DNA of 64,000 bases, taken from positions 124,001-188,000 of the forward strand of contig SVLJ01000004.1 of NCBI GenBank assembly GCA_015067995.1, in the 5' to 3' direction. The notes beneath the pieces are model-generated. The model did no database searches. It had not been told where the DNA came from and saw nothing but the letters and a program-made list of their open reading frames with translations. The translations under genes were made by a program, and so were the position numbers. Positions 1-64,000 of the stretch are shown one piece after another. Numbering within the stretch: position 1 is the stretch's first letter; the number at the start of each line of letters is the position of its first letter. This stretch comes from Oscillospiraceae bacterium. GTDB lineage: Bacteria > Bacillota > Clostridia > Oscillospirales > Oscillospiraceae.

Positions 1-524
1 GTAGTGTCGGACATGGGAGACATCTTGTCACCAAAGTACGCACCTGAAACCACAGCACCGGCAATAACGCCTGCGGGAATGCCCAGATTGATACCAACAC
101 CATACAGCGCCAGACCCATGGTGGCAATACAACCGAAAGACGTACCGGTACACACGGAGGTCACCGCGCACAGAATAAAGGTCAGGGGTACAATCGCCTT
201 GGGAGAGATCACATCCAGACCATAGTAAATCAGAGAAGGCAGCGTACCGCCAATCAGCCAAACACCGATCAAAACACCAACCATGGTCAGAATGACAAAG
301 GCCATGCCGTAGTTGGAAATATTCTCCATGCCGGCCTTCTGAATCTCATCCCACTTGGCTCCCATCAGCAGGGCAGCTACAACAGACACGATGGCCGCAA
401 CAAACACGGACATCTGTGCGCCCCACCCCAGCTTCAGGCCGAGGACGATGGTAATAACAATCGCCGCCAGTGACAGCATGGCTGCTGCCGGGTTTACGTT
501 CTTGCTGCTTCCTGTTGCATTCAT
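1..524 (-). CDS. nhaC: NhaC-family Na+/H+ antiporter, N-terminal part
   Basis: This is the first 174 residues of a multi-pass membrane antiporter; the rest lies beyond the window edge. Hydrophobic stretches follow one another from about residue 13, and the last residues visible contain GDKMSPMSDTT, a stretch typical of NhaC-type antiporters (Na+/H+ and malate/lactate exchangers such as MleN). Proteins of this family sit in the cytoplasmic membrane and exchange Na+ for H+ or couple it to organic acids; which substrate applies here cannot be told. The ATG at 522-524 has AGGAGG eight bases upstream. A good sigma-A promoter lies about 85 bp upstream, and a 33-codon membrane peptide gene lies upstream of that promoter on the same strand. 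The family call is firm; the substrate is open. Confidence 0.87.
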   Translation of the reverse strand, partial: MNATGSSKNVNPAAAMLSLAAIVITIVLGLKLGWGAQMSVFVAAIVSVVAALLMGAKWDEIQKAGMENISNYGMAFVILTMVGVLIGVWLIGGTLPSLIYYGLDVISPKAIVPLTFILCAVTSVCTGTSFGCIATMGLALYGVGINLGIPAGVIAGAVVSGAYFGDKMSPMSDT

Positions 525-574
525 AGCAGTTTCCTCCTGATTTCTCACTGTAGACACACTACGTACATTTTAAC

Positions 575-648
575 GCTTTAAAGCTTTTAACCTCTAAAGC
601 ACAGCAACATTATAGCACGTTATTTCGTTTTGTAAATACACTTTAAAG
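575..648 (-). promoter_or_regulatory. nhaC promoter region with two CTTTAAAG palindromes
   Basis: Read on the minus strand, TTTACA (631-636) and TATAAT (609-614) are separated by 16 bp, a good sigma-A promoter for nhaC. The palindrome CTTTAAAG occurs just upstream of the -35 (641-648) and again downstream in the leader (576-583, there extended to GCTTTAAAGC). The two centres are about 65 bp apart, as expected for paired operators, but no regulator is known. Confidence 0.55.
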
Positions 649-687
649 CGGAAAAGAACAAAATTTGCAGAAACTTTTGCGAACATT

Positions 688-789
688 CTATTGTCTGTTC
701 TTCCCCTCAATGAAATCGATCAACCGAAACAGCTGTAAAGCGCAGGTAATCATTCCAAGAATCATCAGCATCAGCGTCCATGTATTCAT
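688..789 (-). CDS. 33-residue single-span membrane peptide upstream of nhaC
   Basis: A short open frame begins at the ATG at 787-789 with a strong AGGAGG site seven bases upstream and ends at a TAG at 688-690. The peptide starts MNTWTLMLMILGM, has one hydrophobic segment (about residues 4-21) and ends in a charged tail rich in Arg, Lys, Asp and Glu. It lies between the terminator of the upstream gene and the nhaC promoter, on the same strand as nhaC. Very small single-span proteins encoded beside secondary transporters (for example the MetS-type small subunits of sodium symporters) are known helpers of transporter assembly. By position this could be such a subunit for the NhaC protein, which is inference. 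The ribosome site and composition make it likely to be real. Confidence 0.6.
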   Translation of the reverse strand: MNTWTLMLMILGMITCALQLFRLIDFIEGKNRQ

Positions 790-861
790 TTGCAGTTCCT
801 CCTGTTATTTTATTATCTGCGTTTACAATACTTCAAAATATGTACAATAAACCGTACTAAA

Positions 862-907
862 GCAAAATAACAGGCAGGTGAATCCCGCGCTCGGATTCAT
901 CTGCCTG
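862..907 (-). terminator. Rho-independent terminator after the 914-1390 gene
   Basis: A 15-bp arm at 871-885 pairs with 893-907 around a short GC-rich loop, nearly perfectly. On the minus strand the hairpin is followed by TTATTTTG. Confidence 0.8.
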
Positions 908-913
908 CTTGAA

Positions 914-1390
914 TTACGCTTCTGTCACCAGCTTACCGCAGATGTGCTCCGGTATAAGCTGCAGCAAAAGTGTCCTGTGTGCTGCCTGTCTGATTTCTTC
1001 CCGAATATACGTTTCGTCCTGTGTAAATTTGCGGCTTAGCTTCGTGGTGATCTCTGTGATCAGCGATATGTCATCTATGATCTCGATCTTACCGAAAACA
1101 ATAACGCTCTTCACCTGCCAGGCCCACTCTCCTTCCTGCCGGATGCCGCGGTCATATGTGCAAAAAGAGACTTTGTTATGCTCTTTCAACGCATCTAAAC
1201 GATGTCCAACATTTCCGCAATGGAAATAGATTCTTCCGTCTTCTTCGTTGTACCAATGATTCATGGGCATACCATAAGGATAATCATCATCTCCCAAAAC
1301 GGACAAAACGCCCCGCGTCTCTTCTTTGAGGATTCTTACGCATTCCTCTTGCGGAAGCGCTTTATTCTTTCTGATCAATTCTCTAAACAT
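914..1390 (-). CDS. Pyridoxamine 5'-phosphate oxidase family (FMN-binding split barrel) protein
   Basis: The 158-residue protein resembles the NimA / pyridoxamine-phosphate-oxidase-like split-barrel family. It has an N-terminal helix, then GVLSVLGDDDYPYGMPMN, IYFHCGNVGHRLDALK and VSFCTYD. The strand IYFH followed by GHRLDAL is the usual FMN-phosphate-binding stretch. Such proteins bind FMN or related cofactors in the cytoplasm and reduce small molecules; nitroimidazole-resistance (Nim) proteins belong here, but the substrate cannot be assigned. I chose the ATG at 1388-1390 because GGAGG sits six bases upstream; an in-frame start further upstream would run towards the tRNA terminator and has no ribosome site. 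The gene stands alone between two terminators. Confidence 0.8.
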   Translation of the reverse strand: MFRELIRKNKALPQEECVRILKEETRGVLSVLGDDDYPYGMPMNHWYNEEDGRIYFHCGNVGHRLDALKEHNKVSFCTYDRGIRQEGEWAWQVKSVIVFGKIEIIDDISLITEITTKLSRKFTQDETYIREEIRQAAHRTLLLQLIPEHICGKLVTEA

Positions 1391-1423
1391 AACCGCCTCC
1401 AAAGCATTTTTTCCATCGTAGCA

Positions 1424-1456
1424 CAAAAAAAGACCTGAGGCAACGCCTCAGGTCTT
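1424..1456 (-). terminator. Terminator of the tRNA-Gln gene
   Basis: The perfect stem GACCTGAGGC / GCCTCAGGTC with a 3-base loop is followed on the minus strand by a run of seven T. It begins almost directly after the encoded CCA of the tRNA. Confidence 0.9.
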
Positions 1457-1530
1457 TGGCAGCGGGTGAAGGATTCGAACCCTCACATACAGAGTCAGAG
1501 TCTGCTGTGCTACCATTACACAAACCCGCT
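1457..1530 (-). tRNA. tRNA-Gln (anticodon CTG)
   Basis: The 74-base gene folds into a full cloverleaf. The acceptor arms are AGCGGGT / ACCCGCT, the D-arm contains GTAATGGTAGCAC, and the anticodon stem GCAGA / TCTGT encloses the loop CTCTGAC, giving anticodon CTG. The T-arm contains GGTTCGAAT, and CCA is encoded. It reads CAG glutamine codons. The gene stands alone with its own promoter and terminator. Confidence 0.95.
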
Positions 1531-1560
1531 ATATCCATTCGTTCGTAACGAACAGATATT

Positions 1561-1588
1561 ATTATACAGAAACAAGCAGAAATGTCAA
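1561..1588 (-). promoter_or_regulatory. Consensus sigma-A promoter of tRNA-Gln
   Basis: On the minus strand TTGACA (1583-1588) and TATAAT (1561-1566) are both perfect consensus, with a 16-bp spacer. Between promoter and tRNA lies a short dyad, GTTCG-TAA-CGAAC at 1541-1553. Confidence 0.85.
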
Positions 1589-1631
1589 TACTCTTTTTCA
1601 AAAAAACTTACTGTTTTTCAAGAGTTTTTCC

Positions 1632-2504
1632 TCACACCTCAGTTGCTCCCGTCTCTCCGCCCAACTGATGATAATAATCTGTCAGGGCATAACGGCGGCC
1701 GTTGAACTTACAGCCTGCCAGTGTATCGATCTGGGCGTCGTGGATGGCGGCAAAGATGCTTTTCTCAATGTTAGGATTGGTTTTTTTCAGTTCCCACAGC
1801 AGTTTCTTCATTTCCTGTCGCTTGCTGTCTCCCACGCCATCCTCTGCTGCGTCACGCGCCTCGGTAAAGCGGCAGGCACACTGGAGAAAGCGCAGGTCAT
1901 TATAATTGCGCCAGTTGATGATGGCATCCTCATGCACACAGTAAAGAGGTCGGATCAGTTCCATCCCCGGGAAATTCTTACTGTGGAGTTTCGGCGGCAT
2001 AGACTGCATCTGAGCACCGTAAAACAGCCCCAGCAGTGTCGTTTCTATCACATCCGACATATGGTGTCCCAAGGCGATTTTATTGCATCCCAGTTCCTGT
2101 GCCTTGCTGTACAGGAAGCCACGGCGCATCTTGGCACACAGATAGCAGGGGTTTCTGTCCACTACAGTGGTCACTTCAAAGATATTACTCTCAAAAACTG
2201 TAATTGGGATCTCCAGCCGCCTGGCATTTTCCTCGATCAACTGCCGATTCGCCGGATTGTAGCCGGGATCCATTACCAGAAACACCAAATCAAAAGGATG
2301 GTCAGTGTGACGCTGCAGTTCCTGCATCAGTTTGGCCAGCACAATGGAATCCTTGCCGCCGGAAATACAAACGGCGATTTTGTCTCCCGGCGCAATCAAC
2401 TCGTAGCGTTTCACAGCCGCAACGAAGGGATTCCACAGTGTCTTGCGATAGGTTTTGATAAGACTGCGCTCGGCAATAGCGCAGGGAGTCAATTCTCGTG
2501 CCAC
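1632..2504 (-). CDS. TtcA-like tRNA thiolation protein (PP-loop ATPase)
   Basis: About 290 residues with the PP-loop motif SGGKDS near residue 48 and the cysteine pair CYLC near residue 120, plus downstream cysteines in a CAC stretch (near 210). These are the hallmarks of the TtcA/TtuA class that adenylates a tRNA base and inserts sulfur using an Fe-S cluster. The usual TtcA product is 2-thiocytidine-32, but the subfamily cannot be settled by eye. Start choice: no ATG is available. A GTG at 2502-2504 has GGGAG seven bases upstream, which I prefer to the TTG two codons earlier, where the ribosome site would almost touch the start. The gene begins about 30 bp after the cardiolipin synthase stop and is probably co-transcribed with it. 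Confidence 0.85.
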   Translation of the reverse strand: MARELTPCAIAERSLIKTYRKTLWNPFVAAVKRYELIAPGDKIAVCISGGKDSIVLAKLMQELQRHTDHPFDLVFLVMDPGYNPANRQLIEENARRLEIPITVFESNIFEVTTVVDRNPCYLCAKMRRGFLYSKAQELGCNKIALGHHMSDVIETTLLGLFYGAQMQSMPPKLHSKNFPGMELIRPLYCVHEDAIINWRNYNDLRFLQCACRFTEARDAAEDGVGDSKRQEMKKLLWELKKTNPNIEKSIFAAIHDAQIDTLAGCKFNGRRYALTDYYHQLGGETGATEV

Positions 2505-2533
2505 GGTCAATCTCCCGTTTCTTCAGGATAGAA

Positions 2534-4084
2534 TCACAGCCAAATGGCAAACAGCTTCAGCACAGAGGCAAACCCCCGGCGCAGCCAGGAGCGTTTGTTC
2601 CACTCCTCCAGTGTGTAGATGTGGCTCTGCTGCATAATGCAGTCCATGTCCTCCAGCAGCTCTTCCACCACCGGAGAATTGTACATCAGGGCAGCCCCCT
2701 CATAATGCAGGTGGAAGGTCCTGTAATCCATGTTGGTACTGCCCACCAGAGCCACTTCCCTGTCCACCATCACACTCTTGGCGTGCAGGAAACCAGGCGT
2801 ATATTTGTAGATCTTCACACCATGGGACAGCAGCTGTCCCCAGTAAGTCTCTGCTACCATATAGGTGAATTTATGATCCGGCACCGCAGGGATCATCAAA
2901 CGGACATCCACGCCGGCGTCGGCCGCAATACACAGTGCCTTCTGCATAGCATCCTCCACCGCATAGTACGGCGTTGTGATATATACCATATGATTTGCGG
3001 AGGAGATCATCTGCAGATATACTTCTTCAATGGGATGATCCGGATTGCTCACAGGACCGTCGGTAAATGGCTGACACCAGCCCTCCCCCTCGCACTCCAT
3101 CTGCGGACGATAATAATCATCCTCATTGGGCATGGTGCGCCCCATCATTTTCCACATCTGGATAAACTGTGCCGCAAAACCCCAGGCTGCCGCACCTTCG
3201 ATCCGCACACCGGAATCCTTCCAATGGCCGTAGCGGTTCACAATATTGGCATACTCGTCACCGATATTGATTCCACCGGTATAGGCCCAGTAGCCATCGA
3301 TCACCGCGATCTTCCGGTGATCCCGGAAATTGAAATAGATGCGATTGACATAGCGATGGACAGGATTGAACACTTCCACTTCGATGCCTGCATCCTGTAT
3401 TTTCTGCAAAGTCTCATCAGAGAGGCGGGTCAGATTTCCGAAATCATCAAAAATGATGCGAACCTCCACTCCCTGCTCCACCCTGCGGCGCAGGACATCA
3501 AAAATCCGGTTCCAGATCTCACCCTCGGCAAGAATATAGTACTCCAGGAAGATATACGTTTCCGCCTTCTCCATGCGGGCGATAAGCTCGTCCAGAAACT
3601 CCGCGCCATCGCCCATATAATGCACCCGCGTGCCCTTGTAGACCAAAAAACCCCGCTTTTGCAGATAGGTAGCAAGGCGTCCCCATGCGGGATTCCAGCG
3701 ATTCAGCCGTGCCAGATTCTCTGTGCTGGCACGACGGGAAGACTCCTTTTCCGCAGGCGGCGGAACCTTGCGCAAGCTCAACGTCTTGGCCTGCTGAGTA
3801 CCGCCCCACAGGACAAACAGGATCATACCTGATACCGGCAGCAGCAGCAACAGACACATCCAGCTGAGTTTATAGGAAGGGCTGCCGTGACGGGTATAGA
3901 TCCAGACGGCGATCACCACCGCAATCATCTGCAAAGTACCGTAAATAAAGCTGTAGTACTCGTGCAGAAACCGGGTCAGCAGAATGGAAAACGCGATCTG
4001 GATACAAACCACCAGTACGCACATAGCAACGCTGGCAGCCGCCGAGATTCTTCGCTCAATCCGTTCCGGACTTGGTTTGCGCAT
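2534..4084 (-). CDS. cls: Cardiolipin synthase (phospholipase D superfamily)
   Basis: 516 residues. The first 90 or so residues carry two hydrophobic segments that anchor the protein in the membrane, followed by two phospholipase D active-site modules. The first contains HRKIAVIDG and GGINIGDEY; the second contains HAKSVMVD and GSTNMDYRTF. This duplicated HxK(x)4D layout is that of bacterial cardiolipin synthases, which join two phosphatidylglycerols into cardiolipin and release glycerol. I chose the ATG at 4082-4084 because AAGGAGG precedes it by five bases; in-frame starts upstream lack a ribosome site and would add residues not expected in the family. It has its own promoter and is followed closely by the TtcA-like gene. 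Confidence 0.93.
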   Translation of the reverse strand: MRKPSPERIERRISAAASVAMCVLVVCIQIAFSILLTRFLHEYYSFIYGTLQMIAVVIAVWIYTRHGSPSYKLSWMCLLLLLPVSGMILFVLWGGTQQAKTLSLRKVPPPAEKESSRRASTENLARLNRWNPAWGRLATYLQKRGFLVYKGTRVHYMGDGAEFLDELIARMEKAETYIFLEYYILAEGEIWNRIFDVLRRRVEQGVEVRIIFDDFGNLTRLSDETLQKIQDAGIEVEVFNPVHRYVNRIYFNFRDHRKIAVIDGYWAYTGGINIGDEYANIVNRYGHWKDSGVRIEGAAAWGFAAQFIQMWKMMGRTMPNEDDYYRPQMECEGEGWCQPFTDGPVSNPDHPIEEVYLQMISSANHMVYITTPYYAVEDAMQKALCIAADAGVDVRLMIPAVPDHKFTYMVAETYWGQLLSHGVKIYKYTPGFLHAKSVMVDREVALVGSTNMDYRTFHLHYEGAALMYNSPVVEELLEDMDCIMQQSHIYTLEEWNKRSWLRRGFASVLKLFAIWL

Positions 4085-4227
4085 GTTCGCCTCCTTCTCC
4101 TGCCGCAGCATAACTGCCGCAGGACTTCTCTTTTTATATATGACACTTCGTGACAAAGCTATACCTGCATCTTTGCGTATTTTGTCCGGAATCTGCAAAA
4201 AACGCAGAAAACGATCACTTTTGAATC

Positions 4228-4256
4228 ATTATAACACAGGAAAAACCTCTCTGCAA
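4228..4256 (-). promoter_or_regulatory. Sigma-A promoter of cls
   Basis: On the minus strand TTGCAG (4251-4256), a 17-bp spacer and TATAAT (4228-4233). The leader to the ATG is about 140 bases and contains no obvious riboswitch. Confidence 0.7.
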
Positions 4257-4271
4257 GGGCATCTGCCCCAC

Positions 4272-4320
4272 AAGAAATGTTCCGGAGAATCGCATAGCGC
4301 GACTCTCCGGAACATTGCAA
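4272..4320 (-). terminator. Terminator after the MmgE/PrpD gene
   Basis: The arms AATGTTCCGGAGA and TCTCCGGAACATT are separated by a GC-rich loop, directly after the stop of the minus-strand gene. The T run is short (TTTC). Confidence 0.7.
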
Positions 4321-4333
4321 AAATCAAACTTGT

Positions 4334-5689
4334 TTACAGGGCAGCAATCTGATCCAGATTCATGATCCAGTTGACCATCTCGTCCTTCTGAGCCTCGGTC
4401 ATATCCTCGGCACAGGTGCGCAGCTTGGCAATACGCTGCTCCTCGGTCATGCCGTTGGGTTCAGAACCCAGAGGATACTGGCAGTACATGGACAAGGTCT
4501 CGCCACTCTTCAGATCCACTTCCACAATGCCGTGGTTGGGAGAGATGGCATTGTAGCCGTCCAGACCGTTATCGGGCAGAACCTTGATCTTCTTGGCAAA
4601 GTCCACATACTTCTGGGGTGCCTTGCGGTCAGGCCAGCGATAGTGACGCAGCTCCACGTTGCCATCCAGGAAGACGCAGGAAACGGTGTACTGCAGGGAG
4701 AACTGACCACCGAAGTTGATATCCATCTCGGCATTGATAGGCGTATTGACATACATGCCGGTTGTCTGCTGGAAAATACGGATGGCCTCAATATCCTCAG
4801 CCTTCACGCCGTGCTCTTCACGCAGAGCCAGCGCAGCGGCGATGGCACCATGAGTCTTGCGGCAGCAGGGCCAGGGTTTGAAGTACATATCCATGCACTG
4901 GTACTCCTTACCCAGACCGCAGGTATAGTAACGGCTGGCAATGGCGTTGTTGTCGTTGAGTCCGGGGCCCTCATAACCCAGCATGGCAAACTCGGCAGCT
5001 TCCACGCCGGTACGGTTCAGATAGGCGTACTTGATGACGTTGGCGGTACTACCGGCAGCCTTTCCGTCGGTAGCGGGGCTGACATAGCCCGTGCTCTTGG
5101 ACTTCAGACCCACGCTGAGATGGCCGGCCAGAGTACAGGCAGAGAAGATCTGCTTTGCATTGGCGCCCATCAGCTTGGCTGCAACAACGGCAGAGGAATA
5201 GATATCTGCCACGGTGGAATCGTGAGAGGGATTGCGCATACGGGCAGCAGCCTCGATGCCCAGAACCACTGCCAGCAGGATATCCTTGCCGGAGGCATGT
5301 ACCTTCTGACCCACAGCCAGAGCGGTGGAAACGACGGTACGGCCGGGGTGATAAGCGCCACCCAGCATACCGGAGTTGTTGAGACCATCGTTATAGTCAT
5401 GGGTCTGGGCGTGAGCGGCATTCAGGAACGCGGCCATAGCGGCAGTGGTCTTGAAGTTGCAGCCCACTGGAGTCACATCACCGACAGGAGCCATATGATC
5501 CCAAGTAATGTCAAACATCTCACGGGTCTTGCGTCCGGCCAGCATCACAGCGATGCCGTCCACTACCACATGCTTGGCGCGGGTAACGACTTCAGCAGGC
5601 AGATCCTCAAACTTGGCATTTGCCAGAAACTCCATCATATCCTGACCAATATACTTGGCCTGATGTTTCTCATGGGTCAGTTTGTACAT
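4334..5689 (-). CDS. MmgE/PrpD family protein (dehydratase/decarboxylase/epimerase fold)
   Basis: 451 residues, the usual length of the MmgE/PrpD family, whose members include 2-methylcitrate dehydratase, cis-aconitate decarboxylase and iminodisuccinate epimerase. Typical blocks are visible: AKHVVVDGIAVMLAG near the start, AFLNAAHAQTHDYND near residue 90, HPGRTVV, the middle segment KPWPCCRKTHGAI and a C-terminal WPDRKAPQKYVDF. The substrate is unknown: no citrate synthase, methylisocitrate lyase or other propionate gene lies nearby, which argues against a methylcitrate role. The ATG at 5687-5689 is chosen because AAGGAG lies 12 bases upstream and the family usually starts here. The gene stands alone with its own promoter and terminator. 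Confidence 0.88.
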   Translation of the reverse strand: MYKLTHEKHQAKYIGQDMMEFLANAKFEDLPAEVVTRAKHVVVDGIAVMLAGRKTREMFDITWDHMAPVGDVTPVGCNFKTTAAMAAFLNAAHAQTHDYNDGLNNSGMLGGAYHPGRTVVSTALAVGQKVHASGKDILLAVVLGIEAAARMRNPSHDSTVADIYSSAVVAAKLMGANAKQIFSACTLAGHLSVGLKSKSTGYVSPATDGKAAGSTANVIKYAYLNRTGVEAAEFAMLGYEGPGLNDNNAIASRYYTCGLGKEYQCMDMYFKPWPCCRKTHGAIAAALALREEHGVKAEDIEAIRIFQQTTGMYVNTPINAEMDINFGGQFSLQYTVSCVFLDGNVELRHYRWPDRKAPQKYVDFAKKIKVLPDNGLDGYNAISPNHGIVEVDLKSGETLSMYCQYPLGSEPNGMTEEQRIAKLRTCAEDMTEAQKDEMVNWIMNLDQIAAL

Positions 5690-5707
5690 AGCAGAAGACA
5701 CTCCTTT

Positions 5708-5791
5708 GCACGAATTACAATGTATTACAATGTCATGATATGTATAATGCATACCTTATACACTATACCAAGAAAGTGCCTGTTCCGTCAA
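5708..5791 (-). promoter_or_regulatory. Promoter and repeat-containing leader of the MmgE/PrpD gene
   Basis: On the minus strand TTGACG (5786-5791), an 18-bp spacer and TATAGT (5762-5767). The leader holds two direct copies of ACATTGTAAT (around 5713-5736), a possible operator. Confidence 0.6.
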
Positions 5792-5857
5792 GGAAACAGA
5801 TATCGGAATTTGCCGTATTTCCTGAAAACTTTTCCTTTTTTATGTATGCTGCGTACG

Positions 5858-5897
5858 ATAAACGATTCGCTCTGCCTTTCGGCAGGGCGAATCGTTA
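5858..5897 (-). terminator. Terminator after pncB
   Basis: A long hairpin, AACGATTCGC...GCGAATCGTT with inner TGCC/GGCA pairing and a TTTC loop. It starts a few bases after the pncB stop. Confidence 0.7.
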
Positions 5898-5900
5898 TCA

Positions 5901-7346
5901 TCACATATTTTCCCGCAGAAGGCGCTGCTTCAGCTCCCAGAGGTTATGAGAGAGGTCCACATAGTAGGTATGGGGATTATCGAAGCGTTTGACTTCCTCC
6001 CAGAGGGTATCCAGCTGTGCCTTGCAGTAATCCTGGATCTCCTGCAGCGTGGGACGCTTATAAACCAGCTTACCCTTCTCAAAAACGGGCTCCTGCAGGT
6101 TGCGGGCCGTATAGTTGGTGAGTTCTTTCCGTTTCCAGGTAGCACGGGCATCAAAGATCTCCAACGGTTTGGAATCGTCCACCACCTCGTCATGGACACA
6201 CAGGTAGTCCGCCAGAGCCTTGCCGGTCTCGTTATCGTAGAGACGGTAGATCTTCTTGAAGTGCGGATTGGTTATCTTGTCCACATTCTCACTGACCTTG
6301 ATCTTCGGGACGATTTTGCCCTCCTGATCCTCCACTGCAGTCAGTTTGTACACGCCGCCGAATACCGGCTCACTGCGGGCGGTGATCATCCGCTCGCCCA
6401 CACCGAAGGCGTCAATATCTGCGTTCTGCAGCATCAGATCCTGAATGATGTACTCATCCAGAGAGTTGGAAATGGAGATCTTGCACTCCGGCCAGCCGGC
6501 ATCATCCAGCATCTTACGGGCTTTGCGGGTAAGGTATGCCATATCACCGGAATCCAGACGGATACCGCATTGGGTAATGCCCAGAGGACGCAGCGCCTCG
6601 TTGAATGCGCGGATGGCATTGGGCACACCGGACTTCAGGGTATTGTAGGTATCCACCAGCAGCGTAGCATTATGGGGATATGTCTCGCAATAGGTACGGA
6701 ATGCCTCATACTCCGTGTCAAACATCTGCACCCAGGCATGCGCCATGGTACCGGTGGCGGGAACACCGAACAGTTCCTCGGAAATGGTACAGGCTGTACC
6801 CTTGCAGCCGCCGATATACGCAGCACGGGCACCCAGCACTGCACCGTCAGCGCCCTGCGCACGGCGGGAACCAAACTCCAGCACCGCACGCCCCTGAGCC
6901 GCACGCACAATGCGGCTGGCTTTGGTGGCAATCAGGCTCTGGTGATTAATGGCCAGCAGCGTATAGGTCTCGATGAGCTGCGCTTCCATAGCAGGCGCAC
7001 GCACCGTCAGCACCGGCTCACGGGGGAAAATAGGTGTGCCTTCGGGAATTGCCCAGATGTCGCCGGTGAAATGGAAGTTACGCAGATATTCCAGGAAATC
7101 TTCGTCAAACAATTCCTTTCCCCGCAGATACTCAATGTCCTCATCGGTAAAATGCAGATCCAGAATATAATCGATCAGCTGATCCAGCCCGGCGGCAATG
7201 GCGAAACCGCCCTTGTCGGGAACGTCACGGAAAAACACATCGAAATAGACAATGCGGTCCTTATAACCCGCCTTCATATAGCCGTTGGCCATGGTGAACT
7301 CATAAAAGTCACACAGCATAGACAGATTCAGTTTATGACCAGTCAT
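5901..7346 (-). CDS. pncB: Nicotinate phosphoribosyltransferase
   Basis: 481 residues matching the longer Gram-positive type of nicotinate phosphoribosyltransferase, which converts nicotinate and PRPP to nicotinate mononucleotide in NAD salvage. Diagnostic stretches include LCDFYEFTMANGY at the start, VLEFGSRRAQG near residue 160, GTMAHAWVQMF near 200, LVDTYNT and GIRLDSGDM in the phosphoribosyl-binding half, and SNSLDEY near 290. The ATG at 7344-7346 has GGGAG eight bases upstream; the open frame extends nine more codons without a better site. Its own promoter lies about 50 bp upstream. With the nadD/yqeK fusion at 16.5 kb, it gives a route from nicotinate into NAD. Confidence 0.93.
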   Translation of the reverse strand: MTGHKLNLSMLCDFYEFTMANGYMKAGYKDRIVYFDVFFRDVPDKGGFAIAAGLDQLIDYILDLHFTDEDIEYLRGKELFDEDFLEYLRNFHFTGDIWAIPEGTPIFPREPVLTVRAPAMEAQLIETYTLLAINHQSLIATKASRIVRAAQGRAVLEFGSRRAQGADGAVLGARAAYIGGCKGTACTISEELFGVPATGTMAHAWVQMFDTEYEAFRTYCETYPHNATLLVDTYNTLKSGVPNAIRAFNEALRPLGITQCGIRLDSGDMAYLTRKARKMLDDAGWPECKISISNSLDEYIIQDLMLQNADIDAFGVGERMITARSEPVFGGVYKLTAVEDQEGKIVPKIKVSENVDKITNPHFKKIYRLYDNETGKALADYLCVHDEVVDDSKPLEIFDARATWKRKELTNYTARNLQEPVFEKGKLVYKRPTLQEIQDYCKAQLDTLWEEVKRFDNPHTYYVDLSHNLWELKQRLLRENM

Positions 7347-7391
7347 TTTCGCTCTCCCAATATCTCGGCGCACAGCGCCTGTAATGTACTG

Positions 7392-7420
7392 ATTATAGGC
7401 TAAGTTCCCTGTAAAAGCAA
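7392..7420 (-). promoter_or_regulatory. Probable pncB promoter
   Basis: On the minus strand TTGCTT (7415-7420), a 17-bp spacer and a perfect TATAAT (7392-7397). Confidence 0.55.
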
Positions 7421-7504
7421 TCGCTTTTGCAGCTATTTGTCAAATCATTCCAGAAAAATCTCGTCAAATCTCGTTTTCTTTCCTTGATTCACCTGCGGTT
7501 TCGG

Positions 7505-7533
7505 TTGACTTTTCCAAACCATTCCCCTATGAT
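7505..7533 (+). promoter_or_regulatory. Promoter of coaW
   Basis: TTGACT (7505-7510), a 17-bp spacer and TATGAT (7528-7533), about 60 bp before the coaW ATG. Confidence 0.65.
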
Positions 7534-7592
7534 GAGCATAGAATTCCCCCGTCGAATTATTTTGCGTTCATTCCACATCAGGAGGTCTTTCC

Positions 7593-8429
7593 ATGATTCT
7601 TGGAATCGATATCGGTGGCTCCACCACAAAAATCGTCGGTCTGCAGGAGGACGGCTCTCCCCTTTCCATGCTGCGCGTCCGGGCCGGCGATCAGGTCACA
7701 TCCCTGTTTGGCGCACTGGGCCGCTACATGACAGAGAACAAGCTTGCGCTTGAGGATATCCGGCGCATCGTGCTCACCGGTGTCGGCGCCGACTTTGTGA
7801 AGCAGGACATCTACGGCGTTCCCACCCGCAAGGCAGACGAGTTCAATGCCACTGCCATGGGCGCACTGGCCCTTTCCGGGCAGGAATCCGGTCTGGTAGT
7901 ATCCATGGGCACCGGCACTGCTTTCCTCTATGCGGATGTCAGCGGCCATGTCCGCCATCTATGTGGAAGTGGTATCGGCGGCGGCACTCTGGGAGGCCTG
8001 TGTAAAAAGATGGTAGGCATGGAGCGTTTCGGCCAGATTAAAAAGCTGGCACTGGACGGTGACCTCCATCAGGTTGACCTGACCATCCGCGACATTGCTC
8101 CCGACCCTGCCAGCACCCTGCATCCCGATATGACCGCCTCCAATTTTGGCAAGCTGGCCGAGGACGCCTCCCCTGCCGATCTGGCTGCAGGTGCCGTCAA
8201 TCTGGTGCTGCAGGCCATCGGTACCATGACCGTTCTGGCATGCCAGAGCTGTCAGGCAAGCACTGTGATCCTCACCGGTTCTGTCACCACACTGGATCAG
8301 GCTGAACCCAATTTCCGACTTTTCGAACAGCTCTACGGCATCCACTATATCATCCCGGAAAATGCTACCTTCGCCACTGCCATTGGTGCAGCTCTTTGCT
8401 CTCTGAAAGGCATGGACAAGTCTCTGTAA
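7593..8429 (+). CDS. coaW: Type II pantothenate kinase
   Basis: 278 residues of the actin-like ATPase fold. It opens with GIDIGGSTTKIV (phosphate-1 loop), has DEFNATAMGAL near residue 92 (the stretch that marks type II PanK), VVSMGTGTAFLY near 110 and GSGIGGGTLGGL near 128. The enzyme phosphorylates pantothenate in the first committed step of coenzyme A synthesis. The eukaryotic-like type II form is found in bacteria mainly in staphylococci and some clostridia and is usually not feedback-inhibited by CoA. AGGAGG precedes the ATG by eight bases. It is a single-gene unit with its own promoter and terminator. Confidence 0.9.
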   Translation: MILGIDIGGSTTKIVGLQEDGSPLSMLRVRAGDQVTSLFGALGRYMTENKLALEDIRRIVLTGVGADFVKQDIYGVPTRKADEFNATAMGALALSGQESGLVVSMGTGTAFLYADVSGHVRHLCGSGIGGGTLGGLCKKMVGMERFGQIKKLALDGDLHQVDLTIRDIAPDPASTLHPDMTASNFGKLAEDASPADLAAGAVNLVLQAIGTMTVLACQSCQASTVILTGSVTTLDQAEPNFRLFEQLYGIHYIIPENATFATAIGAALCSLKGMDKSL

Positions 8430-8461
8430 AGTTAGTTCACTTGCCTGGATACAGATACAGA

Positions 8462-8498
8462 AGAATCCCCTCCGCCATGTGCGGAAGGGATTCTTTTT
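8462..8498 (+). terminator. Terminator of coaW
   Basis: The hairpin GAATCCC...GGGATTC with inner TCCGC/GCGGA pairing is followed by TTTTTT on the plus strand. It lies in the gap between two converging genes. Confidence 0.8.
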
Positions 8499-8520
8499 TC
8501 ATATCAACTCCGTTGACGGA

Positions 8521-8961
8521 TCAGTCCTCAGGCTTGATCTCCACGATCTCTTCCTGAATGCTCTCCAAATCGAACTCCAGGCGCTCACCGCAGTTGGGGC
8601 AGATGACTTCGCCCTCTTCCAGGATGCTCTCGTCGAAGAAGATTTCCTCCTCACAGGTAGGGCAGGTAGTGGCGTAGCAATCCTCGCTCTCTTCCTCCTC
8701 GTCTTCCTCGTCCTCATAATCATCATCGTCCTCTTCCCACTCTTCGTAGACGATGTCCTCGATATCCTCCAGATCGTCGCTGACGGCGTCCAGACCCTCG
8801 CTCAGCTCCATCTGCAGCTCCTGCATATCCTCGATCTCCAGAGCCATGTCGTCCAGCACATCGATAATAGCGGCAAACAGCTTGCCTTCCTTGCTGTCCT
8901 TATCCAGATTCAGGCCATCAGCCAGACCTTTCAGATATGCAACCTTCTCAGTAATTCCCAT
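8521..8961 (-). CDS. Acidic zinc-ribbon protein (CD1247-type)
   Basis: 146 residues. The N-terminal 50 residues (MGITEKVAYLKGLADGL...) form a helical region. They are followed by an extremely acidic segment, about residues 58-92, made largely of Glu, Asp and Tyr, and then a C-terminal zinc ribbon with CPTC (near 99-102) and CPNCG (near 121-125). Proteins of this layout recur in Clostridia next to the elongation factor P gene, as here; their function is not known. The gap to efp is 78 bp and both are on the minus strand, so they probably share a transcript. The four cysteines suggest a bound zinc; partner and substrate are unknown. Confidence 0.75.
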   Translation of the reverse strand: MGITEKVAYLKGLADGLNLDKDSKEGKLFAAIIDVLDDMALEIEDMQELQMELSEGLDAVSDDLEDIEDIVYEEWEEDDDDYEDEEDEEEESEDCYATTCPTCEEEIFFDESILEEGEVICPNCGERLEFDLESIQEEIVEIKPED

Positions 8962-9039
8962 GGTAATAACTCCTTTCTGTTGTGAAACAGCTTCTTTGAT
9001 TGAGAGGGGGGATTGCCATCCCCCCTCCGTATGTCTTGA

Positions 9040-9609
9040 TTACTCCTTAACGCGGCCAATATATTCGCCGGTACGGGTATCGATCTGGATTTTCTCACCC
9101 TCATTGATGAACAGGGGCACCTGCACCACAGCGCCGGTCTCCAGCGTAGCAGCCTTGGTGACGTTGGTGGCGGTGTCACCCTTGACACCGGGCTCAGCAT
9201 CGGTGACCAGCAGGTCAACGAAGTTGGGAGCTTCCACAGTAAACACACTGCCCTTGTAGCTGAGCAGCTTGCACATGGTGTTTTCCTTGACGAACTTGAA
9301 TGCATCACCCAAAACATCAGCGTTCAGGGGAACCATGTCATAGGTCTCGGGATCCATGAAGTAGTACAGATCACCATCGGTGTAGCTGTACTCAGCATCG
9401 CGGCGCTCCACAGCGCCCTGCTCGAACTTGGCGGTGGGGTTAAAAGCCTCTTCACGAACAGCACCGGTCATCACGTTTCTGTACTTGGTACGCACGAATG
9501 CGGCACCCTTACCGGGCTTGACGTGCTGGAAGTCCACGACCACCATGGGCTTACCGTCCATCTCAAAAATGACACCCTTGCGAAAATCGCCGGCAACAAC
9601 AGTAGGCAT
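9040..9609 (-). CDS. efp: Elongation factor P
   Basis: 189 residues covering the three beta-barrel domains of EF-P. The loop KPGKG (residues 31-35) contains the lysine (K34) that is modified in other bacteria. The protein binds ribosomes stalled on consecutive prolines and restores peptide bond formation. The C-terminal part ([20 protein letters not shown], near 160-180) is the usual domain III signature. GAGGAGG stands upstream of the ATG. No modifying enzyme (EpmA, EpmB, EarP) is visible nearby. The gene is probably transcribed with the zinc-ribbon gene after it. Confidence 0.95.
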
Positions 9610-9690
9610 AGCTTATTCCTCCTCACAAATCTACGAGAAAACGACCCGCAGGAGGACATTTTCTCTATATCTAGTAAAATTACCGTTGAT

Positions 9691-9719
9691 ATTTTACCGT
9701 ATATTGCAAAGCATTTCAA
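9691..9719 (-). promoter_or_regulatory. Promoter of efp
   Basis: On the minus strand TTGAAA (9714-9719), a 17-bp spacer and TAAAAT (9691-9696). The leader contains a short hairpin (GAGAAAA/TTTTCTC) before the ribosome site. Confidence 0.6.
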
Positions 9720-9747
9720 GTAGTTTTCCAATAGTTCCTTGTTTTTT

Positions 9748-10260
9748 TCAAACTTCTTTCCGTAAATCCTCAGGCGAGAGCGTTTTAAACGGTCTTTGCA
9801 GTGTGTGCAGCACCTTCTGCCAACCGGTCACAGCACCTCCCATTGGTTCTACCATCAGCGCCAGAACCCCGGCACGATTTGCCGCCAGCACATCGGTCAG
9901 GAGCTTGTCACCCAGCATGGCCGTGTGTTCCCTGCCAACGCCGACCATTTCCATAGCCGCCAGAAGTCCTCTCGGGCTGGGTTTTCCTGCATGTCCCTGA
10001 TAGGATATGCCCAGTTCCGCACAATATTCCTCCACACGTTCGGGAGAACGGTTATTGGAGATGATCATCATAGTGATTCCCTCTGCCTGCAGCGCGGCAA
10101 TCCAGGCCTTCAGCACATTGTCCGGACGACGGACAGATTTCGGTGCCAGCGTATAGTCCAGATCGCTGAGCAGCAGAGTGATTCCGCGCTCTCTCAGCCA
10201 CGCAGGTGTCAGTTGTACATAACGATCCAAAACCACATCAGGAACCAGTGAAAAGGGCAT
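9748..10260 (-). CDS. yqeG: YqeG-family HAD-IIIA phosphatase
   Basis: 170 residues of the small HAD phosphatase class IIIA. Motif I appears as LLSDLDYTL (near 35-42), motif II as MIISNN (near 65), and the acidic motif as MLGDKLLTDVLAA (near 117-128). This matches the YqeG family, where the hydrolysed substrate is not established; one member (B. subtilis YqeG) sits in an operon with yqeH and other ribosome-assembly genes, which are absent here. The ATG at 10258-10260 has AGGAA seven bases upstream; an earlier in-frame start has no ribosome site. The gene is directly upstream of efp on the same strand. Confidence 0.85.
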   Translation of the reverse strand: MPFSLVPDVVLDRYVQLTPAWLRERGITLLLSDLDYTLAPKSVRRPDNVLKAWIAALQAEGITMMIISNNRSPERVEEYCAELGISYQGHAGKPSPRGLLAAMEMVGVGREHTAMLGDKLLTDVLAANRAGVLALMVEPMGGAVTGWQKVLHTLQRPFKTLSPEDLRKEV

Positions 10261-10324
10261 AAACAATTCCTCATTTTCATAGAGTAATGTCAGGATCAGT
10301 TTTCCCAACTATTATAATATATTG

Positions 10325-10353
10325 AGTATACCAGTTCCGTACAGATTCTACAA
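10325..10353 (-). promoter_or_regulatory. Probable promoter of yqeG
   Basis: On the minus strand TTGTAG (10348-10353), a 17-bp spacer and TATACT (10325-10330). It overlaps the ribosome-site region of the divergent gene. Confidence 0.45.
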
Positions 10354-10367
10354 GGGGGTTCATCTGT

Positions 10368-11114
10368 ATGCAGCTCTATCTTGCAGTGACGCCAACGGAA
10401 GAACAGGAGGTCTGCCGTCGAACCCGACGTCTGGCCCATGTGGCATACCGCATCGGAAAGGGCATGCTGCTGCGCCAGGAGCTGAGCGCAAGTATACGCG
10501 GTGGACTCCTCTCTCTCAGTGACCAGGACGCGCCGTTTATACCGAATCCAGAGCAGCTGGTGACAGCCATTCTGCGGGAATGTGCACAGCGCGGTTATTC
10601 CGGTGTTGTGGCAGATTTTGAGCTGCCGCCCACCAAAGACCGCATTGCCCTGCTCCGTGCGCTTGCCAATCGAAGTAGTAAAAGCTTTCAGCTGCTTGTC
10701 CCGGAAGGGTGGTCTATTCCCGGCGCATCCGTACTGATCAACACCGCCGTTTCCGGTGGAAATCTCACGCAATATCTGCAGGAAGCCATCCGGCGATACC
10801 CCGGCGCGTCGCTGGATCTCCAACGCCTGATGATGGATTTTACGCTGCCTGCCCCTTCTGGTGAGGGCAAGCCTCTGTCATTGGATGAGCTGACTTCCCT
10901 GCGAAAACGTCTTGGCCCATCGGTGTTCTTCTCCCCGGAGCTATGTTCCCGATACTTCACCTATATGCAGGGGAGTCAGGCACACTTCGTTCTTTATGAT
11001 GACGCAGAAACGATGCAGCAGAAAATGAAACTGGCACAGACCATGGGATATCGTACGGCACTGGTCATGTATCCGGAAGTCAGTGATCTGATAGGACAGC
11101 TGTTCTCCGCCTGA
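10368..11114 (+). CDS. Conserved-looking protein of unknown function
   Basis: 248 residues, soluble, with no signal peptide or membrane segment. I do not recognise the family. Visible features are an N-terminal strand MQLYLAVTP, a central GYSGVVADFELPPTKDRI (near 75-92) and a C-terminal HFVLYDD ... GYRTALVMYPEVSDL. Alternating strands and helices with a VVADFE strand hint at a barrel such as those of GH18-like proteins, but the GH18 catalytic DxxDxDxE is not present, so an enzymatic role is not claimed. AGGGGG lies nine bases before the ATG. It is transcribed away from yqeG and towards rpsU, standing alone. Confidence 0.65.
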   Translation: MQLYLAVTPTEEQEVCRRTRRLAHVAYRIGKGMLLRQELSASIRGGLLSLSDQDAPFIPNPEQLVTAILRECAQRGYSGVVADFELPPTKDRIALLRALANRSSKSFQLLVPEGWSIPGASVLINTAVSGGNLTQYLQEAIRRYPGASLDLQRLMMDFTLPAPSGEGKPLSLDELTSLRKRLGPSVFFSPELCSRYFTYMQGSQAHFVLYDDAETMQQKMKLAQTMGYRTALVMYPEVSDLIGQLFSA

Positions 11115-11124
11115 CATGCCGCAG

Positions 11125-11162
11125 ATAAAAAAGAAAAAGTGCCGCACCAAAGGTGCGGCACT
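11125..11162 (-). terminator. Terminator of rpsU
   Basis: A perfect 11-bp stem (11138-11148 with 11152-11162, loop AAA) is followed on the minus strand by TTTTTCTTTTTT. It can also stop transcription from the converging gene. Confidence 0.9.
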
Positions 11163-11170
11163 GGTGTTTC

Positions 11171-11356
11171 TTAATAGAAACGCTTATTCTTGTTCTTGCG
11201 AGCAGCCTCAGACTTCTTGCGGCGCTTAACGCTGGGGCTCTCATAATGCTCACGCTTGCGAACCTCGGCAATCACGCCAGCCTTGGCGCAGCTGCGCTTG
11301 AAACGCTTCAGAGCGCTGTCGATAGACTCGCCCTCTTTGACATGGATCTCAGACAT
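11171..11356 (-). CDS. rpsU: 30S ribosomal protein S21
   Basis: 61 residues, the normal length for S21. It starts [20 protein letters not shown] and ends in the highly basic [19 protein letters not shown]21 binds the head of the small subunit and helps pair the mRNA with the 3' end of 16S rRNA. It is a one-gene unit with a consensus promoter and a strong terminator. Confidence 0.96.
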
Positions 11357-11434
11357 CTATATTTCCCTCCCTCCGAGGTATCCGGCTAAATCCAGGATAC
11401 TTAAGGGCCATATAATTATGGCGTCAACAACGCT

Positions 11435-11463
11435 ATTATACGGACGATCTTATGGAATGTCAA
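11435..11463 (-). promoter_or_regulatory. Consensus promoter of rpsU
   Basis: On the minus strand TTGACA (11458-11463), a 17-bp spacer and TATAAT (11435-11440), all perfect matches. The leader holds a small hairpin CCATA/TATGG. Confidence 0.85.
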
Positions 11464-11538
11464 GGAATTTTTTATAAAATACCGGGTTTTTCCGCAAATT
11501 ATCTCCCGAATTCCTGTTCATTCCTTCATACAGGAATA

Positions 11539-13962
11539 TTACTGAGGCTTGACAATGAGATTGACCAGGCGGTTCTTCACGAAAATGGTCTTGACCACCT
11601 TCATGCCCTCTACAGCCTTCTGGACTTTCTCCACCTCCATGGCGGCAGCCACAACGGCAGCCTCCTCGCTGTTGGTGGGAACCGTAACAGCCCCCTTCAG
11701 CTTGCCGTTGACCTGAATGGCCATATCCACGGTAGCAGCCACAGTCTTGGCAGCGTCATAGACAGGCCAGCCGCTCTGGCAGCACATCATGCCTTCCTTC
11801 TCTGCCCAGCCAAGCATCTCCCACAGTTCCTCAGAAATATGAGGAGTGAAGGGGCTGAGCAGCTGCAGCAGGATCTTCATATCACCGCGGCTGACGCCGT
11901 TGGCAGCCATTTCGTTAACAGCAGTCATCATGGCGGCAATGGCCGTATTCATCTTCAGGGTATCCACATCATCCGTGACCTTCTTGATGGTCTTGTGGAG
12001 GATGGGCTCGTTGGCAGCGGTAACCTCATAGCTGTCGGAAGCGCTCTCCGCCAGATTCCAGACACGATCCAGGAAGCGCTTGGAGCCCTTAACGGCCTCG
12101 GTGGACCAGATGGCAGCCTGCTCGAAATCGCCGACGAACATGATATACAGACGCATGGTGTCTGCGCCGTACTCCGCAATGACATCGGTGGGATTGACCA
12201 CGTTGCCCCGGGACTTGGACATCTTGATGCCGCCCTCACCCAGAATCATGCCGTGGCTGGTACGCTTGGCATAGGGCTCCTTGGTGGAGACCACGCCGAT
12301 ATCATACAGGAACTTGTGCCAGAAACGGCTGTACAGCAGATGCAGGGTGGTGTGTTCCATGCCGCCGTTGTACCAATCCACGGGACCCCAATACTGCTCT
12401 GCTTCTTTGCTGACCAGTTCCTTATCATTGTGAGCATCCATATAGCGCAGGAAATACCAGCTGGAACCGGCCCACTGAGGCATGGTATCCGTCTCACGCT
12501 GGGCAGGGCCGCCGCAGCAGGGGCAGGTGGTGTTGACCCAGTCGGTCATCTTGCTCAGGGGAGACTCACCGGTATCAGTAACTTCATAGCTGTCCACCTC
12601 AGGCAGCAGCAGAGGCAGCTGCTCCTCAGGCAGAGCCACCCAGCCGCACTTCTCACAGTTCACCAGAGGAATGGGTTCACCCCAGTAACGCTGACGGGAG
12701 AACACCCAGTCGCGCAGCTTGTAGTTGGTCTTGGGATGGCCAATGCCCTGCTCCTCCACCCATTTCTTCATGGTGGGGATGGCTTCCCGGACAGTGAGCC
12801 CGTTCAGCAGGCCGGAGTTGACCATGATGCCGGTATCATCCTTCAGGGTAAATGCTTCCTTGGTGATATCGCCGCCCTGAACCACCTCGATGATGGGCAG
12901 GCCGAACTTGGTGGCAAACTCCCAGTCGCGCTGATCATGGCCGGGCACGCCCATGACAGCGCCGGTACCATAGCTCATCAGCACATAGTCGGAAACGAAG
13001 ATGGGGATCTCTTCCTTGGTGGCGGGATTGATGGCGGTAACACCCTCCAGGCGGACGCCGGTCTTATCCTTGCTCAGCTCGCTGCGCTCAAAGTCGGACT
13101 TGCGGGCAGCCTCCTCGCGGTAAGCAGCCACAGCCTCCCAGTTGGCCAGCTTGTCCTTCCATTTCTCCAGATACGGATGTTCGGGAGAAAGCACCATATA
13201 GGTAACACCGAACAGGGTATCGCAGCGTGTGGTGTAGACGGTCATAGTATCGCCGGCAGTAGTGCCGAAGTCCAATTCCGTACCTTCGCTGCGGCCAATC
13301 CAGTTGCGCTGCTGGATCTTCACGCGGTTGATATAATCCACATCGTCCAGATCGTCGATCAACCGGTCTGCATACTTGGTGATGGCCAGCATCCACTGGC
13401 TCTTCTCCTTACGGATAACTTCACCGCCGCAGCGCTCACAGCCACCGTCCACCACTTCTTCGTTGGCCAGAACGATCTTGCAGCTGGTACACCAGTTGAC
13501 CGGCATGGATGCCTTGTAAGCCAGTCCTTTCTTAAACAGCTGCAGGAATATCCACTGAGTCCATTTATAGTAGCTGGGATCGGTGGTATTCACCTCTCTG
13601 TCCCAGTCAAAGGAATAGCCCAGCGCCTGCAGCTGACGTCGGAAGTTTGCCACGTTGTCATGGGTGACCTTGGCAGGATGGATCTTATTCTTAATGGCGA
13701 AGTTCTCCGTGGGCAGACCGAAAGCGTCATAACCCATGGGGAACAGAACATTATAACCCTGCATCCGCTTCTTGCGGCAGATGATGTCCATGGCAGTAAA
13801 CGGACGGGCATGGCCCACATGCAGTCCCTGTGCAGAAGGATACGGGAATTCGATCAGGCCGAAAAACTTCTCCTTCTTGTCACCCGTGACAGCAGCGTAA
13901 GGCTTTGCCTCCAGCCACTTGTCCTGCCACTTCTTTTCAATGGCTGTAAAATCGTACTTCAT
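11539..13962 (-). CDS. leuS: Leucyl-tRNA synthetase
   Basis: 807 residues, a class I synthetase charging tRNA-Leu. The HIGH signature is HVGHA (48-52) and the KMSKS signature is [10 protein letters not shown] in the last third. Between them lie a zinc-type CTSC ... CERC insertion (near 150-170), a second CEKCGW, and the editing domain (near 220-420) with [15 protein letters not shown], which hydrolyses mischarged tRNA. The C-terminal helical anticodon-binding region is complete. The gene is controlled by a T-box leader directly upstream, so expression should rise when uncharged tRNA-Leu accumulates. Confidence 0.97.
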
Positions 13963-14000
13963 TATGCTTCTCCTTCATTTCTATGAAAGTATTTCCCTGT

Positions 14001-14258
14001 AAAAAACGCCCCTGAGCCAATGGCTCAGGGGCGTTGGAATACGCGTTACCACCCTGATTCGGTCATCCGTTGCCGAATGACCCTCAGTGGTCCATGGGAC
14101 CGTGCCTGTAACGGGGCTGAACCGTTTCGCCCTAAGTAGAAAACCTCAGGCGAAAAACTCCGGGACCAGTATCACAGGACTTCCCCACCGGCTTGCACCG
14201 CCGCCGGCTCTCTGAGGGCGGAAGACTCCCGCGTTTTTCCCATCATCGTTGCTGAACG
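14001..14258 (-). promoter_or_regulatory. T-box riboswitch leader of leuS (probable specifier CTG)
   Basis: On the minus strand the leader shows the AGAGAG motif followed by a stem I arm (GGTGCAAGCC), the conserved T-box AGGGTGGTAACGCG (14042-14055) and a terminator hairpin with arms ACGCCCCTGAGCC / GGCTCAGGGGCGT and a T run (14001-14035). In the specifier region the triplet CTG appears in GATACTGGTC, a leucine codon that fits the gene. Uncharged tRNA pairs with the specifier and T-box, stabilises the antiterminator and allows leuS to be transcribed. The triplet assignment is by eye and less sure than the T-box itself. Confidence 0.9.
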
Positions 14259-14264
14259 CATACT

Positions 14265-14293
14265 ATTCTATGGGCAATCGACGGTTTTGTCAA
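14265..14293 (-). promoter_or_regulatory. Promoter of the T-box/leuS unit
   Basis: On the minus strand TTGACA (14288-14293), a 17-bp spacer and TAGAAT (14265-14270), just upstream of the T-box leader. Confidence 0.8.
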
Positions 14294-14318
14294 GTCTCAT
14301 CTGCGGTTTTCCCGCTTC

Positions 14319-14678
14319 TCAATCCTCAGTCAGCACACCGCTGAGGTCAACGGGAACACCGTCACTCCACAGACGCTCCAGAGAATAGAACTCTCTGGCC
14401 TCGGCATTGAATACATGCACCACGATATCGCCGTAATCCAGCAGCACCCAGGTTCCATCACGGTAACCCTCGCGACGCAGAACATGCACGCCCTGCTCAT
14501 CCAGCGCTTTCTCCACAGAGCCACACAGGGCATTGATCTGCGTATTGGAATTACCGGTGGCAAAAACAAAGTAGTCCGCCAGGCTGGTCAGATCCGTGAC
14601 CTTGATGGCAGAGACGCCAATTCCCTTCTTCTCGTCCAGTGCCTTTGCGGCAGCCAGCGCCATTTCCTTCGGTGTCAT
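14319..14678 (-). CDS. rsfS: Ribosomal silencing factor RsfS
   Basis: 119 residues, the usual size of the RsfS/Iojap family. The core reads DLTSLADYFVFATGNSNTQINAL and then GTWVLLDYGDIVVHVFN, both typical. The protein binds L14 of the large subunit and blocks subunit joining when nutrients are short. It lies 151 bp after the LCP gene on the same strand and closes the run that begins with smc. In many Firmicutes nadD, yqeK and rsfS are neighbours; here the LCP gene has been set between them. Confidence 0.94.
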   Translation of the reverse strand: MTPKEMALAAAKALDEKKGIGVSAIKVTDLTSLADYFVFATGNSNTQINALCGSVEKALDEQGVHVLRREGYRDGTWVLLDYGDIVVHVFNAEAREFYSLERLWSDGVPVDLSGVLTED

Positions 14679-14829
14679 ATTGATTCATCCTTTCTGTCGT
14701 TGAACGCCGGTTTCAGGTGATGCCACCGGCAGTTGTATCTGGTTATACAGCAGACTCTGCTTCTTCTGTCACATGATTTTCATCCGTTTTCTCAGTCAGT
14801 ATGCCGTCAGAAGCCTACGGAATACCGAA

Positions 14830-16497
14830 TTACGTCCCAGGGGTCGTCCCGCTCTTTTCAGATTCCGGAGCCTTAGGCGGCGGAAGAGCCGCTTCTTTAT
14901 CCGCAACCTGACCGGATGTAGAGCCAATGCTGCCGTCCGGATTGACATACATGATGTCCAGATCCTCCAGCGTAAATGCTTCTTTATAAGGATTCAGCGA
15001 TTCATTCACCAACTGCAGAAGCTCCTCCGCTTTAGGCACTACATATGCCAAAGTAGAGTATGTTCCCAGCCGTTCCGTGAGATTCCGGCTGTATACGTCA
15101 GCATAGGAATACGGCATAGTGACGAAAGATACATCCTCCACGCTCAATCCGCCCTGAACAGCCTGCAGGCCAAACCACAGGATATTGGAAAAAGACAGGC
15201 TGGTCTGTACATTGTCCTCAAATACTTTGGCAATATCTCTGATTCGAGCCACATTCTCCGCCTTCAGCATCTGCACAATCACAGCCTTCAGGAAGCTCTG
15301 CTGCATCTTCATACGGCCGGAATCGCCGATACCGCCATGGTAGCCATGGGGACTTTCCGGATCGTTTTTGCGCCAGCGAATCACCTGCATGGCATCCTCG
15401 CCGCTAAGCAGGCGATAGCCCTTTTCCTGCTCAATCACCAGATTCTGATAAGGATCATGATAGTCCATAGTATACGGAACGTCAAACCAGACGCCGCCTA
15501 TGGCATCCACCATGGCGCCCACGGCTTCCCATTCCACCACGACCTCATAGTCAGGCTCAAAGCCCACCAGCTGAGAAATCTCCCGATAGACAGCCTGCAG
15601 GCCCTTATTGCCTTTTCCGTAGCTGTTGTATACGGAATTGATCTTCTTTCCGTCCCAGCTGACATTGACCATGGTATCACGCGGAACGGACATCACGGTT
15701 GCCTTCTGATTGGTAACATCATAGCTGGCCAGCAGCATCGTATCGGTATTGCCGCCGCCGCCGGTATCACGTCCCAAAATCAGAATCGTATAATACTTAT
15801 CCGACTTGCGCTCACCATAGGTTTTCGGCACATGGCCTTCGTATACAATCTCCTCCACCGGTTCCTCGGAGCTGTCTTCGTCCGGTACCGCGAACACAGG
15901 AGGCTTCTTGTTGTCGACCGTTGGAATCTCCGGTTCCTGGAACAGCGACCGATATCCAGCCACACCCAGAACAGCGATCGCCAAAACGACACAGAGCGCA
16001 GCAAGCCACTTCTGAATGGTTGTCAGCCGCCATCGTTTTTTCTCTTCCGCTTCCGGCTGTTCATCCTCAGGCAGTTCTTCCTCCGTCAGTTCCAGCTCCA
16101 GCAGCTCTTCCTCCGTCAGTTCCAGTGCCGCCAACTCTTCTTCCGTCAGTTCCAGCTCCGACGCCTCTATTGCGGGCAGTTCTTCCTCCGCGAGCTTCTC
16201 CTGTAACAGATCCGCTTCTGCCTGTTCCGCTGCCGCAGGCACCGTTTCCGGCATTTCTTCTGTCGGCTCCGTCGGTTCCGATTCTATTGGTTTCGTCTCC
16301 GGCAGCTCCGTTCCTGCCGGCTCCATCTCTGTCAGCTGAATCTCCGTCAGTTCCGCTTCCGTCAGCTTAACCTGTGACCATTCCGCCACGGTCATCGCAA
16401 TTTCCGCCAGTTCCGCTTCCGTCAACTCGACCTCGAGCATTTCTGCTTGGTGTCGTTTCACTTCGGACTGATCCATATTATTTACACCGTCACTCAC
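14830..16497 (-). CDS. LCP-family (LytR-CpsA-Psr) cell-wall phosphotransferase with an acidic repeat N-terminus
   Basis: 555 residues. Residues 1-155 are a cytoplasmic, very acidic region built of decapeptide repeats; a membrane span follows (about 164-182) and then the external LCP domain. The LCP domain shows YYTILILGRDTGGGGNTDTM (about 235-254) and MSVPRDTMV (about 269-277), whose Asp and Arg residues bind the polyprenyl-pyrophosphate substrate. It continues to a C-terminal tail rich in Pro, Ser and Gly. LCP enzymes move anionic polymers from undecaprenyl-pyrophosphate to peptidoglycan. The start is GTG at 16495-16497, overlapping the TGA of nadD/yqeK (GTGA), which suggests translational coupling; an ATG seven codons later is possible. 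The long repeat region is unusual for the family. Confidence 0.88.
   Translation of the reverse strand: MSDGVNNMDQSEVKRHQAEMLEVELTEAELAEIAMTVAEWSQVKLTEAELTEIQLTEMEPAGTELPETKPIESEPTEPTEEMPETVPAAAEQAEADLLQEKLAEEELPAIEASELELTEEELAALELTEEELLELELTEEELPEDEQPEAEEKKRWRLTTIQKWLAALCVVLAIAVLGVAGYRSLFQEPEIPTVDNKKPPVFAVPDEDSSEEPVEEIVYEGHVPKTYGERKSDKYYTILILGRDTGGGGNTDTMLLASYDVTNQKATVMSVPRDTMVNVSWDGKKINSVYNSYGKGNKGLQAVYREISQLVGFEPDYEVVVEWEAVGAMVDAIGGVWFDVPYTMDYHDPYQNLVIEQEKGYRLLSGEDAMQVIRWRKNDPESPHGYHGGIGDSGRMKMQQSFLKAVIVQMLKAENVARIRDIAKVFEDNVQTSLSFSNILWFGLQAVQGGLSVEDVSFVTMPYSYADVYSRNLTERLGTYSTLAYVVPKAEELLQLVNESLNPYKEAFTLEDLDIMYVNPDGSIGSTSGQVADKEAALPPPKAPESEKSGTTPGT
16066..16155 (-). repeat. Three tandem 30-bp (10-residue) repeats in the LCP gene
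   Basis: Residues 115-144 are three direct decapeptides, LELTEEELAA, LELTEEELLE and LELTEEELPE, encoded by three near-identical 30-bp units. More degenerate copies of the same period (VELTEAELAE, VKLTEAELTE, IQLTEMEPAG) lie at about residues 23-62. Confidence 0.9.
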
Positions 16498-17693
16498 AGC
16501 CGTTTTCCTCTCAATTCATCCAGTGCTGCCAAAGTTGCTGAATGGACAACATTGCCTCTTCGGTGCATATCCTCCACCGTCATGCTAAGGCCCATTTCCA
16601 ACCCGGCATCCAGATCTTCATATGTAACTCTGCGCAGCTCATCCACGCCGTCAAAATCGCGGGTAGGCTCAATGTAATCTGCCATATAGATGATCTTTTC
16701 CAAAAGCGTCATACCGGCACGTCCGGTGGTATGCCAGTTGATCGCCAGATAGATCTCCTCATCCACTCCGAAGACGTCACGGGCAATTTCCGCTCCGGTC
16801 TTGGAGTGAAGAAGCTTCAAAGCTTTCTTTTCCAGTTCATCCAGAGAAACGCCATACTTCCTGCACAAAGCCAGCTGGTCATCCATCTCCAGCTTTTTCG
16901 TGCAATCGTGAAGCAAAGCTGCTACCCTTGCCTTGTTCACATCGGCGCCGTAATGCAGCGCCAGACGAACAGCCTCCTGCTCCGTTCCCAGAACATGGGG
17001 GATTCGTTTGTTTTTCAGGTAACTCAGCGCCACCGGCCGCAGCTGAGACAGCGTCAGCTGCTTCATGTCTGCCTTCGTACCGTACAGGCCGTTTCGCAGG
17101 ATGTAGCCATATACGGCAGGCGGCAGCAGATGGCATCCATCGCCCTTCACCAGCCGCTCACGCAGCTGCGTGGAGGAAACCTCCACTACGCCCGGAATGG
17201 TCAGCGTGAAAATTTTGGCTCCGGGATAGGTCCGGTAAAGATACTCTCTCTGGACGGAAAACAGTTCCTCAGTATCTTCTTCTGTTCTGCCAAAAGCAGC
17301 AATGCCGGCCAGCTTCAGAATGGTTTCCGGTTCATGCCACGCCTGCAGTGTCAAAAACATATCGGTTCCCATCAGAAGCCACAGCTCTGCATCTGGCCAG
17401 CGCTCATGGATTTCCGTCAGCGTATCGGAGGTATAGCTTTTCCCTTCCCTGTGCAGCTCAATATCCAGCACCTCTGCCTGCTCGCCAAGTCCCAGCTGCT
17501 CACAGGCAAGTCTGGTCATTTCCAGCCGCTGTTCCGCCGAGGGGCTGCCCTCTGGCAAAGACTTATGCGGCGGCAAACCCGCAGGGATCAGCAACAGCTT
17601 GTCCAGTTTCAGCATACGAAATACACATTCCGCCGCCGTCAGGTGTCCCAAATGCGGCGGATTGAAGGTTCCGCCGTAAATACCGATGCGCAT
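16494..17693 (-). CDS. nadD: Fused nicotinate-nucleotide adenylyltransferase and YqeK HD-domain hydrolase
   Basis: 399 residues with two domains in one frame. Residues 1-205 are NadD, with GGTFNPPHLGHL at the start, TDTLTEIH in the middle and VEVSSTQLRERL near the end. It makes deamido-NAD from nicotinate mononucleotide and ATP. Residues about 215-399 are a YqeK-type HD domain with HYGADVNKARVAALLHDCTKK and NWHTTGRAGMTLLEKIIYMADYIEP. YqeK proteins hydrolyse diadenosine tetraphosphate (Ap4A). The two are usually separate neighbouring genes. The ATG at 17691-17693 has GGAGG eight bases upstream. Its stop overlaps the start of the LCP gene by four bases. Confidence 0.93.
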   Translation of the reverse strand: MRIGIYGGTFNPPHLGHLTAAECVFRMLKLDKLLLIPAGLPPHKSLPEGSPSAEQRLEMTRLACEQLGLGEQAEVLDIELHREGKSYTSDTLTEIHERWPDAELWLLMGTDMFLTLQAWHEPETILKLAGIAAFGRTEEDTEELFSVQREYLYRTYPGAKIFTLTIPGVVEVSSTQLRERLVKGDGCHLLPPAVYGYILRNGLYGTKADMKQLTLSQLRPVALSYLKNKRIPHVLGTEQEAVRLALHYGADVNKARVAALLHDCTKKLEMDDQLALCRKYGVSLDELEKKALKLLHSKTGAEIARDVFGVDEEIYLAINWHTTGRAGMTLLEKIIYMADYIEPTRDFDGVDELRRVTYEDLDAGLEMGLSMTVEDMHRRGNVVHSATLAALDELRGKRL

Positions 17694-17750
17694 ACGCGTT
17701 TCCTCCATGTTGATTTCGGGCATCTTACCCGGGATTTTGCCTCTTTGCGG

Positions 17751-18176
17751 TTACTTTTTTCCGCTCTTGCGGGCAGCAGGCTTTCTGGCCGCAGACTTTC
17801 CCGCAGGCTTGCTGCTCTTTGTGCCCGTCTTGGCAGTCTTTGGTACGGCCTTGACCGTCTTTTTCTGTCCTGCAGTCACCAGCTCGATACGCTTCTCGCG
17901 GGGAATCGTATGACTGGTACGATACAGCACAAACTTTGTACCGATAACCTGCACCGGCTCACTGCGGGTGAGAACACACAGCTCCTGGCAGGCCTCCCGC
18001 GCCGTCAGCATTGCATTTTCAAGCACACGGCACTTAACCAGCTCACGCGCCTCCAGCGCATCGTCCAGCTGCTTCACCAGATTCTCATTGATACCGTCCT
18101 TACCCACCTGCAGGATCGTATCCATGGTATTGGCCAATCCACGCAGCTGCGCTCTTTGTTTGCTCGTCAATTCCAT
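17751..18176 (-). CDS. yhbY: YhbY-family RNA-binding protein
   Basis: 141 residues. The first 97 residues are the CRM/YhbY domain: MELTSKQRAQLRGLAN at the start and ILQVGKDGINENLVKQLDDALEARELVK, with the GKxG-type loop. YhbY associates with pre-50S ribosomal particles. The last 40 residues are a low-complexity basic tail rich in Lys, Ala, Pro and Ser, probably for RNA contact. It lies upstream of nadD/yqeK on the same strand. Confidence 0.93.
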   Translation of the reverse strand: MELTSKQRAQLRGLANTMDTILQVGKDGINENLVKQLDDALEARELVKCRVLENAMLTAREACQELCVLTRSEPVQVIGTKFVLYRTSHTIPREKRIELVTAGQKKTVKAVPKTAKTGTKSSKPAGKSAARKPAARKSGKK

Positions 18177-18240
18177 ATCGTCTTGTTAGTTCCTTTCGCT
18201 CCGCCGAATAGCAGACATTTACAGTTTTAAATATTGACGT

Positions 18241-18837
18241 TTATTTTACCAGATAAGTTTCCAGTTTTTCTACAAATTTTTCCATAGCACGACCACGGTG
18301 GGAAATGCTGCTTTTTTCCTCCGCCGTCATCTGTGCGAAGGTTTTCCGCATTTCCGGCACCAAGAACACCGGATCGTAACCAAAGCCGCCCTCTCCCATA
18401 GGTGCGAAGGCAATGGCACCGTCGCAGCGCCCCTCCGCAGTCAGCTCATCACCGTTGGGAAATGCGCAGGCTATGGCGCAGGCAAAGTGCGCCGCACGGG
18501 TAGTCGCTCCGCACAGGCTGTTCAGCAGCAAACGATAGCGGCCGATATCGTCCAGCCCCTCGCCGCCATAGCGGGCAGAGTATACACCGGGGCCGCCGTT
18601 CAGGGCGTCCACACACAGGCCGGAATCATCAGCAATGGCAGGCAAGCCGGAGGCCGCGCATACAGCCCTGGCCTTCAGCATAGCATTCTCCGCAAACGTG
18701 GTACCGGTTTCTTCTACGTCCACATCCAATCCCAGATCGGCGGGCATCACCACTTCCACATGGAACTTCTCCAGAATTTGCGCCATCTCTTTCAGCTTAC
18801 CCGGATTATGGGTGGCCAGTACAAATTTTTCAGCCAT
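18241..18837 (-). CDS. rdgB: XTP/dITP diphosphatase (RdgB/HAM1)
   Basis: 198 residues of the RdgB/HAM1 fold. The N-terminal FVLATHNPGKLKEMAQIL holds the substrate-binding Thr-Asn-Lys, IADDSGLCVDALNGGPGVYSARY (near 67-89) is the family signature, and FGYDPVF (near 152) binds the base. The enzyme removes pyrophosphate from dITP and XTP so they are not put into DNA. GGGAGG precedes the ATG. The gap to ftsY is short and both are co-directional. Confidence 0.95.
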   Translation of the reverse strand: MAEKFVLATHNPGKLKEMAQILEKFHVEVVMPADLGLDVDVEETGTTFAENAMLKARAVCAASGLPAIADDSGLCVDALNGGPGVYSARYGGEGLDDIGRYRLLLNSLCGATTRAAHFACAIACAFPNGDELTAEGRCDGAIAFAPMGEGGFGYDPVFLVPEMRKTFAQMTAEEKSSISHRGRAMEKFVEKLETYLVK

Positions 18838-18861
18838 TCTATGATTCCTCCCTATTCGCCA

Positions 18862-19734
18862 TCAGATGATCGCTTCCACATAATCCCGGGCGTTAAAGGG
18901 ACGCAAATCATCAATTCCCTCACCCACACCGGCATATTTCACAGGAACGCCCAGCTCCCTGGCAATGGGCACCACAATGCCGCCCTTTGCCGTGCCGTCC
19001 AGCTTGGTCAGGATAATGCCGGTCAGTCCGGCAGTTTCCTTAAAGGTACGAGCCTGGATCAGTCCGTTCTGGCCGGTGGTGGCGTCCAGCACCAACAGCG
19101 TCTCACGGGATGCGCCGGGGCATTCACGGTCAATGATCTTGGATAGCTTGCCCAACTCGTTCATCAGGTTTGCCTTGTTGTGAAGTCGACCGGCAGTATC
19201 GCACAACACCACATCCACGCCGCGGGCTTTGGCAGCCTGCAGTGCGTCAAACAGCACCGCGCCTGGGTCTGCACCTTCCTTCTGGCGCACCAGCTCACAG
19301 TCTGCCCGCTCTGCCCAGATCTGCAGCTGATCGGCAGCAGCGGCGCGGAAGGTATCACCGGCACAGAACAGCACCCGCTTCCCCTGTGCCTTCAGTTGAT
19401 GACCCAGCTTGCCGATGGAGGTGGTCTTGCCCACACCGTTGACACCGATAATCAGCACCACGCTGGGCGTAGTGTGAATATTCAGGCCGGAATCGTCCAC
19501 GGTGATCATATCTGCCAGAATATCCCGCAGTGCCTCCCGGACCTCTTCCTGAGAACGAAGTTTCTCCTTTCGGCAACGGGTACGAAGCTGCTCCACCGCT
19601 TCCGATGAGGTCTCCACGCCCATATCTGCCAGGATCAGCGTTTCTTCCAGTTCTTCAAAAAAGCTCTCATCTGCCTCGGTGAAGCCGCCGAAAATATTTG
19701 CCGTGATTTTTTTCAGTTTATCAAAAAAACCCAT
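18862..19734 (-). CDS. ftsY: Signal recognition particle receptor FtsY
   Basis: 290 residues with only a short N-terminal region before the NG domain, so the long acidic A domain of E. coli is missing, as in many Gram-positives. Motifs are GVNGVGKTT (97-105), GDTFRAAAADQL (near 125), CDTAGRLHNK (near 177) and TKLDGTAKGG (near 244). The GTPase docks ribosome-SRP complexes at the membrane. It is followed by rdgB and preceded at 12 bp by a small membrane protein gene, all after smc. smc and ftsY are neighbours in many Firmicutes. Confidence 0.95.
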   Translation of the reverse strand: MGFFDKLKKITANIFGGFTEADESFFEELEETLILADMGVETSSEAVEQLRTRCRKEKLRSQEEVREALRDILADMITVDDSGLNIHTTPSVVLIIGVNGVGKTTSIGKLGHQLKAQGKRVLFCAGDTFRAAAADQLQIWAERADCELVRQKEGADPGAVLFDALQAAKARGVDVVLCDTAGRLHNKANLMNELGKLSKIIDRECPGASRETLLVLDATTGQNGLIQARTFKETAGLTGIILTKLDGTAKGGIVVPIARELGVPVKYAGVGEGIDDLRPFNARDYVEAII

Positions 19735-19746
19735 AGTATTCGTCCT

Positions 19747-19980
19747 TTATCCCAGTTTTTTACCGCATTGAGGACATTCTTCGTCCTCTTTATAGTGCCA
19801 CAGCTGAATGAAAATTCCACAGTGCGGGCAGCGGAACCACACATACTGCATGCTCAGCGCAGCAAATGCCAAAACCAGTCCGGCAACGCTGATCACCGCG
19901 TTGCCCAGCAGGATCATAATGGCACCGATGACAACACCGCCGATAACCGCTTTCCGTTTTTGCTCCATAGTCATTTTCAT
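19747..19980 (-). CDS. Small membrane protein with a zinc-ribbon tail
   Basis: 77 residues, with two closely spaced hydrophobic segments (about 10-28 and 30-46) and then a C-terminal cysteine module CPHC ... CPQC (near 51-54 and 70-73), likely to bind zinc. I do not know the family function. The position is distinctive: 16 bp after smc and 12 bp before ftsY, in the same run, so it is translated with a chromosome-segregation and a membrane-targeting protein. AGGAG lies nine bases upstream of the ATG. Confidence 0.75.
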   Translation of the reverse strand: MKMTMEQKRKAVIGGVVIGAIMILLGNAVISVAGLVLAFAALSMQYVWFRCPHCGIFIQLWHYKEDEECPQCGKKLG

Positions 19981-19996
19981 GGTAATTTCTCCTGCA

Positions 19997-22900
19997 TTAT
20001 TTGATCTTCAGTTCCTTCGCCAGATCATTCATGTTAATGGTCAGCACCTTCGACACACCCTGCTCCTGCATGGTAATACCGTAGAGAACATCCGATTCTT
20101 CCATGGTGCCGCGGCGATGTGTGATGACGATAAACTGCGTCTTCCCTGCCAGGCGGCGCATATAGCGGGCATAACGAATCACATTGGCCTCGTCCAGTGC
20201 CGCCTCGATCTCATCCATCACACAGAACGGTGTGGGATGCACTTTCAAAATGGCAAAGTACAGTGCGATGGCCACAAACGCCTTCTCGCCGCCGGAAAGC
20301 AGCGAAATGGTCTTCAGAGTCTTTCCAGGTGGCTGTGCCTTGATCTCAATGCCGCAGCCCAGAATATCCTTCTCGTCCTCCAGCTCCAGGGTAGCATGGC
20401 CGCCGCCAAACAAGTCGGTAAAAGTGGTCTCAAAGCTCTCCGTCAGCAGCTTGAACTGCACGGAGAAGATTTCCGTCATCTGGCGGGTGATCTCTTCGAT
20501 CACACCTTCCAGCTCACCCTTGGCATGCTCCACGTCGTCACGCTGCTCGGAAAGGTAGGTATAGCGGGTATTGACGCGCTCATACTCCTCGATGGCACCG
20601 ATGTTGGGCGTACCCAGGGCACTGATGGCACGCTTCAGCTCACCAATCCGTCGGCTGGCCTTGGGCACGCTCTCCAGTTCAATGCGCTGTGCCTGGGCGT
20701 CGGAATGATTCAGCTCATAATAATCCCACAGGCGATCCAGGATCTGCTTTTCCTCCATCACCGATGCGTTGAGCTTCTGCTCCAGCCGTCCGGCGGAATT
20801 CTGCAGGTTCAGCAGGGTATCATTCATTTCCTGACCGGCGCGGGTAGCAGCGGTACGCTCCGCTTCCAGCGCCAGCTTTTCCTCGCTGATGGCATTCAGT
20901 CGGGCGCGGAACGTCTCTCCCTCCGCCCGCAGCTTTTCCATCACGATACGGTGTTCGCCGATCTCAGCCTCAGCCGCAGCAATTCCCGTGCGGCAAAGCT
21001 CTGCCTGACGCGCCTTTTCTTCACGGTCACCGCTGATCTGCTCCAGCAGCGTATGCAGGCTGACGATATTCTGCCGGATGGTTTCCCGTTCTGCGGCCAG
21101 CGCCGCCAGCTCAGCCTTCCGCACAGAGGTATCCTCTGCCAGTACGCCGCTGCGAGCCATCAGCTCAGTCTGACCGGAAAGCTTCTCCTCTGCCTGTGCA
21201 CGGCAGTCGGCAGCCTCCGCCTCGCAGGATGCAGCCCGTTCCTCCGCAGCACGGATACGAACCGCAATATCCTCCAGACGGCCTTCCAGCGCAGTCTGCT
21301 CCCCAGACAGATTTTCCAATGCATCCCGAAGTCCGGACAGCAGGATATCGTAATGATTCTTACGACCTTCCAACCGCAGAACCTCATTCTCCGCTTCGCG
21401 GCGCTGCGCTTCCGCAGTCTCCAGCTCATAAGATGCAGCCGTCAGCTCGCGCTTCAGAATCTCTTCGTCGCGGACTGCTGCTTCCAGCAGCTCCTGCTTT
21501 TTCACTGTGGAAGCGCGTACCTCTGTCAGCTGTGCGGCACGGCTCAGCACGCCGGTATCCCGACTGACACTGCCGCCGGTCATGGCGCCGCCGCGGTTAA
21601 TGACCTGACCGTCCAGCGTGACAATACGGAACCGATTGTTGTACTTTCTGGCAATGGCGATACCACAGTCCAGATCCTCCACGATCACGGTACGCCCCAG
21701 CAGATTCCGGAAAACCTGCGTATACTTTTCGTCAAACTTCACCAGACTGGACGCAATGCCCACATAGCCGAATTCATCGGCCAGACGGGGTTCATTCAGC
21801 TCATCGCCGCGAATGGAAGTCATGGGCAGGAAGGTGGCACGTCCGCCATCCCGCTTTTTCAGATAGCCGATGGCCGCCTTGGCATCCTCTTCCCGATCCA
21901 CGATAATGTTCTGCAAGCCTGCGCCCAGTGCGATCTCCACAGCAAGGGAATAGCGTTTATCCACCTTCATCAGGTTGCCCACCGGCCCATGGATGCCCCG
22001 CAGGTCACCACTGGCCTGCATCACGGAACGGACAGCCCGGTTAAAGCCCTCATAATCTCTGGCCATCTTTTCCAACAGCCGGATCTGATTATCCAGCGCA
22101 CTGACCTCCATAGCCAGATTCATTCTCTTTTCGGAGGCGGTCTCCGCCTTCTTGCGGCGCTCCTCCATACGCAGGTTGTGGCCGGCGATGATGTTGGATG
22201 CGGCAGTCACTTCATCCTGTGCATCTTCCAGTGCACGGCGGTTCGCCTTGGCATCCTTCTCACCGGATGCAAGCTGCTCCTCTGCGGCAGCCAGTTCCCG
22301 TGCCACCGCATCACGGCGCTGAGATACCTGTTCCCGCTCCGCAGCAGCCGCAGACAGCTCTGCTTTGGCATCGGCAGCGGCCGCCACAGCCAGTGCTTCT
22401 CTGCCGCGCAGCGCATCCACTTCCGCCTGCGCGCCGCCCGCCTGGGCAGCAGCCTCTGCAGCCTGACGCAGCAGCTCGTCCAGCGCTTTATTCAGTTCCG
22501 CGGAACGTGCGTCGATCTCATCCACCCGCTGCTCCTGACCGGAAATCTGTTCTTCCAGTGCGGCAGCACGGTCACTGCGTTCCTCCAGTTCCTGCTGAGC
22601 GAGGGCAATGGTTTCCCGCTGGTGGGCAATGGTGGTCTCCAGAACGGCCACGGCAGATTCCCGTTCAGCCAGCAGGCCGTCCAGTCGGGCGGTCTCCCCG
22701 CGAATACCTTCCGCTTCCACATCCTTGGCCCGCATTTTCTCGCCGTATTCTTCACCAGCAGAAAACAGGGTCTCCATCTTGGTTCTGGCATCATCCCGTG
22801 CAGCCTCCGCCGCCGCCAGATCCGCCTGCAGCTGTCTGGCGCTGACCTTCAGATCATCCAGATTACTGAGCCAAACGGAAATTTCCAACGTACGCAGTTC

Positions 22901-23563
22901 ATCGCGCAGGATCAGATACTTCTTTGCTTTTTCCGCCTGATCCCGCAGCGGCTCTACCTGCAGCTCCAATTCGGCAATTTTGTCGTTGATACGAACCAGA
23001 TTCTCTTCAGTACGCTGCAGCTTGCGCTCTGTTTCCTCCTTGCGGTGGCGGTATTTGGAAATACCGGCAGCCTCTTCGAAGATTTCACGTCGATCCGTGC
23101 TGCGAGTGGAGAGGATCTCATCGATACGGCCCTGACCGATGATGGAGTAGCCCTCCTTGCCCATGCCGGTATCCATGAAAAGCTCTGTCACATCACGCAG
23201 CCGCACAGACTGGCGGTTGATGTAATACTCGCTCTCACCGCTGCGGTAATAGCGGCGGGTCACAGCCACCTCGGCTTCCTCCATCGCGGGGAAAATATGG
23301 CTGGTATTGTCCAGCACCAGTGTCACCTCTGCGAAGTTTGCCTGCTTACGCTTGGCAGTACCGCCGAAGATAACATCCTCCATCTTAGCGCCGCGCAGAC
23401 TCTTGGTGCTCTGCTCACCCATGACCCAGCGAATGGCATCGGAAATGTTGGATTTGCCGCTTCCGTTCGGGCCCACGATGGCAGTGATATCTTCACCGAA
23501 ATTCAGAACCGTTTTATCAGGGAAGGATTTGAATCCCTGAATCTCTAATGCTTTTAAGTACAC
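19997..23563 (-). CDS. smc: Chromosome segregation protein SMC
   Basis: 1188 residues, the full length of bacterial SMC. The N-terminal head has GPNGSGKSN (31-39) and the Q-loop region, coiled coil follows, then the hinge (about 520-640, with the Gly-rich GGAMTGGSVSRDTGVL). A second coiled coil leads to the C-terminal head with LLSGGEKAFVAIALYFAI and the Walker B VMDEIEAALDE. The start is GTG (23561-23563) with AGAGGTG before it. SMC with ScpA and ScpB loads at parS sites and compacts replicated DNA. Confidence 0.96.
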   Translation of the reverse strand: MYLKALEIQGFKSFPDKTVLNFGEDITAIVGPNGSGKSNISDAIRWVMGEQSTKSLRGAKMEDVIFGGTAKRKQANFAEVTLVLDNTSHIFPAMEEAEVAVTRRYYRSGESEYYINRQSVRLRDVTELFMDTGMGKEGYSIIGQGRIDEILSTRSTDRREIFEEAAGISKYRHRKEETERKLQRTEENLVRINDKIAELELQVEPLRDQAEKAKKYLILRDELRTLEISVWLSNLDDLKVSARQLQADLAAAEAARDDARTKMETLFSAGEEYGEKMRAKDVEAEGIRGETARLDGLLAERESAVAVLETTIAHQRETIALAQQELEERSDRAAALEEQISGQEQRVDEIDARSAELNKALDELLRQAAEAAAQAGGAQAEVDALRGREALAVAAAADAKAELSAAAAEREQVSQRRDAVARELAAAEEQLASGEKDAKANRRALEDAQDEVTAASNIIAGHNLRMEERRKKAETASEKRMNLAMEVSALDNQIRLLEKMARDYEGFNRAVRSVMQASGDLRGIHGPVGNLMKVDKRYSLAVEIALGAGLQNIIVDREEDAKAAIGYLKKRDGGRATFLPMTSIRGDELNEPRLADEFGYVGIASSLVKFDEKYTQVFRNLLGRTVIVEDLDCGIAIARKYNNRFRIVTLDGQVINRGGAMTGGSVSRDTGVLSRAAQLTEVRASTVKKQELLEAAVRDEEILKRELTAASYELETAEAQRREAENEVLRLEGRKNHYDILLSGLRDALENLSGEQTALEGRLEDIAVRIRAAEERAASCEAEAADCRAQAEEKLSGQTELMARSGVLAEDTSVRKAELAALAAERETIRQNIVSLHTLLEQISGDREEKARQAELCRTGIAAAEAEIGEHRIVMEKLRAEGETFRARLNAISEEKLALEAERTAATRAGQEMNDTLLNLQNSAGRLEQKLNASVMEEKQILDRLWDYYELNHSDAQAQRIELESVPKASRRIGELKRAISALGTPNIGAIEEYERVNTRYTYLSEQRDDVEHAKGELEGVIEEITRQMTEIFSVQFKLLTESFETTFTDLFGGGHATLELEDEKDILGCGIEIKAQPPGKTLKTISLLSGGEKAFVAIALYFAILKVHPTPFCVMDEIEAALDEANVIRYARYMRRLAGKTQFIVITHRRGTMEESDVLYGITMQEQGVSKVLTINMNDLAKELKIK

Positions 23564-23598
23564 GCTTTCACCTCTGTCGGCCTTTCGGCCATGCTGAT

Positions 23599-23626
23599 AC
23601 TATATCCAATATATACTACCAAACAA
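23599..23626 (-). promoter_or_regulatory. Probable smc promoter
   Basis: On the minus strand TTGTTT (23621-23626), a 16-bp spacer and TATAGT (23599-23604). It probably drives the run smc to rsfS. Confidence 0.5.
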
Positions 23627-23663
23627 CAGACCGCTTTTCAAGGAGATTTTACGGCATCCCACC

Positions 23664-23706
23664 GCAAAAATCTGCGCCGCCGACGGTACTTCCGTCGGCG
23701 GCACAG
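23664..23706 (-). terminator. Terminator of the TepA-like protease gene
   Basis: A very strong GC-rich stem (CTGTGCCGCCGACGG on the minus strand) pairs with its complement, with a 5-base loop and ATTTTT following. It sits just upstream of the smc promoter. Confidence 0.85.
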
Positions 23707-23709
23707 ATT

Positions 23710-24429
23710 TTACTCTGTTTTTTTCTCTCCGTCAGTCTCATCGATCAGTCTATACAGCTCTGTCAGCGCATCGGAAAGGCCGCCTACGCGGTCAATGATA
23801 CCCTTTGTAACCGCCTCCCTGCCGTACAGAACGCTGCCCACATCCGAGGACATCTCCCCCGTTTTCAACATCAGAGTCAGAAAGTCCTTGCGGCTGATGC
23901 GGCTGTTGGCTGTCACAAATTCCACGATGCGCTCCTGCAGACGGTCAAAATAGTTGTAGGTCTGGGGCGCAGCGATCACTGTGCCGCTCATTCGCACAGG
24001 ATGCACCGTCATGGCGGCAGAGGGTACTGCAAAGCTGGTCTTTGCCGCCACCGCCAAGGGAATGCCTATAGAGTGACTGCCTCCCAGCACCAGAGACACC
24101 GTGGGCTTGCTCATGCCTGCGATCAGTTCCGCAATTCCCAGTCCTGCTTCCACATCGCCGCCCATGGTATTCAGTAAAAACAACACGCCGGCAATATCAT
24201 CATTCTCCTCCAGCGCAGCCAGCAGCGGCATCACATGTTCATACTTGGTGGTTTTGGTTCCCTGTGTCGCCAACATGTGTCCCTCCACCTGTCCCACGAT
24301 GGTCAGGCAATGGATATTTCCGTGAGCTGTTTTGGTAACAGAGCTCCCCATGTCCACCATGCGGTGAACTTCCGGCACAGAACCACTGTTCTCCTCGATG
24401 GGCTCTGTGGGCTTCGTTTCTTCGCTCAA
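23710..24429 (-). CDS. ClpP/crotonase-fold serine protease of the TepA (YmfB) type
   Basis: 239 residues, ClpP-like in fold but lacking the standard ClpP sequence. The stretch GVLFLLNTMGGDVEAGLGIAE (near 83-103) is the oxyanion strand, GGSHSIGIPLA (near 117-127) carries the nucleophilic Ser, and a conserved His follows in HPVRMSG. Relatives (TepA/YmfB) have been linked to protein export in Bacillus. The start is TTG at 24427-24429 with GGAGG nine bases upstream; no ATG is available. It is transcribed divergently from proB. Confidence 0.82.
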   Translation of the reverse strand: MSEETKPTEPIEENSGSVPEVHRMVDMGSSVTKTAHGNIHCLTIVGQVEGHMLATQGTKTTKYEHVMPLLAALEENDDIAGVLFLLNTMGGDVEAGLGIAELIAGMSKPTVSLVLGGSHSIGIPLAVAAKTSFAVPSAAMTVHPVRMSGTVIAAPQTYNYFDRLQERIVEFVTANSRISRKDFLTLMLKTGEMSSDVGSVLYGREAVTKGIIDRVGGLSDALTELYRLIDETDGEKKTE

Positions 24430-24564
24430 GAGACCGCCTCCATTCCTATTCCAAGGTTTATTCTCATATTCTTTGCGATAATTTCCGTTTTACACAGCTT
24501 TCTTTTTCTTTTCCGCTGTGATATTATTGATGAAATAGCGACAATCAACAAGGAGCTTTTCATC

Positions 24565-25374
24565 ATGTGGAATAAAACGTGTTACCGCATCGTGGTGAAG
24601 GTAGGCACCTCCACCCTGACCCATGACACCGGCGCAGTGAATCTGCGCAGCATGGAAGAACTGATTCGAGTTCTGTCCGATCTCAGTGGCTACGGCCATC
24701 AGGTGATTCTGGTATCCTCCGGTGCCATTGCCGTGGGCACCTCCAAGCTGGCTCTGACTGAGCGTCCCAGGGAGCTCCGCATGAAGCAGGCCGCCGCAGC
24801 GGTGGGTCAGTGCCAGCTGATGCATATTTACGACAAGCTGTTTGCCGAGTACAACCGCTCCGTCGCACAGATCCTCCTCACCGGCGACGACGTGGATGAC
24901 CCCCAGCGCGCCGAGCATCTGTCCGGCACCTTTGAGGCTCTTCTTGAGATGGGTGTCATCCCTGTTGTCAACGAAAACGACTCCGTCTCCTCTGCCGAGA
25001 TCGAGACGGGACACCATAAGGTTCTGGGCGATAACGACACTCTTTCCGCCATCGTAGCCAAGCTGTGCCGCGCCGACCTGCTGGTTCTGTTCAGCGATAT
25101 CAACGGGCTTTACGACAGCGACCCTCATGCCAACCCCGACGCAAAGCTGCTGCACCGTGTGGAAGACCTGACTCCCGAGATCCTCTCCATGGCCGGTGGC
25201 GCCGGTACGTGGCGCGGCACCGGCGGCATGGCCACCAAGCTCTCTGCCGCGAAGATCGCCATGGATGCCGGCTGTGACATGGTCATTACCAACGGCGCAC
25301 GCATGAAGGATCTTTACGGCATTGTGGAAGGCCGGGACATCGGCACCCGCTTTATTGCAAAAAAAAGGAGTTGA
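24565..25374 (+). CDS. proB: Glutamate 5-kinase without a PUA domain
   Basis: 269 residues consisting of the amino-acid-kinase domain only. It has RIVVKVGTSTLT at the start, LVSSGAIAVG near 50, VPVVNENDSVS-like VIPVVNENDSVSSAEI near 132-147, and GTGGMATKLSAAKIAM near 214. The C-terminal RNA-binding PUA domain of longer ProB proteins is absent. The enzyme makes gamma-glutamyl phosphate, the first step of proline synthesis. I chose the ATG at 24565 with AAGGAG upstream; earlier in-frame starts would run into the divergent gene. proA starts six bases after its stop. Confidence 0.93.
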   Translation: MWNKTCYRIVVKVGTSTLTHDTGAVNLRSMEELIRVLSDLSGYGHQVILVSSGAIAVGTSKLALTERPRELRMKQAAAAVGQCQLMHIYDKLFAEYNRSVAQILLTGDDVDDPQRAEHLSGTFEALLEMGVIPVVNENDSVSSAEIETGHHKVLGDNDTLSAIVAKLCRADLLVLFSDINGLYDSDPHANPDAKLLHRVEDLTPEILSMAGGAGTWRGTGGMATKLSAAKIAMDAGCDMVITNGARMKDLYGIVEGRDIGTRFIAKKRS

Positions 25375-25379
25375 CTGAT

Positions 25380-26627
25380 ATGACGATTCTGGAACAACAG
25401 GGCGCAGCTGCCAAGGCCGCGTCCCGGGTACTGGCCTGTGCCGGCACCGCCAAGAAGAACGAAGCTCTGGCCGCCGTGGCGGAAGCACTCTGGAACGGCC
25501 GTCAGGAATGGCTGGACGCCAACGCCGAGGATGTCGCCGCCGCCAAGGAAGCAGGCATCAGCGAAGCGCTGCTGGACCGCCTGACGCTGACAGAAGCACG
25601 TATCGCCGGCATCACAGACGCTATCCGGCAGGTCATCGCTCTCCCCGACCCCATCGGCACCGTCACCCGTATGGAGACCCGTCCCAACGGGCTGATCATC
25701 GGGCGTCGCCGTGTTCCCCTGGGTGTCATTGCCATCATCTACGAGGCACGCCCCAACGTCACTGCCGATGCCGCTGTTCTCTGCCTGAAATCCGGCAACA
25801 CCTGTATTCTCCGCGGCGGCAAGGAGGCAATTCGCTCCAACCGCTGCGCCGTCCGGCTCATGCGGCAGGCACTGGAATCTGCAGGTCTTCCTGCCGACTG
25901 CGTTTCTCTGGTGCAGGACACCTCCCGCGAATCCGCCAACGAGCTGATGCATCTCAACGACTATGTGGATGTGCTGATCCCCCGGGGCGGCGCAGGCCTC
26001 ATCCGCTCCGTTGCCAAAAACGCCAGCGTACCTGTCATCCGCACAGGCGAAGGCGTGTGCCATATCTACATCGACAGCGAGGCCGATCTGGACATGGGCG
26101 CAGAGATCCTCTTCAACGCCAAGTGCTCCCGTCCTTCCGTCTGCAACGCCGCAGAGTGCGTCCTCATCGCAGAGGATGTGGCAGAAGACTTCCTGAAAAA
26201 GGCCGTTCCCCTGCTGGAGCAGAAGCATGTGGAGCTGCGCTGCTGCGAAAAGTCCCTTGCCATTCTGGGCAGCCGCGGCATTCCCGCCACAGATGAGGAC
26301 TGGGACAGCGAGTACGGTGATTACGTGCTGGCCGTACGGATCGTCAGGGATGCCGCCGAGGCCATGGACTTCATCGCCGACCATACCAGCGGCCATTCCG
26401 AGGCCATCGTCACCCGCAACTACTTCACCGCCCAGAAGTTCCTGGACACCGTGGACGCTGCGGCGGTCTATGTCAACGCCTCCACCCGCTTCACCGACGG
26501 TGGAGAGTTCGGACTGGGGGCGGAGATCGGCATCTCCACCCAGAAAATGCACGCCAGGGGCCCCATGGGTCTGGAAGAGCTGACCAGCTGCAAATACGTC
26601 ATCTACGGCGAAGGCCAGGTGCGCTGA
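25380..26627 (+). CDS. proA: Gamma-glutamyl phosphate reductase
   Basis: 415 residues of the aldehyde-dehydrogenase fold. IYEARPNVTADAAVLCLKSGN near 121-141 is the family signature, and the catalytic cysteine lies in NAKCSRPSVCNAAEC (near 240-255). The C-terminal part has FGLGAEIGISTQKMHARGPMGL. It reduces gamma-glutamyl phosphate to glutamate semialdehyde with NADPH. AAAAGGAG nine bases before the ATG lies inside the end of proB, so the two are translationally linked. Confidence 0.96.
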   Translation: MTILEQQGAAAKAASRVLACAGTAKKNEALAAVAEALWNGRQEWLDANAEDVAAAKEAGISEALLDRLTLTEARIAGITDAIRQVIALPDPIGTVTRMETRPNGLIIGRRRVPLGVIAIIYEARPNVTADAAVLCLKSGNTCILRGGKEAIRSNRCAVRLMRQALESAGLPADCVSLVQDTSRESANELMHLNDYVDVLIPRGGAGLIRSVAKNASVPVIRTGEGVCHIYIDSEADLDMGAEILFNAKCSRPSVCNAAECVLIAEDVAEDFLKKAVPLLEQKHVELRCCEKSLAILGSRGIPATDEDWDSEYGDYVLAVRIVRDAAEAMDFIADHTSGHSEAIVTRNYFTAQKFLDTVDAAAVYVNASTRFTDGGEFGLGAEIGISTQKMHARGPMGLEELTSCKYVIYGEGQVR

Positions 26628-26662
26628 GCCACTATACTGAAAAGAGAAACGAGGTCCTCAAT

Positions 26663-27469
26663 ATGGCAACCTTTGGATTTATCGGCTGCGGCAATATGGG
26701 CGGTGCTCTCGCCCGGGCCGTGTGCAAAACCGTTCCTGCAGATCAGGTGTTCCTCACCAACCGCACCACGGAAAAAGCAAAGGCACTGGCCGACGAGCTT
26801 GGCTGCTGTGTGGCTCTGGACAACGATGCCGTTGCCGTCAGCGCCGACTTCATCTTTCTGGGCGTCAAGCCTCAGATGATGGCGGATGTCCTCACCGACA
26901 TTGCCCCGGCGCTGGCAAAGCGGGAAACACCCTTCGTTCTGGTGACCATGGCCGCCGGTCTCACCATCGCCGCCATCCGCGAAATGGCCGGCGGCGAATA
27001 CCCCGTTATCCGTATCATGCCCAATACGCCGGTCTCCATCGGCGAGGGCATGCTTCTCTACACCCTTAGCGAAAACGTGTCCGCTGCAGCCGAAAAGACT
27101 TTTCTGGCAGCGCTCGCCGACTCCGGCCGCCTGTCCTCCCTGCCCGAAAAGCTCATGGACGCCGGCAGTGCCGTGTCCGGCTGCGGCCCCGCCTTTGTGG
27201 ATCTGTTTATCGAGTCTCTGGCAGACGGCGGCGTGGCCTGCGGTCTGCCCCGGGCACAGGCTATGGAACTGGCCGCACAGATGGTGCTGGGCTCTGCCAA
27301 GCTGGTACTGGAATCCGGCAAGCACCCCGGCGTACTGAAGGACGCCGTCTGCTCCCCCGGAGGCACCACCATCCAGGGTGTCCGCGCACTGGAGGAAGGC
27401 GGATTCCGGGGCGTGGTCATGGACGCCGTCATCGCAGCCTATGAAAAAACGCTGGAGCTCAAAAAATAA
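26663..27469 (+). CDS. proC: Pyrroline-5-carboxylate reductase
   Basis: 268 residues. The Rossmann start is FGFIGCGNMGGALARA, the middle has VSIGEGMLLYTLSE and the signature VSGCGPAFVDLFIESLADGG (near 172-192), and the C-terminal CSPGGTTIQGVRALEEGG (near 230-247) is diagnostic. It reduces pyrroline-5-carboxylate to proline with NAD(P)H. It follows proA by 35 bp, so proB-proA-proC is a complete pathway from glutamate in one operon. Confidence 0.96.
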   Translation: MATFGFIGCGNMGGALARAVCKTVPADQVFLTNRTTEKAKALADELGCCVALDNDAVAVSADFIFLGVKPQMMADVLTDIAPALAKRETPFVLVTMAAGLTIAAIREMAGGEYPVIRIMPNTPVSIGEGMLLYTLSENVSAAAEKTFLAALADSGRLSSLPEKLMDAGSAVSGCGPAFVDLFIESLADGGVACGLPRAQAMELAAQMVLGSAKLVLESGKHPGVLKDAVCSPGGTTIQGVRALEEGGFRGVVMDAVIAAYEKTLELKK

Positions 27470-27484
27470 CACAGAAAAACAGCA

Positions 27485-27518
27485 GCAGGACCGGTTTGGA
27501 ACCGGTCCTGCCTTTCAT
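27485..27518 (+). terminator. Terminator of the proline operon
   Basis: A perfect 12-bp stem (27485-27496 with 27500-27511, loop TGG) is followed by CTTTCATTT. It lies between converging genes and may serve both. Confidence 0.8.
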
Positions 27519-27524
27519 TTCCGA

Positions 27525-28160
27525 TCAGATCTCTTCCCGTAATCCAGGAAGCCGTTCTTCCCCCACCTTGATCATATCGAGGCTGCCGGCAGAAAGCTCC
27601 GTCAGCCGGGACCGGAACTCTTCCGCACCGCCTGACGGGAATGCCGCATGAATGGTAACGTCTGCCCCATAATCCACAGAGCGCACCATGCCGCCGCAGG
27701 CCTCCACTTCCAGCTTCACCCGCTCAAACAGCGGATAGGTACACGGTATGTCCCAAAGCGTCCAAAGACTGACACGGCAGATTCCCGCCGCCGTCAGGGC
27801 ATCCTTGGCGCCTTTGGTATAGGCTCGGGCCAGTCCGCCGGCACCCAACAGAATGCCTCCAAAATACCTGGTCACCACACAGCAGACGTTGGTGATATCC
27901 TCGCGCTGAAACACATTCAGCATGGGCTGCCCCGCCGTTCCCTGAGGCTCTCCGTCATCAGAGTAGCGTACCACGCCGCCTTCTCGGATGATATAGCACC
28001 AGCAGTTGTGACGGGCATCATAATGCTTCTTTTTGGTGGCTTCGATCTTTGACCGTGCCTCTGCTTCGCTCTCCACCCGCCAGACATATCCGATAAAGCG
28101 GGAGCGCTTCTCTACAAATTCGCTCTCCGAATCCTCAAAGGGCACCAGATACTCGCTCAC
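27525..28160 (-). CDS. YigZ/IMPACT family protein
   Basis: 211 residues. The first half is the UPF0029 domain: EKRSRFIGYVWRVESEAEA, HNCWCYIIREGG, RYSDDGEPQGTAGQPML and VVTRYFGGILLGAGGLARAYTKGA, all typical. The C-terminal ferredoxin-like domain of the YigZ type follows. The role is uncertain; eukaryotic IMPACT relatives modulate translational control. Start choice: GTG at 28158-28160 has GGAGG nine bases upstream, while the ATG three codons earlier abuts the same GGAGG and is unlikely. Confidence 0.87.
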   Translation of the reverse strand: MSEYLVPFEDSESEFVEKRSRFIGYVWRVESEAEARSKIEATKKKHYDARHNCWCYIIREGGVVRYSDDGEPQGTAGQPMLNVFQREDITNVCCVVTRYFGGILLGAGGLARAYTKGAKDALTAAGICRVSLWTLWDIPCTYPLFERVKLEVEACGGMVRSVDYGADVTIHAAFPSGGAEEFRSRLTELSAGSLDMIKVGEERLPGLREEI

Positions 28161-28231
28161 GCTGCTCATCCTCCACAAAACACTGATTTTTTATCATCTG
28201 TAAAGCAATTTCGCAGTACAGACAAATAGCC

Positions 28232-29503
28232 TTATTCCTGAATATACGGTGTCATCTGTCCCAGCACACGGGGGTCACAGACGGCCGTCACGTCAATGGT
28301 TTCGCTGTACTCCACGCTCTCCACCCTGGCCTCCCGGTACAGCACATCCAGCAGCGCACCCTTGTCATAGGGAATGTGTAGCACACAGCGGCGGGTTCCC
28401 TTGTCCAGACGCTTGTCGATCAGCGCCAGCAGCTGTTCCAGTCCCTCTCCGGTACGGGCAGACACGGACACGATATCCTCGCCGTGGGGCATGATCTCTC
28501 CGGCGGGCACAGCATCGCACTTGTTGAACACATCAATACGGGGCAGCTCGGAGGCCCCCAACTCCACAATGAGGTTTTCCACCACCTGTGCCTGCTGCTG
28601 CCACTCAGGATTGGAAACATCGATGACATGAAGCAGCAGATCTGCGTATTCCAGTTCCTCCAGCGTAGCTTTAAAAGCTTCTACCAACTGATGGGGCAGC
28701 TTTCGGATAAAGCCGACGGTATCGCTGATAACCACATCCATGGTATCGCTCACCGTCAGAAGGCGGCTGGTGGTATCCAGCGTATCAAACAGACGGTTAT
28801 TGGCCGGGATACCGGCACCTGTCAGCTTGTTGAGCAGCGTGGATTTTCCCGCGTTGGTATAGCCCACAATCGCCACCACGGGAATCTCGTTTTTCCGGCG
28901 CTGCTGGCGCTGGGTACTGCGGACGCGGCGCACATCCTCCAGGTCTGCCCGAAGCTTGTCAATTTTCTTATGGATCAGGCGACGGTCAGTCTCCAGCTGG
29001 GTCTCGCCGGGGCCCTTGGAACCGATGGCTCCCTTGCCGCTGGTACCGCCCTGACGTTCCAGATGTGTCCACATACCCGTCAATCGGGGCAGCAGATATT
29101 TGTACTCTGCCAGCTCCACCTGCAGGCGGCCCTCGCGGGTCTTGGCACGCTGCGCGAAAATATCCAGGATCAGTCCGCAGCGGTCCAGCACCTGCACGCC
29201 CAAAAGCTCCGTCAGCACACGCTGCTGCGAGGGAGACAGGTCATTGTCGAAGATGACCATGGTGGCCTTGGTGTTCTCGCAGTACAGCTTCACCTCTGCC
29301 ACTTTTCCCTCGCCGATGAAGGTACGGGGATCCGGCGAGGCACGATTCTGCAGCACAGTGCCCACCGTTTCGCCGCCGGCAGTCTCTACAAGAGCAGCCA
29401 GCTCCTCCATGGTGATCTCGTCTGCATTTTCATCCTTTTTCAGCACCGGGGAATTTAATCCTACCAGTACAACTTTGTCTCTGATTTTTGTTTCTTCCTG
29501 CAT
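28232..29503 (-). CDS. hflX: Ribosome-associated GTPase HflX
   Basis: 423 residues. The HflX-specific N-terminal domain carries IFDNDLSPSQQRVL and VLDRCGLILDIFAQRAKTREG, and GGTSGKGAIGSKGPGETQLE is the family hallmark. A glycine-rich linker and coiled coil lead to the G domain with GYTNAGKSTLLNKLTG, DTVGFI and NKCD. The protein splits stalled or heat-damaged 70S ribosomes. AAAGGACG precedes the ATG. It has its own promoter and is 72 bp upstream of yigZ. Confidence 0.95.
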   Translation of the reverse strand: MQEETKIRDKVVLVGLNSPVLKKDENADEITMEELAALVETAGGETVGTVLQNRASPDPRTFIGEGKVAEVKLYCENTKATMVIFDNDLSPSQQRVLTELLGVQVLDRCGLILDIFAQRAKTREGRLQVELAEYKYLLPRLTGMWTHLERQGGTSGKGAIGSKGPGETQLETDRRLIHKKIDKLRADLEDVRRVRSTQRQQRRKNEIPVVAIVGYTNAGKSTLLNKLTGAGIPANNRLFDTLDTTSRLLTVSDTMDVVISDTVGFIRKLPHQLVEAFKATLEELEYADLLLHVIDVSNPEWQQQAQVVENLIVELGASELPRIDVFNKCDAVPAGEIMPHGEDIVSVSARTGEGLEQLLALIDKRLDKGTRRCVLHIPYDKGALLDVLYREARVESVEYSETIDVTAVCDPRVLGQMTPYIQE

Positions 29504-29553
29504 AGCGTCCTTTCCGGAGCATTCCGCCCTGTCTGTTGTTGATTTCTGACTTT

Positions 29554-29581
29554 ATTATATGACATTCACACGGATTTGCAA
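29554..29581 (-). promoter_or_regulatory. Promoter of hflX
   Basis: On the minus strand TTGCAA (29576-29581), a 16-bp spacer and TATAAT (29554-29559). Confidence 0.65.
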
Positions 29582-29597
29582 AGAAAATGCGTAAATA

Positions 29598-29637
29598 ACT
29601 GCAAAAATCCCCGCATCCTTACGGATACGGGGATTTT
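29598..29637 (-). terminator. Terminator of rpmE
   Basis: The stem AATCCCCG...CGGGGATT with inner ATCC/GGAT pairing is followed on the minus strand by TTTTTG. Confidence 0.85.
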
Positions 29638-29649
29638 GTGACGTGTCGA

Positions 29650-29850
29650 TCAGTTCAGGCCGAACTTCTTGTTGAACTTGGCCACGCGTCCGCCGGTATC
29701 GACCAGCTTCTGCTTGCCAGTGAAGAAGGGGTGACACTTAGAGCAGACTTCCACCTTGATATCCTTCTTGGTAGAACCTGTCTCAATCACATTACCGCAG
29801 GCGCAAGTAATAGTAGTCTGCTGATAATTGGGATGGATTCCTTCCTTCAT
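29650..29850 (-). CDS. rpmE: 50S ribosomal protein L31 (zinc-binding type)
   Basis: 66 residues, starting [20 protein letters not shown]. The cysteines CAC (16-18) and CSKC (36-39) form the zinc site of the C+ form of L31, and [23 protein letters not shown] is the usual C-terminal signature. L31 bridges the two ribosomal subunits. The cysteine-bearing form fits a zinc-replete condition; a C- paralogue is not in this window. Confidence 0.96.
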
Positions 29851-29900
29851 TGCTCTTGTTCACCCCTTTTCTGATAATAGTCCTTTACAAAGGCTCATTC

Positions 29901-29929
29901 ACTTTATCATACATTTTCGTGAAATGCAA
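29901..29929 (-). promoter_or_regulatory. Promoter of rpmE
   Basis: On the minus strand TTGCAT (29924-29929), a 17-bp spacer and TAAAGT (29901-29906), about 50 bp before the ATG. Confidence 0.6.
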
Positions 29930-29983
29930 GCATTTTCTTTTGCAAAAAGCAACTTTTTTTAGAAACATTCCGACACAGGAAAG

Positions 29984-32900
29984 TCAAAGCTCTACCGTTT
30001 TGCCGGGATGCAGGAAATACAGGACTTTTCGGCCCACGGGACGCTCCAGCACACGCTCCAGAGCAGCGCTGTATGTTTCCAGCTGAACACGGTATTCCTC
30101 CCCACGGCGGATAACCTCCGTCCCGGATACACGATCCGTTTTGAAGTCCACCACTGTCAGGCTGCCATCCTCTTCCGCAAAGAAACAGTCCACCACACCC
30201 TGCAAAAGCACGGTGTCTCCTTCGCACGCCGTAGGCTCCAGCACAGCAGCTGGCAGCAGCACGGTAAAAGGATATTCCCGGAATACTTCACCGGCCGAGC
30301 GCAGCCGCTCTGCCAGATCAGACCGCAGCAAGCACTCCAACGCCGGGACATCTACGGCTTCCGCCTGTGCCTCTGTCAGCAATCGCCGTTCCTGCAGCTT
30401 TGTCACCTGTCCGGCAACATCCTCGTTGTGGAAATCCAGATACTGCAGCACCAGATGGGTCGCTGTGCCCTTTTCGGCAGCGGTCAGGCCTCCGCCTGCC
30501 TGCCGGAATTTCGGCTGAGAGAGAGGCCTCAGCCACAGGACAGGCGTGGTGTGTTCAGCCGCCTCACGATCCAGCTCTCTGCCCTTCATCTGCGTTGCGG
30601 TGATTTTGGCAGGCAGTCCCGTCTCCTTTTCATAGCGATAGCGGAACGACAGCAGCTTCGCGTTTACTTCACCGTTTTTCTCTTCTTCCCGATTCCGGCT
30701 TTCCTTGGATTCCGGCGCAGAGCGATAGTCTTCACTGTCATGAGTAAATACTTTCCACGCACTGGTATCTCCGGTATACAGCGCTTCTACGCCAACCTCC
30801 CCCAGCTCCCGGAGAGGTGCAGCCTCCGGACGGCACAACAGCGGCAACAGCAGCCAGTCTGCAAAACAGGTTCCTTCGCCGACAGCCTCCGGCCAGGACG
30901 GGCAGGCCGCCAGCGGCGCCAGCTTCTTGATACGGTTTGCCGCACTGTACATGGCATTGACAAGGATCAGCTTTTCCTTTGGCCGGGTCATAGCCACATA
31001 CAGCAGTCTTTGTTCCTCTGCACGGTTTTCGCGCAGCAGTGCAAATTCCAGCGCACGGCGCGCCAGCGTCGGATAGCGGATACGCCGCGCCAGCTCTACA
31101 CGGGTTGGGCCCAGTCCCAGCTTGGGATGTACCAGCACCGAACTGGCGATATCCTGTCTGGAAAATGCGTGATCCAGATCTGTCAAAATTACAATAGGAA
31201 ACTCCAGTCCTTTTGACTTGTGGATACTCATAATTCGGACTCCGGCGGTATCTGCCGCACCGCGAATCTGCGGCGCACGGCCAGTCTCCAGCAGGCCGGT
31301 AATCCGGCGCACAAAAGCAAATACCCCTCTGCACCCGCTGCCTTCCAGCTTCTTCGCCTGCTCTGTCAGTGCAATCAGATTCTCCCTGCGGCGTGCACCG
31401 CCTTCCATGGTGCCAAATACGCCCAAGACGTTCAGTCGGTTATAAAGTTGCCACAACAAGCGATAGACGGTCACATCACAGGCCAGCAGCCGCAGTTCGG
31501 TCAGAATCTTCAGGAATGCCTGCGTATCGCTGTTCTCATCCCTTTTTAGGGCGGAATAGAAATCCCCTTCCGGCGTATTTCCGCGGATCTGTGCCAGACG
31601 ATCCGGAGAAAAAGCAAATATCGGAGAGCGCAAAACCGCAATCAGCGGCACATCCTGCCGTGGATTATCAATGATTTTCAGGAAAGACAGCACGGTGGAA
31701 ACTTCCATGGCGGCAAAGAAATCCTCATTGCTCTCCTCAGCACAGGACACCTCCTGCTCCGCCAGCGCCGCAGCATAGGCAGCGCTGCGGCTGCCGGGAG
31801 CACGCATGAGGATAACAATATCCTCCGGACGGCAGGGACGCAGTTTCCCATTCTTATCGGTGACAGGGTATCCTGCATCCAGCAATTCGCGGATTCGCTT
31901 TGCCACAAAACGGGCTTCCGCCGTCAGCCGTTTCACCGGCAGGTCCTGATCTCCCCGTTTTCGCTGGCAGGAAATCAGATGGAACTCTGTATCACAGTCA
32001 TTTCGCGGCGGATAGTACTCTGCACCGAAATGCAGTGCTTCCTCTTCTCCATAGTCGATCTCTCCCATTTCCCGGGAAAGGATATTCTCAAAGATGAAGT
32101 TTGCCGCATCCAGAATTTCCCGGCGCGAACGAAAGTTTTTGCTGAGCAGTATCTTCCGCGGCTGCCCTTCTTTCGCCTCCTGATAAGGCAGGAAGGACTG
32201 ATACCGCTCCAGAAAAATAGAGGGATCCGCCAGACGGAAGCGATAAATGCTCTGCTTCACATCGCCTACCGCAAACAGATTTTTTTCATCGCGGGATACC
32301 GCCCGAAAGATGGCATTCTGCACTTCATTGGTATCCTGATACTCATCCACCAGGATCTCCACATAACGAGACGCTATCTGCGCCCCCAGCTCTGTAGGTT
32401 CACCGCTATCGTTTACCAGCAGCGTCAAGGCCAGATGCTCCTGATCAGAAAAATCGATGGTATTGAGGCGCAGCTTTTCCTTACGGTAATCCGCTGCAAA
32501 CTCACCGGCAAGCCGGAGCAGCGCCAGCATAGCAGGTGCCACTGCCGCCAGATCCTCCACCGCTTCCGCTGCAGATACATTCAGTACGCCCCGCATGGCT
32601 TTGACGGCATCCTTGCAGCCTCCCCAGAGCTTCTGCGCTCTGACCTTCTGCTCGCCGCCGTCCGCAGCCTTCACCGCGCCCAGCTTGGGAAACACCAGAG
32701 ATGCCGCCAGTTCGGAGGCAGCATCCCAGCCACTGTCTCCGGCAGACTTTTCCAGTTCCAGCAGCTTCTCAGCCACCATCTGAAAACGGTCCGCATATCC
32801 TTTCTGCAGTGCCGGGCAGTCCGCCATCCCTTCCGCCGCTGCGGTCAGCAGTCGACCCCAATGCTCCGCTTTGCGCTGAATACTCTCCAACAGCAGTTTT

Positions 32901-33562
32901 GCATAGACGGTATCATCAAAACAAACACCGCCGTTTGACATTGCCACCCAGAAGTCTGTGCTCTCTGCCAGCCATCGCTCCGGCCAGGCATGGCTCTGGA
33001 GCTTCTGATAAAGCTCCAGCACCAGGGTTTCCAGAGCGCGGTCATCCCGACCAAAGCCCAGTGTCTCTGCCAGTTCCGTTCCGCTCTCATCCAGATTCTC
33101 GTAAAATCGTTCCAGCGTCCTGCCGAGGATCTTCTCCCTGAGCATCTGCGCCTCATTTTCATCCAGCACACGAAAATCCGGGGACAGGCTGCTGCGATCC
33201 TCCTCTTTTGACAGAAGGTGTGTGTTTTCCCGCAGCAAGGAGGTGCAGAAAGCATCTACCGTCCGGATATCTGCCCGGTAAACCAGCAGCAGCTGACGGC
33301 GCAAATGCGCATCGTCAGGTCGTTCTGCCAGACGTGCAGAAAGCTCCTCTGCGATCTTGTTCCTCAGTTCTGCTGCTGCGGCCTTGGTATACGTGATGAT
33401 AAGAAAGTCATCCACATTGCAATTTTCTTCCGTTATATATCGAAACAGGCGCTCCACCAGAACTTTGGTCTTACCGGAGCCTGCAGCAGCCGAAACCAGC
33501 AAGCTGCCGCCGCGGTTTTCCACCACCGCCTGTTGAGCAGCGGTCAGCCGTAATACGCTCAT
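29984..33562 (-). CDS. addA: ATP-dependent helicase/nuclease subunit A
   Basis: 1192 residues. The UvrD-type helicase has SAAAGSGKTKVLVERL (Walker A, near 24-39), VDEYQDTN (Walker B) and VGDVKQSIYRFR, plus IMSIHKSKGLEFP in the C-terminal helicase half. The C-terminal RecB-type nuclease is visible in LQGVVDCFFAEEDG and LTVVDFKTDRV with the catalytic Asp and Lys. AddA with AddB resects double-strand breaks to a Chi-like site for RecA loading. The ATG overlaps the TGA of addB by four bases, a coupled pair. Confidence 0.96.
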   Translation of the reverse strand: MSVLRLTAAQQAVVENRGGSLLVSAAAGSGKTKVLVERLFRYITEENCNVDDFLIITYTKAAAAELRNKIAEELSARLAERPDDAHLRRQLLLVYRADIRTVDAFCTSLLRENTHLLSKEEDRSSLSPDFRVLDENEAQMLREKILGRTLERFYENLDESGTELAETLGFGRDDRALETLVLELYQKLQSHAWPERWLAESTDFWVAMSNGGVCFDDTVYAKLLLESIQRKAEHWGRLLTAAAEGMADCPALQKGYADRFQMVAEKLLELEKSAGDSGWDAASELAASLVFPKLGAVKAADGGEQKVRAQKLWGGCKDAVKAMRGVLNVSAAEAVEDLAAVAPAMLALLRLAGEFAADYRKEKLRLNTIDFSDQEHLALTLLVNDSGEPTELGAQIASRYVEILVDEYQDTNEVQNAIFRAVSRDEKNLFAVGDVKQSIYRFRLADPSIFLERYQSFLPYQEAKEGQPRKILLSKNFRSRREILDAANFIFENILSREMGEIDYGEEEALHFGAEYYPPRNDCDTEFHLISCQRKRGDQDLPVKRLTAEARFVAKRIRELLDAGYPVTDKNGKLRPCRPEDIVILMRAPGSRSAAYAAALAEQEVSCAEESNEDFFAAMEVSTVLSFLKIIDNPRQDVPLIAVLRSPIFAFSPDRLAQIRGNTPEGDFYSALKRDENSDTQAFLKILTELRLLACDVTVYRLLWQLYNRLNVLGVFGTMEGGARRRENLIALTEQAKKLEGSGCRGVFAFVRRITGLLETGRAPQIRGAADTAGVRIMSIHKSKGLEFPIVILTDLDHAFSRQDIASSVLVHPKLGLGPTRVELARRIRYPTLARRALEFALLRENRAEEQRLLYVAMTRPKEKLILVNAMYSAANRIKKLAPLAACPSWPEAVGEGTCFADWLLLPLLCRPEAAPLRELGEVGVEALYTGDTSAWKVFTHDSEDYRSAPESKESRNREEEKNGEVNAKLLSFRYRYEKETGLPAKITATQMKGRELDREAAEHTTPVLWLRPLSQPKFRQAGGGLTAAEKGTATHLVLQYLDFHNEDVAGQVTKLQERRLLTEAQAEAVDVPALECLLRSDLAERLRSAGEVFREYPFTVLLPAAVLEPTACEGDTVLLQGVVDCFFAEEDGSLTVVDFKTDRVSGTEVIRRGEEYRVQLETYSAALERVLERPVGRKVLYFLHPGKTVEL

Positions 33563-36500
33563 GCATCTTCCTCCTTTCCGATCTGATCCCAGAATTCCTC
33601 CGCCTTGATAGGCGCGATGTACCGCAGACGGTCACGCCCGCGGCCCTCCTCAAAGTGACAGGCCGACGCCCAGGAGCAGTAGCGGCAGAAGCGATCCTCC
33701 TCACTGTGGCAGCAAGGGTCCGCATCGATATTGCCGTCCCGCAGCTCGCAGGCAATCTGGTGGAGCAGCTTATCCACATATCGGCTCAGCGCGCCCAGTC
33801 GTGCAGCCGAGGCGATACTGCCGCTGATATCGCCGTTTTTGTCGATCCGGAGCGGCAGATACTGCGGCGCAGTCAGCGCCTCGTGCTCCATCGCCTGCAG
33901 TACATCCTGTTCCTCCAGCAACAATCCGCTGCGCCGCAGTGTCTTCTCACGGAGAGCCGCCAGCTGCTCCGGTGTGATGCTGCGTTCTGCAGCGAGGATC
34001 TGATCTCTGGCAGGCAGATACAGCACGCCCGCAGGCTCAATTTCGTGCCCGAAATACGCTTCTCCGTCACGGTCGATGGTAAAGAGATACAGCAGCATCT
34101 GCAGATCCAGTCCCATACGAACCTCTGCCAGATCAAAGCTCTTTTTTCCGGTCTTGTAATCCACCACCCGGAGGTACAGCTTTCCATCCTTCAGCCAACC
34201 GTCCACACGGTCAACCTTGCCGGTAATCCGCAGCTCGCTGTCCGGTTCCGTAATGGTCACCGCTGGAAGCGTACCGCCCTCACCGAACGCCAGTTCAAAT
34301 TCCAGCGGAACAAAGTCGGAGTGACGCAGTTCTTCCGCTGTTTCCAGCACAATCATCCGGGCAGTATTTCGCAGACGCCTGAACAGGTAACGGAACCGGG
34401 CAGTGCAATCCCGCAAATTGGGGTATTCCAGCTGCGCATATTCATCGGCATATTTCTCCGTCAACCCGCGCAGCTGTTCATCGGACACAGCAGCATAGCC
34501 TCCCTGTGCCATGACCTCACGTGTGACATTTTCCAGAACAAAATGCAGGAATGTACCCACCTGAGGGGCATCAAAGGTGGCCTTGGGCCGCTCCCTGGCC
34601 TTCAAACCGTATTCCATAAAGTAGGCAAAGTGACAGGAATTCAGCCGCTCCACACGGGATGCCGACATATGAAACCGGCTTCCGTACAGCGCAGATACCG
34701 CCGATTTGGACAGCTGTCCACGCTCCATCCCACGGACATGCTTCATGGCTGCCAGCTGCCATTCATAGCCGCCGCTCTCTTCAAACCACTTCCACAAAGC
34801 GCCGCCCGGCTCATTGCCGGCAGCCTCCAGCGCCGGTACCACCGCAGCAAAACGCCACGGCCGGTGCGGGTCTTCCTTCTCCACCACCACACCAGGGAAC
34901 AGGCGGCAGATGCGTTCAATGACAAAGGCGGGACGTAGTTCCGAACCGGATACGTCCGTTACGGGATAGCTGACCGTGAGACTTTCCGTAGGCTGTGCCA
35001 GCGCAGCATACAGATTCTGCAGCTCAATGTTCAGCAGCTCCATGCCGCGGGGCGCAAGCCGCATTCCCAGCGACAGCAGCGCATCACGGTCATCATCGTT
35101 GAGAATGCCGCCTCCGCTACCGGCAGTCGGGATCACATGATCATTGGCGCCCAGCAGAATAAAATGCCGAACCGTATGGCGGTCATTTCGCGTAATCTCG
35201 CTGACAGTGACCTGATCCAGAGACACCGGAATGGTACCCACACTGTATTGGGTCACCACCTGCCGCAAAAGCCGCAGGAACTCATCCGTACTCAGCGGCG
35301 TATCGTTCAGCAGCTCCACAAACTGATCCAGCACTCCGCAGAGAACCTGCCACAGCTGCGCGGTTTCTTCTGCACGCTGCAGCCACCCCTGATCTGCCAG
35401 CCGCTTCCGCTGCATCTCCAGCCGCTTCTGCAGCCCCAGTTCCTCCAGAAATGCATACAGCGCACGAACCTGCTCCCCTGCGGTCTCTGCCGATTTCAAA
35501 CCATCCGCCAGTATCTTCAGCGGCTCGGCAACCTTCCTGCGCAGCTCATTGATTTTTGCCAGTGCATTCTTCCGGCCCTCGGACCAGCGCGCTCCGTAGC
35601 CATCTGGATTGGCCGTCCAGTCCACATCCCGCAGCCACATGCTGCCGTGGATATCCCACGCCAGCACATAGTTTTCCAGACGATCACACTGATCCGCAGA
35701 CAACCCTGTCAAACCGGTCTTCAGGTAGCGAAACATATCCTCATATTCAAAACCGCCGTTCACCGCATCCAGCGCACCAAAAATCATAGTCATGACCGGC
35801 GTTTCCAGAATATCGCTGCGGCGGCTCATATAAATGGGGATCTCATAGCGCTGGAAAACACTCTCGATGACAGACTCATAATCTCCCATGTTTCGGGTGC
35901 CTACCAGAATATCCCGATAGCGGCACTTTCCCGCCGCTACCATGCGGCGGATCTGGGCAGCTGCCTGCTCCGTCTCGGAAAAAATATCCTGCGCCTCACG
36001 AATACGGATACAGGACACCTCCCCTTCCCAGCGTTCATCTCCGCCAAAGAAGCAGCGTTCCAGATGAGACAGGGGGTGAGTTGTCCCGTCTGCTGTCGTG
36101 TAAACGACCTCCGCAGAAACTCCATACTCCTGCGCCAGACGCACCAGTGCATCCCTTGTCCTGTAGGATGCGTCGAAAATTTCCTCCCGGCCGCCATTCG
36201 CCTGCCCCAGCAGCGTCACTGTCACGGACGCTGCCCGGCGCAAAAACACAGACAGCACCTTCAGCTCCACAGCGTTGAAATAGGTAAAACCATCGACAAA
36301 GATATGCGTACCGTCAATATAGCCGGAGTCCCCCAGATGGTCATAAAGCTTTGCCATCCGGTCACGGGGATCAAAGCCGGCAGCAGCAAGAGTTTCCCGA
36401 TAATATGCATACAGAAGGCTCAGATCTGCCAGTTTTTCCGCCGTTGCGCCCGTGACCTCCTGGGCTTTTTCCGCCAATGCAGCAGGCGTGATGTCGTAGC

Positions 36501-36879
36501 TGTACAGCTCATCAAAAAGCGCCATCATCTGTTCCAGAAACGCCGCTTTCCGGGACGGGTGCCGATATACCTTCAGCTCTGATGCAATTTCGCTGAAAGC
36601 TCTCTGGAGGATCAGCAGCTTGCCGCCGGCATCCAGCAACACATCCGCCAAGCCTCCGGTTCTGCTAAGGACACGGGTCGCCAGCCGATGGAAGCTCAGC
36701 ACCTCCGCATGTCGGCTGACCGTATCCCCACAATACGTGCAAAGATCCATTTCCGCCGCATGGGAAGCATGCTCCGGCACCAACAGAATCTGGCGGGAAT
36801 CATCACCCAGCTCCCGTATCTGTCTCAGAATCCGATCGGATTTTCCGGTTCTGGCTCGTCCTATCAAGATAGTCAGCAT
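33559..36879 (-). CDS. addB: ATP-dependent helicase/nuclease subunit B
   Basis: 1106 residues. The Walker A is GRARTGKSDRI at the start; the inactivated helicase fold follows. The C-terminal RecB-type nuclease contains KVDRVDGW ... LRVVDYKTGKKSF. Four cysteines of the Fe-S cluster are all present: one in NSCHFAYF and three at the C-terminus in CRYCSWASACHFEEGR. It recognises Chi and degrades one strand. It is the first gene of the addB-addA operon; no convincing sigma-A promoter was found in the 167-bp divergent gap. Confidence 0.95.
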   Translation of the reverse strand: MLTILIGRARTGKSDRILRQIRELGDDSRQILLVPEHASHAAEMDLCTYCGDTVSRHAEVLSFHRLATRVLSRTGGLADVLLDAGGKLLILQRAFSEIASELKVYRHPSRKAAFLEQMMALFDELYSYDITPAALAEKAQEVTGATAEKLADLSLLYAYYRETLAAAGFDPRDRMAKLYDHLGDSGYIDGTHIFVDGFTYFNAVELKVLSVFLRRAASVTVTLLGQANGGREEIFDASYRTRDALVRLAQEYGVSAEVVYTTADGTTHPLSHLERCFFGGDERWEGEVSCIRIREAQDIFSETEQAAAQIRRMVAAGKCRYRDILVGTRNMGDYESVIESVFQRYEIPIYMSRRSDILETPVMTMIFGALDAVNGGFEYEDMFRYLKTGLTGLSADQCDRLENYVLAWDIHGSMWLRDVDWTANPDGYGARWSEGRKNALAKINELRRKVAEPLKILADGLKSAETAGEQVRALYAFLEELGLQKRLEMQRKRLADQGWLQRAEETAQLWQVLCGVLDQFVELLNDTPLSTDEFLRLLRQVVTQYSVGTIPVSLDQVTVSEITRNDRHTVRHFILLGANDHVIPTAGSGGGILNDDDRDALLSLGMRLAPRGMELLNIELQNLYAALAQPTESLTVSYPVTDVSGSELRPAFVIERICRLFPGVVVEKEDPHRPWRFAAVVPALEAAGNEPGGALWKWFEESGGYEWQLAAMKHVRGMERGQLSKSAVSALYGSRFHMSASRVERLNSCHFAYFMEYGLKARERPKATFDAPQVGTFLHFVLENVTREVMAQGGYAAVSDEQLRGLTEKYADEYAQLEYPNLRDCTARFRYLFRRLRNTARMIVLETAEELRHSDFVPLEFELAFGEGGTLPAVTITEPDSELRITGKVDRVDGWLKDGKLYLRVVDYKTGKKSFDLAEVRMGLDLQMLLYLFTIDRDGEAYFGHEIEPAGVLYLPARDQILAAERSITPEQLAALREKTLRRSGLLLEEQDVLQAMEHEALTAPQYLPLRIDKNGDISGSIASAARLGALSRYVDKLLHQIACELRDGNIDADPCCHSEEDRFCRYCSWASACHFEEGRGRDRLRYIAPIKAEEFWDQIGKEEDA

Positions 36880-37046
36880 ACGCCTGATCCCTCTTTCTCG
36901 CCGCAGCGGTCAGTAAATATTTCTTAACTTGCAGTGTATCACACTTTCTGTCCGAAAAACAGGTCACTATGCAGAATCCCGGGAAAAGTTGCGTTTTTCC
37001 ACGCAGCATGATAGACTTGTAAAAAACACGCTCAGGAGGCTCGTCT

Positions 37047-37715
37047 ATGCACATTCCCAACGGAACCACGGCAGCTGTGGAACTGGAACTGTTTGAGCCG
37101 GCTCTGGAGGCTGCACTGCTTCCCTCTCCCGATTACGATACCGCCCGGTGGCTGTATGTGCCCAATACATACTCCGAATACCGCTACATTCTGGGAACCC
37201 GGGGCAAGAAGCCGTTGATCTGCATCGGTATCAATCCCTCCACTGCCGCCCCGGACGCACTGGATCCCACCCTGCAGTCTGTGGAGCGCATCGCCCACGC
37301 CAACGGTTATGACAGTTTTCTCATGTTCAACGTGTACGCCCAGCGTGCGACCCGTCCGGACGATATGGAGCCGGAGCTGAACCCTGCCCTCCATGAAGAG
37401 AACAAGAAAGCCTTTGCCTATCTGCTTTCTCTGTCTGAGCAGCCCGCCGTCTGGGCTGCCTGGGGCAATATTATTGAGAAGCGGGATTATCTTCCCGCCT
37501 GTGTGCGGGAACTGGCAGCGCTGGGACAGCAAGTAGACGCCCGGTGGTTCACCGCCGGCCCTCTTTTGAAATCCGGTCACCCTCACCACCCCTTGTATCT
37601 GCGGCGCAACACCACGCTGATCCCCTTCGACGCCGACGCCTATTTTTTCGCGCAGCAGCAGCGCATTGCGGAAAAATCCTCTGTTTCTCGGCGCGGGCGG
37701 CGAAAAGCCCCATAA
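37047..37715 (+). CDS. DUF1643 family protein
   Basis: 222 residues, soluble. The stretch YILGTRGKKPLICIGINPSTA (near 48-68), followed by TLQSVERIAHANGYDSFLMFNVYAQRAT, is characteristic of the DUF1643 family. Function is not established; the family has a fold related to uracil-DNA-glycosylase-like proteins. The tail is basic. AGGAGG lies before the ATG. It is divergent from addB and ends in its own terminator. Confidence 0.82.
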   Translation: MHIPNGTTAAVELELFEPALEAALLPSPDYDTARWLYVPNTYSEYRYILGTRGKKPLICIGINPSTAAPDALDPTLQSVERIAHANGYDSFLMFNVYAQRATRPDDMEPELNPALHEENKKAFAYLLSLSEQPAVWAAWGNIIEKRDYLPACVRELAALGQQVDARWFTAGPLLKSGHPHHPLYLRRNTTLIPFDADAYFFAQQQRIAEKSSVSRRGRRKAP

Positions 37716-37722
37716 TAGTGAG

Positions 37723-37772
37723 CGATCCGGTATGACAAGCAAAATCACTTGTCATACCGGATGTTTTCTTGT
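37723..37772 (+). terminator. Terminator between the DUF1643 and ABC-F genes
   Basis: A long perfect stem, ATCCGGTATGACAAG with its complement, has an 8-base loop and is followed by GTTTTCTTGTTTTT. It serves the plus-strand gene and possibly the converging one. Confidence 0.85.
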
Positions 37773-37779
37773 TTTTAGA

Positions 37780-39561
37780 TCACGTCTGCGCATCAATTCG
37801 CTCTTTCAGCTCATTGAGATACACCCAGCGCTCCGTCTTCTCCTCCAGCTGACGATTCAGTTCCTCCTGTCGTTCCGTCAACAGCTGCAGCCGGATATAA
37901 TCGCTGCCGCATACGGACATTTCCGTGTCACAGGAAGCAATCTCCTCCTCCAAAGCGGCAATATCGTCATCAATGGTCTCAAATTCCTTCTGCTCTTTGA
38001 AGGTAAATTTCAGCTTTTTCTCCCGGGGTTTTTCCGCCGCAGTCCTCGATTTCTCCGCAGGTGCGGTCTCGACCTTTTCCTCTTCCTGCCGAAGCTCCGA
38101 CCAATCAGACCAGTTGCCTACACAGTGGAAAATCTCACCGCCGTCCCGCACCTCGAAGATTGAAGTAGCCAGCTTGTCCAGAAACCAGCGGTCATGGGAC
38201 ACTGCCAGAATAGGGCCGGAAAATGTCTGCAAATAGTCCTCCAGAATGGCCAGCGTGATAACATCCAGATCGTTGGTAGGCTCGTCCAAAAGCAGGATAT
38301 TGGGTGCCGTCATCAGAATGGACAGCAGATACAACCGCCGCCGCTCACCGCCGGAAAGCCGTCCGATAGGCCGGGATTGCAAATCGCCGGTAAACAGGAA
38401 CCGCTCCATCATGGCATTGGCGGTAATGACACCTTCTTCCGTATGCAGCTCATGGGCGATCTCGTGGATGAAGTCATAGACCCGCTGATTCAGATCCAGT
38501 TCCCTGCCTTCCTGCGAGAAATGGCCGATGCGGACAGTGGCCCCCATTTCCACACTGCCGGAATCCGGCTGAAGATCACCGGCAATGAGATGCAGCAATG
38601 TGGACTTGCCAACACCGTTGTGGCCCACAATGCCGATGCGATCTGTACGCAGGATTCCGTAGGAAAAATCCTTCAGCACGCACTTATCGCCAAACGACTT
38701 GGAAACATTGTTCAGCTGGATGGTTTTTCGCCCCAGACGGCTGGAGGCCGCCGCCATGGATACGGTTTCGTCCGTCTCCGGTGCCGCCTGCTCCTTCAGC
38801 TCCTCATAGCGCCGGATACGGTCCTTGCTCTTGGTAGTACGGGCACGACAGCCCCGCATGATCCATTCACGCTCCACCCGCAGAATGGACTGACGCTTGC
38901 GTTCGGATGCCTCCGCCATTTCCTCTCGCTCGGTCTTCAGTTCCAGATACCGGGAATAATTGCCCTCATAGTGATACAGCTTACCGCGGGAGACCTCGGT
39001 GATATGATCCGTCACCCGTTCCAGGAAATAGCGGTCATGGGTCACCATAATGAGGCCGCCCCGGAAGCGCCGCAGACGCTCCTCCAGCCACGTGACCATT
39101 TCCGTATCCAGATGGTTGGTTGGCTCGTCCAGAATCAGCACATCCGCAGGATGGATCAATGCCGCCGCCAGCGCTACCCGCTTGCGCTGTCCGCCGGATA
39201 GAGTACCTACCCTCTGCTCCACATCTGTGATCCCCAGCTTATTCAGCATGGAACGCGCCTCGTATTCATTCAGTGCCCGGAACTCCGCGGGAAAGCTGAG
39301 AAACACCTGTTCCAGCACCGTGGCATCGTCGCGCATATCCGGATTCTGGGACAGCAGACTCACCTGCACATTGGGATCCCGGCTGACGGTGCCGCCGTCC
39401 GGCTCCAGAACACCGGCCAGTACCTTAAGTAATGTGGATTTTCCCGTGCCGTTGACACCGATGACACCCAGCTTGTCTCCCTCGTTGAGATAAAGATCCA
39501 CATCCGAAAGCAACTGACGGCTGCCGAAGTTGATGGAAATGTGTTCTGCCGATAAGAGCAT
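37780..39561 (-). CDS. ABC-F family ATPase (Uup-like)
   Basis: 593 residues with two ABC cassettes and no membrane segment. The first cassette has GVNGTGKSTLL, LSGGQRKRVALAAALIHPADVLILDEPTNHLDTE; the second has GHNGVGKSTLL and LSGGERRRLYLLSILM ... LLLDEPTNDLD. The linker between them is charged and helical, and a C-terminal coiled coil (about 500-593) follows, as in Uup. ABC-F proteins act on the ribosome; some protect against antibiotics, but the sequence alone does not indicate a resistance subclass. The ATG at 39559-39561 has AGGAGG five bases upstream. Confidence 0.92.
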   Translation of the reverse strand: MLLSAEHISINFGSRQLLSDVDLYLNEGDKLGVIGVNGTGKSTLLKVLAGVLEPDGGTVSRDPNVQVSLLSQNPDMRDDATVLEQVFLSFPAEFRALNEYEARSMLNKLGITDVEQRVGTLSGGQRKRVALAAALIHPADVLILDEPTNHLDTEMVTWLEERLRRFRGGLIMVTHDRYFLERVTDHITEVSRGKLYHYEGNYSRYLELKTEREEMAEASERKRQSILRVEREWIMRGCRARTTKSKDRIRRYEELKEQAAPETDETVSMAAASSRLGRKTIQLNNVSKSFGDKCVLKDFSYGILRTDRIGIVGHNGVGKSTLLHLIAGDLQPDSGSVEMGATVRIGHFSQEGRELDLNQRVYDFIHEIAHELHTEEGVITANAMMERFLFTGDLQSRPIGRLSGGERRRLYLLSILMTAPNILLLDEPTNDLDVITLAILEDYLQTFSGPILAVSHDRWFLDKLATSIFEVRDGGEIFHCVGNWSDWSELRQEEEKVETAPAEKSRTAAEKPREKKLKFTFKEQKEFETIDDDIAALEEEIASCDTEMSVCGSDYIRLQLLTERQEELNRQLEEKTERWVYLNELKERIDAQT

Positions 39562-39716
39562 GGTTTCCTCCTGTCGCACCATCTGCTCAGCAGACAGTGC
39601 CATCATGTATATTCTGAGGTAGTATAACATATTACGCACAACTTTTCCACGAAAATTCTGTGCTTTTTCTCTGTTCTGTGGTATGCTGGTACGTATCAGA
39701 CAAAAGGAGGAGTGCC

Positions 39717-40604
39717 ATGCAGACCATATCCATCACCATTACACCGGAAGATGACGGCAAGAAGGTGAAAACCGTACTGAAATATCGTCTTGGCTTTTCC
39801 TCCCACGCCATTGGCGGATTGACACGCACCGAAACCGGTATCCGGGTCAACGGGCAGCGCGCTTTTTCCACCGTCCGGCTGCACACCGGCGATGTACTGA
39901 CCGCAGAAATCGGTGACCGCAAGCCGCTGGAAACCGAGGTCATTCCCTGCAGCTGGCCGCTGGAGATCGTCTATGAGGATGAGTACCTGCTGGTGGTGAA
40001 CAAACCTGCCGGCATGGTGGCGCTGGCCTCAAGCTTCCTTCCGGAAACCCCTACGGTGGCAGGTGCATTGGCGTATCAAAAGGGCGAGGCATCGATATTC
40101 CATGTGGTAAACCGTCTGGACAAAGGCACCACAGGCCTGATGACCGTCGCCAAAAGCGGTTATGTCCACAATCTGCTGCGCAAGCTTCTTCACAGCGGCG
40201 AATTCTATCGTGAATACCGCGGGATCTGCATCGGCTGCCCACAGCCTGAAGCTGGTATCATTGATCTGCCCATTGGCCGGGCGGAGGATTCCGCCATTGC
40301 CCGCCGCATCCGTCCTGACGGTGCTCCCTCTGTGAGCCGATACGAAGTTCTGGAGAAAACGAATCTGTTCGCCTTGGTGAAGCTGCAGCCTCAGACAGGG
40401 CGCACCCACCAGCTGAGGCTGCACATGTCCGCCATCGGCCACCCGCTGGCGGGAGACTGGCTGTACGGCACAGAGGATGTGGATTTGATTTCCCGCGCCG
40501 CGCTCCATTCCTTCGCATTGCATCTGAAACACCCCGTTACCGGCGAGACACTGGAGTTGTCTGTGCCTCTGCCGGAGGACATGGCACGCCTGATGACCCT
40601 GTAA
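39717..40604 (+). CDS. RluA-family 23S/tRNA pseudouridine synthase
   Basis: 295 residues. An S4-like N-terminus (residues 1-80) is followed by the catalytic core with VNRLDKGTTGLMTVAKSG (near 128-145), where the Asp is the nucleophile; many members have HRLD, here it is NRLD. RTHQLRLHMSAIGHPLAGDWLYG near the end completes the family. It converts uridine to pseudouridine in rRNA or tRNA; the target cannot be told. AAAGGAGG precedes the ATG at 39717. Confidence 0.92.
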   Translation: MQTISITITPEDDGKKVKTVLKYRLGFSSHAIGGLTRTETGIRVNGQRAFSTVRLHTGDVLTAEIGDRKPLETEVIPCSWPLEIVYEDEYLLVVNKPAGMVALASSFLPETPTVAGALAYQKGEASIFHVVNRLDKGTTGLMTVAKSGYVHNLLRKLLHSGEFYREYRGICIGCPQPEAGIIDLPIGRAEDSAIARRIRPDGAPSVSRYEVLEKTNLFALVKLQPQTGRTHQLRLHMSAIGHPLAGDWLYGTEDVDLISRAALHSFALHLKHPVTGETLELSVPLPEDMARLMTL

Positions 40605-40646
40605 GCATTGCGTCCCCCGGCCACTGCCGGGGGACACGCTTTCTGC

Positions 40647-41543
40647 TCAGATAAGCGCGCTGCCCTGCTCCAAATCATCCCGCAAAAAGGCGGCATGAAT
40701 GGCATTGAGTACCCGTTTTTTGTCCCCGCTCCAAAGAGGTGCCAGCAAATCCCGCTTGGCACCGTCTCCCGTCATGCGGTGGATCACCATTTCCCGTGGC
40801 AGCTGACGGATGCATTCCTCCAGCACTGCGATATACGCGTCCAGCTCCATGGGCACAACCCTGCCTGCACGCCATTCGACCTCCAGATCTGTCCCCCGCA
40901 GCACATGGAGCAGATGAAATTTAATGCCATCCGCGCCGCACTGTCCAATGTATCGTGCTGTGGCCGTCATATCTTCCGGATACTCTCCCGGCAGCCCCAG
41001 GATCTGATGCACGATCACTTCCGCACCACTTCCCTTCAGCTGCTGCACCGCACGCTGGAATACAGGGAGATCATATCCCCGCCGCATCCATTCAGCAGTA
41101 TCGGGACGGATGGTCTGCAGTCCCAGTTCCACCCAAACCGGCTTGATGCGGCACAGCTCCGAAAGCAGCTCCAGAATATCCGGCGGCAGGCAGTCGGGGC
41201 GTGTGGCAACAGACAGGGCAACGATATCCTCCGGCGCTATTGCCTCCAGAAACAGCGGACGCAGCTGCTCTGCCGGTGCGTAGGTATTGGTAAAGGACTG
41301 AAAATATGCGATATATCCGGCTTGCGCGCCCGCCTTGGCCGCCACCCGTTTTTTCGCGGCAGATAACTGAACCGAAATATTGCCGGATTCCGCAAAGGCG
41401 CCTGCACCATCGCAGAATATACAACCGCGGCTGCCCAGCGTACCGTCCCGGTTGGGACAGGTACAGCCCGAGGACAAAGACAGTTTATATATCTTACGTC
41501 CAAACCGGCGGTACAGATATTCGTTAAGAGTATGGATATACAC
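40647..41543 (-). CDS. TIGR01212-type radical SAM protein
   Basis: 298 residues. The radical SAM cysteine arrangement in SGCTCPNRDGTLGSRGCIFC (about 26-45) has the longer first spacing (C-x11-C-x2-C) typical of this family. The substrate is unknown. The barrel continues with GYIAYFQSFTNTYAP and LSVATRPDCLPPDIL. The start is GTG at 41541-41543 with AAAGGAG ten bases upstream. Confidence 0.9.
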   Translation of the reverse strand: MYIHTLNEYLYRRFGRKIYKLSLSSGCTCPNRDGTLGSRGCIFCDGAGAFAESGNISVQLSAAKKRVAAKAGAQAGYIAYFQSFTNTYAPAEQLRPLFLEAIAPEDIVALSVATRPDCLPPDILELLSELCRIKPVWVELGLQTIRPDTAEWMRRGYDLPVFQRAVQQLKGSGAEVIVHQILGLPGEYPEDMTATARYIGQCGADGIKFHLLHVLRGTDLEVEWRAGRVVPMELDAYIAVLEECIRQLPREMVIHRMTGDGAKRDLLAPLWSGDKKRVLNAIHAAFLRDDLEQGSALI

Positions 41544-41632
41544 CGTGACCGGACTCCTTTCGCGGAATAAAGATAATTTACATGACTATAACAGAAAACC
41601 GCGCATTTTGCACCCTTTTTCCGTCATTCCCC

Positions 41633-41661
41633 TTGCGAACAGCCTCAGAAATTGGTATAAT
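41633..41661 (+). promoter_or_regulatory. Promoter of the methionine gamma-lyase-family gene
   Basis: TTGCGA (41633-41638), a 17-bp spacer and a perfect TATAAT (41656-41661), about 45 bp before the ATG. Confidence 0.65.
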
Positions 41662-41705
41662 TCGCACTTGTGTAACAACGACACTGTGAGAAAGAAGGAC
41701 TGACT

Positions 41706-42986
41706 ATGGACATCAACGGAATGTATGCACAGCTGGGCGTCAGCCGGGCTGTTTACGAATACGGTGAGGAAGTTCTCCGCTCTCTGCGTGAGCGGTTTGA
41801 CCACATTGACGCAGTGGCGGAATACAATCAGGCCAAGGTGCTCTCTGCCATGCAGAAGAACCGGGTCAATGCCACCCATTTTGCCGCCACCACCGGCTAC
41901 GGCTATAATGATGACGGCCGTGACAATCTGGAGCGGGTCTATGCCGACATTTTCCACACCGAGGCTGCTTTGGTGCGTCCCCAGATCACCTGCGGCACCC
42001 ATGCCCTGGCAGTGGCACTCTCTGCCAACCTGCTGCCCGGCGACGAGCTGCTGAGCCCCGTGGGTTCCCCCTACGACACATTGGAAGAAGTCATCGGTAT
42101 TCGGGAAAGCAAGTGTTCCCTGCGGGAATACGGCGTCACCTATGCCCAGGCTGATCTGAAGGCCAACGGCAGTTTTGATTACGATGCCATCCGCGCCAAG
42201 ATCAACGAACGTACAAAGCTCATCACCATTCAGCGTTCCAAAGGCTACGCCACTCGCCCCACCTTCTCTGTCGCGCAGATTGGTGAACTCATCGCCTTCT
42301 GCAAAGGCATCAAGCCGGATGTGAAGGTCATGGTGGACAACTGCTACGGAGAATTTGTTGAAGAAATCGAGCCCTCCGATGTGGGTGCCGACATGGTGGT
42401 GGGCAGCCTCATCAAAAATCCCGGCGGCGGTCTTGCTCCCATCGGCGGCTATATCTGCGGCACGCAGGAATGTGTGGATCGCTGTGCCTACCGGCTCTCG
42501 GCTCCCGGTCTGGGACAGGAAGTAGGCGCCAACCTGGGTCTGATGCCCTCCTTCTATCAAGGCTTGTTCCTCTCTCCCACCGTGGTTTCCGGCGCACTGA
42601 AGGGCGCTGTCTTTGCAGCCAATATCTATGAAAAGCTGGGCTTCGCCTGTGTCCCCAACGCTTCCGAAGACCGCCACGATATCATTCAGGCCGTGACTCT
42701 GGGCAGCCGGGAGGCGATGGTGGCCTTCTGCCGCGGCATTCAAGCCGCCGCACCGGTGGACAGCTATGTTTCCCCCGAGCCCTGGGCCATGCCCGGTTAT
42801 GATGCCGAGGTCATTATGGCTGCCGGTGCTTTCGTACAAGGCAGCAGTATCGAGCTCTCTGCCGACGGCCCCATCCGGGAACCCTACGCCGTCTACTTTC
42901 AGGGCGGTCTCACCTGGTATCATGCCAAACTGGGCATCCTCATGTCTCTCCAGAAGCTGGTAGATGCTGGTATTGTTGATCTGTAA
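41706..42986 (+). CDS. PLP-dependent methionine gamma-lyase family protein (aluminium-resistance/YnbB type)
   Basis: 426 residues of PLP fold type I. Typical stretches are HFAATTGYGYNDDGRDNLERVYADIF (near 56-81, only part needed for recognition), THALAVALSANLLPGD, MVDNCYGEFVE (near 210-220) and GSLIKNPGGGLAPIGGYI, with the PLP lysine in LIKNP. The family is annotated as aluminium-resistance or methionine-gamma-lyase-like, but the reaction is not firmly known. It is a single gene with its own promoter and terminator. Confidence 0.87.
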   Translation: MDINGMYAQLGVSRAVYEYGEEVLRSLRERFDHIDAVAEYNQAKVLSAMQKNRVNATHFAATTGYGYNDDGRDNLERVYADIFHTEAALVRPQITCGTHALAVALSANLLPGDELLSPVGSPYDTLEEVIGIRESKCSLREYGVTYAQADLKANGSFDYDAIRAKINERTKLITIQRSKGYATRPTFSVAQIGELIAFCKGIKPDVKVMVDNCYGEFVEEIEPSDVGADMVVGSLIKNPGGGLAPIGGYICGTQECVDRCAYRLSAPGLGQEVGANLGLMPSFYQGLFLSPTVVSGALKGAVFAANIYEKLGFACVPNASEDRHDIIQAVTLGSREAMVAFCRGIQAAAPVDSYVSPEPWAMPGYDAEVIMAAGAFVQGSSIELSADGPIREPYAVYFQGGLTWYHAKLGILMSLQKLVDAGIVDL

Positions 42987-43025
42987 TGTGATTCCACATT
43001 ACAGCTTTTATGCATCTTTTGGCAA

Positions 43026-43064
43026 GAAATGCCTCGGTTCCCAAAAGGAACCGAGGCATTTTCA
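43026..43064 (+). terminator. Terminator after the 41706-42986 gene
   Basis: The stem ATGCCTCGGTTCC/GGAACCGAGGCAT with a 5-base loop is followed by TTTTC. Confidence 0.85.
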
Positions 43065-43122
43065 GTCGCAATGCACCGGACAGCTAAACCGGCACACAAG
43101 GAGATACGGCCTTCGGATATGA

Positions 43123-44013
43123 TCAATCTTCCATGTAAATATCATATACCGCTTTGGAAATTCGCGCCAGAAACTCTTCTGCCGCGCCGGCACTACCGTC
43201 CTTCTCCCATTCTTCCTTTGTGCCAACATTGCCGTTATAGAATGTTACGATGACATAGTCTCCCTTCGGCGTATATACCACACCGGCGTCGTTGCACAGA
43301 CAGTTGGTCAAAGATCCTGTCTTCCGGGCAACACGCACCCCCTTCGGAAGATACTTGGCAAGTCTTGCTTTCTTGGGGATGGGATCCATCAAAGCCAATA
43401 CCTGCTCGCTGGCCTCACGACTCAGCAGCGTGGCATCGTGGAGTGCCTGCAGAATGGTGACCATATCACGTGGACTGCTGCAATCACTCTGCTCCGTTTC
43501 GCAGCGGAACCAGGGATTGTTATAGCTGTTGATCCTTTCTCCGGTCTCCGGATCATGGTAGAAGTTCCAGATGAGCTTTGTGCAGTCAAAATCCACCTTA
43601 GTCTTCTGCAGTCCCAGAGGACGAATCACATTCTCCAGAATGTTGTCCCGTCCTATCAGTGCGAAGAGCTTGTCCGTAGCAGTATTGTCGGACAGTGCCA
43701 TCATCAAAACAGCGTGGTCATGTACCGAAAGAGCAACATTATGATGGAATCGGTAAAGTATGCCGCTGCCCGGAGAAACAGTCTCCGGCGTGACCTCGAT
43801 ACAGTCATCCAGAGAAATCAGTCCGGCTTCTGCCTGCCGGAACAACTCCGTCAGCAGGTAAATCTTAAATACACTGGCAGTGGGGATAGCCTGATCTCCC
43901 TCCAGATAACAGTCTTCGCCGGTGTTCAAATCATAAAATGCAAATCCCAGCTGACCGGTGTAGCCCTGTTTCTCGTTTTTTACGGCTTCCAGGATGCGAT
44001 CTGCCTTTTTCAT
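43123..44013 (-). CDS. Serine hydrolase of the class A beta-lactamase fold, apparently cytoplasmic
   Basis: 296 residues. The three active-site elements of the penicillin-recognising fold are present: SVFK (S47, K50), SDN (108-110) and KTG (231-233). There is no signal peptide or lipobox; the protein begins MKKADRILEAVKNEK. The omega-loop ExxLN motif, where true class A enzymes have the general-base Glu, is not recognisable (the stretch after SDN reads KTKVDFDCTKLIW). It may therefore be a related esterase or peptidase rather than a lactamase. The gene has its own promoter and stands alone. Confidence 0.78.
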   Translation of the reverse strand: MKKADRILEAVKNEKQGYTGQLGFAFYDLNTGEDCYLEGDQAIPTASVFKIYLLTELFRQAEAGLISLDDCIEVTPETVSPGSGILYRFHHNVALSVHDHAVLMMALSDNTATDKLFALIGRDNILENVIRPLGLQKTKVDFDCTKLIWNFYHDPETGERINSYNNPWFRCETEQSDCSSPRDMVTILQALHDATLLSREASEQVLALMDPIPKKARLAKYLPKGVRVARKTGSLTNCLCNDAGVVYTPKGDYVIVTFYNGNVGTKEEWEKDGSAGAAEEFLARISKAVYDIYMED

Positions 44014-44048
44014 TTCCGCGTCCTCCTATGGATTTCGATTTTAAGTGT

Positions 44049-44076
44049 ATTATAACATAGCCGGAAGACATTTCAA
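44049..44076 (-). promoter_or_regulatory. Promoter of the serine hydrolase gene
   Basis: On the minus strand TTGAAA (44071-44076), a 16-bp spacer and TATAAT (44049-44054), close to the ATG. Confidence 0.65.
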
Positions 44077-44155
44077 GAAATCTTAAGAATTTAACCACGT
44101 TAAATATCAGTTCATTTTTCCGCTAAGTCAGTCGCAAATGGAATAAAATATATCA

Positions 44156-44204
44156 AAAAGTCAGCCGGACCTGCTTGTGATGACAGGAAACGGCTGACTT
44201 TTAT
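44156..44204 (-). terminator. Terminator of the DMT transporter gene
   Basis: The outer stem AAAAGTCAGCCG/CGGCTGACTTTT encloses an inner CCTG/CAGG pairing, followed on the minus strand by TTTTTGA. It overlaps the last codon of the gene. Confidence 0.7.
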
Positions 44205-45067
44205 AAAATCTGTTTTGGGGATATCTGCTCATCAGGCACATTGAACTTGGTATCCAGGAAAATACCTGCCATGATCACCACCAGGCCGATCACTTCCAGC
44301 AGCACAGGATATTCCTGCAGGAAAATCACCACCCACAGCGGCCCCATGACCACTTCCCACAGAGCAATGATCGTTGCCTTCTGAGGCGCGACGCGCTGAA
44401 GGCCCAGATTGTAGAAGGCATATCCGCCGCCTACCTGAATCACACCCTGCACCAGCATCATCAGCCATTCCCGACCGTTCAGATCAAACACGCCCATCAT
44501 TTTGGTGGGGAAAACCAGCGTCACCGCGATGAATACAAACAGATTTGCCACAGCAGTCAGTCCCAGCGGATTACCGCCAGACGCTTTCCTGGAGCTAATT
44601 GTCATACCGCCGAAAAAAACGCCGCAGCACAGTGCAACCAGATTGCCCGTCAGATTGGCGCCTGTGGTATCGGACAGCATAAACAGCACCACGCCTGTCA
44701 AAATCACGCAAACAGGAATGAATGCCTTCACTTTAAAAACACGGGTCTTGAGAAAATCCACCACAAAGAGGAGAATCAGCGATGCGTACTGCATACCAAG
44801 AACGATGGGTGCGGAGGTCATCGTCAACCCCACAACAACACACATAGTCAGTCCCAGATAGGAGCACAGATACATCAGCATCCAGCCGTTCCATCTCAGC
44901 TGTTTCGGACGAACAAATGCAGCCAATGTAATCGCTGCCAGCAGAGATCGGAGGCCCAAAATCAAAAAGGCATCCACGTCCAGGGATTTGACAAGAGGCG
45001 AACACAAGCTCCAGAGAAAAGCACCCAAAAAAACCATCATTCCGCCGGACAGACGAATACCGGACAT
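44201..45067 (-). CDS. DMT (EamA) family transporter
   Basis: 288 residues with about ten hydrophobic segments in two EamA repeats: the first begins GGMMVFLGAFLWSLCSPLVK, the second is around NLVALCCGVFFGGMTISSRKA. Members export amino acids or other small metabolites through the cytoplasmic membrane; the substrate is unknown. I chose the ATG at 45065-45067 over the GTG three codons earlier, which lies too close to its AAGGA. It follows the DUF368 gene by 53 bp on the same strand and is probably co-transcribed. Confidence 0.88.
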   Translation of the reverse strand: MSGIRLSGGMMVFLGAFLWSLCSPLVKSLDVDAFLILGLRSLLAAITLAAFVRPKQLRWNGWMLMYLCSYLGLTMCVVVGLTMTSAPIVLGMQYASLILLFVVDFLKTRVFKVKAFIPVCVILTGVVLFMLSDTTGANLTGNLVALCCGVFFGGMTISSRKASGGNPLGLTAVANLFVFIAVTLVFPTKMMGVFDLNGREWLMMLVQGVIQVGGGYAFYNLGLQRVAPQKATIIALWEVVMGPLWVVIFLQEYPVLLEVIGLVVIMAGIFLDTKFNVPDEQISPKQIL

Positions 45068-45120
45068 TGCAACCACTTCCTTTCTATCGCGAAAGCCGAA
45101 AAAGTGATTTATCTGGATTA

Positions 45121-45957
45121 TCAGCTGCCGCTTTGGATTCGGTCGTCCAACCGATCCATTAGACGGGCAATACCAAAGCCGCCCACGCAGCAGACAGTGG
45201 AAATCAGGATCTCTGCGAGTCCTTCATAGGAAACAGGGACGATTACCAGGGTGGAAGCCAACACCACGCCCAGGATCCCATGGAATGCCAACGCATGGTA
45301 GCGCCTGAACAGCCAGTTGACGAACCTTGCCATCAGCAGAACGGACAATACCACTCCGGGAACAATGGCCGCCAATATGGGAATGTTCAGCTCCGTCATG
45401 GCGTTCAGTACCGGCTCATACAGGCCAAGTGCCATCAAAACAGAGGATGTGGTCATGCCGGGAATGATGGTTCCCATTCCAAATAAAACGCCGCTGAACA
45501 CATACCAGCCAAACCCGGGCGTTACATGCCGGGACACACCGTGCCCCACCAGCCACAGGACGGTAAACATCACAAAAAAGCAGCCAGCCAGCGCCATCCA
45601 TGCGCCGCAGCTCCTGCCTTCTCTTCCAGCCTCACGGAACAGCTGCGGCACCGTACCAAGAATCAAGCCAATGAAGAGCCATACCGCCACAGCATCCGAC
45701 AGCGCAAAAAGTACGGATAGGCCTCTGGCAAAGAGCAGAAAACCCATGCCCATGCCAAGTCCCAGCGCCGGAAGCATCCGCCAGTATTTTGGAAGCGCCT
45801 TCCTCGGTGATATCAGCATCTCCATGCAGGGCTGATAAATCCCAAATACCACAGCAAGAACACCCCCGGAAACACCGGGCAGAATGGCACCGCCGCCGAT
45901 GAGAAACCCACAGAGAAAATCTCTCAATATTCGAATCCAGGAAAATGTTCTCTGCAT
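45121..45957 (-). CDS. DUF368 membrane protein (PopT-type undecaprenyl phosphate translocase)
   Basis: 278 residues with eight or so hydrophobic segments. The N-terminal GGGAILPGVSGGVLAVVFGIY and its internal repeat GMGTIIPGMTTSSVLMALGLYE are the family signature (two PG-S/T-G turns). DUF368 proteins have been shown to recycle undecaprenyl phosphate across the membrane in other bacteria, supplying the carrier for cell-wall synthesis. Assignment to that role here is from family membership. The LCP and LtaS-like proteins elsewhere in the window are part of the same envelope chemistry. Confidence 0.88.
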   Translation of the reverse strand: MQRTFSWIRILRDFLCGFLIGGGAILPGVSGGVLAVVFGIYQPCMEMLISPRKALPKYWRMLPALGLGMGMGFLLFARGLSVLFALSDAVAVWLFIGLILGTVPQLFREAGREGRSCGAWMALAGCFFVMFTVLWLVGHGVSRHVTPGFGWYVFSGVLFGMGTIIPGMTTSSVLMALGLYEPVLNAMTELNIPILAAIVPGVVLSVLLMARFVNWLFRRYHALAFHGILGVVLASTLVIVPVSYEGLAEILISTVCCVGGFGIARLMDRLDDRIQSGS

Positions 45958-46043
45958 ACTTCGTTCCTTCCACCGGTCTTCCGGGCATTGGGGTATCCCC
46001 GCTTATATTAGCAGTTCTTTTTCGAAACTGCAATGAAAAACTG

Positions 46044-46080
46044 CAAAAAAGCAGAACCGCTGCAGGCTCCTGCAGCGGTC
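46044..46080 (-). terminator. Terminator of the VOC gene
   Basis: The stem ACCGCTGCAGG/CCTGCAGCGGT with a short loop is followed on the minus strand by TCTGCTTTTTT. Confidence 0.8.
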
Positions 46081-46088
46081 CGCTGTGC

Positions 46089-46457
46089 TCATTTGCGTAC
46101 GGGAATGATCTCGATCCAATATCCATCGGGATCTGCAATGAAGTAGATTCCCATTTTCGGATTCTCGAAGCAAATACACCCCATGGCCTCGTGTCTGGCA
46201 TGGGCAGCGGCAAAGTCCTCTGCCTGCAGTGCCAGATGAAATTCACACTCGCCCAGATCATATTTCTGGGGATGATCCCGCAGCCAGGTCAGCTCCAACT
46301 GAAAACCGGATTTCCCGTCTCCGAGGAACACCAGCACATAGCTTCCGTCCTCCGCTTCCTTTCTCCGTACCGGCTCCAGCCCCAGCGCTTCCTGATAGAA
46401 CCGCAGTGAAGCCTCAAGATCCGTTACATTGAAGTTAAAGTGATTGAATGTCAGCAT
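46089..46457 (-). CDS. Glyoxalase/VOC superfamily protein (lactoylglutathione lyase-like)
   Basis: 122 residues, two beta-alpha-beta-beta-beta units. LTFNHFNFNVTDLEASLRFY opens the first and FHLALQAEDFAAAHARHE the second, with FIADPDGYWIEII at the end. The metal ligands of glyoxalase I appear to be present: His in the first strand, Glu in FQLEL, His in FHLAL and Glu in WIEII. The pattern matches lactoylglutathione lyase, but VOC substrates vary. Confidence 0.85.
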   Translation of the reverse strand: MLTFNHFNFNVTDLEASLRFYQEALGLEPVRRKEAEDGSYVLVFLGDGKSGFQLELTWLRDHPQKYDLGECEFHLALQAEDFAAAHARHEAMGCICFENPKMGIYFIADPDGYWIEIIPVRK

Positions 46458-46523
46458 GGTGTGTTCCTCCCCGTTTCGTTTGGGATATCATACCACAGCA
46501 CCCTCTGCCGCGGCAAGACTTAA

Positions 46524-47042
46524 TCAGGCAAACAGCTCGTTGAAGGCCTTCACGACCTCGTCCTTGGGATCCATGCAGATCATCATCACGGTGTTGCCGT
46601 GGGTGATGATCTCGGCGCTCTTCTCCCAGGTCTCAATGGTAGCAGGATAGAAAGCACCACCATCGATCTGAGCAGCAATACGAGCCTTGAAGATCTCCTC
46701 CACCTTTGCCAGATCATCAGCATTTGCAACCTCAACCAGTGCCACCTCTGCAGCGACGGCAGAGATCATGGGCATAGCCACAATGCACTGCTTCAGATTC
46801 AGAGCAGAGAGGCCGGCATAGAATGCGTCCAGGGTCTCGCCCTCCATCACACCCATCATGGGCATATTCTCGTTCATAAAGGTGCTTTCATAGAAAGCCT
46901 GCAGATCAACGCTCTTGACCTCTTCCACCTTGCTCTCGGAGCCGGAAGCATCCGCAGAACCGGAAGCAGCATCCTTGCCACCGCAGGCAGCCAGAGCAAA
47001 CACCAGGGACAGAACCAGAATCATAGAAATCAGCTTTTTCAT
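46524..47042 (-). CDS. DUF4358 lipoprotein
   Basis: 172 residues. A signal peptide MKKLISMILVLSLVFALAAC ends in the lipobox LAAC (Cys at residue 20), so the protein should be lipid-anchored on the outer face of the membrane. A linker rich in Ser, Gly and Asp follows, then a DUF4358 domain (about 45-172). The function is unknown. GGAGG lies upstream of the ATG at 47040-47042. A possible ECF-type promoter is found upstream. Confidence 0.82.
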   Translation of the reverse strand: MKKLISMILVLSLVFALAACGGKDAASGSADASGSESKVEEVKSVDLQAFYESTFMNENMPMMGVMEGETLDAFYAGLSALNLKQCIVAMPMISAVAAEVALVEVANADDLAKVEEIFKARIAAQIDGGAFYPATIETWEKSAEIITHGNTVMMICMDPKDEVVKAFNELFA

Positions 47043-47112
47043 TGTATTGTACTCCTCCAAATTATTATGTTATTTCTTTCAAAATCGCCGGCTTTCCTGC
47101 CAGCCTTCGATA

Positions 47113-47141
47113 CAGACGTTGGTTCCTGCAAAAAAGTTCCC
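47113..47141 (-). promoter_or_regulatory. Candidate ECF sigma promoter of the DUF4358 lipoprotein gene
   Basis: On the minus strand GGGAAC (47136-47141), a 17-bp spacer and CGTCTG (47113-47118). This resembles the GGAAC ... CGTC pattern used by extracytoplasmic-function sigma factors. No sigma-A-type promoter is evident in this interval. Confidence 0.5.
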
Positions 47142-47182
47142 GCTTTTTCAAAAATTTTTGCAATTTTTTTGAAGAACACCGT

Positions 47183-47689
47183 TCACTGCGGAATGGGCAG
47201 GTCCGCCACCGTGATTCCCCGCCGCAGCGCATATTGAATGGTATTGCGCGTACCACCGGAGCTTCCGTCATAAGCAGCGATCAGCAGCGAAGCGTGATCC
47301 ACCAGATAGCGGTTGCGCCGCTGCATACATCCCGGCGTATACTGCGCGGAAACCACTGTTTCGTAGTCGCAGGCTTCCACCAGCGCACGGTATCTCCGCA
47401 CTGCCTCAGCCGGCCAGTTATCCGGCTGCGTTGGACACGGAATCACTGCCTCCACCGTCACATCCGGCTTTCGTGCCCGCAGCGCCAACACACACTCGCA
47501 GAAATAAAAATCACACCCCATGGCCATTCCGCACAGGAAATGGCGATAGCCCTCTTCATAGGCGATCTCCACCGCATCAGCGATGCGCTGTTTCAGCGCC
47601 ACGCAGCGGCGATCCTCTTCCCGCATACCCCAGGGCAGCTTGGCAGGACGATGCCCTGTAAAGCTGCAGGCAGATTGTCTTCCTCTCAT
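47183..47689 (-). CDS. SLOG-fold (DUF1273, YpsA-like) protein
   Basis: 168 residues. FTGHRPAKLPWG near the N-terminus is the family signature, followed by GYRHFLCGMAMGCDFYFCEC (about 47-66) and, near the C-terminus, YDGSSGGTRNTIQYA (about 140-154), the glycine-rich nucleotide-binding turn. SLOG-fold proteins bind nucleotides or nucleic acid; YpsA relatives are linked to cell division, while others occur with defence genes. The gene has a strong promoter whose spacer contains a LexA-like box. It is divergent from the HD-domain gene. Confidence 0.85.
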   Translation of the reverse strand: MRGRQSACSFTGHRPAKLPWGMREEDRRCVALKQRIADAVEIAYEEGYRHFLCGMAMGCDFYFCECVLALRARKPDVTVEAVIPCPTQPDNWPAEAVRRYRALVEACDYETVVSAQYTPGCMQRRNRYLVDHASLLIAAYDGSSGGTRNTIQYALRRGITVADLPIPQ

Positions 47690-47715
47690 TCGGGCACCTC
47701 CTTACTTTCAGCGTC

Positions 47716-47744
47716 ATTATAGAACATCTGTTCTTTTTTGTAAA
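47716..47744 (-). promoter_or_regulatory. Promoter of the SLOG gene with an internal LexA-like box
   Basis: On the minus strand TTTACA (47739-47744), a 17-bp spacer and TATAAT (47716-47721). Within the spacer, 47722-47733 reads GAACATCTGTTC, matching the Gram-positive LexA/DinR pattern GAAC-N4-GTTC exactly. A repressor bound there would block RNA polymerase. Confidence 0.65.
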
Positions 47745-47769
47745 GTACTTTCCGCGAATTCCTCCGTTG

Positions 47770-47797
47770 TTGCAAATATCAGGAAATTTTGTATAAT
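47770..47797 (+). promoter_or_regulatory. Promoter of the HD-domain gene
   Basis: TTGCAA (47770-47775), a 16-bp spacer and TATAAT (47792-47797), about 34 bp before the ATG. Confidence 0.65.
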
Positions 47798-47830
47798 TGA
47801 CTGTGACAACCACACCGACGGAGGCGTCTT

Positions 47831-48406
47831 ATGGAACCAAAAGCACTTTTGCATATTCTCGCCGTAGCCGAGCGTCTGAAGGACGCCACACGCCACTGCT
47901 ATACCTCAGATGGACGACACGAGAGTGTCGCCGAGCACAGCTGGATGGCCGCTCTGATGGCGTATCTTATGAAAGATGAATTTCCCGAGGCAGATATGAA
48001 CAAGGTCATGGTGATGTGCCTGATCCATGATCTGGGCGAAGCCTTTACCGGGGATATTCCCTCCTTCCTGAAGACTGAGGCCGATGAACAGCGGGAAGAT
48101 GCGCTTCTTGCCCAATGGGTTGCCACGCTGCCGCCCACACTGTCCGCCGAAATGGCCGCACTTTATGAGGAAATGACTCAGCGCCAGACCTTGGAAGCAC
48201 GCATCTTCAAGGCCATCGACGGAATGGAGGCCGTGATCCAGCACAATGCTTCCGACCTTTCCACATGGATCCCCCACGAATACCAGCTAAACCTCACCTA
48301 CGCCGATGACAAGGTGTCCTTCTCCCCCTATCTGACGAAGCTTCGTCAGGCTATCCGGGAAGTGACACTCCAAAAGCTTTCGATATCCGACAATACACAA
48401 TCATAA
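47831..48406 (+). CDS. HD-domain phosphohydrolase (YfbR/HDDC2-like)
   Basis: 191 residues. The HD motif residues are in ESVAEHSWMAALMAYLM (His near 36) and MCLIHDLGEAFTGDI (HD near 66-67), and a late Asp in FKAIDGMEAVIQHN. This layout matches 5'-deoxynucleotidases of the YfbR/HDDC2 group, which dephosphorylate dNMPs, but substrate is inferred from the family. It has a sigma-A promoter and a bidirectional terminator. Confidence 0.85.
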   Translation: MEPKALLHILAVAERLKDATRHCYTSDGRHESVAEHSWMAALMAYLMKDEFPEADMNKVMVMCLIHDLGEAFTGDIPSFLKTEADEQREDALLAQWVATLPPTLSAEMAALYEEMTQRQTLEARIFKAIDGMEAVIQHNASDLSTWIPHEYQLNLTYADDKVSFSPYLTKLRQAIREVTLQKLSISDNTQS

Positions 48407-48445
48407 AAAACCTCCGACAGTTCAACCTGTCGGAGGTTTTTTATG
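48404..48445. terminator. Bidirectional terminator between the HD gene and lpdA
   Basis: The stem AACCTCCGACAG/CTGTCGGAGGTT with a short loop is flanked by A6 and T6, so it works for the plus-strand HD gene and for the minus-strand gcv operon. Confidence 0.9.
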
Positions 48446-48458
48446 ATCGTCAGCAGTC

Positions 48459-49850
48459 TCAACCCTTTGCTCTCGCCGCCTCAAAAGCCTCCAGAGCCTC
48501 TGTCAGCGCTTCCTCAAAGGTGGGATGAGGACGCATGGCCAGCAGAAGCTGCTGTGCAGTCATGTGATTGACCATAGCCTCCGCGAGCTGGCTGATCATA
48601 TCTGTGCTGTGCTCACACATCAGCTGAGCACCCAGAATCTCGCCGGTTTCGGCATGACCCACAATCTTCATGAAGCTGCGCCCGGTATCGGCGATGAGGG
48701 TTCTGGCATTGCCGAACATCACGCACTTGCCGGTCTTGACAGGGATTCCCTGTTCCTTGGCCTCCGCCTCGGTGATACCCACCACAGCGATCTCGGGATG
48801 GCTGTAGATGCAGCTGGGCACCACGTTCATGCTGACGTGATTCTCCAGTCCGCACAGCATGTCCACACAAGCGATACCCTGCGCGGATGCCACATGAGCC
48901 AGCTGGATTTTGGAGGACACATCGCCGATGGCATAGACACCGGGGATGCTGGTCTGGTACTTCTCATCCACGCGGATGCTCCTGCCGTTCATCTCCGGCT
49001 TCAGATCACCCACAAACAGGCCATCCAGATACGGCTTGCGGCCGATGGCGCACAGGACAGCTTCGCCCTCCGCACTCTGCTGCTCTCCCTTGGAGGTAAA
49101 GCGGACAATGAGGTTCTCCCCTTCCCGCTCCACACAATCCACCATAGAGCCGGTAAAAACCTTGACACCCTGCTTTTTCAGGATCTGAACCAGATTCTGC
49201 CCCAGCTCGCGATCCATGGTGGGCAGCAGACGATCCATACCTTCAATGATGGTCACGTCGCAGCCCAGCTCACAGTAGAAGGTGGCAAACTCCACACCGA
49301 TAACACCGCCGCCAATGATGACGATAGACTTATACAGGTGGTCGGAGCCCTCCAGCAGCTCATCGGAGGTCACAACGCCCGGCAGATCCAAGCCGGGGAT
49401 AGGCGGTCTGGCCGGCACGGAGCCGGTAGCCGCCAGAATGTTGTCTGCAGTATAGACGCTCTCCGTCCCTTCCGCATCTGTTACACAGACAGTACCGGGA
49501 GCGGTAATGGCTGCAGTACCGCGAATCAGTTCCACCTTTGCTTTCTTGAACAGCGCCTCAATGCCGCCGCTGAGCTGCTCAGAAACGCGGCGCTTATTGG
49601 CGAAGATTTCCTCCATATCGGCGCGGACGCCTTCCACATGGATGCCTGCATGGGCTCCGCCCATAGCGTCACGATAAATCTGAGAGGAATGGAGCAGCGT
49701 CTTTGTGGGAACACAGCCACGGTTCAGGCAGGTGCCGCCGGCCTGACGGTTCTCCACCACAGCAGTGCGCAAGCCCAGCTTGGCGGCTCGGAGAGCCGCC
49801 ATATAGCCACCGGGGCCGGCGCCAATGACGATCAGTTGATAATCACTCAT
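48459..49850 (-). CDS. lpdA: Dihydrolipoyl dehydrogenase (L-protein)
   Basis: 463 residues. The FAD-binding start is IVIGAGPGGYMAALRAA, the redox disulfide is GGTCLNRGCVPTK (Cys41 and Cys46), the NAD-binding site is IIGGGVIGVEFATFY (near 175-190), and the C-terminal MRPHPTFEEALTEALEA carries the catalytic His/Glu pair. It reoxidises dihydrolipoyl-H-protein with NAD+. It has no lipoyl domain of its own. It is the last gene of the glycine-cleavage operon, 14 bp after gcvPB. Confidence 0.95.
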   Translation of the reverse strand: MSDYQLIVIGAGPGGYMAALRAAKLGLRTAVVENRQAGGTCLNRGCVPTKTLLHSSQIYRDAMGGAHAGIHVEGVRADMEEIFANKRRVSEQLSGGIEALFKKAKVELIRGTAAITAPGTVCVTDAEGTESVYTADNILAATGSVPARPPIPGLDLPGVVTSDELLEGSDHLYKSIVIIGGGVIGVEFATFYCELGCDVTIIEGMDRLLPTMDRELGQNLVQILKKQGVKVFTGSMVDCVEREGENLIVRFTSKGEQQSAEGEAVLCAIGRKPYLDGLFVGDLKPEMNGRSIRVDEKYQTSIPGVYAIGDVSSKIQLAHVASAQGIACVDMLCGLENHVSMNVVPSCIYSHPEIAVVGITEAEAKEQGIPVKTGKCVMFGNARTLIADTGRSFMKIVGHAETGEILGAQLMCEHSTDMISQLAEAMVNHMTAQQLLLAMRPHPTFEEALTEALEAFEAARAKG

Positions 49851-49864
49851 ATGCGCCTCCGTTA

Positions 49865-51274
49865 TTATGCCTCTGCCTTCTGATAGCGCAAGATGGGCGT
49901 TCTGGCGGCCCGGACCTCATCCGGACGGCCGATCTGTGCATTGTGGGGTGCGTTGTGCATGAATTCGGGATCTTTGTGAGCCAACTCATACAGCTGACGG
50001 AACACATCCGCCGCCCAGTCCAGCGTCTCGCGGCTTTCCGTCTCGGTGGGCTCCAGCATCAGCGCCTCGTGGACGATCAGCGGGAAATACATTGTGGGCG
50101 GATGCATGCCGTAGTCAATGAGGGACTTGGCTACATCCAGGGCGGACACGCCGGTCTCCTTCTTGAAGCCGCTGAGATCCAGCACGAACTCATGCATGCA
50201 GGTACGGTCAAAGGCAGGCTCGAAGGTACCCTGGATCTTCCGCATCAGGTAGTTGGCGTTGAGCACCGCGTTCTTGGCGGCCTCGGGAATGCCCTCCTGA
50301 CCCAGCGTCATGATGTAGGTCAGAGCCTTCACCACCACCAGGAAATTGCCTGCGAAGCTGCGCACCTGAATACCCTCTCCGCCCATCATGGCGGACTTGG
50401 GCAGGTACGGCATCAGATGTGCCTTGCAGCCCACAGCACCTGCGCCGGGGCCACCGCCGCCGTGAGGCGTGGCGAAGGTCTTGTGCAGGTTGGAATGGAT
50501 GCAGTCAAAGCCCATATCACCGGGGCGGACAACACCCATAACGGCGTTCAGGTTTGCACCGTCGTAGTAGCACAAGCCGCCGGCCTCGTGGACCAGCCGG
50601 GTGATCTCCAGAATGTTCTCGTCGAAAATACCGACGGTGTTGGGATTGGTCAGCATCAGACCGGCGGTATCCTCGCCCAGAACCGCCTTCAGGGCTTCCA
50701 GATCCACGCAGCCATTGGGTGCGGAGGGGATATTCACCACCTGATAGCCGCACATATTGGCAGTGGCAGGATTGGTTCCGTGAGCAGAGTCGGGAACGAT
50801 GATCTTTGTACGCTTAGCGCCCTCGCCTCGCGCATCGTGATACTGCTTGATCAGCAGGATGCCGGTGAATTCGCCGTGGGCACCGGCAGCAGGCTGGAAG
50901 GTACAGGCATCCATGCCGAAAATCTCGCACAGATACTTGCTGGCAGTCTCCAGCACTTCGCGGCAGCCCTCCGTGGCATAGGCAGGAGCCAGCGGATGCA
51001 CCTGCGTAAAGCCGGGCAGCGCCGCCATCTCCTCATCGATGCGGGGATTGTACTTCATGGTACAGGAGCCCAGTGGATAGAAGCCGCAGTTGACGCCATG
51101 CACGTTCTTGTTCAGTTCGGTATAGTGACGGGAGATATCCGTCTCGCTCATTTCCGGCAGCGCAGGTGCCGTTTCACGCACCAGCTCCTCCGGCAGTGCC
51201 ACCAGCTCCACATCACAGGGAGGCAGCAAGGACAGTGCGCGTCCGGGAGCGCTCTTTTCAAAAATCAGCTTCAT
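49865..51274 (-). CDS. gcvPB: Glycine dehydrogenase (decarboxylating) subunit 2
   Basis: 469 residues, the PLP-bearing half of the split P-protein. YPLGSCTMKYNP near 68-79 and QPAAGAHGEFTG near 130 are typical, and the PLP lysine is in NLHKTFATPHGGGGPGAG (near 255-275). It decarboxylates glycine and passes the aminomethyl group to the lipoyl arm of the H-protein. Its ATG overlaps the stop of gcvPA by four bases. Confidence 0.96.
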   Translation of the reverse strand: MKLIFEKSAPGRALSLLPPCDVELVALPEELVRETAPALPEMSETDISRHYTELNKNVHGVNCGFYPLGSCTMKYNPRIDEEMAALPGFTQVHPLAPAYATEGCREVLETASKYLCEIFGMDACTFQPAAGAHGEFTGILLIKQYHDARGEGAKRTKIIVPDSAHGTNPATANMCGYQVVNIPSAPNGCVDLEALKAVLGEDTAGLMLTNPNTVGIFDENILEITRLVHEAGGLCYYDGANLNAVMGVVRPGDMGFDCIHSNLHKTFATPHGGGGPGAGAVGCKAHLMPYLPKSAMMGGEGIQVRSFAGNFLVVVKALTYIMTLGQEGIPEAAKNAVLNANYLMRKIQGTFEPAFDRTCMHEFVLDLSGFKKETGVSALDVAKSLIDYGMHPPTMYFPLIVHEALMLEPTETESRETLDWAADVFRQLYELAHKDPEFMHNAPHNAQIGRPDEVRAARTPILRYQKAEA

Positions 51275-52587
51275 CCTGCGCACACCTCCTTCACAATGGC
51301 GATGGCCCGATCCAGCTCGGACTTGGCCGCCTTCTCTGTAGCACACCACAGAACGCCGCCCTCCACGGGCAGACCGCCCAGAATACCGGCGTCCTCCAGA
51401 GCCTTCAATGCCTCGTCGGCCTTGGGCATCTCCACCACGAACTCGTCAAAGTATTCACCGACGTACTTCATGGAAATGCCGGGAATGGCCGTGAGACCGG
51501 CAGCCAGATAATGCGCCTTGGCCATGGACTGGCGTGCAGCCTCTGCCATGCCGTTGGGGCCCATGGTGGCCATATACAGGCCGGCAGTCAGGGCGCACAG
51601 GGCCTGATTGGAGCAGATGTTGCTGCTGGCCTTTTCGCGGCGGATATGCTGCTCACGGGCCTGCAGAGACAGCACGAAGGCACGCTCACCCTTGCTGTCC
51701 ACAGTCTCGCCCACAATGCGGCCGGGGAGCTTGCGCATATGCTTGGTAATGGTGGCCATATAGCCCAGATACGGGCCACCGTAGCTCACCGGCATGCCAA
51801 GAGGCTGTGCCTCGCCCACGGCGATGTCTGCACCGCAGTCGCGGGGCGTCTTGGTAATGGCCAGTGCAATGGGGTTGCAGCCCATGATATACATGGCGCC
51901 GGCAGCATGCACAGCCTCTCCCAGTGCAGCGGCATCCTCGAAGATACCGTTGAAGTTGGGCTGCTGGACATAGAAGGATGCCACGTCAGGGGTCAGCATC
52001 TCCTTCAATGCCTCCAGATCAGTCTTGCCATCCTTGGCAGGTACGATCCGCAGTTCGTCACCGGTTCCGTAGCAATAGGTACGGACGGTGTTGATGGTAT
52101 CGGGATGCGCGGCAGCAGAGATCAGCGTCACCTTGCGCTTACGGTCGCGGCACATGGCAGCAGCCTCGGCAGCGGCAGTAGCACCGTCGTACACAGATGC
52201 ATTGGATACATCCATGCCCGTCAGTTCGCAGATCATGGTCTGGTATTCGAAAATGGACTGAAGGACACCCTGGCTCATCTCAGCCTGATAGGGCGTATAG
52301 GCGGTAAGGAACTCCTCCTTGGCAGGGATGTACTTAACGATGCTGGGGATATAGTGGTCATAAGCACCGGCTCCGCGCAGGATCGTGCCGAACACCTTGT
52401 TCCTGGCAGCCATGGCGCTGACAGCGCGGCTGACCTCCAGCTCGCTCATGCCCGCGGGGATATTCAGCGGCTGATCCAGATACATCTGCTCGGGTACATC
52501 CCGATACAGCTCCCGATAGTCACTGAGCCCAACGGCCTTCAGCATCTCCTGCCGCTCCGCCGGAGTGGAAGGAATGTAGCTGCCCAT
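51271..52587 (-). CDS. gcvPA: Glycine dehydrogenase (decarboxylating) subunit 1
   Basis: 438 residues, the other half of the P-protein. YIPSTPAERQEMLKAVG at the start, FLTAYTPYQAEMSQGVLQSIFEYQTM near 113-138 and NVYDGATAAAEA-like NASVYDGATAAAEAA near 149-163 fit the family. It lies three bases after gcvH. The split P1/P2 arrangement is usual in Gram-positive bacteria. Confidence 0.95.
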   Translation of the reverse strand: MGSYIPSTPAERQEMLKAVGLSDYRELYRDVPEQMYLDQPLNIPAGMSELEVSRAVSAMAARNKVFGTILRGAGAYDHYIPSIVKYIPAKEEFLTAYTPYQAEMSQGVLQSIFEYQTMICELTGMDVSNASVYDGATAAAEAAAMCRDRKRKVTLISAAAHPDTINTVRTYCYGTGDELRIVPAKDGKTDLEALKEMLTPDVASFYVQQPNFNGIFEDAAALGEAVHAAGAMYIMGCNPIALAITKTPRDCGADIAVGEAQPLGMPVSYGGPYLGYMATITKHMRKLPGRIVGETVDSKGERAFVLSLQAREQHIRREKASSNICSNQALCALTAGLYMATMGPNGMAEAARQSMAKAHYLAAGLTAIPGISMKYVGEYFDEFVVEMPKADEALKALEDAGILGGLPVEGGVLWCATEKAAKSELDRAIAIVKEVCAG

Positions 52588-52589
52588 GA

Positions 52590-52967
52590 TTAGCCCTCCT
52601 CAGCGCAGAAAGCCTCGTAAGCGGCAGCGTCCAGCAGTTCCTCCTGATCGGTGATGTTCTCCACCTTGATGATCCATGCGTCATAAGCGCCCTGGTTCAG
52701 CTTCTCGGGAGCATCCAGCAGTTCCTCATTGACAGCGCAGATCACGCCGCTCACAGGGCAGATCAGATCGGAAACGGCCTTCACGGACTCCACGTCGCCA
52801 AAGCTCTCGCCTGCGGTGACTTCGTCACCCTCTGCGGGCAGATTGATGAACACCACATCGCCCAGTGCGTCCTGTGCGAAATCGGAAATGCCGATGACAG
52901 CCACATCGCCGTCCATCTTGACCCACTCGTGGGACTTGGAATACTTCAGTTCTGCAGGATAGTTCAT
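52590..52967 (-). CDS. gcvH: Glycine cleavage system H-protein
   Basis: 125 residues. The lipoyl lysine is K63 in [13 protein letters not shown], and [23 protein letters not shown] precedes it. The arm carries the aminomethyl group between P, T and L proteins. TGGAGGT lies before the ATG. It is between the fused T-protein gene and gcvPA. Confidence 0.96.
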
Positions 52968-53058
52968 AATGTTACCTCCAAAATTAATAATTGATTGAGT
53001 TTATATGGAACCGGGTTTCGCACCGGGGGAAGTTCCCCTCCCCCGGCACAAAGGATTA

Positions 53059-55707
53059 TCACACGCCGATCTGAGCGGCAAATGCGCCCAGAGTCTCCAG
53101 ATACTCGTCGTCATTGAAGCAATAGCGCATCTCGGTATGCTCAGCACGCAGCTTCTCCACATCGCCGGAGATATCCTGACCGCGCAGGATGCAGTCAGCC
53201 ATCAGCTCCGCCAGACGTGCAAACTCCTCCTTACCGAAGCCGAAGCGGGTCATCTCGCTGACGCCCATGCGCAGTGCGCCGGAAGCGGTGAAGCCCTCTT
53301 CATCGGGAGTGGCCTGATAGTTGACGATAATGTTGTTCTCCTCCAGGCGCTCAGCAACCTCGGGACCGCTGCCGTAGCCCACGGAGACGATGACCTGATG
53401 GGTCTCGGTATAGTCGATGGAAGGATCGCCCACCACGTTGAGTCCCTGTGCCTTCAGACACTTGGCAAAATGCTTGGCGTTCTCAATGATGGCCTTCTGA
53501 TACTCGCCCTTGAAGTGGTTCATTTCATAAGCCGCCATCAGCAGACCCAGCTGGGTGCCCAGATGATGGTTGGACACGCTGCCGGGGAACGCACGGCTCT
53601 CAATGGTCTCCCACAGACCGTACTTCAGCTCATCCTTCTTGTAGTTGACGCCGATGACGCCGCGCTGCGGTCCGAAGAAGGTCTTGTGGGTGGAGCCGGT
53701 GACGATCTCAGCGCCTTCCTCGAAAGGCTTCTGGAAGTAATCGCCCACCAGACCCAGAACGTGAGCCATATCGTACATGATGGTGGTAGGGATATTTTGC
53801 TCATCCACAAACTGGCGGATGGCAGCCACAGGCTCCTTATGGAGCACCATGCTCTTGCCGAAGATGATCAGCTCAGGACGATACTTCTCGATGATCTTCT
53901 TGGTCTCCTCCACGTCGATCTTGTAGATGTTGTCCTTGCAGACGGGGAAGTTGACGATGGCGGACTTCTCTGTGACGGGATCCACAGCGATGTAGTCCTT
54001 CAGAGCGCCCATGGGCTGTGCGGACAGGTGGCCGCCCTTGATGATGTGGTTGTTGAGGACATAGCCCAGACGCTTGGGATCGTGCTTGCGATCCAGACGG
54101 TTCTTCCAATCCATCAGTGCGGAGAACACGGCGGTGTTGGACATCTGGCCGCTGATGACGCGTGTCTCCACTTCAGAGCAGCCGAAGTACTGCTTCATCT
54201 GCTCCACAGCCAGCTGTTCCACCTCGTCGATGAACTTGGTGCCCTGATAATAGAAGATATCCTGATCGTAGAAGGACTTGATCTTCTTATGCTCCGCATA
54301 GCGGAAAGCGGGATCGGAGGCGCACAGCATCTGCACGGCGCGGCTGGGGGTGTTCTCAGAGGGAATCAGGTTGATGCACTTCTTCTGACGCCACTGATGG
54401 TTCTCAGCAGCCTTGCGGATCAGCTCCAGTGCCTTGGCAGGACGATCGCTCTCTGCAGCAGCTGCGTTCTCCGTCTTGGGACGATACAGAATGGGACGGG
54501 CAAAGGGCGGTGCATCCACGCGCATGTGATAGGGCGGGATCACAGCCTTCAGCCGCTTGCCGCGAATATCCACTTCCACGATATCATCTTCCAGCACATC
54601 GCTGGCAATGTAGCACATACCGATGGAGCGCTTGGCAGTCTCTTCCAGAATAACGGTCTGCAGGCCCTCGCCCTCGGCGCGGTAATAGGGCACCATGGTA
54701 CCGCTGGTAACCCAGCCGATCTGCTCATCACCGCGATAGATGGGCATACCGGCACGGATGACGCCGCGATCCAGCAGGGTGATAGGCTGGATACGCTTGG
54801 GAACAGCAGTGACATCGCTGAAGTCACGGTTCATGATGCGCTTGAAGGCGGCAGACTGCACCTCCAGAGCGGCACGACCCACGAAGTCACCCTTCTGCTC
54901 AGAGAAGCTGACGGCGAAGCGGGCCAGAGACACGGAGAAGATGGGCATGGGCACGCCCTCTGGATCGGTGCCCATCTCATGACCGTACAGAGGCATGCCG
55001 GCTTCCAGACGCAGGGTGTCGCGTGCGCCCAGACCGGCAGGCTTGGCGCCCAGCTCCACCAGACGGTTCCACAGCCATGCAGCTTCATCGCTGGCAATGT
55101 ACACCTCATAGCCCAGAGGCTCGCCGGTGTAACCGGTCTTGGCCACCTGAACGGTGTGGCCTTCCAGCTGCAGGGTATTCAGAGCGTTCTTCATGGGCTC
55201 AGTGACAGCCTCACCGCCAGAGAGGATCATCATCAGCTCCTTGCTCTTGGGTCCCTGAACGGCAATTCCGGCATAATCAGCAGTTATATCGGTAATTGTA
55301 CAGTTATAATCCTTTACAATCTTATTCAGATGCTTCAGGTCCTTTTCCGTATTGGCAGCATTCACCACCAGCAGGAAACGATCCTCCTCGAAGCGATAGA
55401 GATAGGCATCGTCCACGGCGCAGCCGTTCTCATCAGGAATGATGCAGTACTGCGCCATGTTCAGATCCAGCGCCATAACGTTGCTGGTGAGCACATGCTG
55501 CAGGAATGCTACTCTGTCAGGACCCTCGATGAGCAGACGACCCATGTGGGACACGTCAAACAGGCTGCATGCATGACGGGTATAGAGATGCTCCGCCACG
55601 ATACCGCTGGGATACTGAATGGGCATTTCCCATCCGCCGAAGTCCACCATGGATGCCCCTGCCTGGATATGGACATCGTAGAGTTGCGTACGCTTAAGTT
55701 CGCTCAT
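53059..55707 (-). CDS. gcvT: Fusion of glycine-cleavage T-protein and a serine hydroxymethyltransferase-like domain
   Basis: 882 residues in one uninterrupted frame. Residues 1-365 are GcvT: FGGWEMPIQYPSGI, LFDVSHMG and GCAVDDAYLYRF (with the folate-binding Asp), then GLGARDTLRLEAGMPLYG. After a linker (about 366-430, rich in Ala and charged residues) comes an SHMT-like PLP domain (about 431-882), with NLIPSENTPS, YDMAHVLGLVGDYF and the PLP lysine in GSTHKTFFGPQ (about K675). The SHMT part is divergent: the canonical YAEGYPGRRYYGG region reads YAEHKKIKSF instead. The T domain releases ammonia and makes methylene-THF; the SHMT domain could use it with another glycine to make serine. The ATG at 55705-55707 has AGGAGG upstream. 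It leads the operon behind a glycine riboswitch. Confidence 0.93.
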   Translation of the reverse strand: MSELKRTQLYDVHIQAGASMVDFGGWEMPIQYPSGIVAEHLYTRHACSLFDVSHMGRLLIEGPDRVAFLQHVLTSNVMALDLNMAQYCIIPDENGCAVDDAYLYRFEEDRFLLVVNAANTEKDLKHLNKIVKDYNCTITDITADYAGIAVQGPKSKELMMILSGGEAVTEPMKNALNTLQLEGHTVQVAKTGYTGEPLGYEVYIASDEAAWLWNRLVELGAKPAGLGARDTLRLEAGMPLYGHEMGTDPEGVPMPIFSVSLARFAVSFSEQKGDFVGRAALEVQSAAFKRIMNRDFSDVTAVPKRIQPITLLDRGVIRAGMPIYRGDEQIGWVTSGTMVPYYRAEGEGLQTVILEETAKRSIGMCYIASDVLEDDIVEVDIRGKRLKAVIPPYHMRVDAPPFARPILYRPKTENAAAAESDRPAKALELIRKAAENHQWRQKKCINLIPSENTPSRAVQMLCASDPAFRYAEHKKIKSFYDQDIFYYQGTKFIDEVEQLAVEQMKQYFGCSEVETRVISGQMSNTAVFSALMDWKNRLDRKHDPKRLGYVLNNHIIKGGHLSAQPMGALKDYIAVDPVTEKSAIVNFPVCKDNIYKIDVEETKKIIEKYRPELIIFGKSMVLHKEPVAAIRQFVDEQNIPTTIMYDMAHVLGLVGDYFQKPFEEGAEIVTGSTHKTFFGPQRGVIGVNYKKDELKYGLWETIESRAFPGSVSNHHLGTQLGLLMAAYEMNHFKGEYQKAIIENAKHFAKCLKAQGLNVVGDPSIDYTETHQVIVSVGYGSGPEVAERLEENNIIVNYQATPDEEGFTASGALRMGVSEMTRFGFGKEEFARLAELMADCILRGQDISGDVEKLRAEHTEMRYCFNDDEYLETLGAFAAQIGV

Positions 55708-55777
55708 AGTCAACCTCCTGTTATTTTCGATTCCTTTTGAATACTATAATCCTTTGAGCCATTGCATATGACAAAAC

Positions 55778-55970
55778 AAAAAGAGGCACAAAACGCCTGT
55801 CAAAGCGTTCTGTGCCTCCGTCTTGACCTGAGAGATTCCCCGCACATTGCGGGTTGCACCGTCGGTGTGCGGCTGCGCCGCACTTTCCGGAGAATCGTCC
55901 TGATCCGGTCCTTTTGCCTGAGAGCTTCTGCTTCCCCTTCGGCGCCGCAGCTGCGGTCTCTCCCGAATCC
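55778..55970 (-). promoter_or_regulatory. Tandem glycine riboswitch with terminator
   Basis: On the minus strand two aptamers follow each other. The first (about 55905-55970) contains GGGAGAG ... GCGCCGAAGGGG ... CTCTCAGGCAAAAGGAC. The second (about 55815-55895) contains CACACCGACGGTGCAA ... CTCTCAGGTCAAGACGGAGG. A terminator hairpin (GAGGCACAAAACGC pairing with GCGTTCTGTGCCTC, 55783-55818) with a T run overlaps the last aptamer strand. Glycine binding should prevent the terminator and switch the operon on. Confidence 0.93.
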
Positions 55971-56027
55971 ATCATCCGATCCGTTATTCTGTTTTCAGAC
56001 ATTCATTTCCAGTCCCTTACTGTGGTA

Positions 56028-56057
56028 AGCGTACCACATACGCCGCCTGCCTGTCAA
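56028..56057 (-). promoter_or_regulatory. Promoter of the glycine-riboswitch operon
   Basis: On the minus strand TTGACA (56052-56057), an 18-bp spacer and TACGCT (56028-56033). Confidence 0.6.
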
Positions 56058-56081
56058 GTGATTTCGTCCCGAAAATCCCTG

Positions 56082-56110
56082 TTGCATTTTTTCCGGAAGC
56101 GTCGTATACT
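56082..56110 (+). promoter_or_regulatory. Promoter of the FMN-riboswitch/ribU unit
   Basis: TTGCAT (56082-56087), a 17-bp spacer and TATACT (56105-56110). It lies only about 25 bp from the opposing gcv promoter. Confidence 0.65.
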
Positions 56111-56135
56111 GCCTGTAGAAACACAGGTGAATCAT

Positions 56136-56275
56136 TGTCTTCAGGGCGGGGTGCGATTCCCCACTGGCGGTACAGTCCGCGACCGGATATGCCATGCATA
56201 TCCGCTGATCCGGTGAAACTCCGGAACCAACAGTAATGTCCGCCGAAGGGCGGCTGAGTCTGGATGGAAGAAGTG
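56136..56275 (+). promoter_or_regulatory. FMN riboswitch (RFN element)
   Basis: The conserved blocks are in order: TCTTCAGGGCGGGGTGC, ATTCCCCACTGGCGGTA, CAGTCCGCGA, GGTGAAACTCCGG, ACCAACAGTAATGTC and AGTCTGGATGGAAGA. The outermost pair is TCTTC/GGAAGA. A weak hairpin (AGTGCAG/CTGCGCT, then CTTTT) follows and may be the expression platform. FMN should lower ribU expression. Confidence 0.93.
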
Positions 56276-56378
56276 CAGTGCGGTGATGGTGTGCGGTTCT
56301 GTCTGCGCTCTTTTGCTGCTTGTTGAACTCGGAAGGCAAGCGAGTGTTTTGCAAGCAAATGCAAAGGAGTGTATTTTT

Positions 56379-57056
56379 ATGTCCAATTCTTCCCGCCGTC
56401 CCGCCTGGGACACCCGTACTCTGGTGACCATCTCCATGCTCACCGCCGTCGCCTACGTCGTGATGTATCTCTGCAAAATGCTTCCCAGCGTCATGGGTTT
56501 TCTTGACTTTGACTTTAAAGATGTGGTTATCTGCATTGGCGGCTTTACTTTCGGTCCTACCGCTGCGGCCGTCATCTCCATCCTGGTAGCTTTGATTGAG
56601 TTTATCACCGTCAGCGCCACCGGCGTCATCGGTCTCATCATGAACATCCTCGCCACTACCAGCTTCTGCTGCACAGCCTGCTACATCTATAAAAAACACC
56701 ACACTATGAAGGGTGCCGTCATCGGTCTCGGTGTCGGTGTGGTGGTGCTGGTATGTGTGATGCTGCTGTGGAATTATCTTATCATGCCTCTGTACAGTCC
56801 CGGTATCACCCGCGCAGACATTCTGGCTCTGATGCCCACCGTCCTTCTGCCCTTCAATCTGGCCAAAGGCGGCATGAACATGGCCGCCACGCTGCTGCTG
56901 TATAAGCCTGTGGTCACCGCCCTGCGCCGCGCAGGTCTGGTCCCTCCCTCCTCCAGCAGACAGAGCCGCAGAACCAGCGCCGGCTTTATTCTGTTCTGCC
57001 TTGCACTGCTGGCTACCTTTGTGATGATCGCACTGGTGCTGCTGGACATTCTGTAA
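56379..57056 (+). CDS. ribU: Riboflavin ECF transporter, S component RibU
   Basis: 225 residues with six hydrophobic segments. MLTAVAYVVMYLCKM near the start and FLDFDFKDVVICIGGFTFGP (about 45-65) are typical of ECF substrate-binding subunits, and FNLAKGGMNMAATLLLYKPV near 167-187 of RibU. The S component captures riboflavin and works with a shared ECF module (EcfA, EcfA', EcfT) encoded elsewhere. The FMN riboswitch upstream confirms the substrate. AAAGGAG is nine bases before the ATG at 56379. Confidence 0.94.
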   Translation: MSNSSRRPAWDTRTLVTISMLTAVAYVVMYLCKMLPSVMGFLDFDFKDVVICIGGFTFGPTAAAVISILVALIEFITVSATGVIGLIMNILATTSFCCTACYIYKKHHTMKGAVIGLGVGVVVLVCVMLLWNYLIMPLYSPGITRADILALMPTVLLPFNLAKGGMNMAATLLLYKPVVTALRRAGLVPPSSSRQSRRTSAGFILFCLALLATFVMIALVLLDIL

Positions 57057-57173
57057 TTTTTCTGATATATTTTGGAACAGTCGGCAGGATTTACTGCCGG
57101 CTGTTCACAATTTCTTCAGGAAACTTCAAGGATCCTGTGCTATTCTGTCATCCGGAAAGGAGGTGCTGCAGAC

Positions 57174-59171
57174 GTGACCCACAACGAACTCAACGATTTT
57201 GAAACCTCCCGCGCACTGGAGGAAAATATTGACCTGATCATTGCTGATGTCCATGCCGCAGAGTCTGAATTTCCGCCAGAAGAAGACTTCGAGGCCGCAT
57301 CAGCAGACCTCTTCTCGGAGGAAGGATCTGTACCGCCTCCACCCTCCCGTCTCCGCAGAGTACTTGGAGGTATTTGCCGCGCTGTCGTCGCACCTGTCAA
57401 TGTCATGCGGCTCGCCTTTCTGCTGGGGCCATTTGCCGCCTATCTGATGGTGGAGTACTTAAACGGCAATGATCCTTTTACCTCCCATCTCCCCGGTCAG
57501 GTAGCCTTTAATCTGGCATGGTATCTGGTGATTTTCCTGATTTTCCGTCTGGTGATCGGTCGGCGGGGCATTTCCGCTGCCGTATCCGCCGCGGTATGCT
57601 TCGGCTTCGGCCTTGCCAATCACTATGTGCTGAACTTCCGCGGACGCGTGATTTTCCCCTGCGACCTGCTTTCCTTGCGGACGGCTGCCAACGTAGCCGG
57701 AGATTACGACTATTCCTGGAACAGTACGGTGTGGCTTGCTTTCGGTATCCTGCTGGCTTACTGGACGCTTCTTGGTCTCATCGGTCTGGTTGCCAGACAG
57801 AAAGGACGGCAGCGGCTTCCCCGCTGGTTTTCCATGGGTACCGTGGCAGCCATTACTGTCTGGTCATACATCTTTTTCGCCACGCCGCTGCTGCCCTCCA
57901 TCGGCATTTGGGCACAGCAGTGGAAAACACAGGAAAACGGCTTCCTGCTGAATTTTCTGGCCGCAGTGCGCTACAGCTTCGTGGAAGCTCCCGAAAATTA
58001 TTCTCTCGAAGAAATCGAGGAGATTGCCGAGCGTGTAGAGCAGCTGGATGAGCCGGAATCCCCCGTCACACGTCGTCCCGAAAATCTCATTGTCATCATG
58101 AATGAATCCTATGCGGATCTGCAGGAGTCCTTCCCCCAGCTGCAGCTGAATCAGGATCCGCTGAAGTTCTTCCACTCCCTGAAGGAAAATACCGTTCGCG
58201 GCACCATCATCTCGCCGGTTGTGGGCGGCGGCACTGCCAACGTGGAATACGAATACCTCACCGGCGGCTCGCTGGACTTCCTGCCTGACGGCACGGTAGC
58301 TTACCAGCTGTACTTATACGACGGCATGCCCACGATCTCCTCCCAGTTGAAGGATCTCGGCTATTATAACGTGGCCTTCCACCCATACCTTTCTTCCGGC
58401 TGGAACCGCACCTCCGTCTATCCCTGGCTGGAGTTTGACCTACAGATGTATGACGAGGATGTAGAATCTCCCGAGATGGTGCGGGATTACATCAGCGACA
58501 GCAGCAACTATCAGGAACTGTATGCTCTGACAGAGGAGCATGATCGGCCCACCTTCATCTTCAATGTCACCATGCAAAATCACAGCGGCTATTCTCAGGG
58601 CTGGAACAATCTCCCAAAGACCACTTTCGTAACCGGCGGTGCGCAGAACACCAATGTTACCTCTCAGTATTTTTCTTTGCTGAAAGAAAGCGATCAGGCT
58701 CTGAAGGAGCTGATTGATTATTACAGCAGCTGTGAAGAGGACACTATGATCGTCTTTTTTGGCGACCATCAGCCGCCTCTCGGCAACAGTTTCTATGAGG
58801 AGCTGTATGGAAAACCGTTGGATGATCGCACCACGGAAGAGGTTCTGCAGCAGCACGAAGCCCCCTTCTTCATCTGGGCCAATTATGATATTCCGGAGGC
58901 AGAGGACATCGTCATCTCCTCCAACTATCTGGGTGTACTCACCGCTCATCTGGCTGGTCTGAAGCTGACAGAGTACCAGACCATGCTTCTGGACATGATG
59001 GAAACCCTTCCCGTATGTACCACCGTAGGCTTCCAAACGGCAGACGGCACCATTTATGCCGCAGAAGATGAGCTGCCCGAAGATGCTCTGACACTGTACG
59101 AGGATTATCGCCTGATGGCCTATAACCATCTCTTTGATGAGGACAACCATCCGGAAGACTTTTACGAATAA
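57174..59171 (+). CDS. LTA-synthase-family sulfatase membrane protein
   Basis: 665 residues. Residues about 1-65 are acidic and cytoplasmic, four to five membrane spans follow (about 70-275), and then an external sulfatase-fold domain. Motifs are PENLIVIMNESYADLQ (metal ligand Glu), GGGTANVEYEYLTGGS (nucleophilic Thr) and VFFGDHQPPLG (metal Asp and His). LtaS enzymes polymerise glycerol phosphate from phosphatidylglycerol; related proteins modify other polymers. The GTG at 57174 has AAAGGAGG ten bases upstream. It is followed by a terminator and dinB. Confidence 0.88.
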   Translation: MTHNELNDFETSRALEENIDLIIADVHAAESEFPPEEDFEAASADLFSEEGSVPPPPSRLRRVLGGICRAVVAPVNVMRLAFLLGPFAAYLMVEYLNGNDPFTSHLPGQVAFNLAWYLVIFLIFRLVIGRRGISAAVSAAVCFGFGLANHYVLNFRGRVIFPCDLLSLRTAANVAGDYDYSWNSTVWLAFGILLAYWTLLGLIGLVARQKGRQRLPRWFSMGTVAAITVWSYIFFATPLLPSIGIWAQQWKTQENGFLLNFLAAVRYSFVEAPENYSLEEIEEIAERVEQLDEPESPVTRRPENLIVIMNESYADLQESFPQLQLNQDPLKFFHSLKENTVRGTIISPVVGGGTANVEYEYLTGGSLDFLPDGTVAYQLYLYDGMPTISSQLKDLGYYNVAFHPYLSSGWNRTSVYPWLEFDLQMYDEDVESPEMVRDYISDSSNYQELYALTEEHDRPTFIFNVTMQNHSGYSQGWNNLPKTTFVTGGAQNTNVTSQYFSLLKESDQALKELIDYYSSCEEDTMIVFFGDHQPPLGNSFYEELYGKPLDDRTTEEVLQQHEAPFFIWANYDIPEAEDIVISSNYLGVLTAHLAGLKLTEYQTMLLDMMETLPVCTTVGFQTADGTIYAAEDELPEDALTLYEDYRLMAYNHLFDEDNHPEDFYE

Positions 59172-59181
59172 TGTCCACAAG

Positions 59182-59208
59182 GCGCTCCGGAGTCTCCGGA
59201 GCGCTCTT
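59182..59208 (+). terminator. Terminator after the LTA-synthase-family gene
   Basis: A 9-bp perfect stem GCGCTCCGG/CCGGAGCGC with a 5-base loop is followed by TCTTTCC. Confidence 0.7.
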
Positions 59209-59264
59209 TCCATTTCCCGTTGGATATGATAGAATAGCAAAAAAGCCGAAAGGAGGCGAGCAGC

Positions 59265-60494
59265 TTGGTACAAACCAAAGACCGCATCATCCTGCACTGT
59301 GACCTGAACAGCTTTTTCGCCTCTGTGGAGCTGCTGAGCCGCCCAGATCTGGCAGATGCTCCTGTAGCAGTCTGCGGCGATCCTGCCTCCCGTCACGGCA
59401 TTATTCTGGCAAAAAACGAGCTTGCCAAATGCTTCGGCGTCAAAACGGCGGAAACCATCTGGCAGGCGAAAAAGAAATGCCCAAATCTGGTGCTGCTTCC
59501 CTCTCATCACAACCTGTACCGGGACTACTCCCGCCGGGTCAATGCCATTTATGAACAATACACCGATCTGGTGGAGCCCTTTGGTATCGACGAAAGCTGG
59601 CTGGATATCACCGGCACCGCCCACTTGTTCGGCGGCGACCCGCACGCTATTGCCGACAGCATCCGTCAGCGCATCCGCGACGAGCTTGGGCTGACCCTGT
59701 CTGTAGGTGTCAGCTTCAACAAGGTTTTTGCTAAACTGGGCAGCGACTACAAAAAGCCGGATGCCACCACCGTCATTTCCCGGGAAAACTGGCGTTCCAT
59801 TGTCTGGCCGCTGCCGGTAGGCGATCTTCTCTTTGTAGGACACGCCGCTAAAAAGGTACTGAATGCCCATGGTGTGGAAACCATCGGGCAGTTGGCCGGT
59901 TGCAGCGAAGACATGCTGGATACCCTGTTGGGCAAGCTGGGGCATCAGCTCCATCACTATGCCAACGGGCTGGACAAAGAGCCCGTTCGCTCCAAAGAGG
60001 ATCGGGAACCCATCAAATCCGTCGGCAACGGCAACACCTTCCGGGAAAATCTGACTACCCGCGCACAGGTGCACAACGGCATTGCCATGCTCTCCGACAG
60101 TGTGGCCAGCCGCCTCCGCGCCTACGGTATGTATGCCGGCGGTGTTCAGATCACCATCCGTACTCCGGATTTTAAGACCATCACACGCCAGAAGCAATTC
60201 CCCGTCTCCACCCATCTTATGCGTGATCTGACACAGGGCGCCATGGAGCTGATGGAGAGGGCATGGGCGCCCCCCACTCCCATCCGGATGCTGACGGTAA
60301 CCGCCATCCACCTGACGCCCGATCAGCAAACCTATGAACAGGTCGATCTGTTCTCTCAATCCAACGTCCCTAAGAATCAGCGTCAGGAAAAGCTGGAAAA
60401 GGCCATGGACGCCATCCGCGGCCGCTTTGGAACCGATGCCATCCAATTCGGTGCGCCGCCGGATCTCCCCCGGGATGAAAACCCGGAATTCTGA
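59265..60494 (+). CDS. dinB: DNA polymerase IV (Y-family)
   Basis: 409 residues. The palm acidic residues are in ILHCDLNSFFASVELL and FGIDESWLDITG; the fingers, thumb with LSVGVSFNKVFAKLGSDYKKP and the C-terminal little-finger domain are complete. The polymerase copies past damaged bases and lacks proofreading. The start is TTG at 59265-59267 with AAAGGAGG eight bases upstream. No LexA-like box is seen before it, so SOS control is not evident. fthC follows by 19 bp. Confidence 0.94.
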   Translation: MVQTKDRIILHCDLNSFFASVELLSRPDLADAPVAVCGDPASRHGIILAKNELAKCFGVKTAETIWQAKKKCPNLVLLPSHHNLYRDYSRRVNAIYEQYTDLVEPFGIDESWLDITGTAHLFGGDPHAIADSIRQRIRDELGLTLSVGVSFNKVFAKLGSDYKKPDATTVISRENWRSIVWPLPVGDLLFVGHAAKKVLNAHGVETIGQLAGCSEDMLDTLLGKLGHQLHHYANGLDKEPVRSKEDREPIKSVGNGNTFRENLTTRAQVHNGIAMLSDSVASRLRAYGMYAGGVQITIRTPDFKTITRQKQFPVSTHLMRDLTQGAMELMERAWAPPTPIRMLTVTAIHLTPDQQTYEQVDLFSQSNVPKNQRQEKLEKAMDAIRGRFGTDAIQFGAPPDLPRDENPEF

Positions 60495-60513
60495 CCTATT
60501 GCGAGGAAATATC

Positions 60514-61101
60514 ATGACCAGAAAAGAAGAAAAGCAGCGGCTGAGAACGGTAATCCGCCGTGAAGAACAGACCCTCGGTGAAAAATATAAAGCATCCTCC
60601 TCTGCCGCCATCTGCGCCCACGTTATGGCTATGCCGGAATACCAAAACGCAGAAACCGTATTCTGCTTCGTAGGCCGTAACCATGAGATCGATACCACTC
60701 CCCTGCTGACGGATGCACTGGCTGCCGGAAAACGGCTTTGCGTCCCGCTGTGCGTGGATAAGGGCACTATGGAGCTGCGTCAGATCACAAATCTTTCCCA
60801 GCTGATTCCTGGCTCCTACGGCATTCAGGAGCCTCCCGAGGATGCCCCTGCCGTCGCCATTGATGATGTGGATCTGAGCATCATTCCCTGCCTCACCTGC
60901 GACCACGGCGGCAAGCGACTGGGGCAGGGCGGCGGATACTACGACCGTTTCCTCTCATCTTACCGTGCTGCAGCCGTTATGGTCTGCCGCGAACGACTCA
61001 TCCGTGAAGAGCTGCCGGTGGAACCCCACGACATGCCCATTCCATGGGTGGTTACAGAAAACGGTCTTTATGAGGACGGCATCCCCGCCCGCCTTGTGTA
61101 A
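60514..61101 (+). CDS. 5-formyltetrahydrofolate cyclo-ligase
   Basis: 195 residues. The N-terminal LRTVIRREEQTL, FCFVGRNHEIDTTPLL near 48-63, and GKRLGQGGGYYDRFL near 129-143 (the ATP and folate site) are typical. The enzyme converts 5-formyl-THF to 5,10-methenyl-THF using ATP. SHMT forms 5-formyl-THF from methenyl-THF as a by-product, so the enzyme fits with the glycine operon nearby. GCGAGGA lies before the ATG. It ends in a terminator. Confidence 0.93.
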   Translation: MTRKEEKQRLRTVIRREEQTLGEKYKASSSAAICAHVMAMPEYQNAETVFCFVGRNHEIDTTPLLTDALAAGKRLCVPLCVDKGTMELRQITNLSQLIPGSYGIQEPPEDAPAVAIDDVDLSIIPCLTCDHGGKRLGQGGGYYDRFLSSYRAAAVMVCRERLIREELPVEPHDMPIPWVVTENGLYEDGIPARLV

Positions 61102-61109
61102 GACAATCA

Positions 61110-61155
61110 AAAACCTCAGCAGCAGGCTCCACGCCTGCCGCTGAGGTTTCTCTAT
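61110..61155 (+). terminator. Terminator after the cyclo-ligase gene
   Basis: The stem AACCTCAGC...GCTGAGGTT with an inner GCAGGC/GCCTGC pairing is followed by TCTCTAT. Confidence 0.75.
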
Positions 61156-61174
61156 ATTCAAAATACACTTCCCC

Positions 61175-61500
61175 TCAGTGCGCCTTCAGCTTTCCTTTAT
61201 TCTCCGCAATGATCTGCAGGGCCTTTGCACGCAGACCAGCCAGAAACGGCTTCCAGCTACTCCCGCTTCCGGAACGTCTGGTTATTTTCGAGATAGTTGC
61301 CCAGATGAATTACCACCAGTTCTTTCTCCATTTTATCCGTAGAAAGCTTTTGATATACCGAGCAGAATTTCTCAGTGGCATCCGCTCGCACTCCGAATGT
61401 ACCTGCTGATACCATTCCATACATCATATCTCCACTTCGATAGGCTGGGAGCTGTATTGGCCGAAGGCATTGACGGCAATGCCTCTGATCTGATCAAAAG
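61175..61500 (-). pseudogene. Decayed coding remnant, family not recognised
   Basis: Protein-like stretches are broken across all three minus-strand frames. One (about 61427-61500) reads GIAVNAFGQYSSQPIEVEI then stops. A second (61257-61427, 56 residues) reads GTFGVRADATEKFCSVYQ and MEKELVVIHLGNYLENNQTF then stops at TAG. The third (down to the TGA at 61175) reads SWKPFLAGLRAKALQII. Together they look like one frameshifted gene. A GGAG site before the second piece leaves open that it is a small gene of its own. Confidence 0.4.
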
Positions 61501-61820
61501 ACGACCATCGGCCGCACCGCAGGCCAGGATTCTACACGCTAATCAGCATTTTATATATTCAATAAAAGCGAATGATAATGAAGAAATAAAGCGCTTTTGT
61601 TTTATTGCGTTATTAAGGTTTTCCTTATTTTTGTGTTCAATGTTGACGTTTTACCTGCTCTGGTTCAGTAAACCCTTGCAATATAAGACCTTCGCATAGG
61701 AAAAAAACCGAATTTTTTTACATTTTTTTGCGTTCCTTTTTCATCTTCTTCCTGTATTTTTCCTGTTTGCAGGCAAAATTTTCTTATAATGCCCCGCTTT
61801 TTCCCCTCTTACAGAAGTTG
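61501..61820. other. AT-rich intergenic stretch with no gene seen
   Basis: The sequence is rich in A and T runs, unlike its surroundings. I see no coding frame with a ribosome site, no RNA gene and no clear hairpin terminator. With the remnant before it, it gives the longest gene-poor stretch in the window. Confidence 0.5.
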
Positions 61821-61827
61821 CAGCTTC

Positions 61828-61857
61828 TTGACATATCTCGGCAGTTCGTGCTACCAT
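61828..61857 (+). promoter_or_regulatory. Probable promoter of the LysR-type regulator
   Basis: A perfect TTGACA (61828-61833), an 18-bp spacer and TACCAT (61852-61857), about 80 bp upstream of the ATG. Confidence 0.5.
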
Positions 61858-61890
61858 ATGTCCGTATTTTAAGTATTATCTTGCAGGTTC

Positions 61891-61923
61891 GCAGAATGTG
61901 ATAAGGTTTCTATCACATTCTGC
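61891..61923 (+). promoter_or_regulatory. Perfect 13-bp inverted repeat in the LysR leader
   Basis: GCAGAATGTGATA at 61891-61903 is repeated inverted at 61911-61923 with a 7-base gap. It ends directly before the AGGAGG of the regulator gene. It could be an operator or an mRNA hairpin next to the ribosome site. Confidence 0.8.
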
Positions 61924-61937
61924 AAGGAGGGCGAACA

Positions 61938-62891
61938 ATGAATCTTGTCCAACTGGAGCGTATTGTTTTTATTGCCAACGTAGGCAGCATCACCGAAGCC
62001 GCCAAGCAGCTTTATATTTCACAGTCTGCTCTCAGCCAGATGGTCAACGCTGTGGAAAATGAGATTGGAACTCCAATCTTTGATCGCCGCGTTAAACCCC
62101 TGCGGCTGACAAAATCCGGTGAGTGCTATGTCACGATGGCCCGGTATATTATGAATGTGCACTCCACTATGCTCAACGAAATCGCCAATATCAAGGGCGG
62201 TTCTTCCGGTGAAATTCGTGTGGGTATTTCTGCCAGACGCGCCAATACGCTGATGCCAAATATCCTCAAGCAACTATCTGTAGAATTTCCTCATATTTCC
62301 CTGCGGTTGTATCTGCTGGACCCCAATGAATTCGAAGCATGTATTCTTCGTGGTGAGCTGGATATTGCACTGGGCTCTCTTCCCCCCAACGATCCCAATA
62401 TCGGACGCTTCGTTTTGAATGACGAAAAGTATTGTCTTGTGGTTCAGAAAAACTCCGAAACCGGCAATCGTCTGGAGCTGCTGCGCAATCCCAATGATCC
62501 TTGGGCACCGATTTCCCTGGAGGCAGTTCGGAATGAGCGTTTCATCGCCACACCACCCAACACCCATTCCCGTGATGTTCTGAACTCTATGTTTGCAGAG
62601 GCACACATTCATCCCTCTGTTTCCGTCGTTGTCCCCAGCAACAACAACGCACTGGACTATGTGAAGGCCGGTCTTGGTGTTGCTGTGATTCCTCAGGATT
62701 TTGAAAATGGCAATCAACTTGCCTATCAGACGGAGTCCCTCTCCCTGTTCAATATCGACAGCAAATATGTCCTGCGGAACTTCTACCTCCTGTACGATAA
62801 TTCTGTGGTGGTCTCTCCTCCGCACCGTTTCCTCATTAATCAGCTGTTGGCACGGTATGGCTCTCTGGATCGTTCCCTGCCCGATCTCTAA
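61938..62891 (+). CDS. LysR-family transcriptional regulator
   Basis: 317 residues. The N-terminal winged helix (about 1-60) has ITEAAKQLYISQSALSQMVN and the FDRRVKPLRLTKSG wing; the remainder (about 90-300) is the periplasmic-binding-type effector domain with EIRVGISARRANTLMPNIL. LysR regulators bind DNA as tetramers and respond to small molecules; the target is unknown. The nearest downstream gene, sigK, runs the other way and is not an obvious target. AGGAGG lies before the ATG. Confidence 0.92.
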   Translation: MNLVQLERIVFIANVGSITEAAKQLYISQSALSQMVNAVENEIGTPIFDRRVKPLRLTKSGECYVTMARYIMNVHSTMLNEIANIKGGSSGEIRVGISARRANTLMPNILKQLSVEFPHISLRLYLLDPNEFEACILRGELDIALGSLPPNDPNIGRFVLNDEKYCLVVQKNSETGNRLELLRNPNDPWAPISLEAVRNERFIATPPNTHSRDVLNSMFAEAHIHPSVSVVVPSNNNALDYVKAGLGVAVIPQDFENGNQLAYQTESLSLFNIDSKYVLRNFYLLYDNSVVVSPPHRFLINQLLARYGSLDRSLPDL

Positions 62892-62906
62892 GCACAAAAC
62901 ACAAAT

Positions 62907-62948
62907 CCCCTCTGACGGTCCACAGGTACGTCGGAGGGGATTTTTATG
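62907..62948 (+). terminator. Terminator after the LysR gene
   Basis: The stem AAATCCCCTC/GAGGGGATTT encloses a further TGACG/CGTCG pairing and is followed by TTTATG. It faces the end of sigK. Confidence 0.75.
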
Positions 62949-62956
62949 TACATTTT

Positions 62957-63646
62957 CTACGCCGGTGATTCAAACGCCGTCCGCAGCTTCTCCAGTGCTT
63001 TTTTTTCTAACCGCGATACATAGCTGCGACTGATCCCAAAAGATGCTGCAATCTCTCGCTGTGTCAGCGGAAGAGTTCCTCCCAATCCAAAACGCAGACG
63101 AATGATTTCCGCTTCTCGCCGTGTGAGACATTGATTTATCAACACACTCACCTTTTGAGCATTCTCCCGATCACTGATATCATCCAGCATGGTATCATCC
63201 ATGCCCACTACATCCATCAACTCCAGAGCATCTCCATCCTTATCTGTTTCAATAGTATCCGACAAAGACACCTCTCCCTGTAGCTTTTTTTGACTGCGAA
63301 AATACATGAGGATCTCATTTTCAATGCAGCGCGCTGCATATGTAGCCAGCCTCGCTCCTTTAGCCTGATTGAAACTGGCAACCGCCTTGATCAGGCCAAT
63401 GGTTCCGATGGAGATCAAATCCTCTTGATCTCCGCTTTGCGTATAATACTTCTTCACTACATGTGCCACCAGTCGTAAATTGTGCTCGATGAGCTTGTTG
63501 CGTGCAGCAATCTCTCCTTCTTTCCATCGCTCAAGACATTCCCGTTCCTCAACCGCACTCAGCGGCCTCGGAAATGAGTTTCCACCGGATAATCGCAGCG
63601 TCAACAGCAGACTATTCGCAAACAACAACAGCGCTTCGGTCAACAT
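62957..63646 (-). CDS. sigK: Mother-cell sporulation sigma factor SigK, uninterrupted
   Basis: 229 residues. A hydrophobic pro-sequence of about 20 residues (MLTEALLLFANSLLLTLRL) precedes the sigma domains, as in the membrane-bound Pro-SigK of Bacillus. Region 2 has IEHNLRLVAHVVKKYY, DLISIGTIGLIKAV and RLATYAARCIENEILMYFR, region 4 has LTQREIAASFGISRSYVSRLEKKAL. It drives the late mother-cell genes of sporulation. The frame is complete, so there is no skin-type element inserted. AAAGGGGG lies before the ATG. Confidence 0.92.
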   Translation of the reverse strand: MLTEALLLFANSLLLTLRLSGGNSFPRPLSAVEERECLERWKEGEIAARNKLIEHNLRLVAHVVKKYYTQSGDQEDLISIGTIGLIKAVASFNQAKGARLATYAARCIENEILMYFRSQKKLQGEVSLSDTIETDKDGDALELMDVVGMDDTMLDDISDRENAQKVSVLINQCLTRREAEIIRLRFGLGGTLPLTQREIAASFGISRSYVSRLEKKALEKLRTAFESPA

Positions 63647-63667
63647 ATACGTCCCCCTTTCGCTTTT

Positions 63668-63695
63668 AGTTTATGCTGCCAACATCTTTTTTTGC
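63668..63695 (-). promoter_or_regulatory. Candidate SigE-type promoter of sigK
   Basis: On the minus strand CATAAACT (63668-63675) resembles the SigE -10 (CATACAnT), and GCAAAAA (63689-63695) lies 13 bp further upstream, where a SigE -35 would be. No sigma-A promoter is evident. The match at -35 is only partial. Confidence 0.35.
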
Positions 63696-63712
63696 AGGCA
63701 GATTCACAAATG

Positions 63713-63745
63713 CAAAAGACGCACCTATGCGGTGCGCCTTTGCAT
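63713..63745 (-). terminator. Terminator of the HAD hydrolase gene
   Basis: The stem GGCGCACC/GGTGCGTC with a 4-to-5-base loop is followed on the minus strand by TTTTG. Confidence 0.7.
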
Positions 63746-64000
63746 TCAGCTATCTTGTTCCAGTTTTTCAATATATGCAAGGAGCTCAGGAAAACCGCCT
63801 TGCGGATATTTGGAAATATCCAAATGACTGACATTGATCAGAAGGTTGGTCAGCAAAAACACCCGCATTCCCACCTGCTCTGCCACCATATCCTCTTTTG
63901 CGTCATTGCCGACCATCAGGCATTCCTCCGCCCGCAGGTCCAGCTTATCCAGAATCTCCTGATAGTATGCAGGATTGGGCTTCGCGTAGGACGCATTTTC
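63746..64000 (-). CDS. HAD-superfamily hydrolase, C-terminal part
   Basis: The last 84 residues of a protein whose start lies beyond the window. SYAKPNPAYYQEIL contains the motif III Lys, and CLMVGNDAKEDMVAEQVGM is the motif IV acidic loop of HAD phosphatases, where NDxxxD binds magnesium. The tail is short and hydrophilic. The substrate cannot be inferred. Confidence 0.8.
   Translation of the reverse strand, partial: ENASYAKPNPAYYQEILDKLDLRAEECLMVGNDAKEDMVAEQVGMRVFLLTNLLINVSHLDISKYPQGGFPELLAYIEKLEQDS

Follow-up and report, generated by a model that had tools for sequence, protein, structure and literature searches.

The T-protein of the glycine cleavage system (GcvT) and a serine hydroxymethyltransferase (SHMT) are joined in a single polypeptide in the window, the whole stretch of 64,000 nucleotides of Oscillospiraceae DNA that was analysed. 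The fusion is a real and conserved protein that combines the domains of two well-known enzymes in a new way, and no description of it was found in the open-licence PubMed Central papers searched. It is quite probably a bifunctional enzyme of glycine catabolism, in which GcvT and an archaeal-like SHMT would together convert two molecules of glycine into serine. The genomic evidence suggests that its second half functionally replaces the canonical SHMT (GlyA), and in some anaerobes the fusion seems to be the one remaining enzyme that interconverts serine and glycine.

The gene is placed on the reverse strand (53059..55707, the open reading frame proper being 53062-55707) and encodes 882 residues plus the stop. 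The frame is unbroken and contains a complete GcvT and a complete SHMT fold joined by a short linker, which confirms the claim of the first-pass annotation that both enzymes form one 882-residue polypeptide without stop or frameshift. The T-protein part (54499..55701, residues 3-403) has the aminomethyltransferase fold. It is followed by the linker (54448..54498, about residues 404-420), which has low confidence in the structure model, and by the SHMT part (53062..54447, residues 421-882), all on the same strand. An antisense frame of 911 residues (53005-55740, forward strand) spans the whole fusion gene and is probably a by-product of codon use.

The T half scores 259 bits for the GCV_T domain, above the curated Pfam cut-off of 25.6. 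It also exceeds the cut-offs of the NCBIfam models TIGR00528 (262.5 versus 235.85) and PRK00389 (329.3 versus 300) and falls below that of a third GcvT model, PRK13579 (237.5 versus 459). Asp100, Tyr104, Asn116, Glu201 and Arg229 are invariant in all 46 aligned rows. These positions, matched through the alignment, presumably correspond to D96, Y100, N112, E195 and R227 of the Thermotoga T-protein; we take D96 to be the catalytic aspartate and the other four to be folate contacts. The fusion is therefore like GcvT (PF01571/PF08669, TIGR00528) in the whole fold, in the folate- and catalysis-linked residues and in the gcv operon setting. On the other hand, its T half is about 390-400 residues long, whereas the five canonical GcvT relatives used here have 361-387, and, unlike canonical GcvT, it forms a clade of its own (support 100/100) and carries the C-terminal SHMT.

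The SHMT half passes the PF00464 cut-off and the whole SHMT fold is present. It lies outside the PRK00011 subfamily model, since its score of 278.8 bits is below the NCBIfam cut-off of 335. The closest solved sequence is the SHMT of Methanocaldococcus jannaschii (202 bits, the next being 112). By these scores against solved sequences, on which the assignment rests rather than on a tree, the half is classed as a distinct, archaeal-like type that is nearest to the Methanocaldococcus SHMT and is no copy of the bacterial GlyA. A tree of canonical GlyA and the M. jannaschii SHMT, which took in five of the eight named canonical GlyA loci (three were dropped, as the motif cut did not find them), leaves this nearness undecided because its single M. 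jannaschii row makes the split trivial. The arginine of the GPRGG motif of GlyA is replaced by glutamine in both the fusion and the M. jannaschii SHMT.

Tyr470, Glu472, His560, Asp646, His649, Lys675 and Arg813 are invariant in the 46 rows of the SHMT half, and so are Tyr486, Tyr487, Ser619 and Phe806. Matched through sequence alignment, Y470, E472, Y486, Y487, S619, K675 and F806 keep the residues of the mutant positions Y51, E53, Y60, Y61, S172, K226 and F351 of the Bacillus stearothermophilus SHMT (bsSHMT). We take Lys675 to be the PLP lysine and Arg813 the substrate arginine, and D646/H649, the Tyr-Ala-Glu motif (Y470/E472) and the tyrosine pair Y486/Y487 are likewise presumed to belong to the active site, which in SHMT is built from two subunits. 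Two changes would touch the folate side of this half. The position of bsSHMT N341, presumably the folate-side asparagine, is Gln798 in all 46 fusion rows, a fixed Asn-to-Gln replacement, and a 7-residue insertion is placed between the catalytic Glu472 and the tyrosine pair. The SHMT-like domain that had been noted initially thus stands, with its whole fold and active-site residues; its archaeal-like type and the remodelled folate loop had been missed.

The fusion leads an operon in which, on one strand (reverse), tandem aptamers, a terminator-like hairpin, the fusion, GcvH, GcvPA, GcvPB and dihydrolipoyl dehydrogenase (the L-protein, Lpd) follow in this order. GcvH (52590..52967) has 125 residues and GcvPA, or P1 (51271..52587), has 438. 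GcvPB, or P2 (49865..51274), has 469 residues from the ATG at 51274, with a longer frame starting at 51349, and Lpd (48459..49850) has 463. Both glycine riboswitch aptamers (RF00504; aptamer 1 at 55896..55975, reverse strand, 61.5 bits; aptamer 2 at 55816..55892, reverse strand, 43.1 bits) are above the gathering score of 32 bits. The intrinsic-terminator-like hairpin (55782..55819, reverse strand) has a 17-pair stem that begins inside the end of aptamer 2, with an overlap of 4 nt. The H, P1, P2 and L genes were all identified on the strand of the fusion and, as initially proposed, share its operon behind a tandem glycine riboswitch. The layout of aptamer and terminator is usually read as a glycine-ON switch, and we infer the ON sense here. 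A search of 14 related loci found glycine aptamers ahead of the gcv operon in 10, with a tandem pair in four (L053, L108, L117 and L122), and none in L075, L109, L111 and L114; no gcv genes adjoin the fusion in the last three.

Divergent from the gcv operon, an FMN riboswitch (56133-56280, forward strand, 91.3 bits) precedes the substrate-binding component of an ECF transporter (56379-57056, forward strand, PF12822), a unit that probably serves riboflavin uptake. The window also contains a T-box leader (14024-14255, reverse strand, 97.6 bits) and a beta-lactamase enzyme family protein (43123-44013, reverse strand, PF13354, 172 bits), which could be a penicillin-binding-type hydrolase and does not imply resistance.

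In the proposed pathway, glycine would fill the tandem riboswitch, the terminator would open and the operon would be switched on. The N-terminal half would accept the aminomethyl group carried by lipoylated GcvH and produce 5,10-methylene-THF and ammonia. Then, the PLP-dependent C-terminal half would transfer the one-carbon unit to a second glycine, forming serine and returning THF, which would cycle between the two halves of one chain. Together with GcvPA/PB and Lpd, the net reaction would convert two glycine into serine, CO2, NH3 and NADH. The serine could subsequently be taken to pyruvate by a serine dehydratase encoded elsewhere, a step for which two ORFs of the serine-dehydratase alpha type (SDH_alpha), found elsewhere in the genome, are candidates. 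We infer the SHMT activity and the direction of the reaction; the conversion of two glycines into one serine, put forward by the first-pass annotation, is the most likely chemistry. Points that weigh against the proposed function are the low PRK00011 score, the two folate-side changes, the carriers that also have GlyA, and the loci in which neither gcvH nor gcvP is near the fusion. Any gain from the physical link may lie in the recycling of THF on one protein, in a fixed 1:1 dosage and, as an attractive possibility, in channelling; the first two would be reason enough for the fusion. A more far-reaching form of the proposal is possible but rather doubtful: the T-protein would hand methylene-THF or bound formaldehyde directly to the archaeal-type SHMT of the same chain, the folate-loop insertion and the Asn-to-Gln change would be channelling adaptations, and the ordinary SHMT would have been displaced in many anaerobes.

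An active GcvT and SHMT could also work mainly in assimilation, converting CO2, ammonia and two methylene-THF into serine by the reductive glycine route. As it differs from glycine catabolism in direction only, its odds overlap with those of the best explanation; as the main role it is unlikely, and it is most plausible in acetogens. Fusions in Sporomusa, Acetobacterium and Clostridium point this way, and so do corrinoid-dependent methyltransferase-like ORFs that were read by eye upstream of the fusion in Sporomusa malonica (L111:567-4013), where no gcv genes are nearby. A comparable carbon route, from the glycine cleavage system through glycine and serine to pyruvate, is proposed in a study of Dehalobacteriia (PMC10327494). 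Against this, the glycine riboswitch that precedes the operon in the window and in the ten relatives fits glycine disposal.

The exchange between the SHMT half and GlyA across genomes suggests that this half has SHMT activity in the living cell. Three of the first six fusion genomes examined, which are 94-98% complete, have no GlyA. Among 50 fusion genomes, sampled by similarity to the window and without completeness figures, 30 have GlyA and 20 have no other SHMT, counts in which the incompleteness of metagenome-assembled genomes (MAGs) can mimic gene absence. Two of these 20 (G540 and G551) are the same as two of the first six (G401 and G428), to judge by their identical coordinates. GlyA scores across the 50 genomes are 415-589 bits; a second PF00464 match of about 32 bits (Pfam cut-off 27) in G529 and G551 is read, from its score, as another PLP enzyme and not as GlyA. 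In the control, GlyA is present in 67 of 73 high-quality fusion-free family genomes and in 96 of 115 of any quality. Genomes with no other SHMT are therefore 20 of 50 with the fusion versus 6 of 73 (Fisher p 3e-5) or 19 of 115 (p 0.002) without it.

In the 120-genome family sample, GlyA accompanies an unfused T-protein match in 17 of 18 genomes. The sole exception (G456) is 69% complete, and the GlyA match of G432 is partial. The high-quality genomes with an unfused T-protein match all have GlyA (13 of 13, including G450 and G480, whose T matches are weak, at 118 and 150 bits, and perhaps not genuine GcvT), versus two of the five fusion genomes (p 0.012). The idea that GlyA was lost because the glycine cleavage system supplies one-carbon units is not supported, given the 17 unfused-T genomes that keep it. 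Across genomes, the SHMT half and GlyA seem able to stand in for each other. The window's own genome encodes a separate canonical GlyA on contig 34; the fusion is not its only SHMT, and here adds a further SHMT rather than being the sole supply. The first-pass annotation was right on fusion, operon and riboswitch, and had omitted both this GlyA and the spread of the fusion to other genomes.

It is improbable that the C-terminal half is instead a PLP aldolase or transaldolase, of the threonine or another beta-hydroxy-amino-acid type, which would supply the cleavage system with glycine instead of consuming methylene-THF. The half scores 164.9 bits against the fluorothreonine transaldolase model TIGR04506, far below the equivalog cut-off of 650, and its nearest solved relative and fold is an SHMT (35% identity, against only 24% for 7k34). 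Moreover, the Tyr-Ala-Glu motif, which we take to have a role in SHMT, is invariant, and GlyA is more often missing from fusion-bearing genomes. The canonical GlyA of the genome would leave room for a catalytically dead half, a glycine/PLP-binding regulatory or scaffold domain. This is very improbable, since Lys675 and the other checked active-site residues are invariant, 20 of the 50 carriers have no other SHMT, and conservation in distant carriers is higher for the SHMT half than for the T half (71 versus 56% in L109, 69 versus 55% in L115 and 69 versus 51% in L122).

Full-length co-linear homologues were sought in the databases, as had been suggested for the fusion, and the 120 best listed of 7,844 matches are all full-length, with 880-886 residues and all three domains. 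Few of these 120 proteins bear a source name, and the named ones are GcvT or aminomethyltransferase. Of the best 80 loci taken from a scan of named genomes, 75 have a fused frame of at least 850 residues, three are cut by the contig end and two have a frame break. An assembly error at the join has practically no chance of being the explanation, since the join is open in these 75 loci and in the 120 best listed proteins, and nothing in its support was found. A frame break near T residue 60 of the fusion gene was observed in L131 (G491) and also in L086, and may be either an error or a sign of decay.

The carriers include Oscillibacter valericigenes, O. ruminantium, Sporomusa ovata, S. malonica, Clostridium thailandense and Acetobacterium wieringae, together with two MAGs labelled Riflebacteria that may be misbinned. 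GcvH is within the fetched flanks in 69 of the best 80 loci. Neither gcvH nor gcvP is near the fusion in 11, where four of the contigs stop at the gene; GcvP is encoded elsewhere in eight of these 11 genomes and was not found in three. The gene order varies, with the fusion first in most of the 80 loci, after PB in L097, L103 (with Lpd between), L110 and L122, and between H and PA in L115, L117 and L120. With the window's own genome counted each time, the fusion is present in 5 of 120 family genomes, in 8 of 394 order genomes (E 1e-90) and in 2 of 398 phylum genomes (E 1e-60), one of the two being from another class. These samples contain one further genome of the genus to which the window belongs, and it gave no T-protein match. 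The fusion is thus neither confined to this genome nor typical of the family, in which carriers are a minority, and its patchy distribution would point to horizontal transfer and loss.

Stand-alone relatives exist for both halves. A T-protein tree was built from 44 of 74 available fused sequences (the fused row L132 is absent) and nine stand-alone ones, and in it the 44 fused rows share a single clade with four of the stand-alone rows (100/100). These four are at two places inside the clade, set by weak forks (83/74 and 86/70), a placement consistent with a single fusion event and with the SHMT half having been lost twice. The best topology and the bootstrap range need three label changes, whereas the strongly supported branches force only one and are compatible with stand-alone T-proteins that may be older than the fusion. 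Three of the stand-alone T-proteins head the same gcv operon (L125, L126 and L127) and probably arose by loss of the SHMT half, to judge from the tree. The identity of L125 to the window is 68% for T, 70% for H, 75% for PA and 82% for PB, and L126 is alike; GcvH was not found beside the stand-alone T-protein of L127. All three genomes (G409, G446 and G459) have GlyA. The fourth (L047:10674-11900) is placed directly behind a GcvT-SHMT fusion in one cluster, in a genome (G518) with the fusion and no GlyA. The stand-alone relatives of the SHMT half (P0222, P0228 and P0240, 466 residues) have an N-terminus that differs from the linker of the fusion and form a group separate from the 27 fused sequences compared (95/93). 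No unfused SHMT-half locus was found among the eight matches in the 394 order genomes.

If the proposed function is right, many anaerobes of gut and sediment carry out the central one-carbon step between glycine and serine on a single protein, and annotations and metabolic models would wrongly call "no SHMT" in a number of carriers. The fusion would also provide glycine-route carbon assimilation with a naturally occurring GcvT-SHMT chimera, and would allow folate channelling to be tested cleanly between active sites of two different kinds.

In plant mitochondria, the couple of glycine decarboxylase and SHMT converts two glycine into serine, CO2, NH3 and NADH. The same net reaction is proposed for the fusion, but the plant enzymes are separate proteins linked by diffusing folate. 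The M. jannaschii SHMT (4bhd, 4uqv) is a stand-alone archaeal enzyme, unlike the fused bacterial half, and lacks both the insertion after Tyr-Ala-Glu and the change to glutamine at the Asn341 position, which are features of the fusion. The GlyA of the window's own genome has the same fold family and active-site residues as the SHMT half; on the other hand, it shares only 33% identity, has a different folate loop and is unfused. The L-threonine and fluorothreonine transaldolases (7k34, TIGR04506) are also SHMT-fold PLP enzymes, from which the SHMT half is set apart by the low identity and score given above. In L129, a family relative, a canonical glyA lies directly behind Lpd in the gcv operon. 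A similar association is described (PMC4894688) for the glycine-induced gcs2 operon of Pseudomonas aeruginosa (gcvH2-gcvP2-glyA2-sdaA-gcvT2), which takes glycine to pyruvate. According to the same source, gcs2 has separate genes and a protein activator, GcsR, whereas the fusion operon has a riboswitch; the two are alike in that the glycine cleavage system and an SHMT share one operon, to which gcs2 adds a serine dehydratase.
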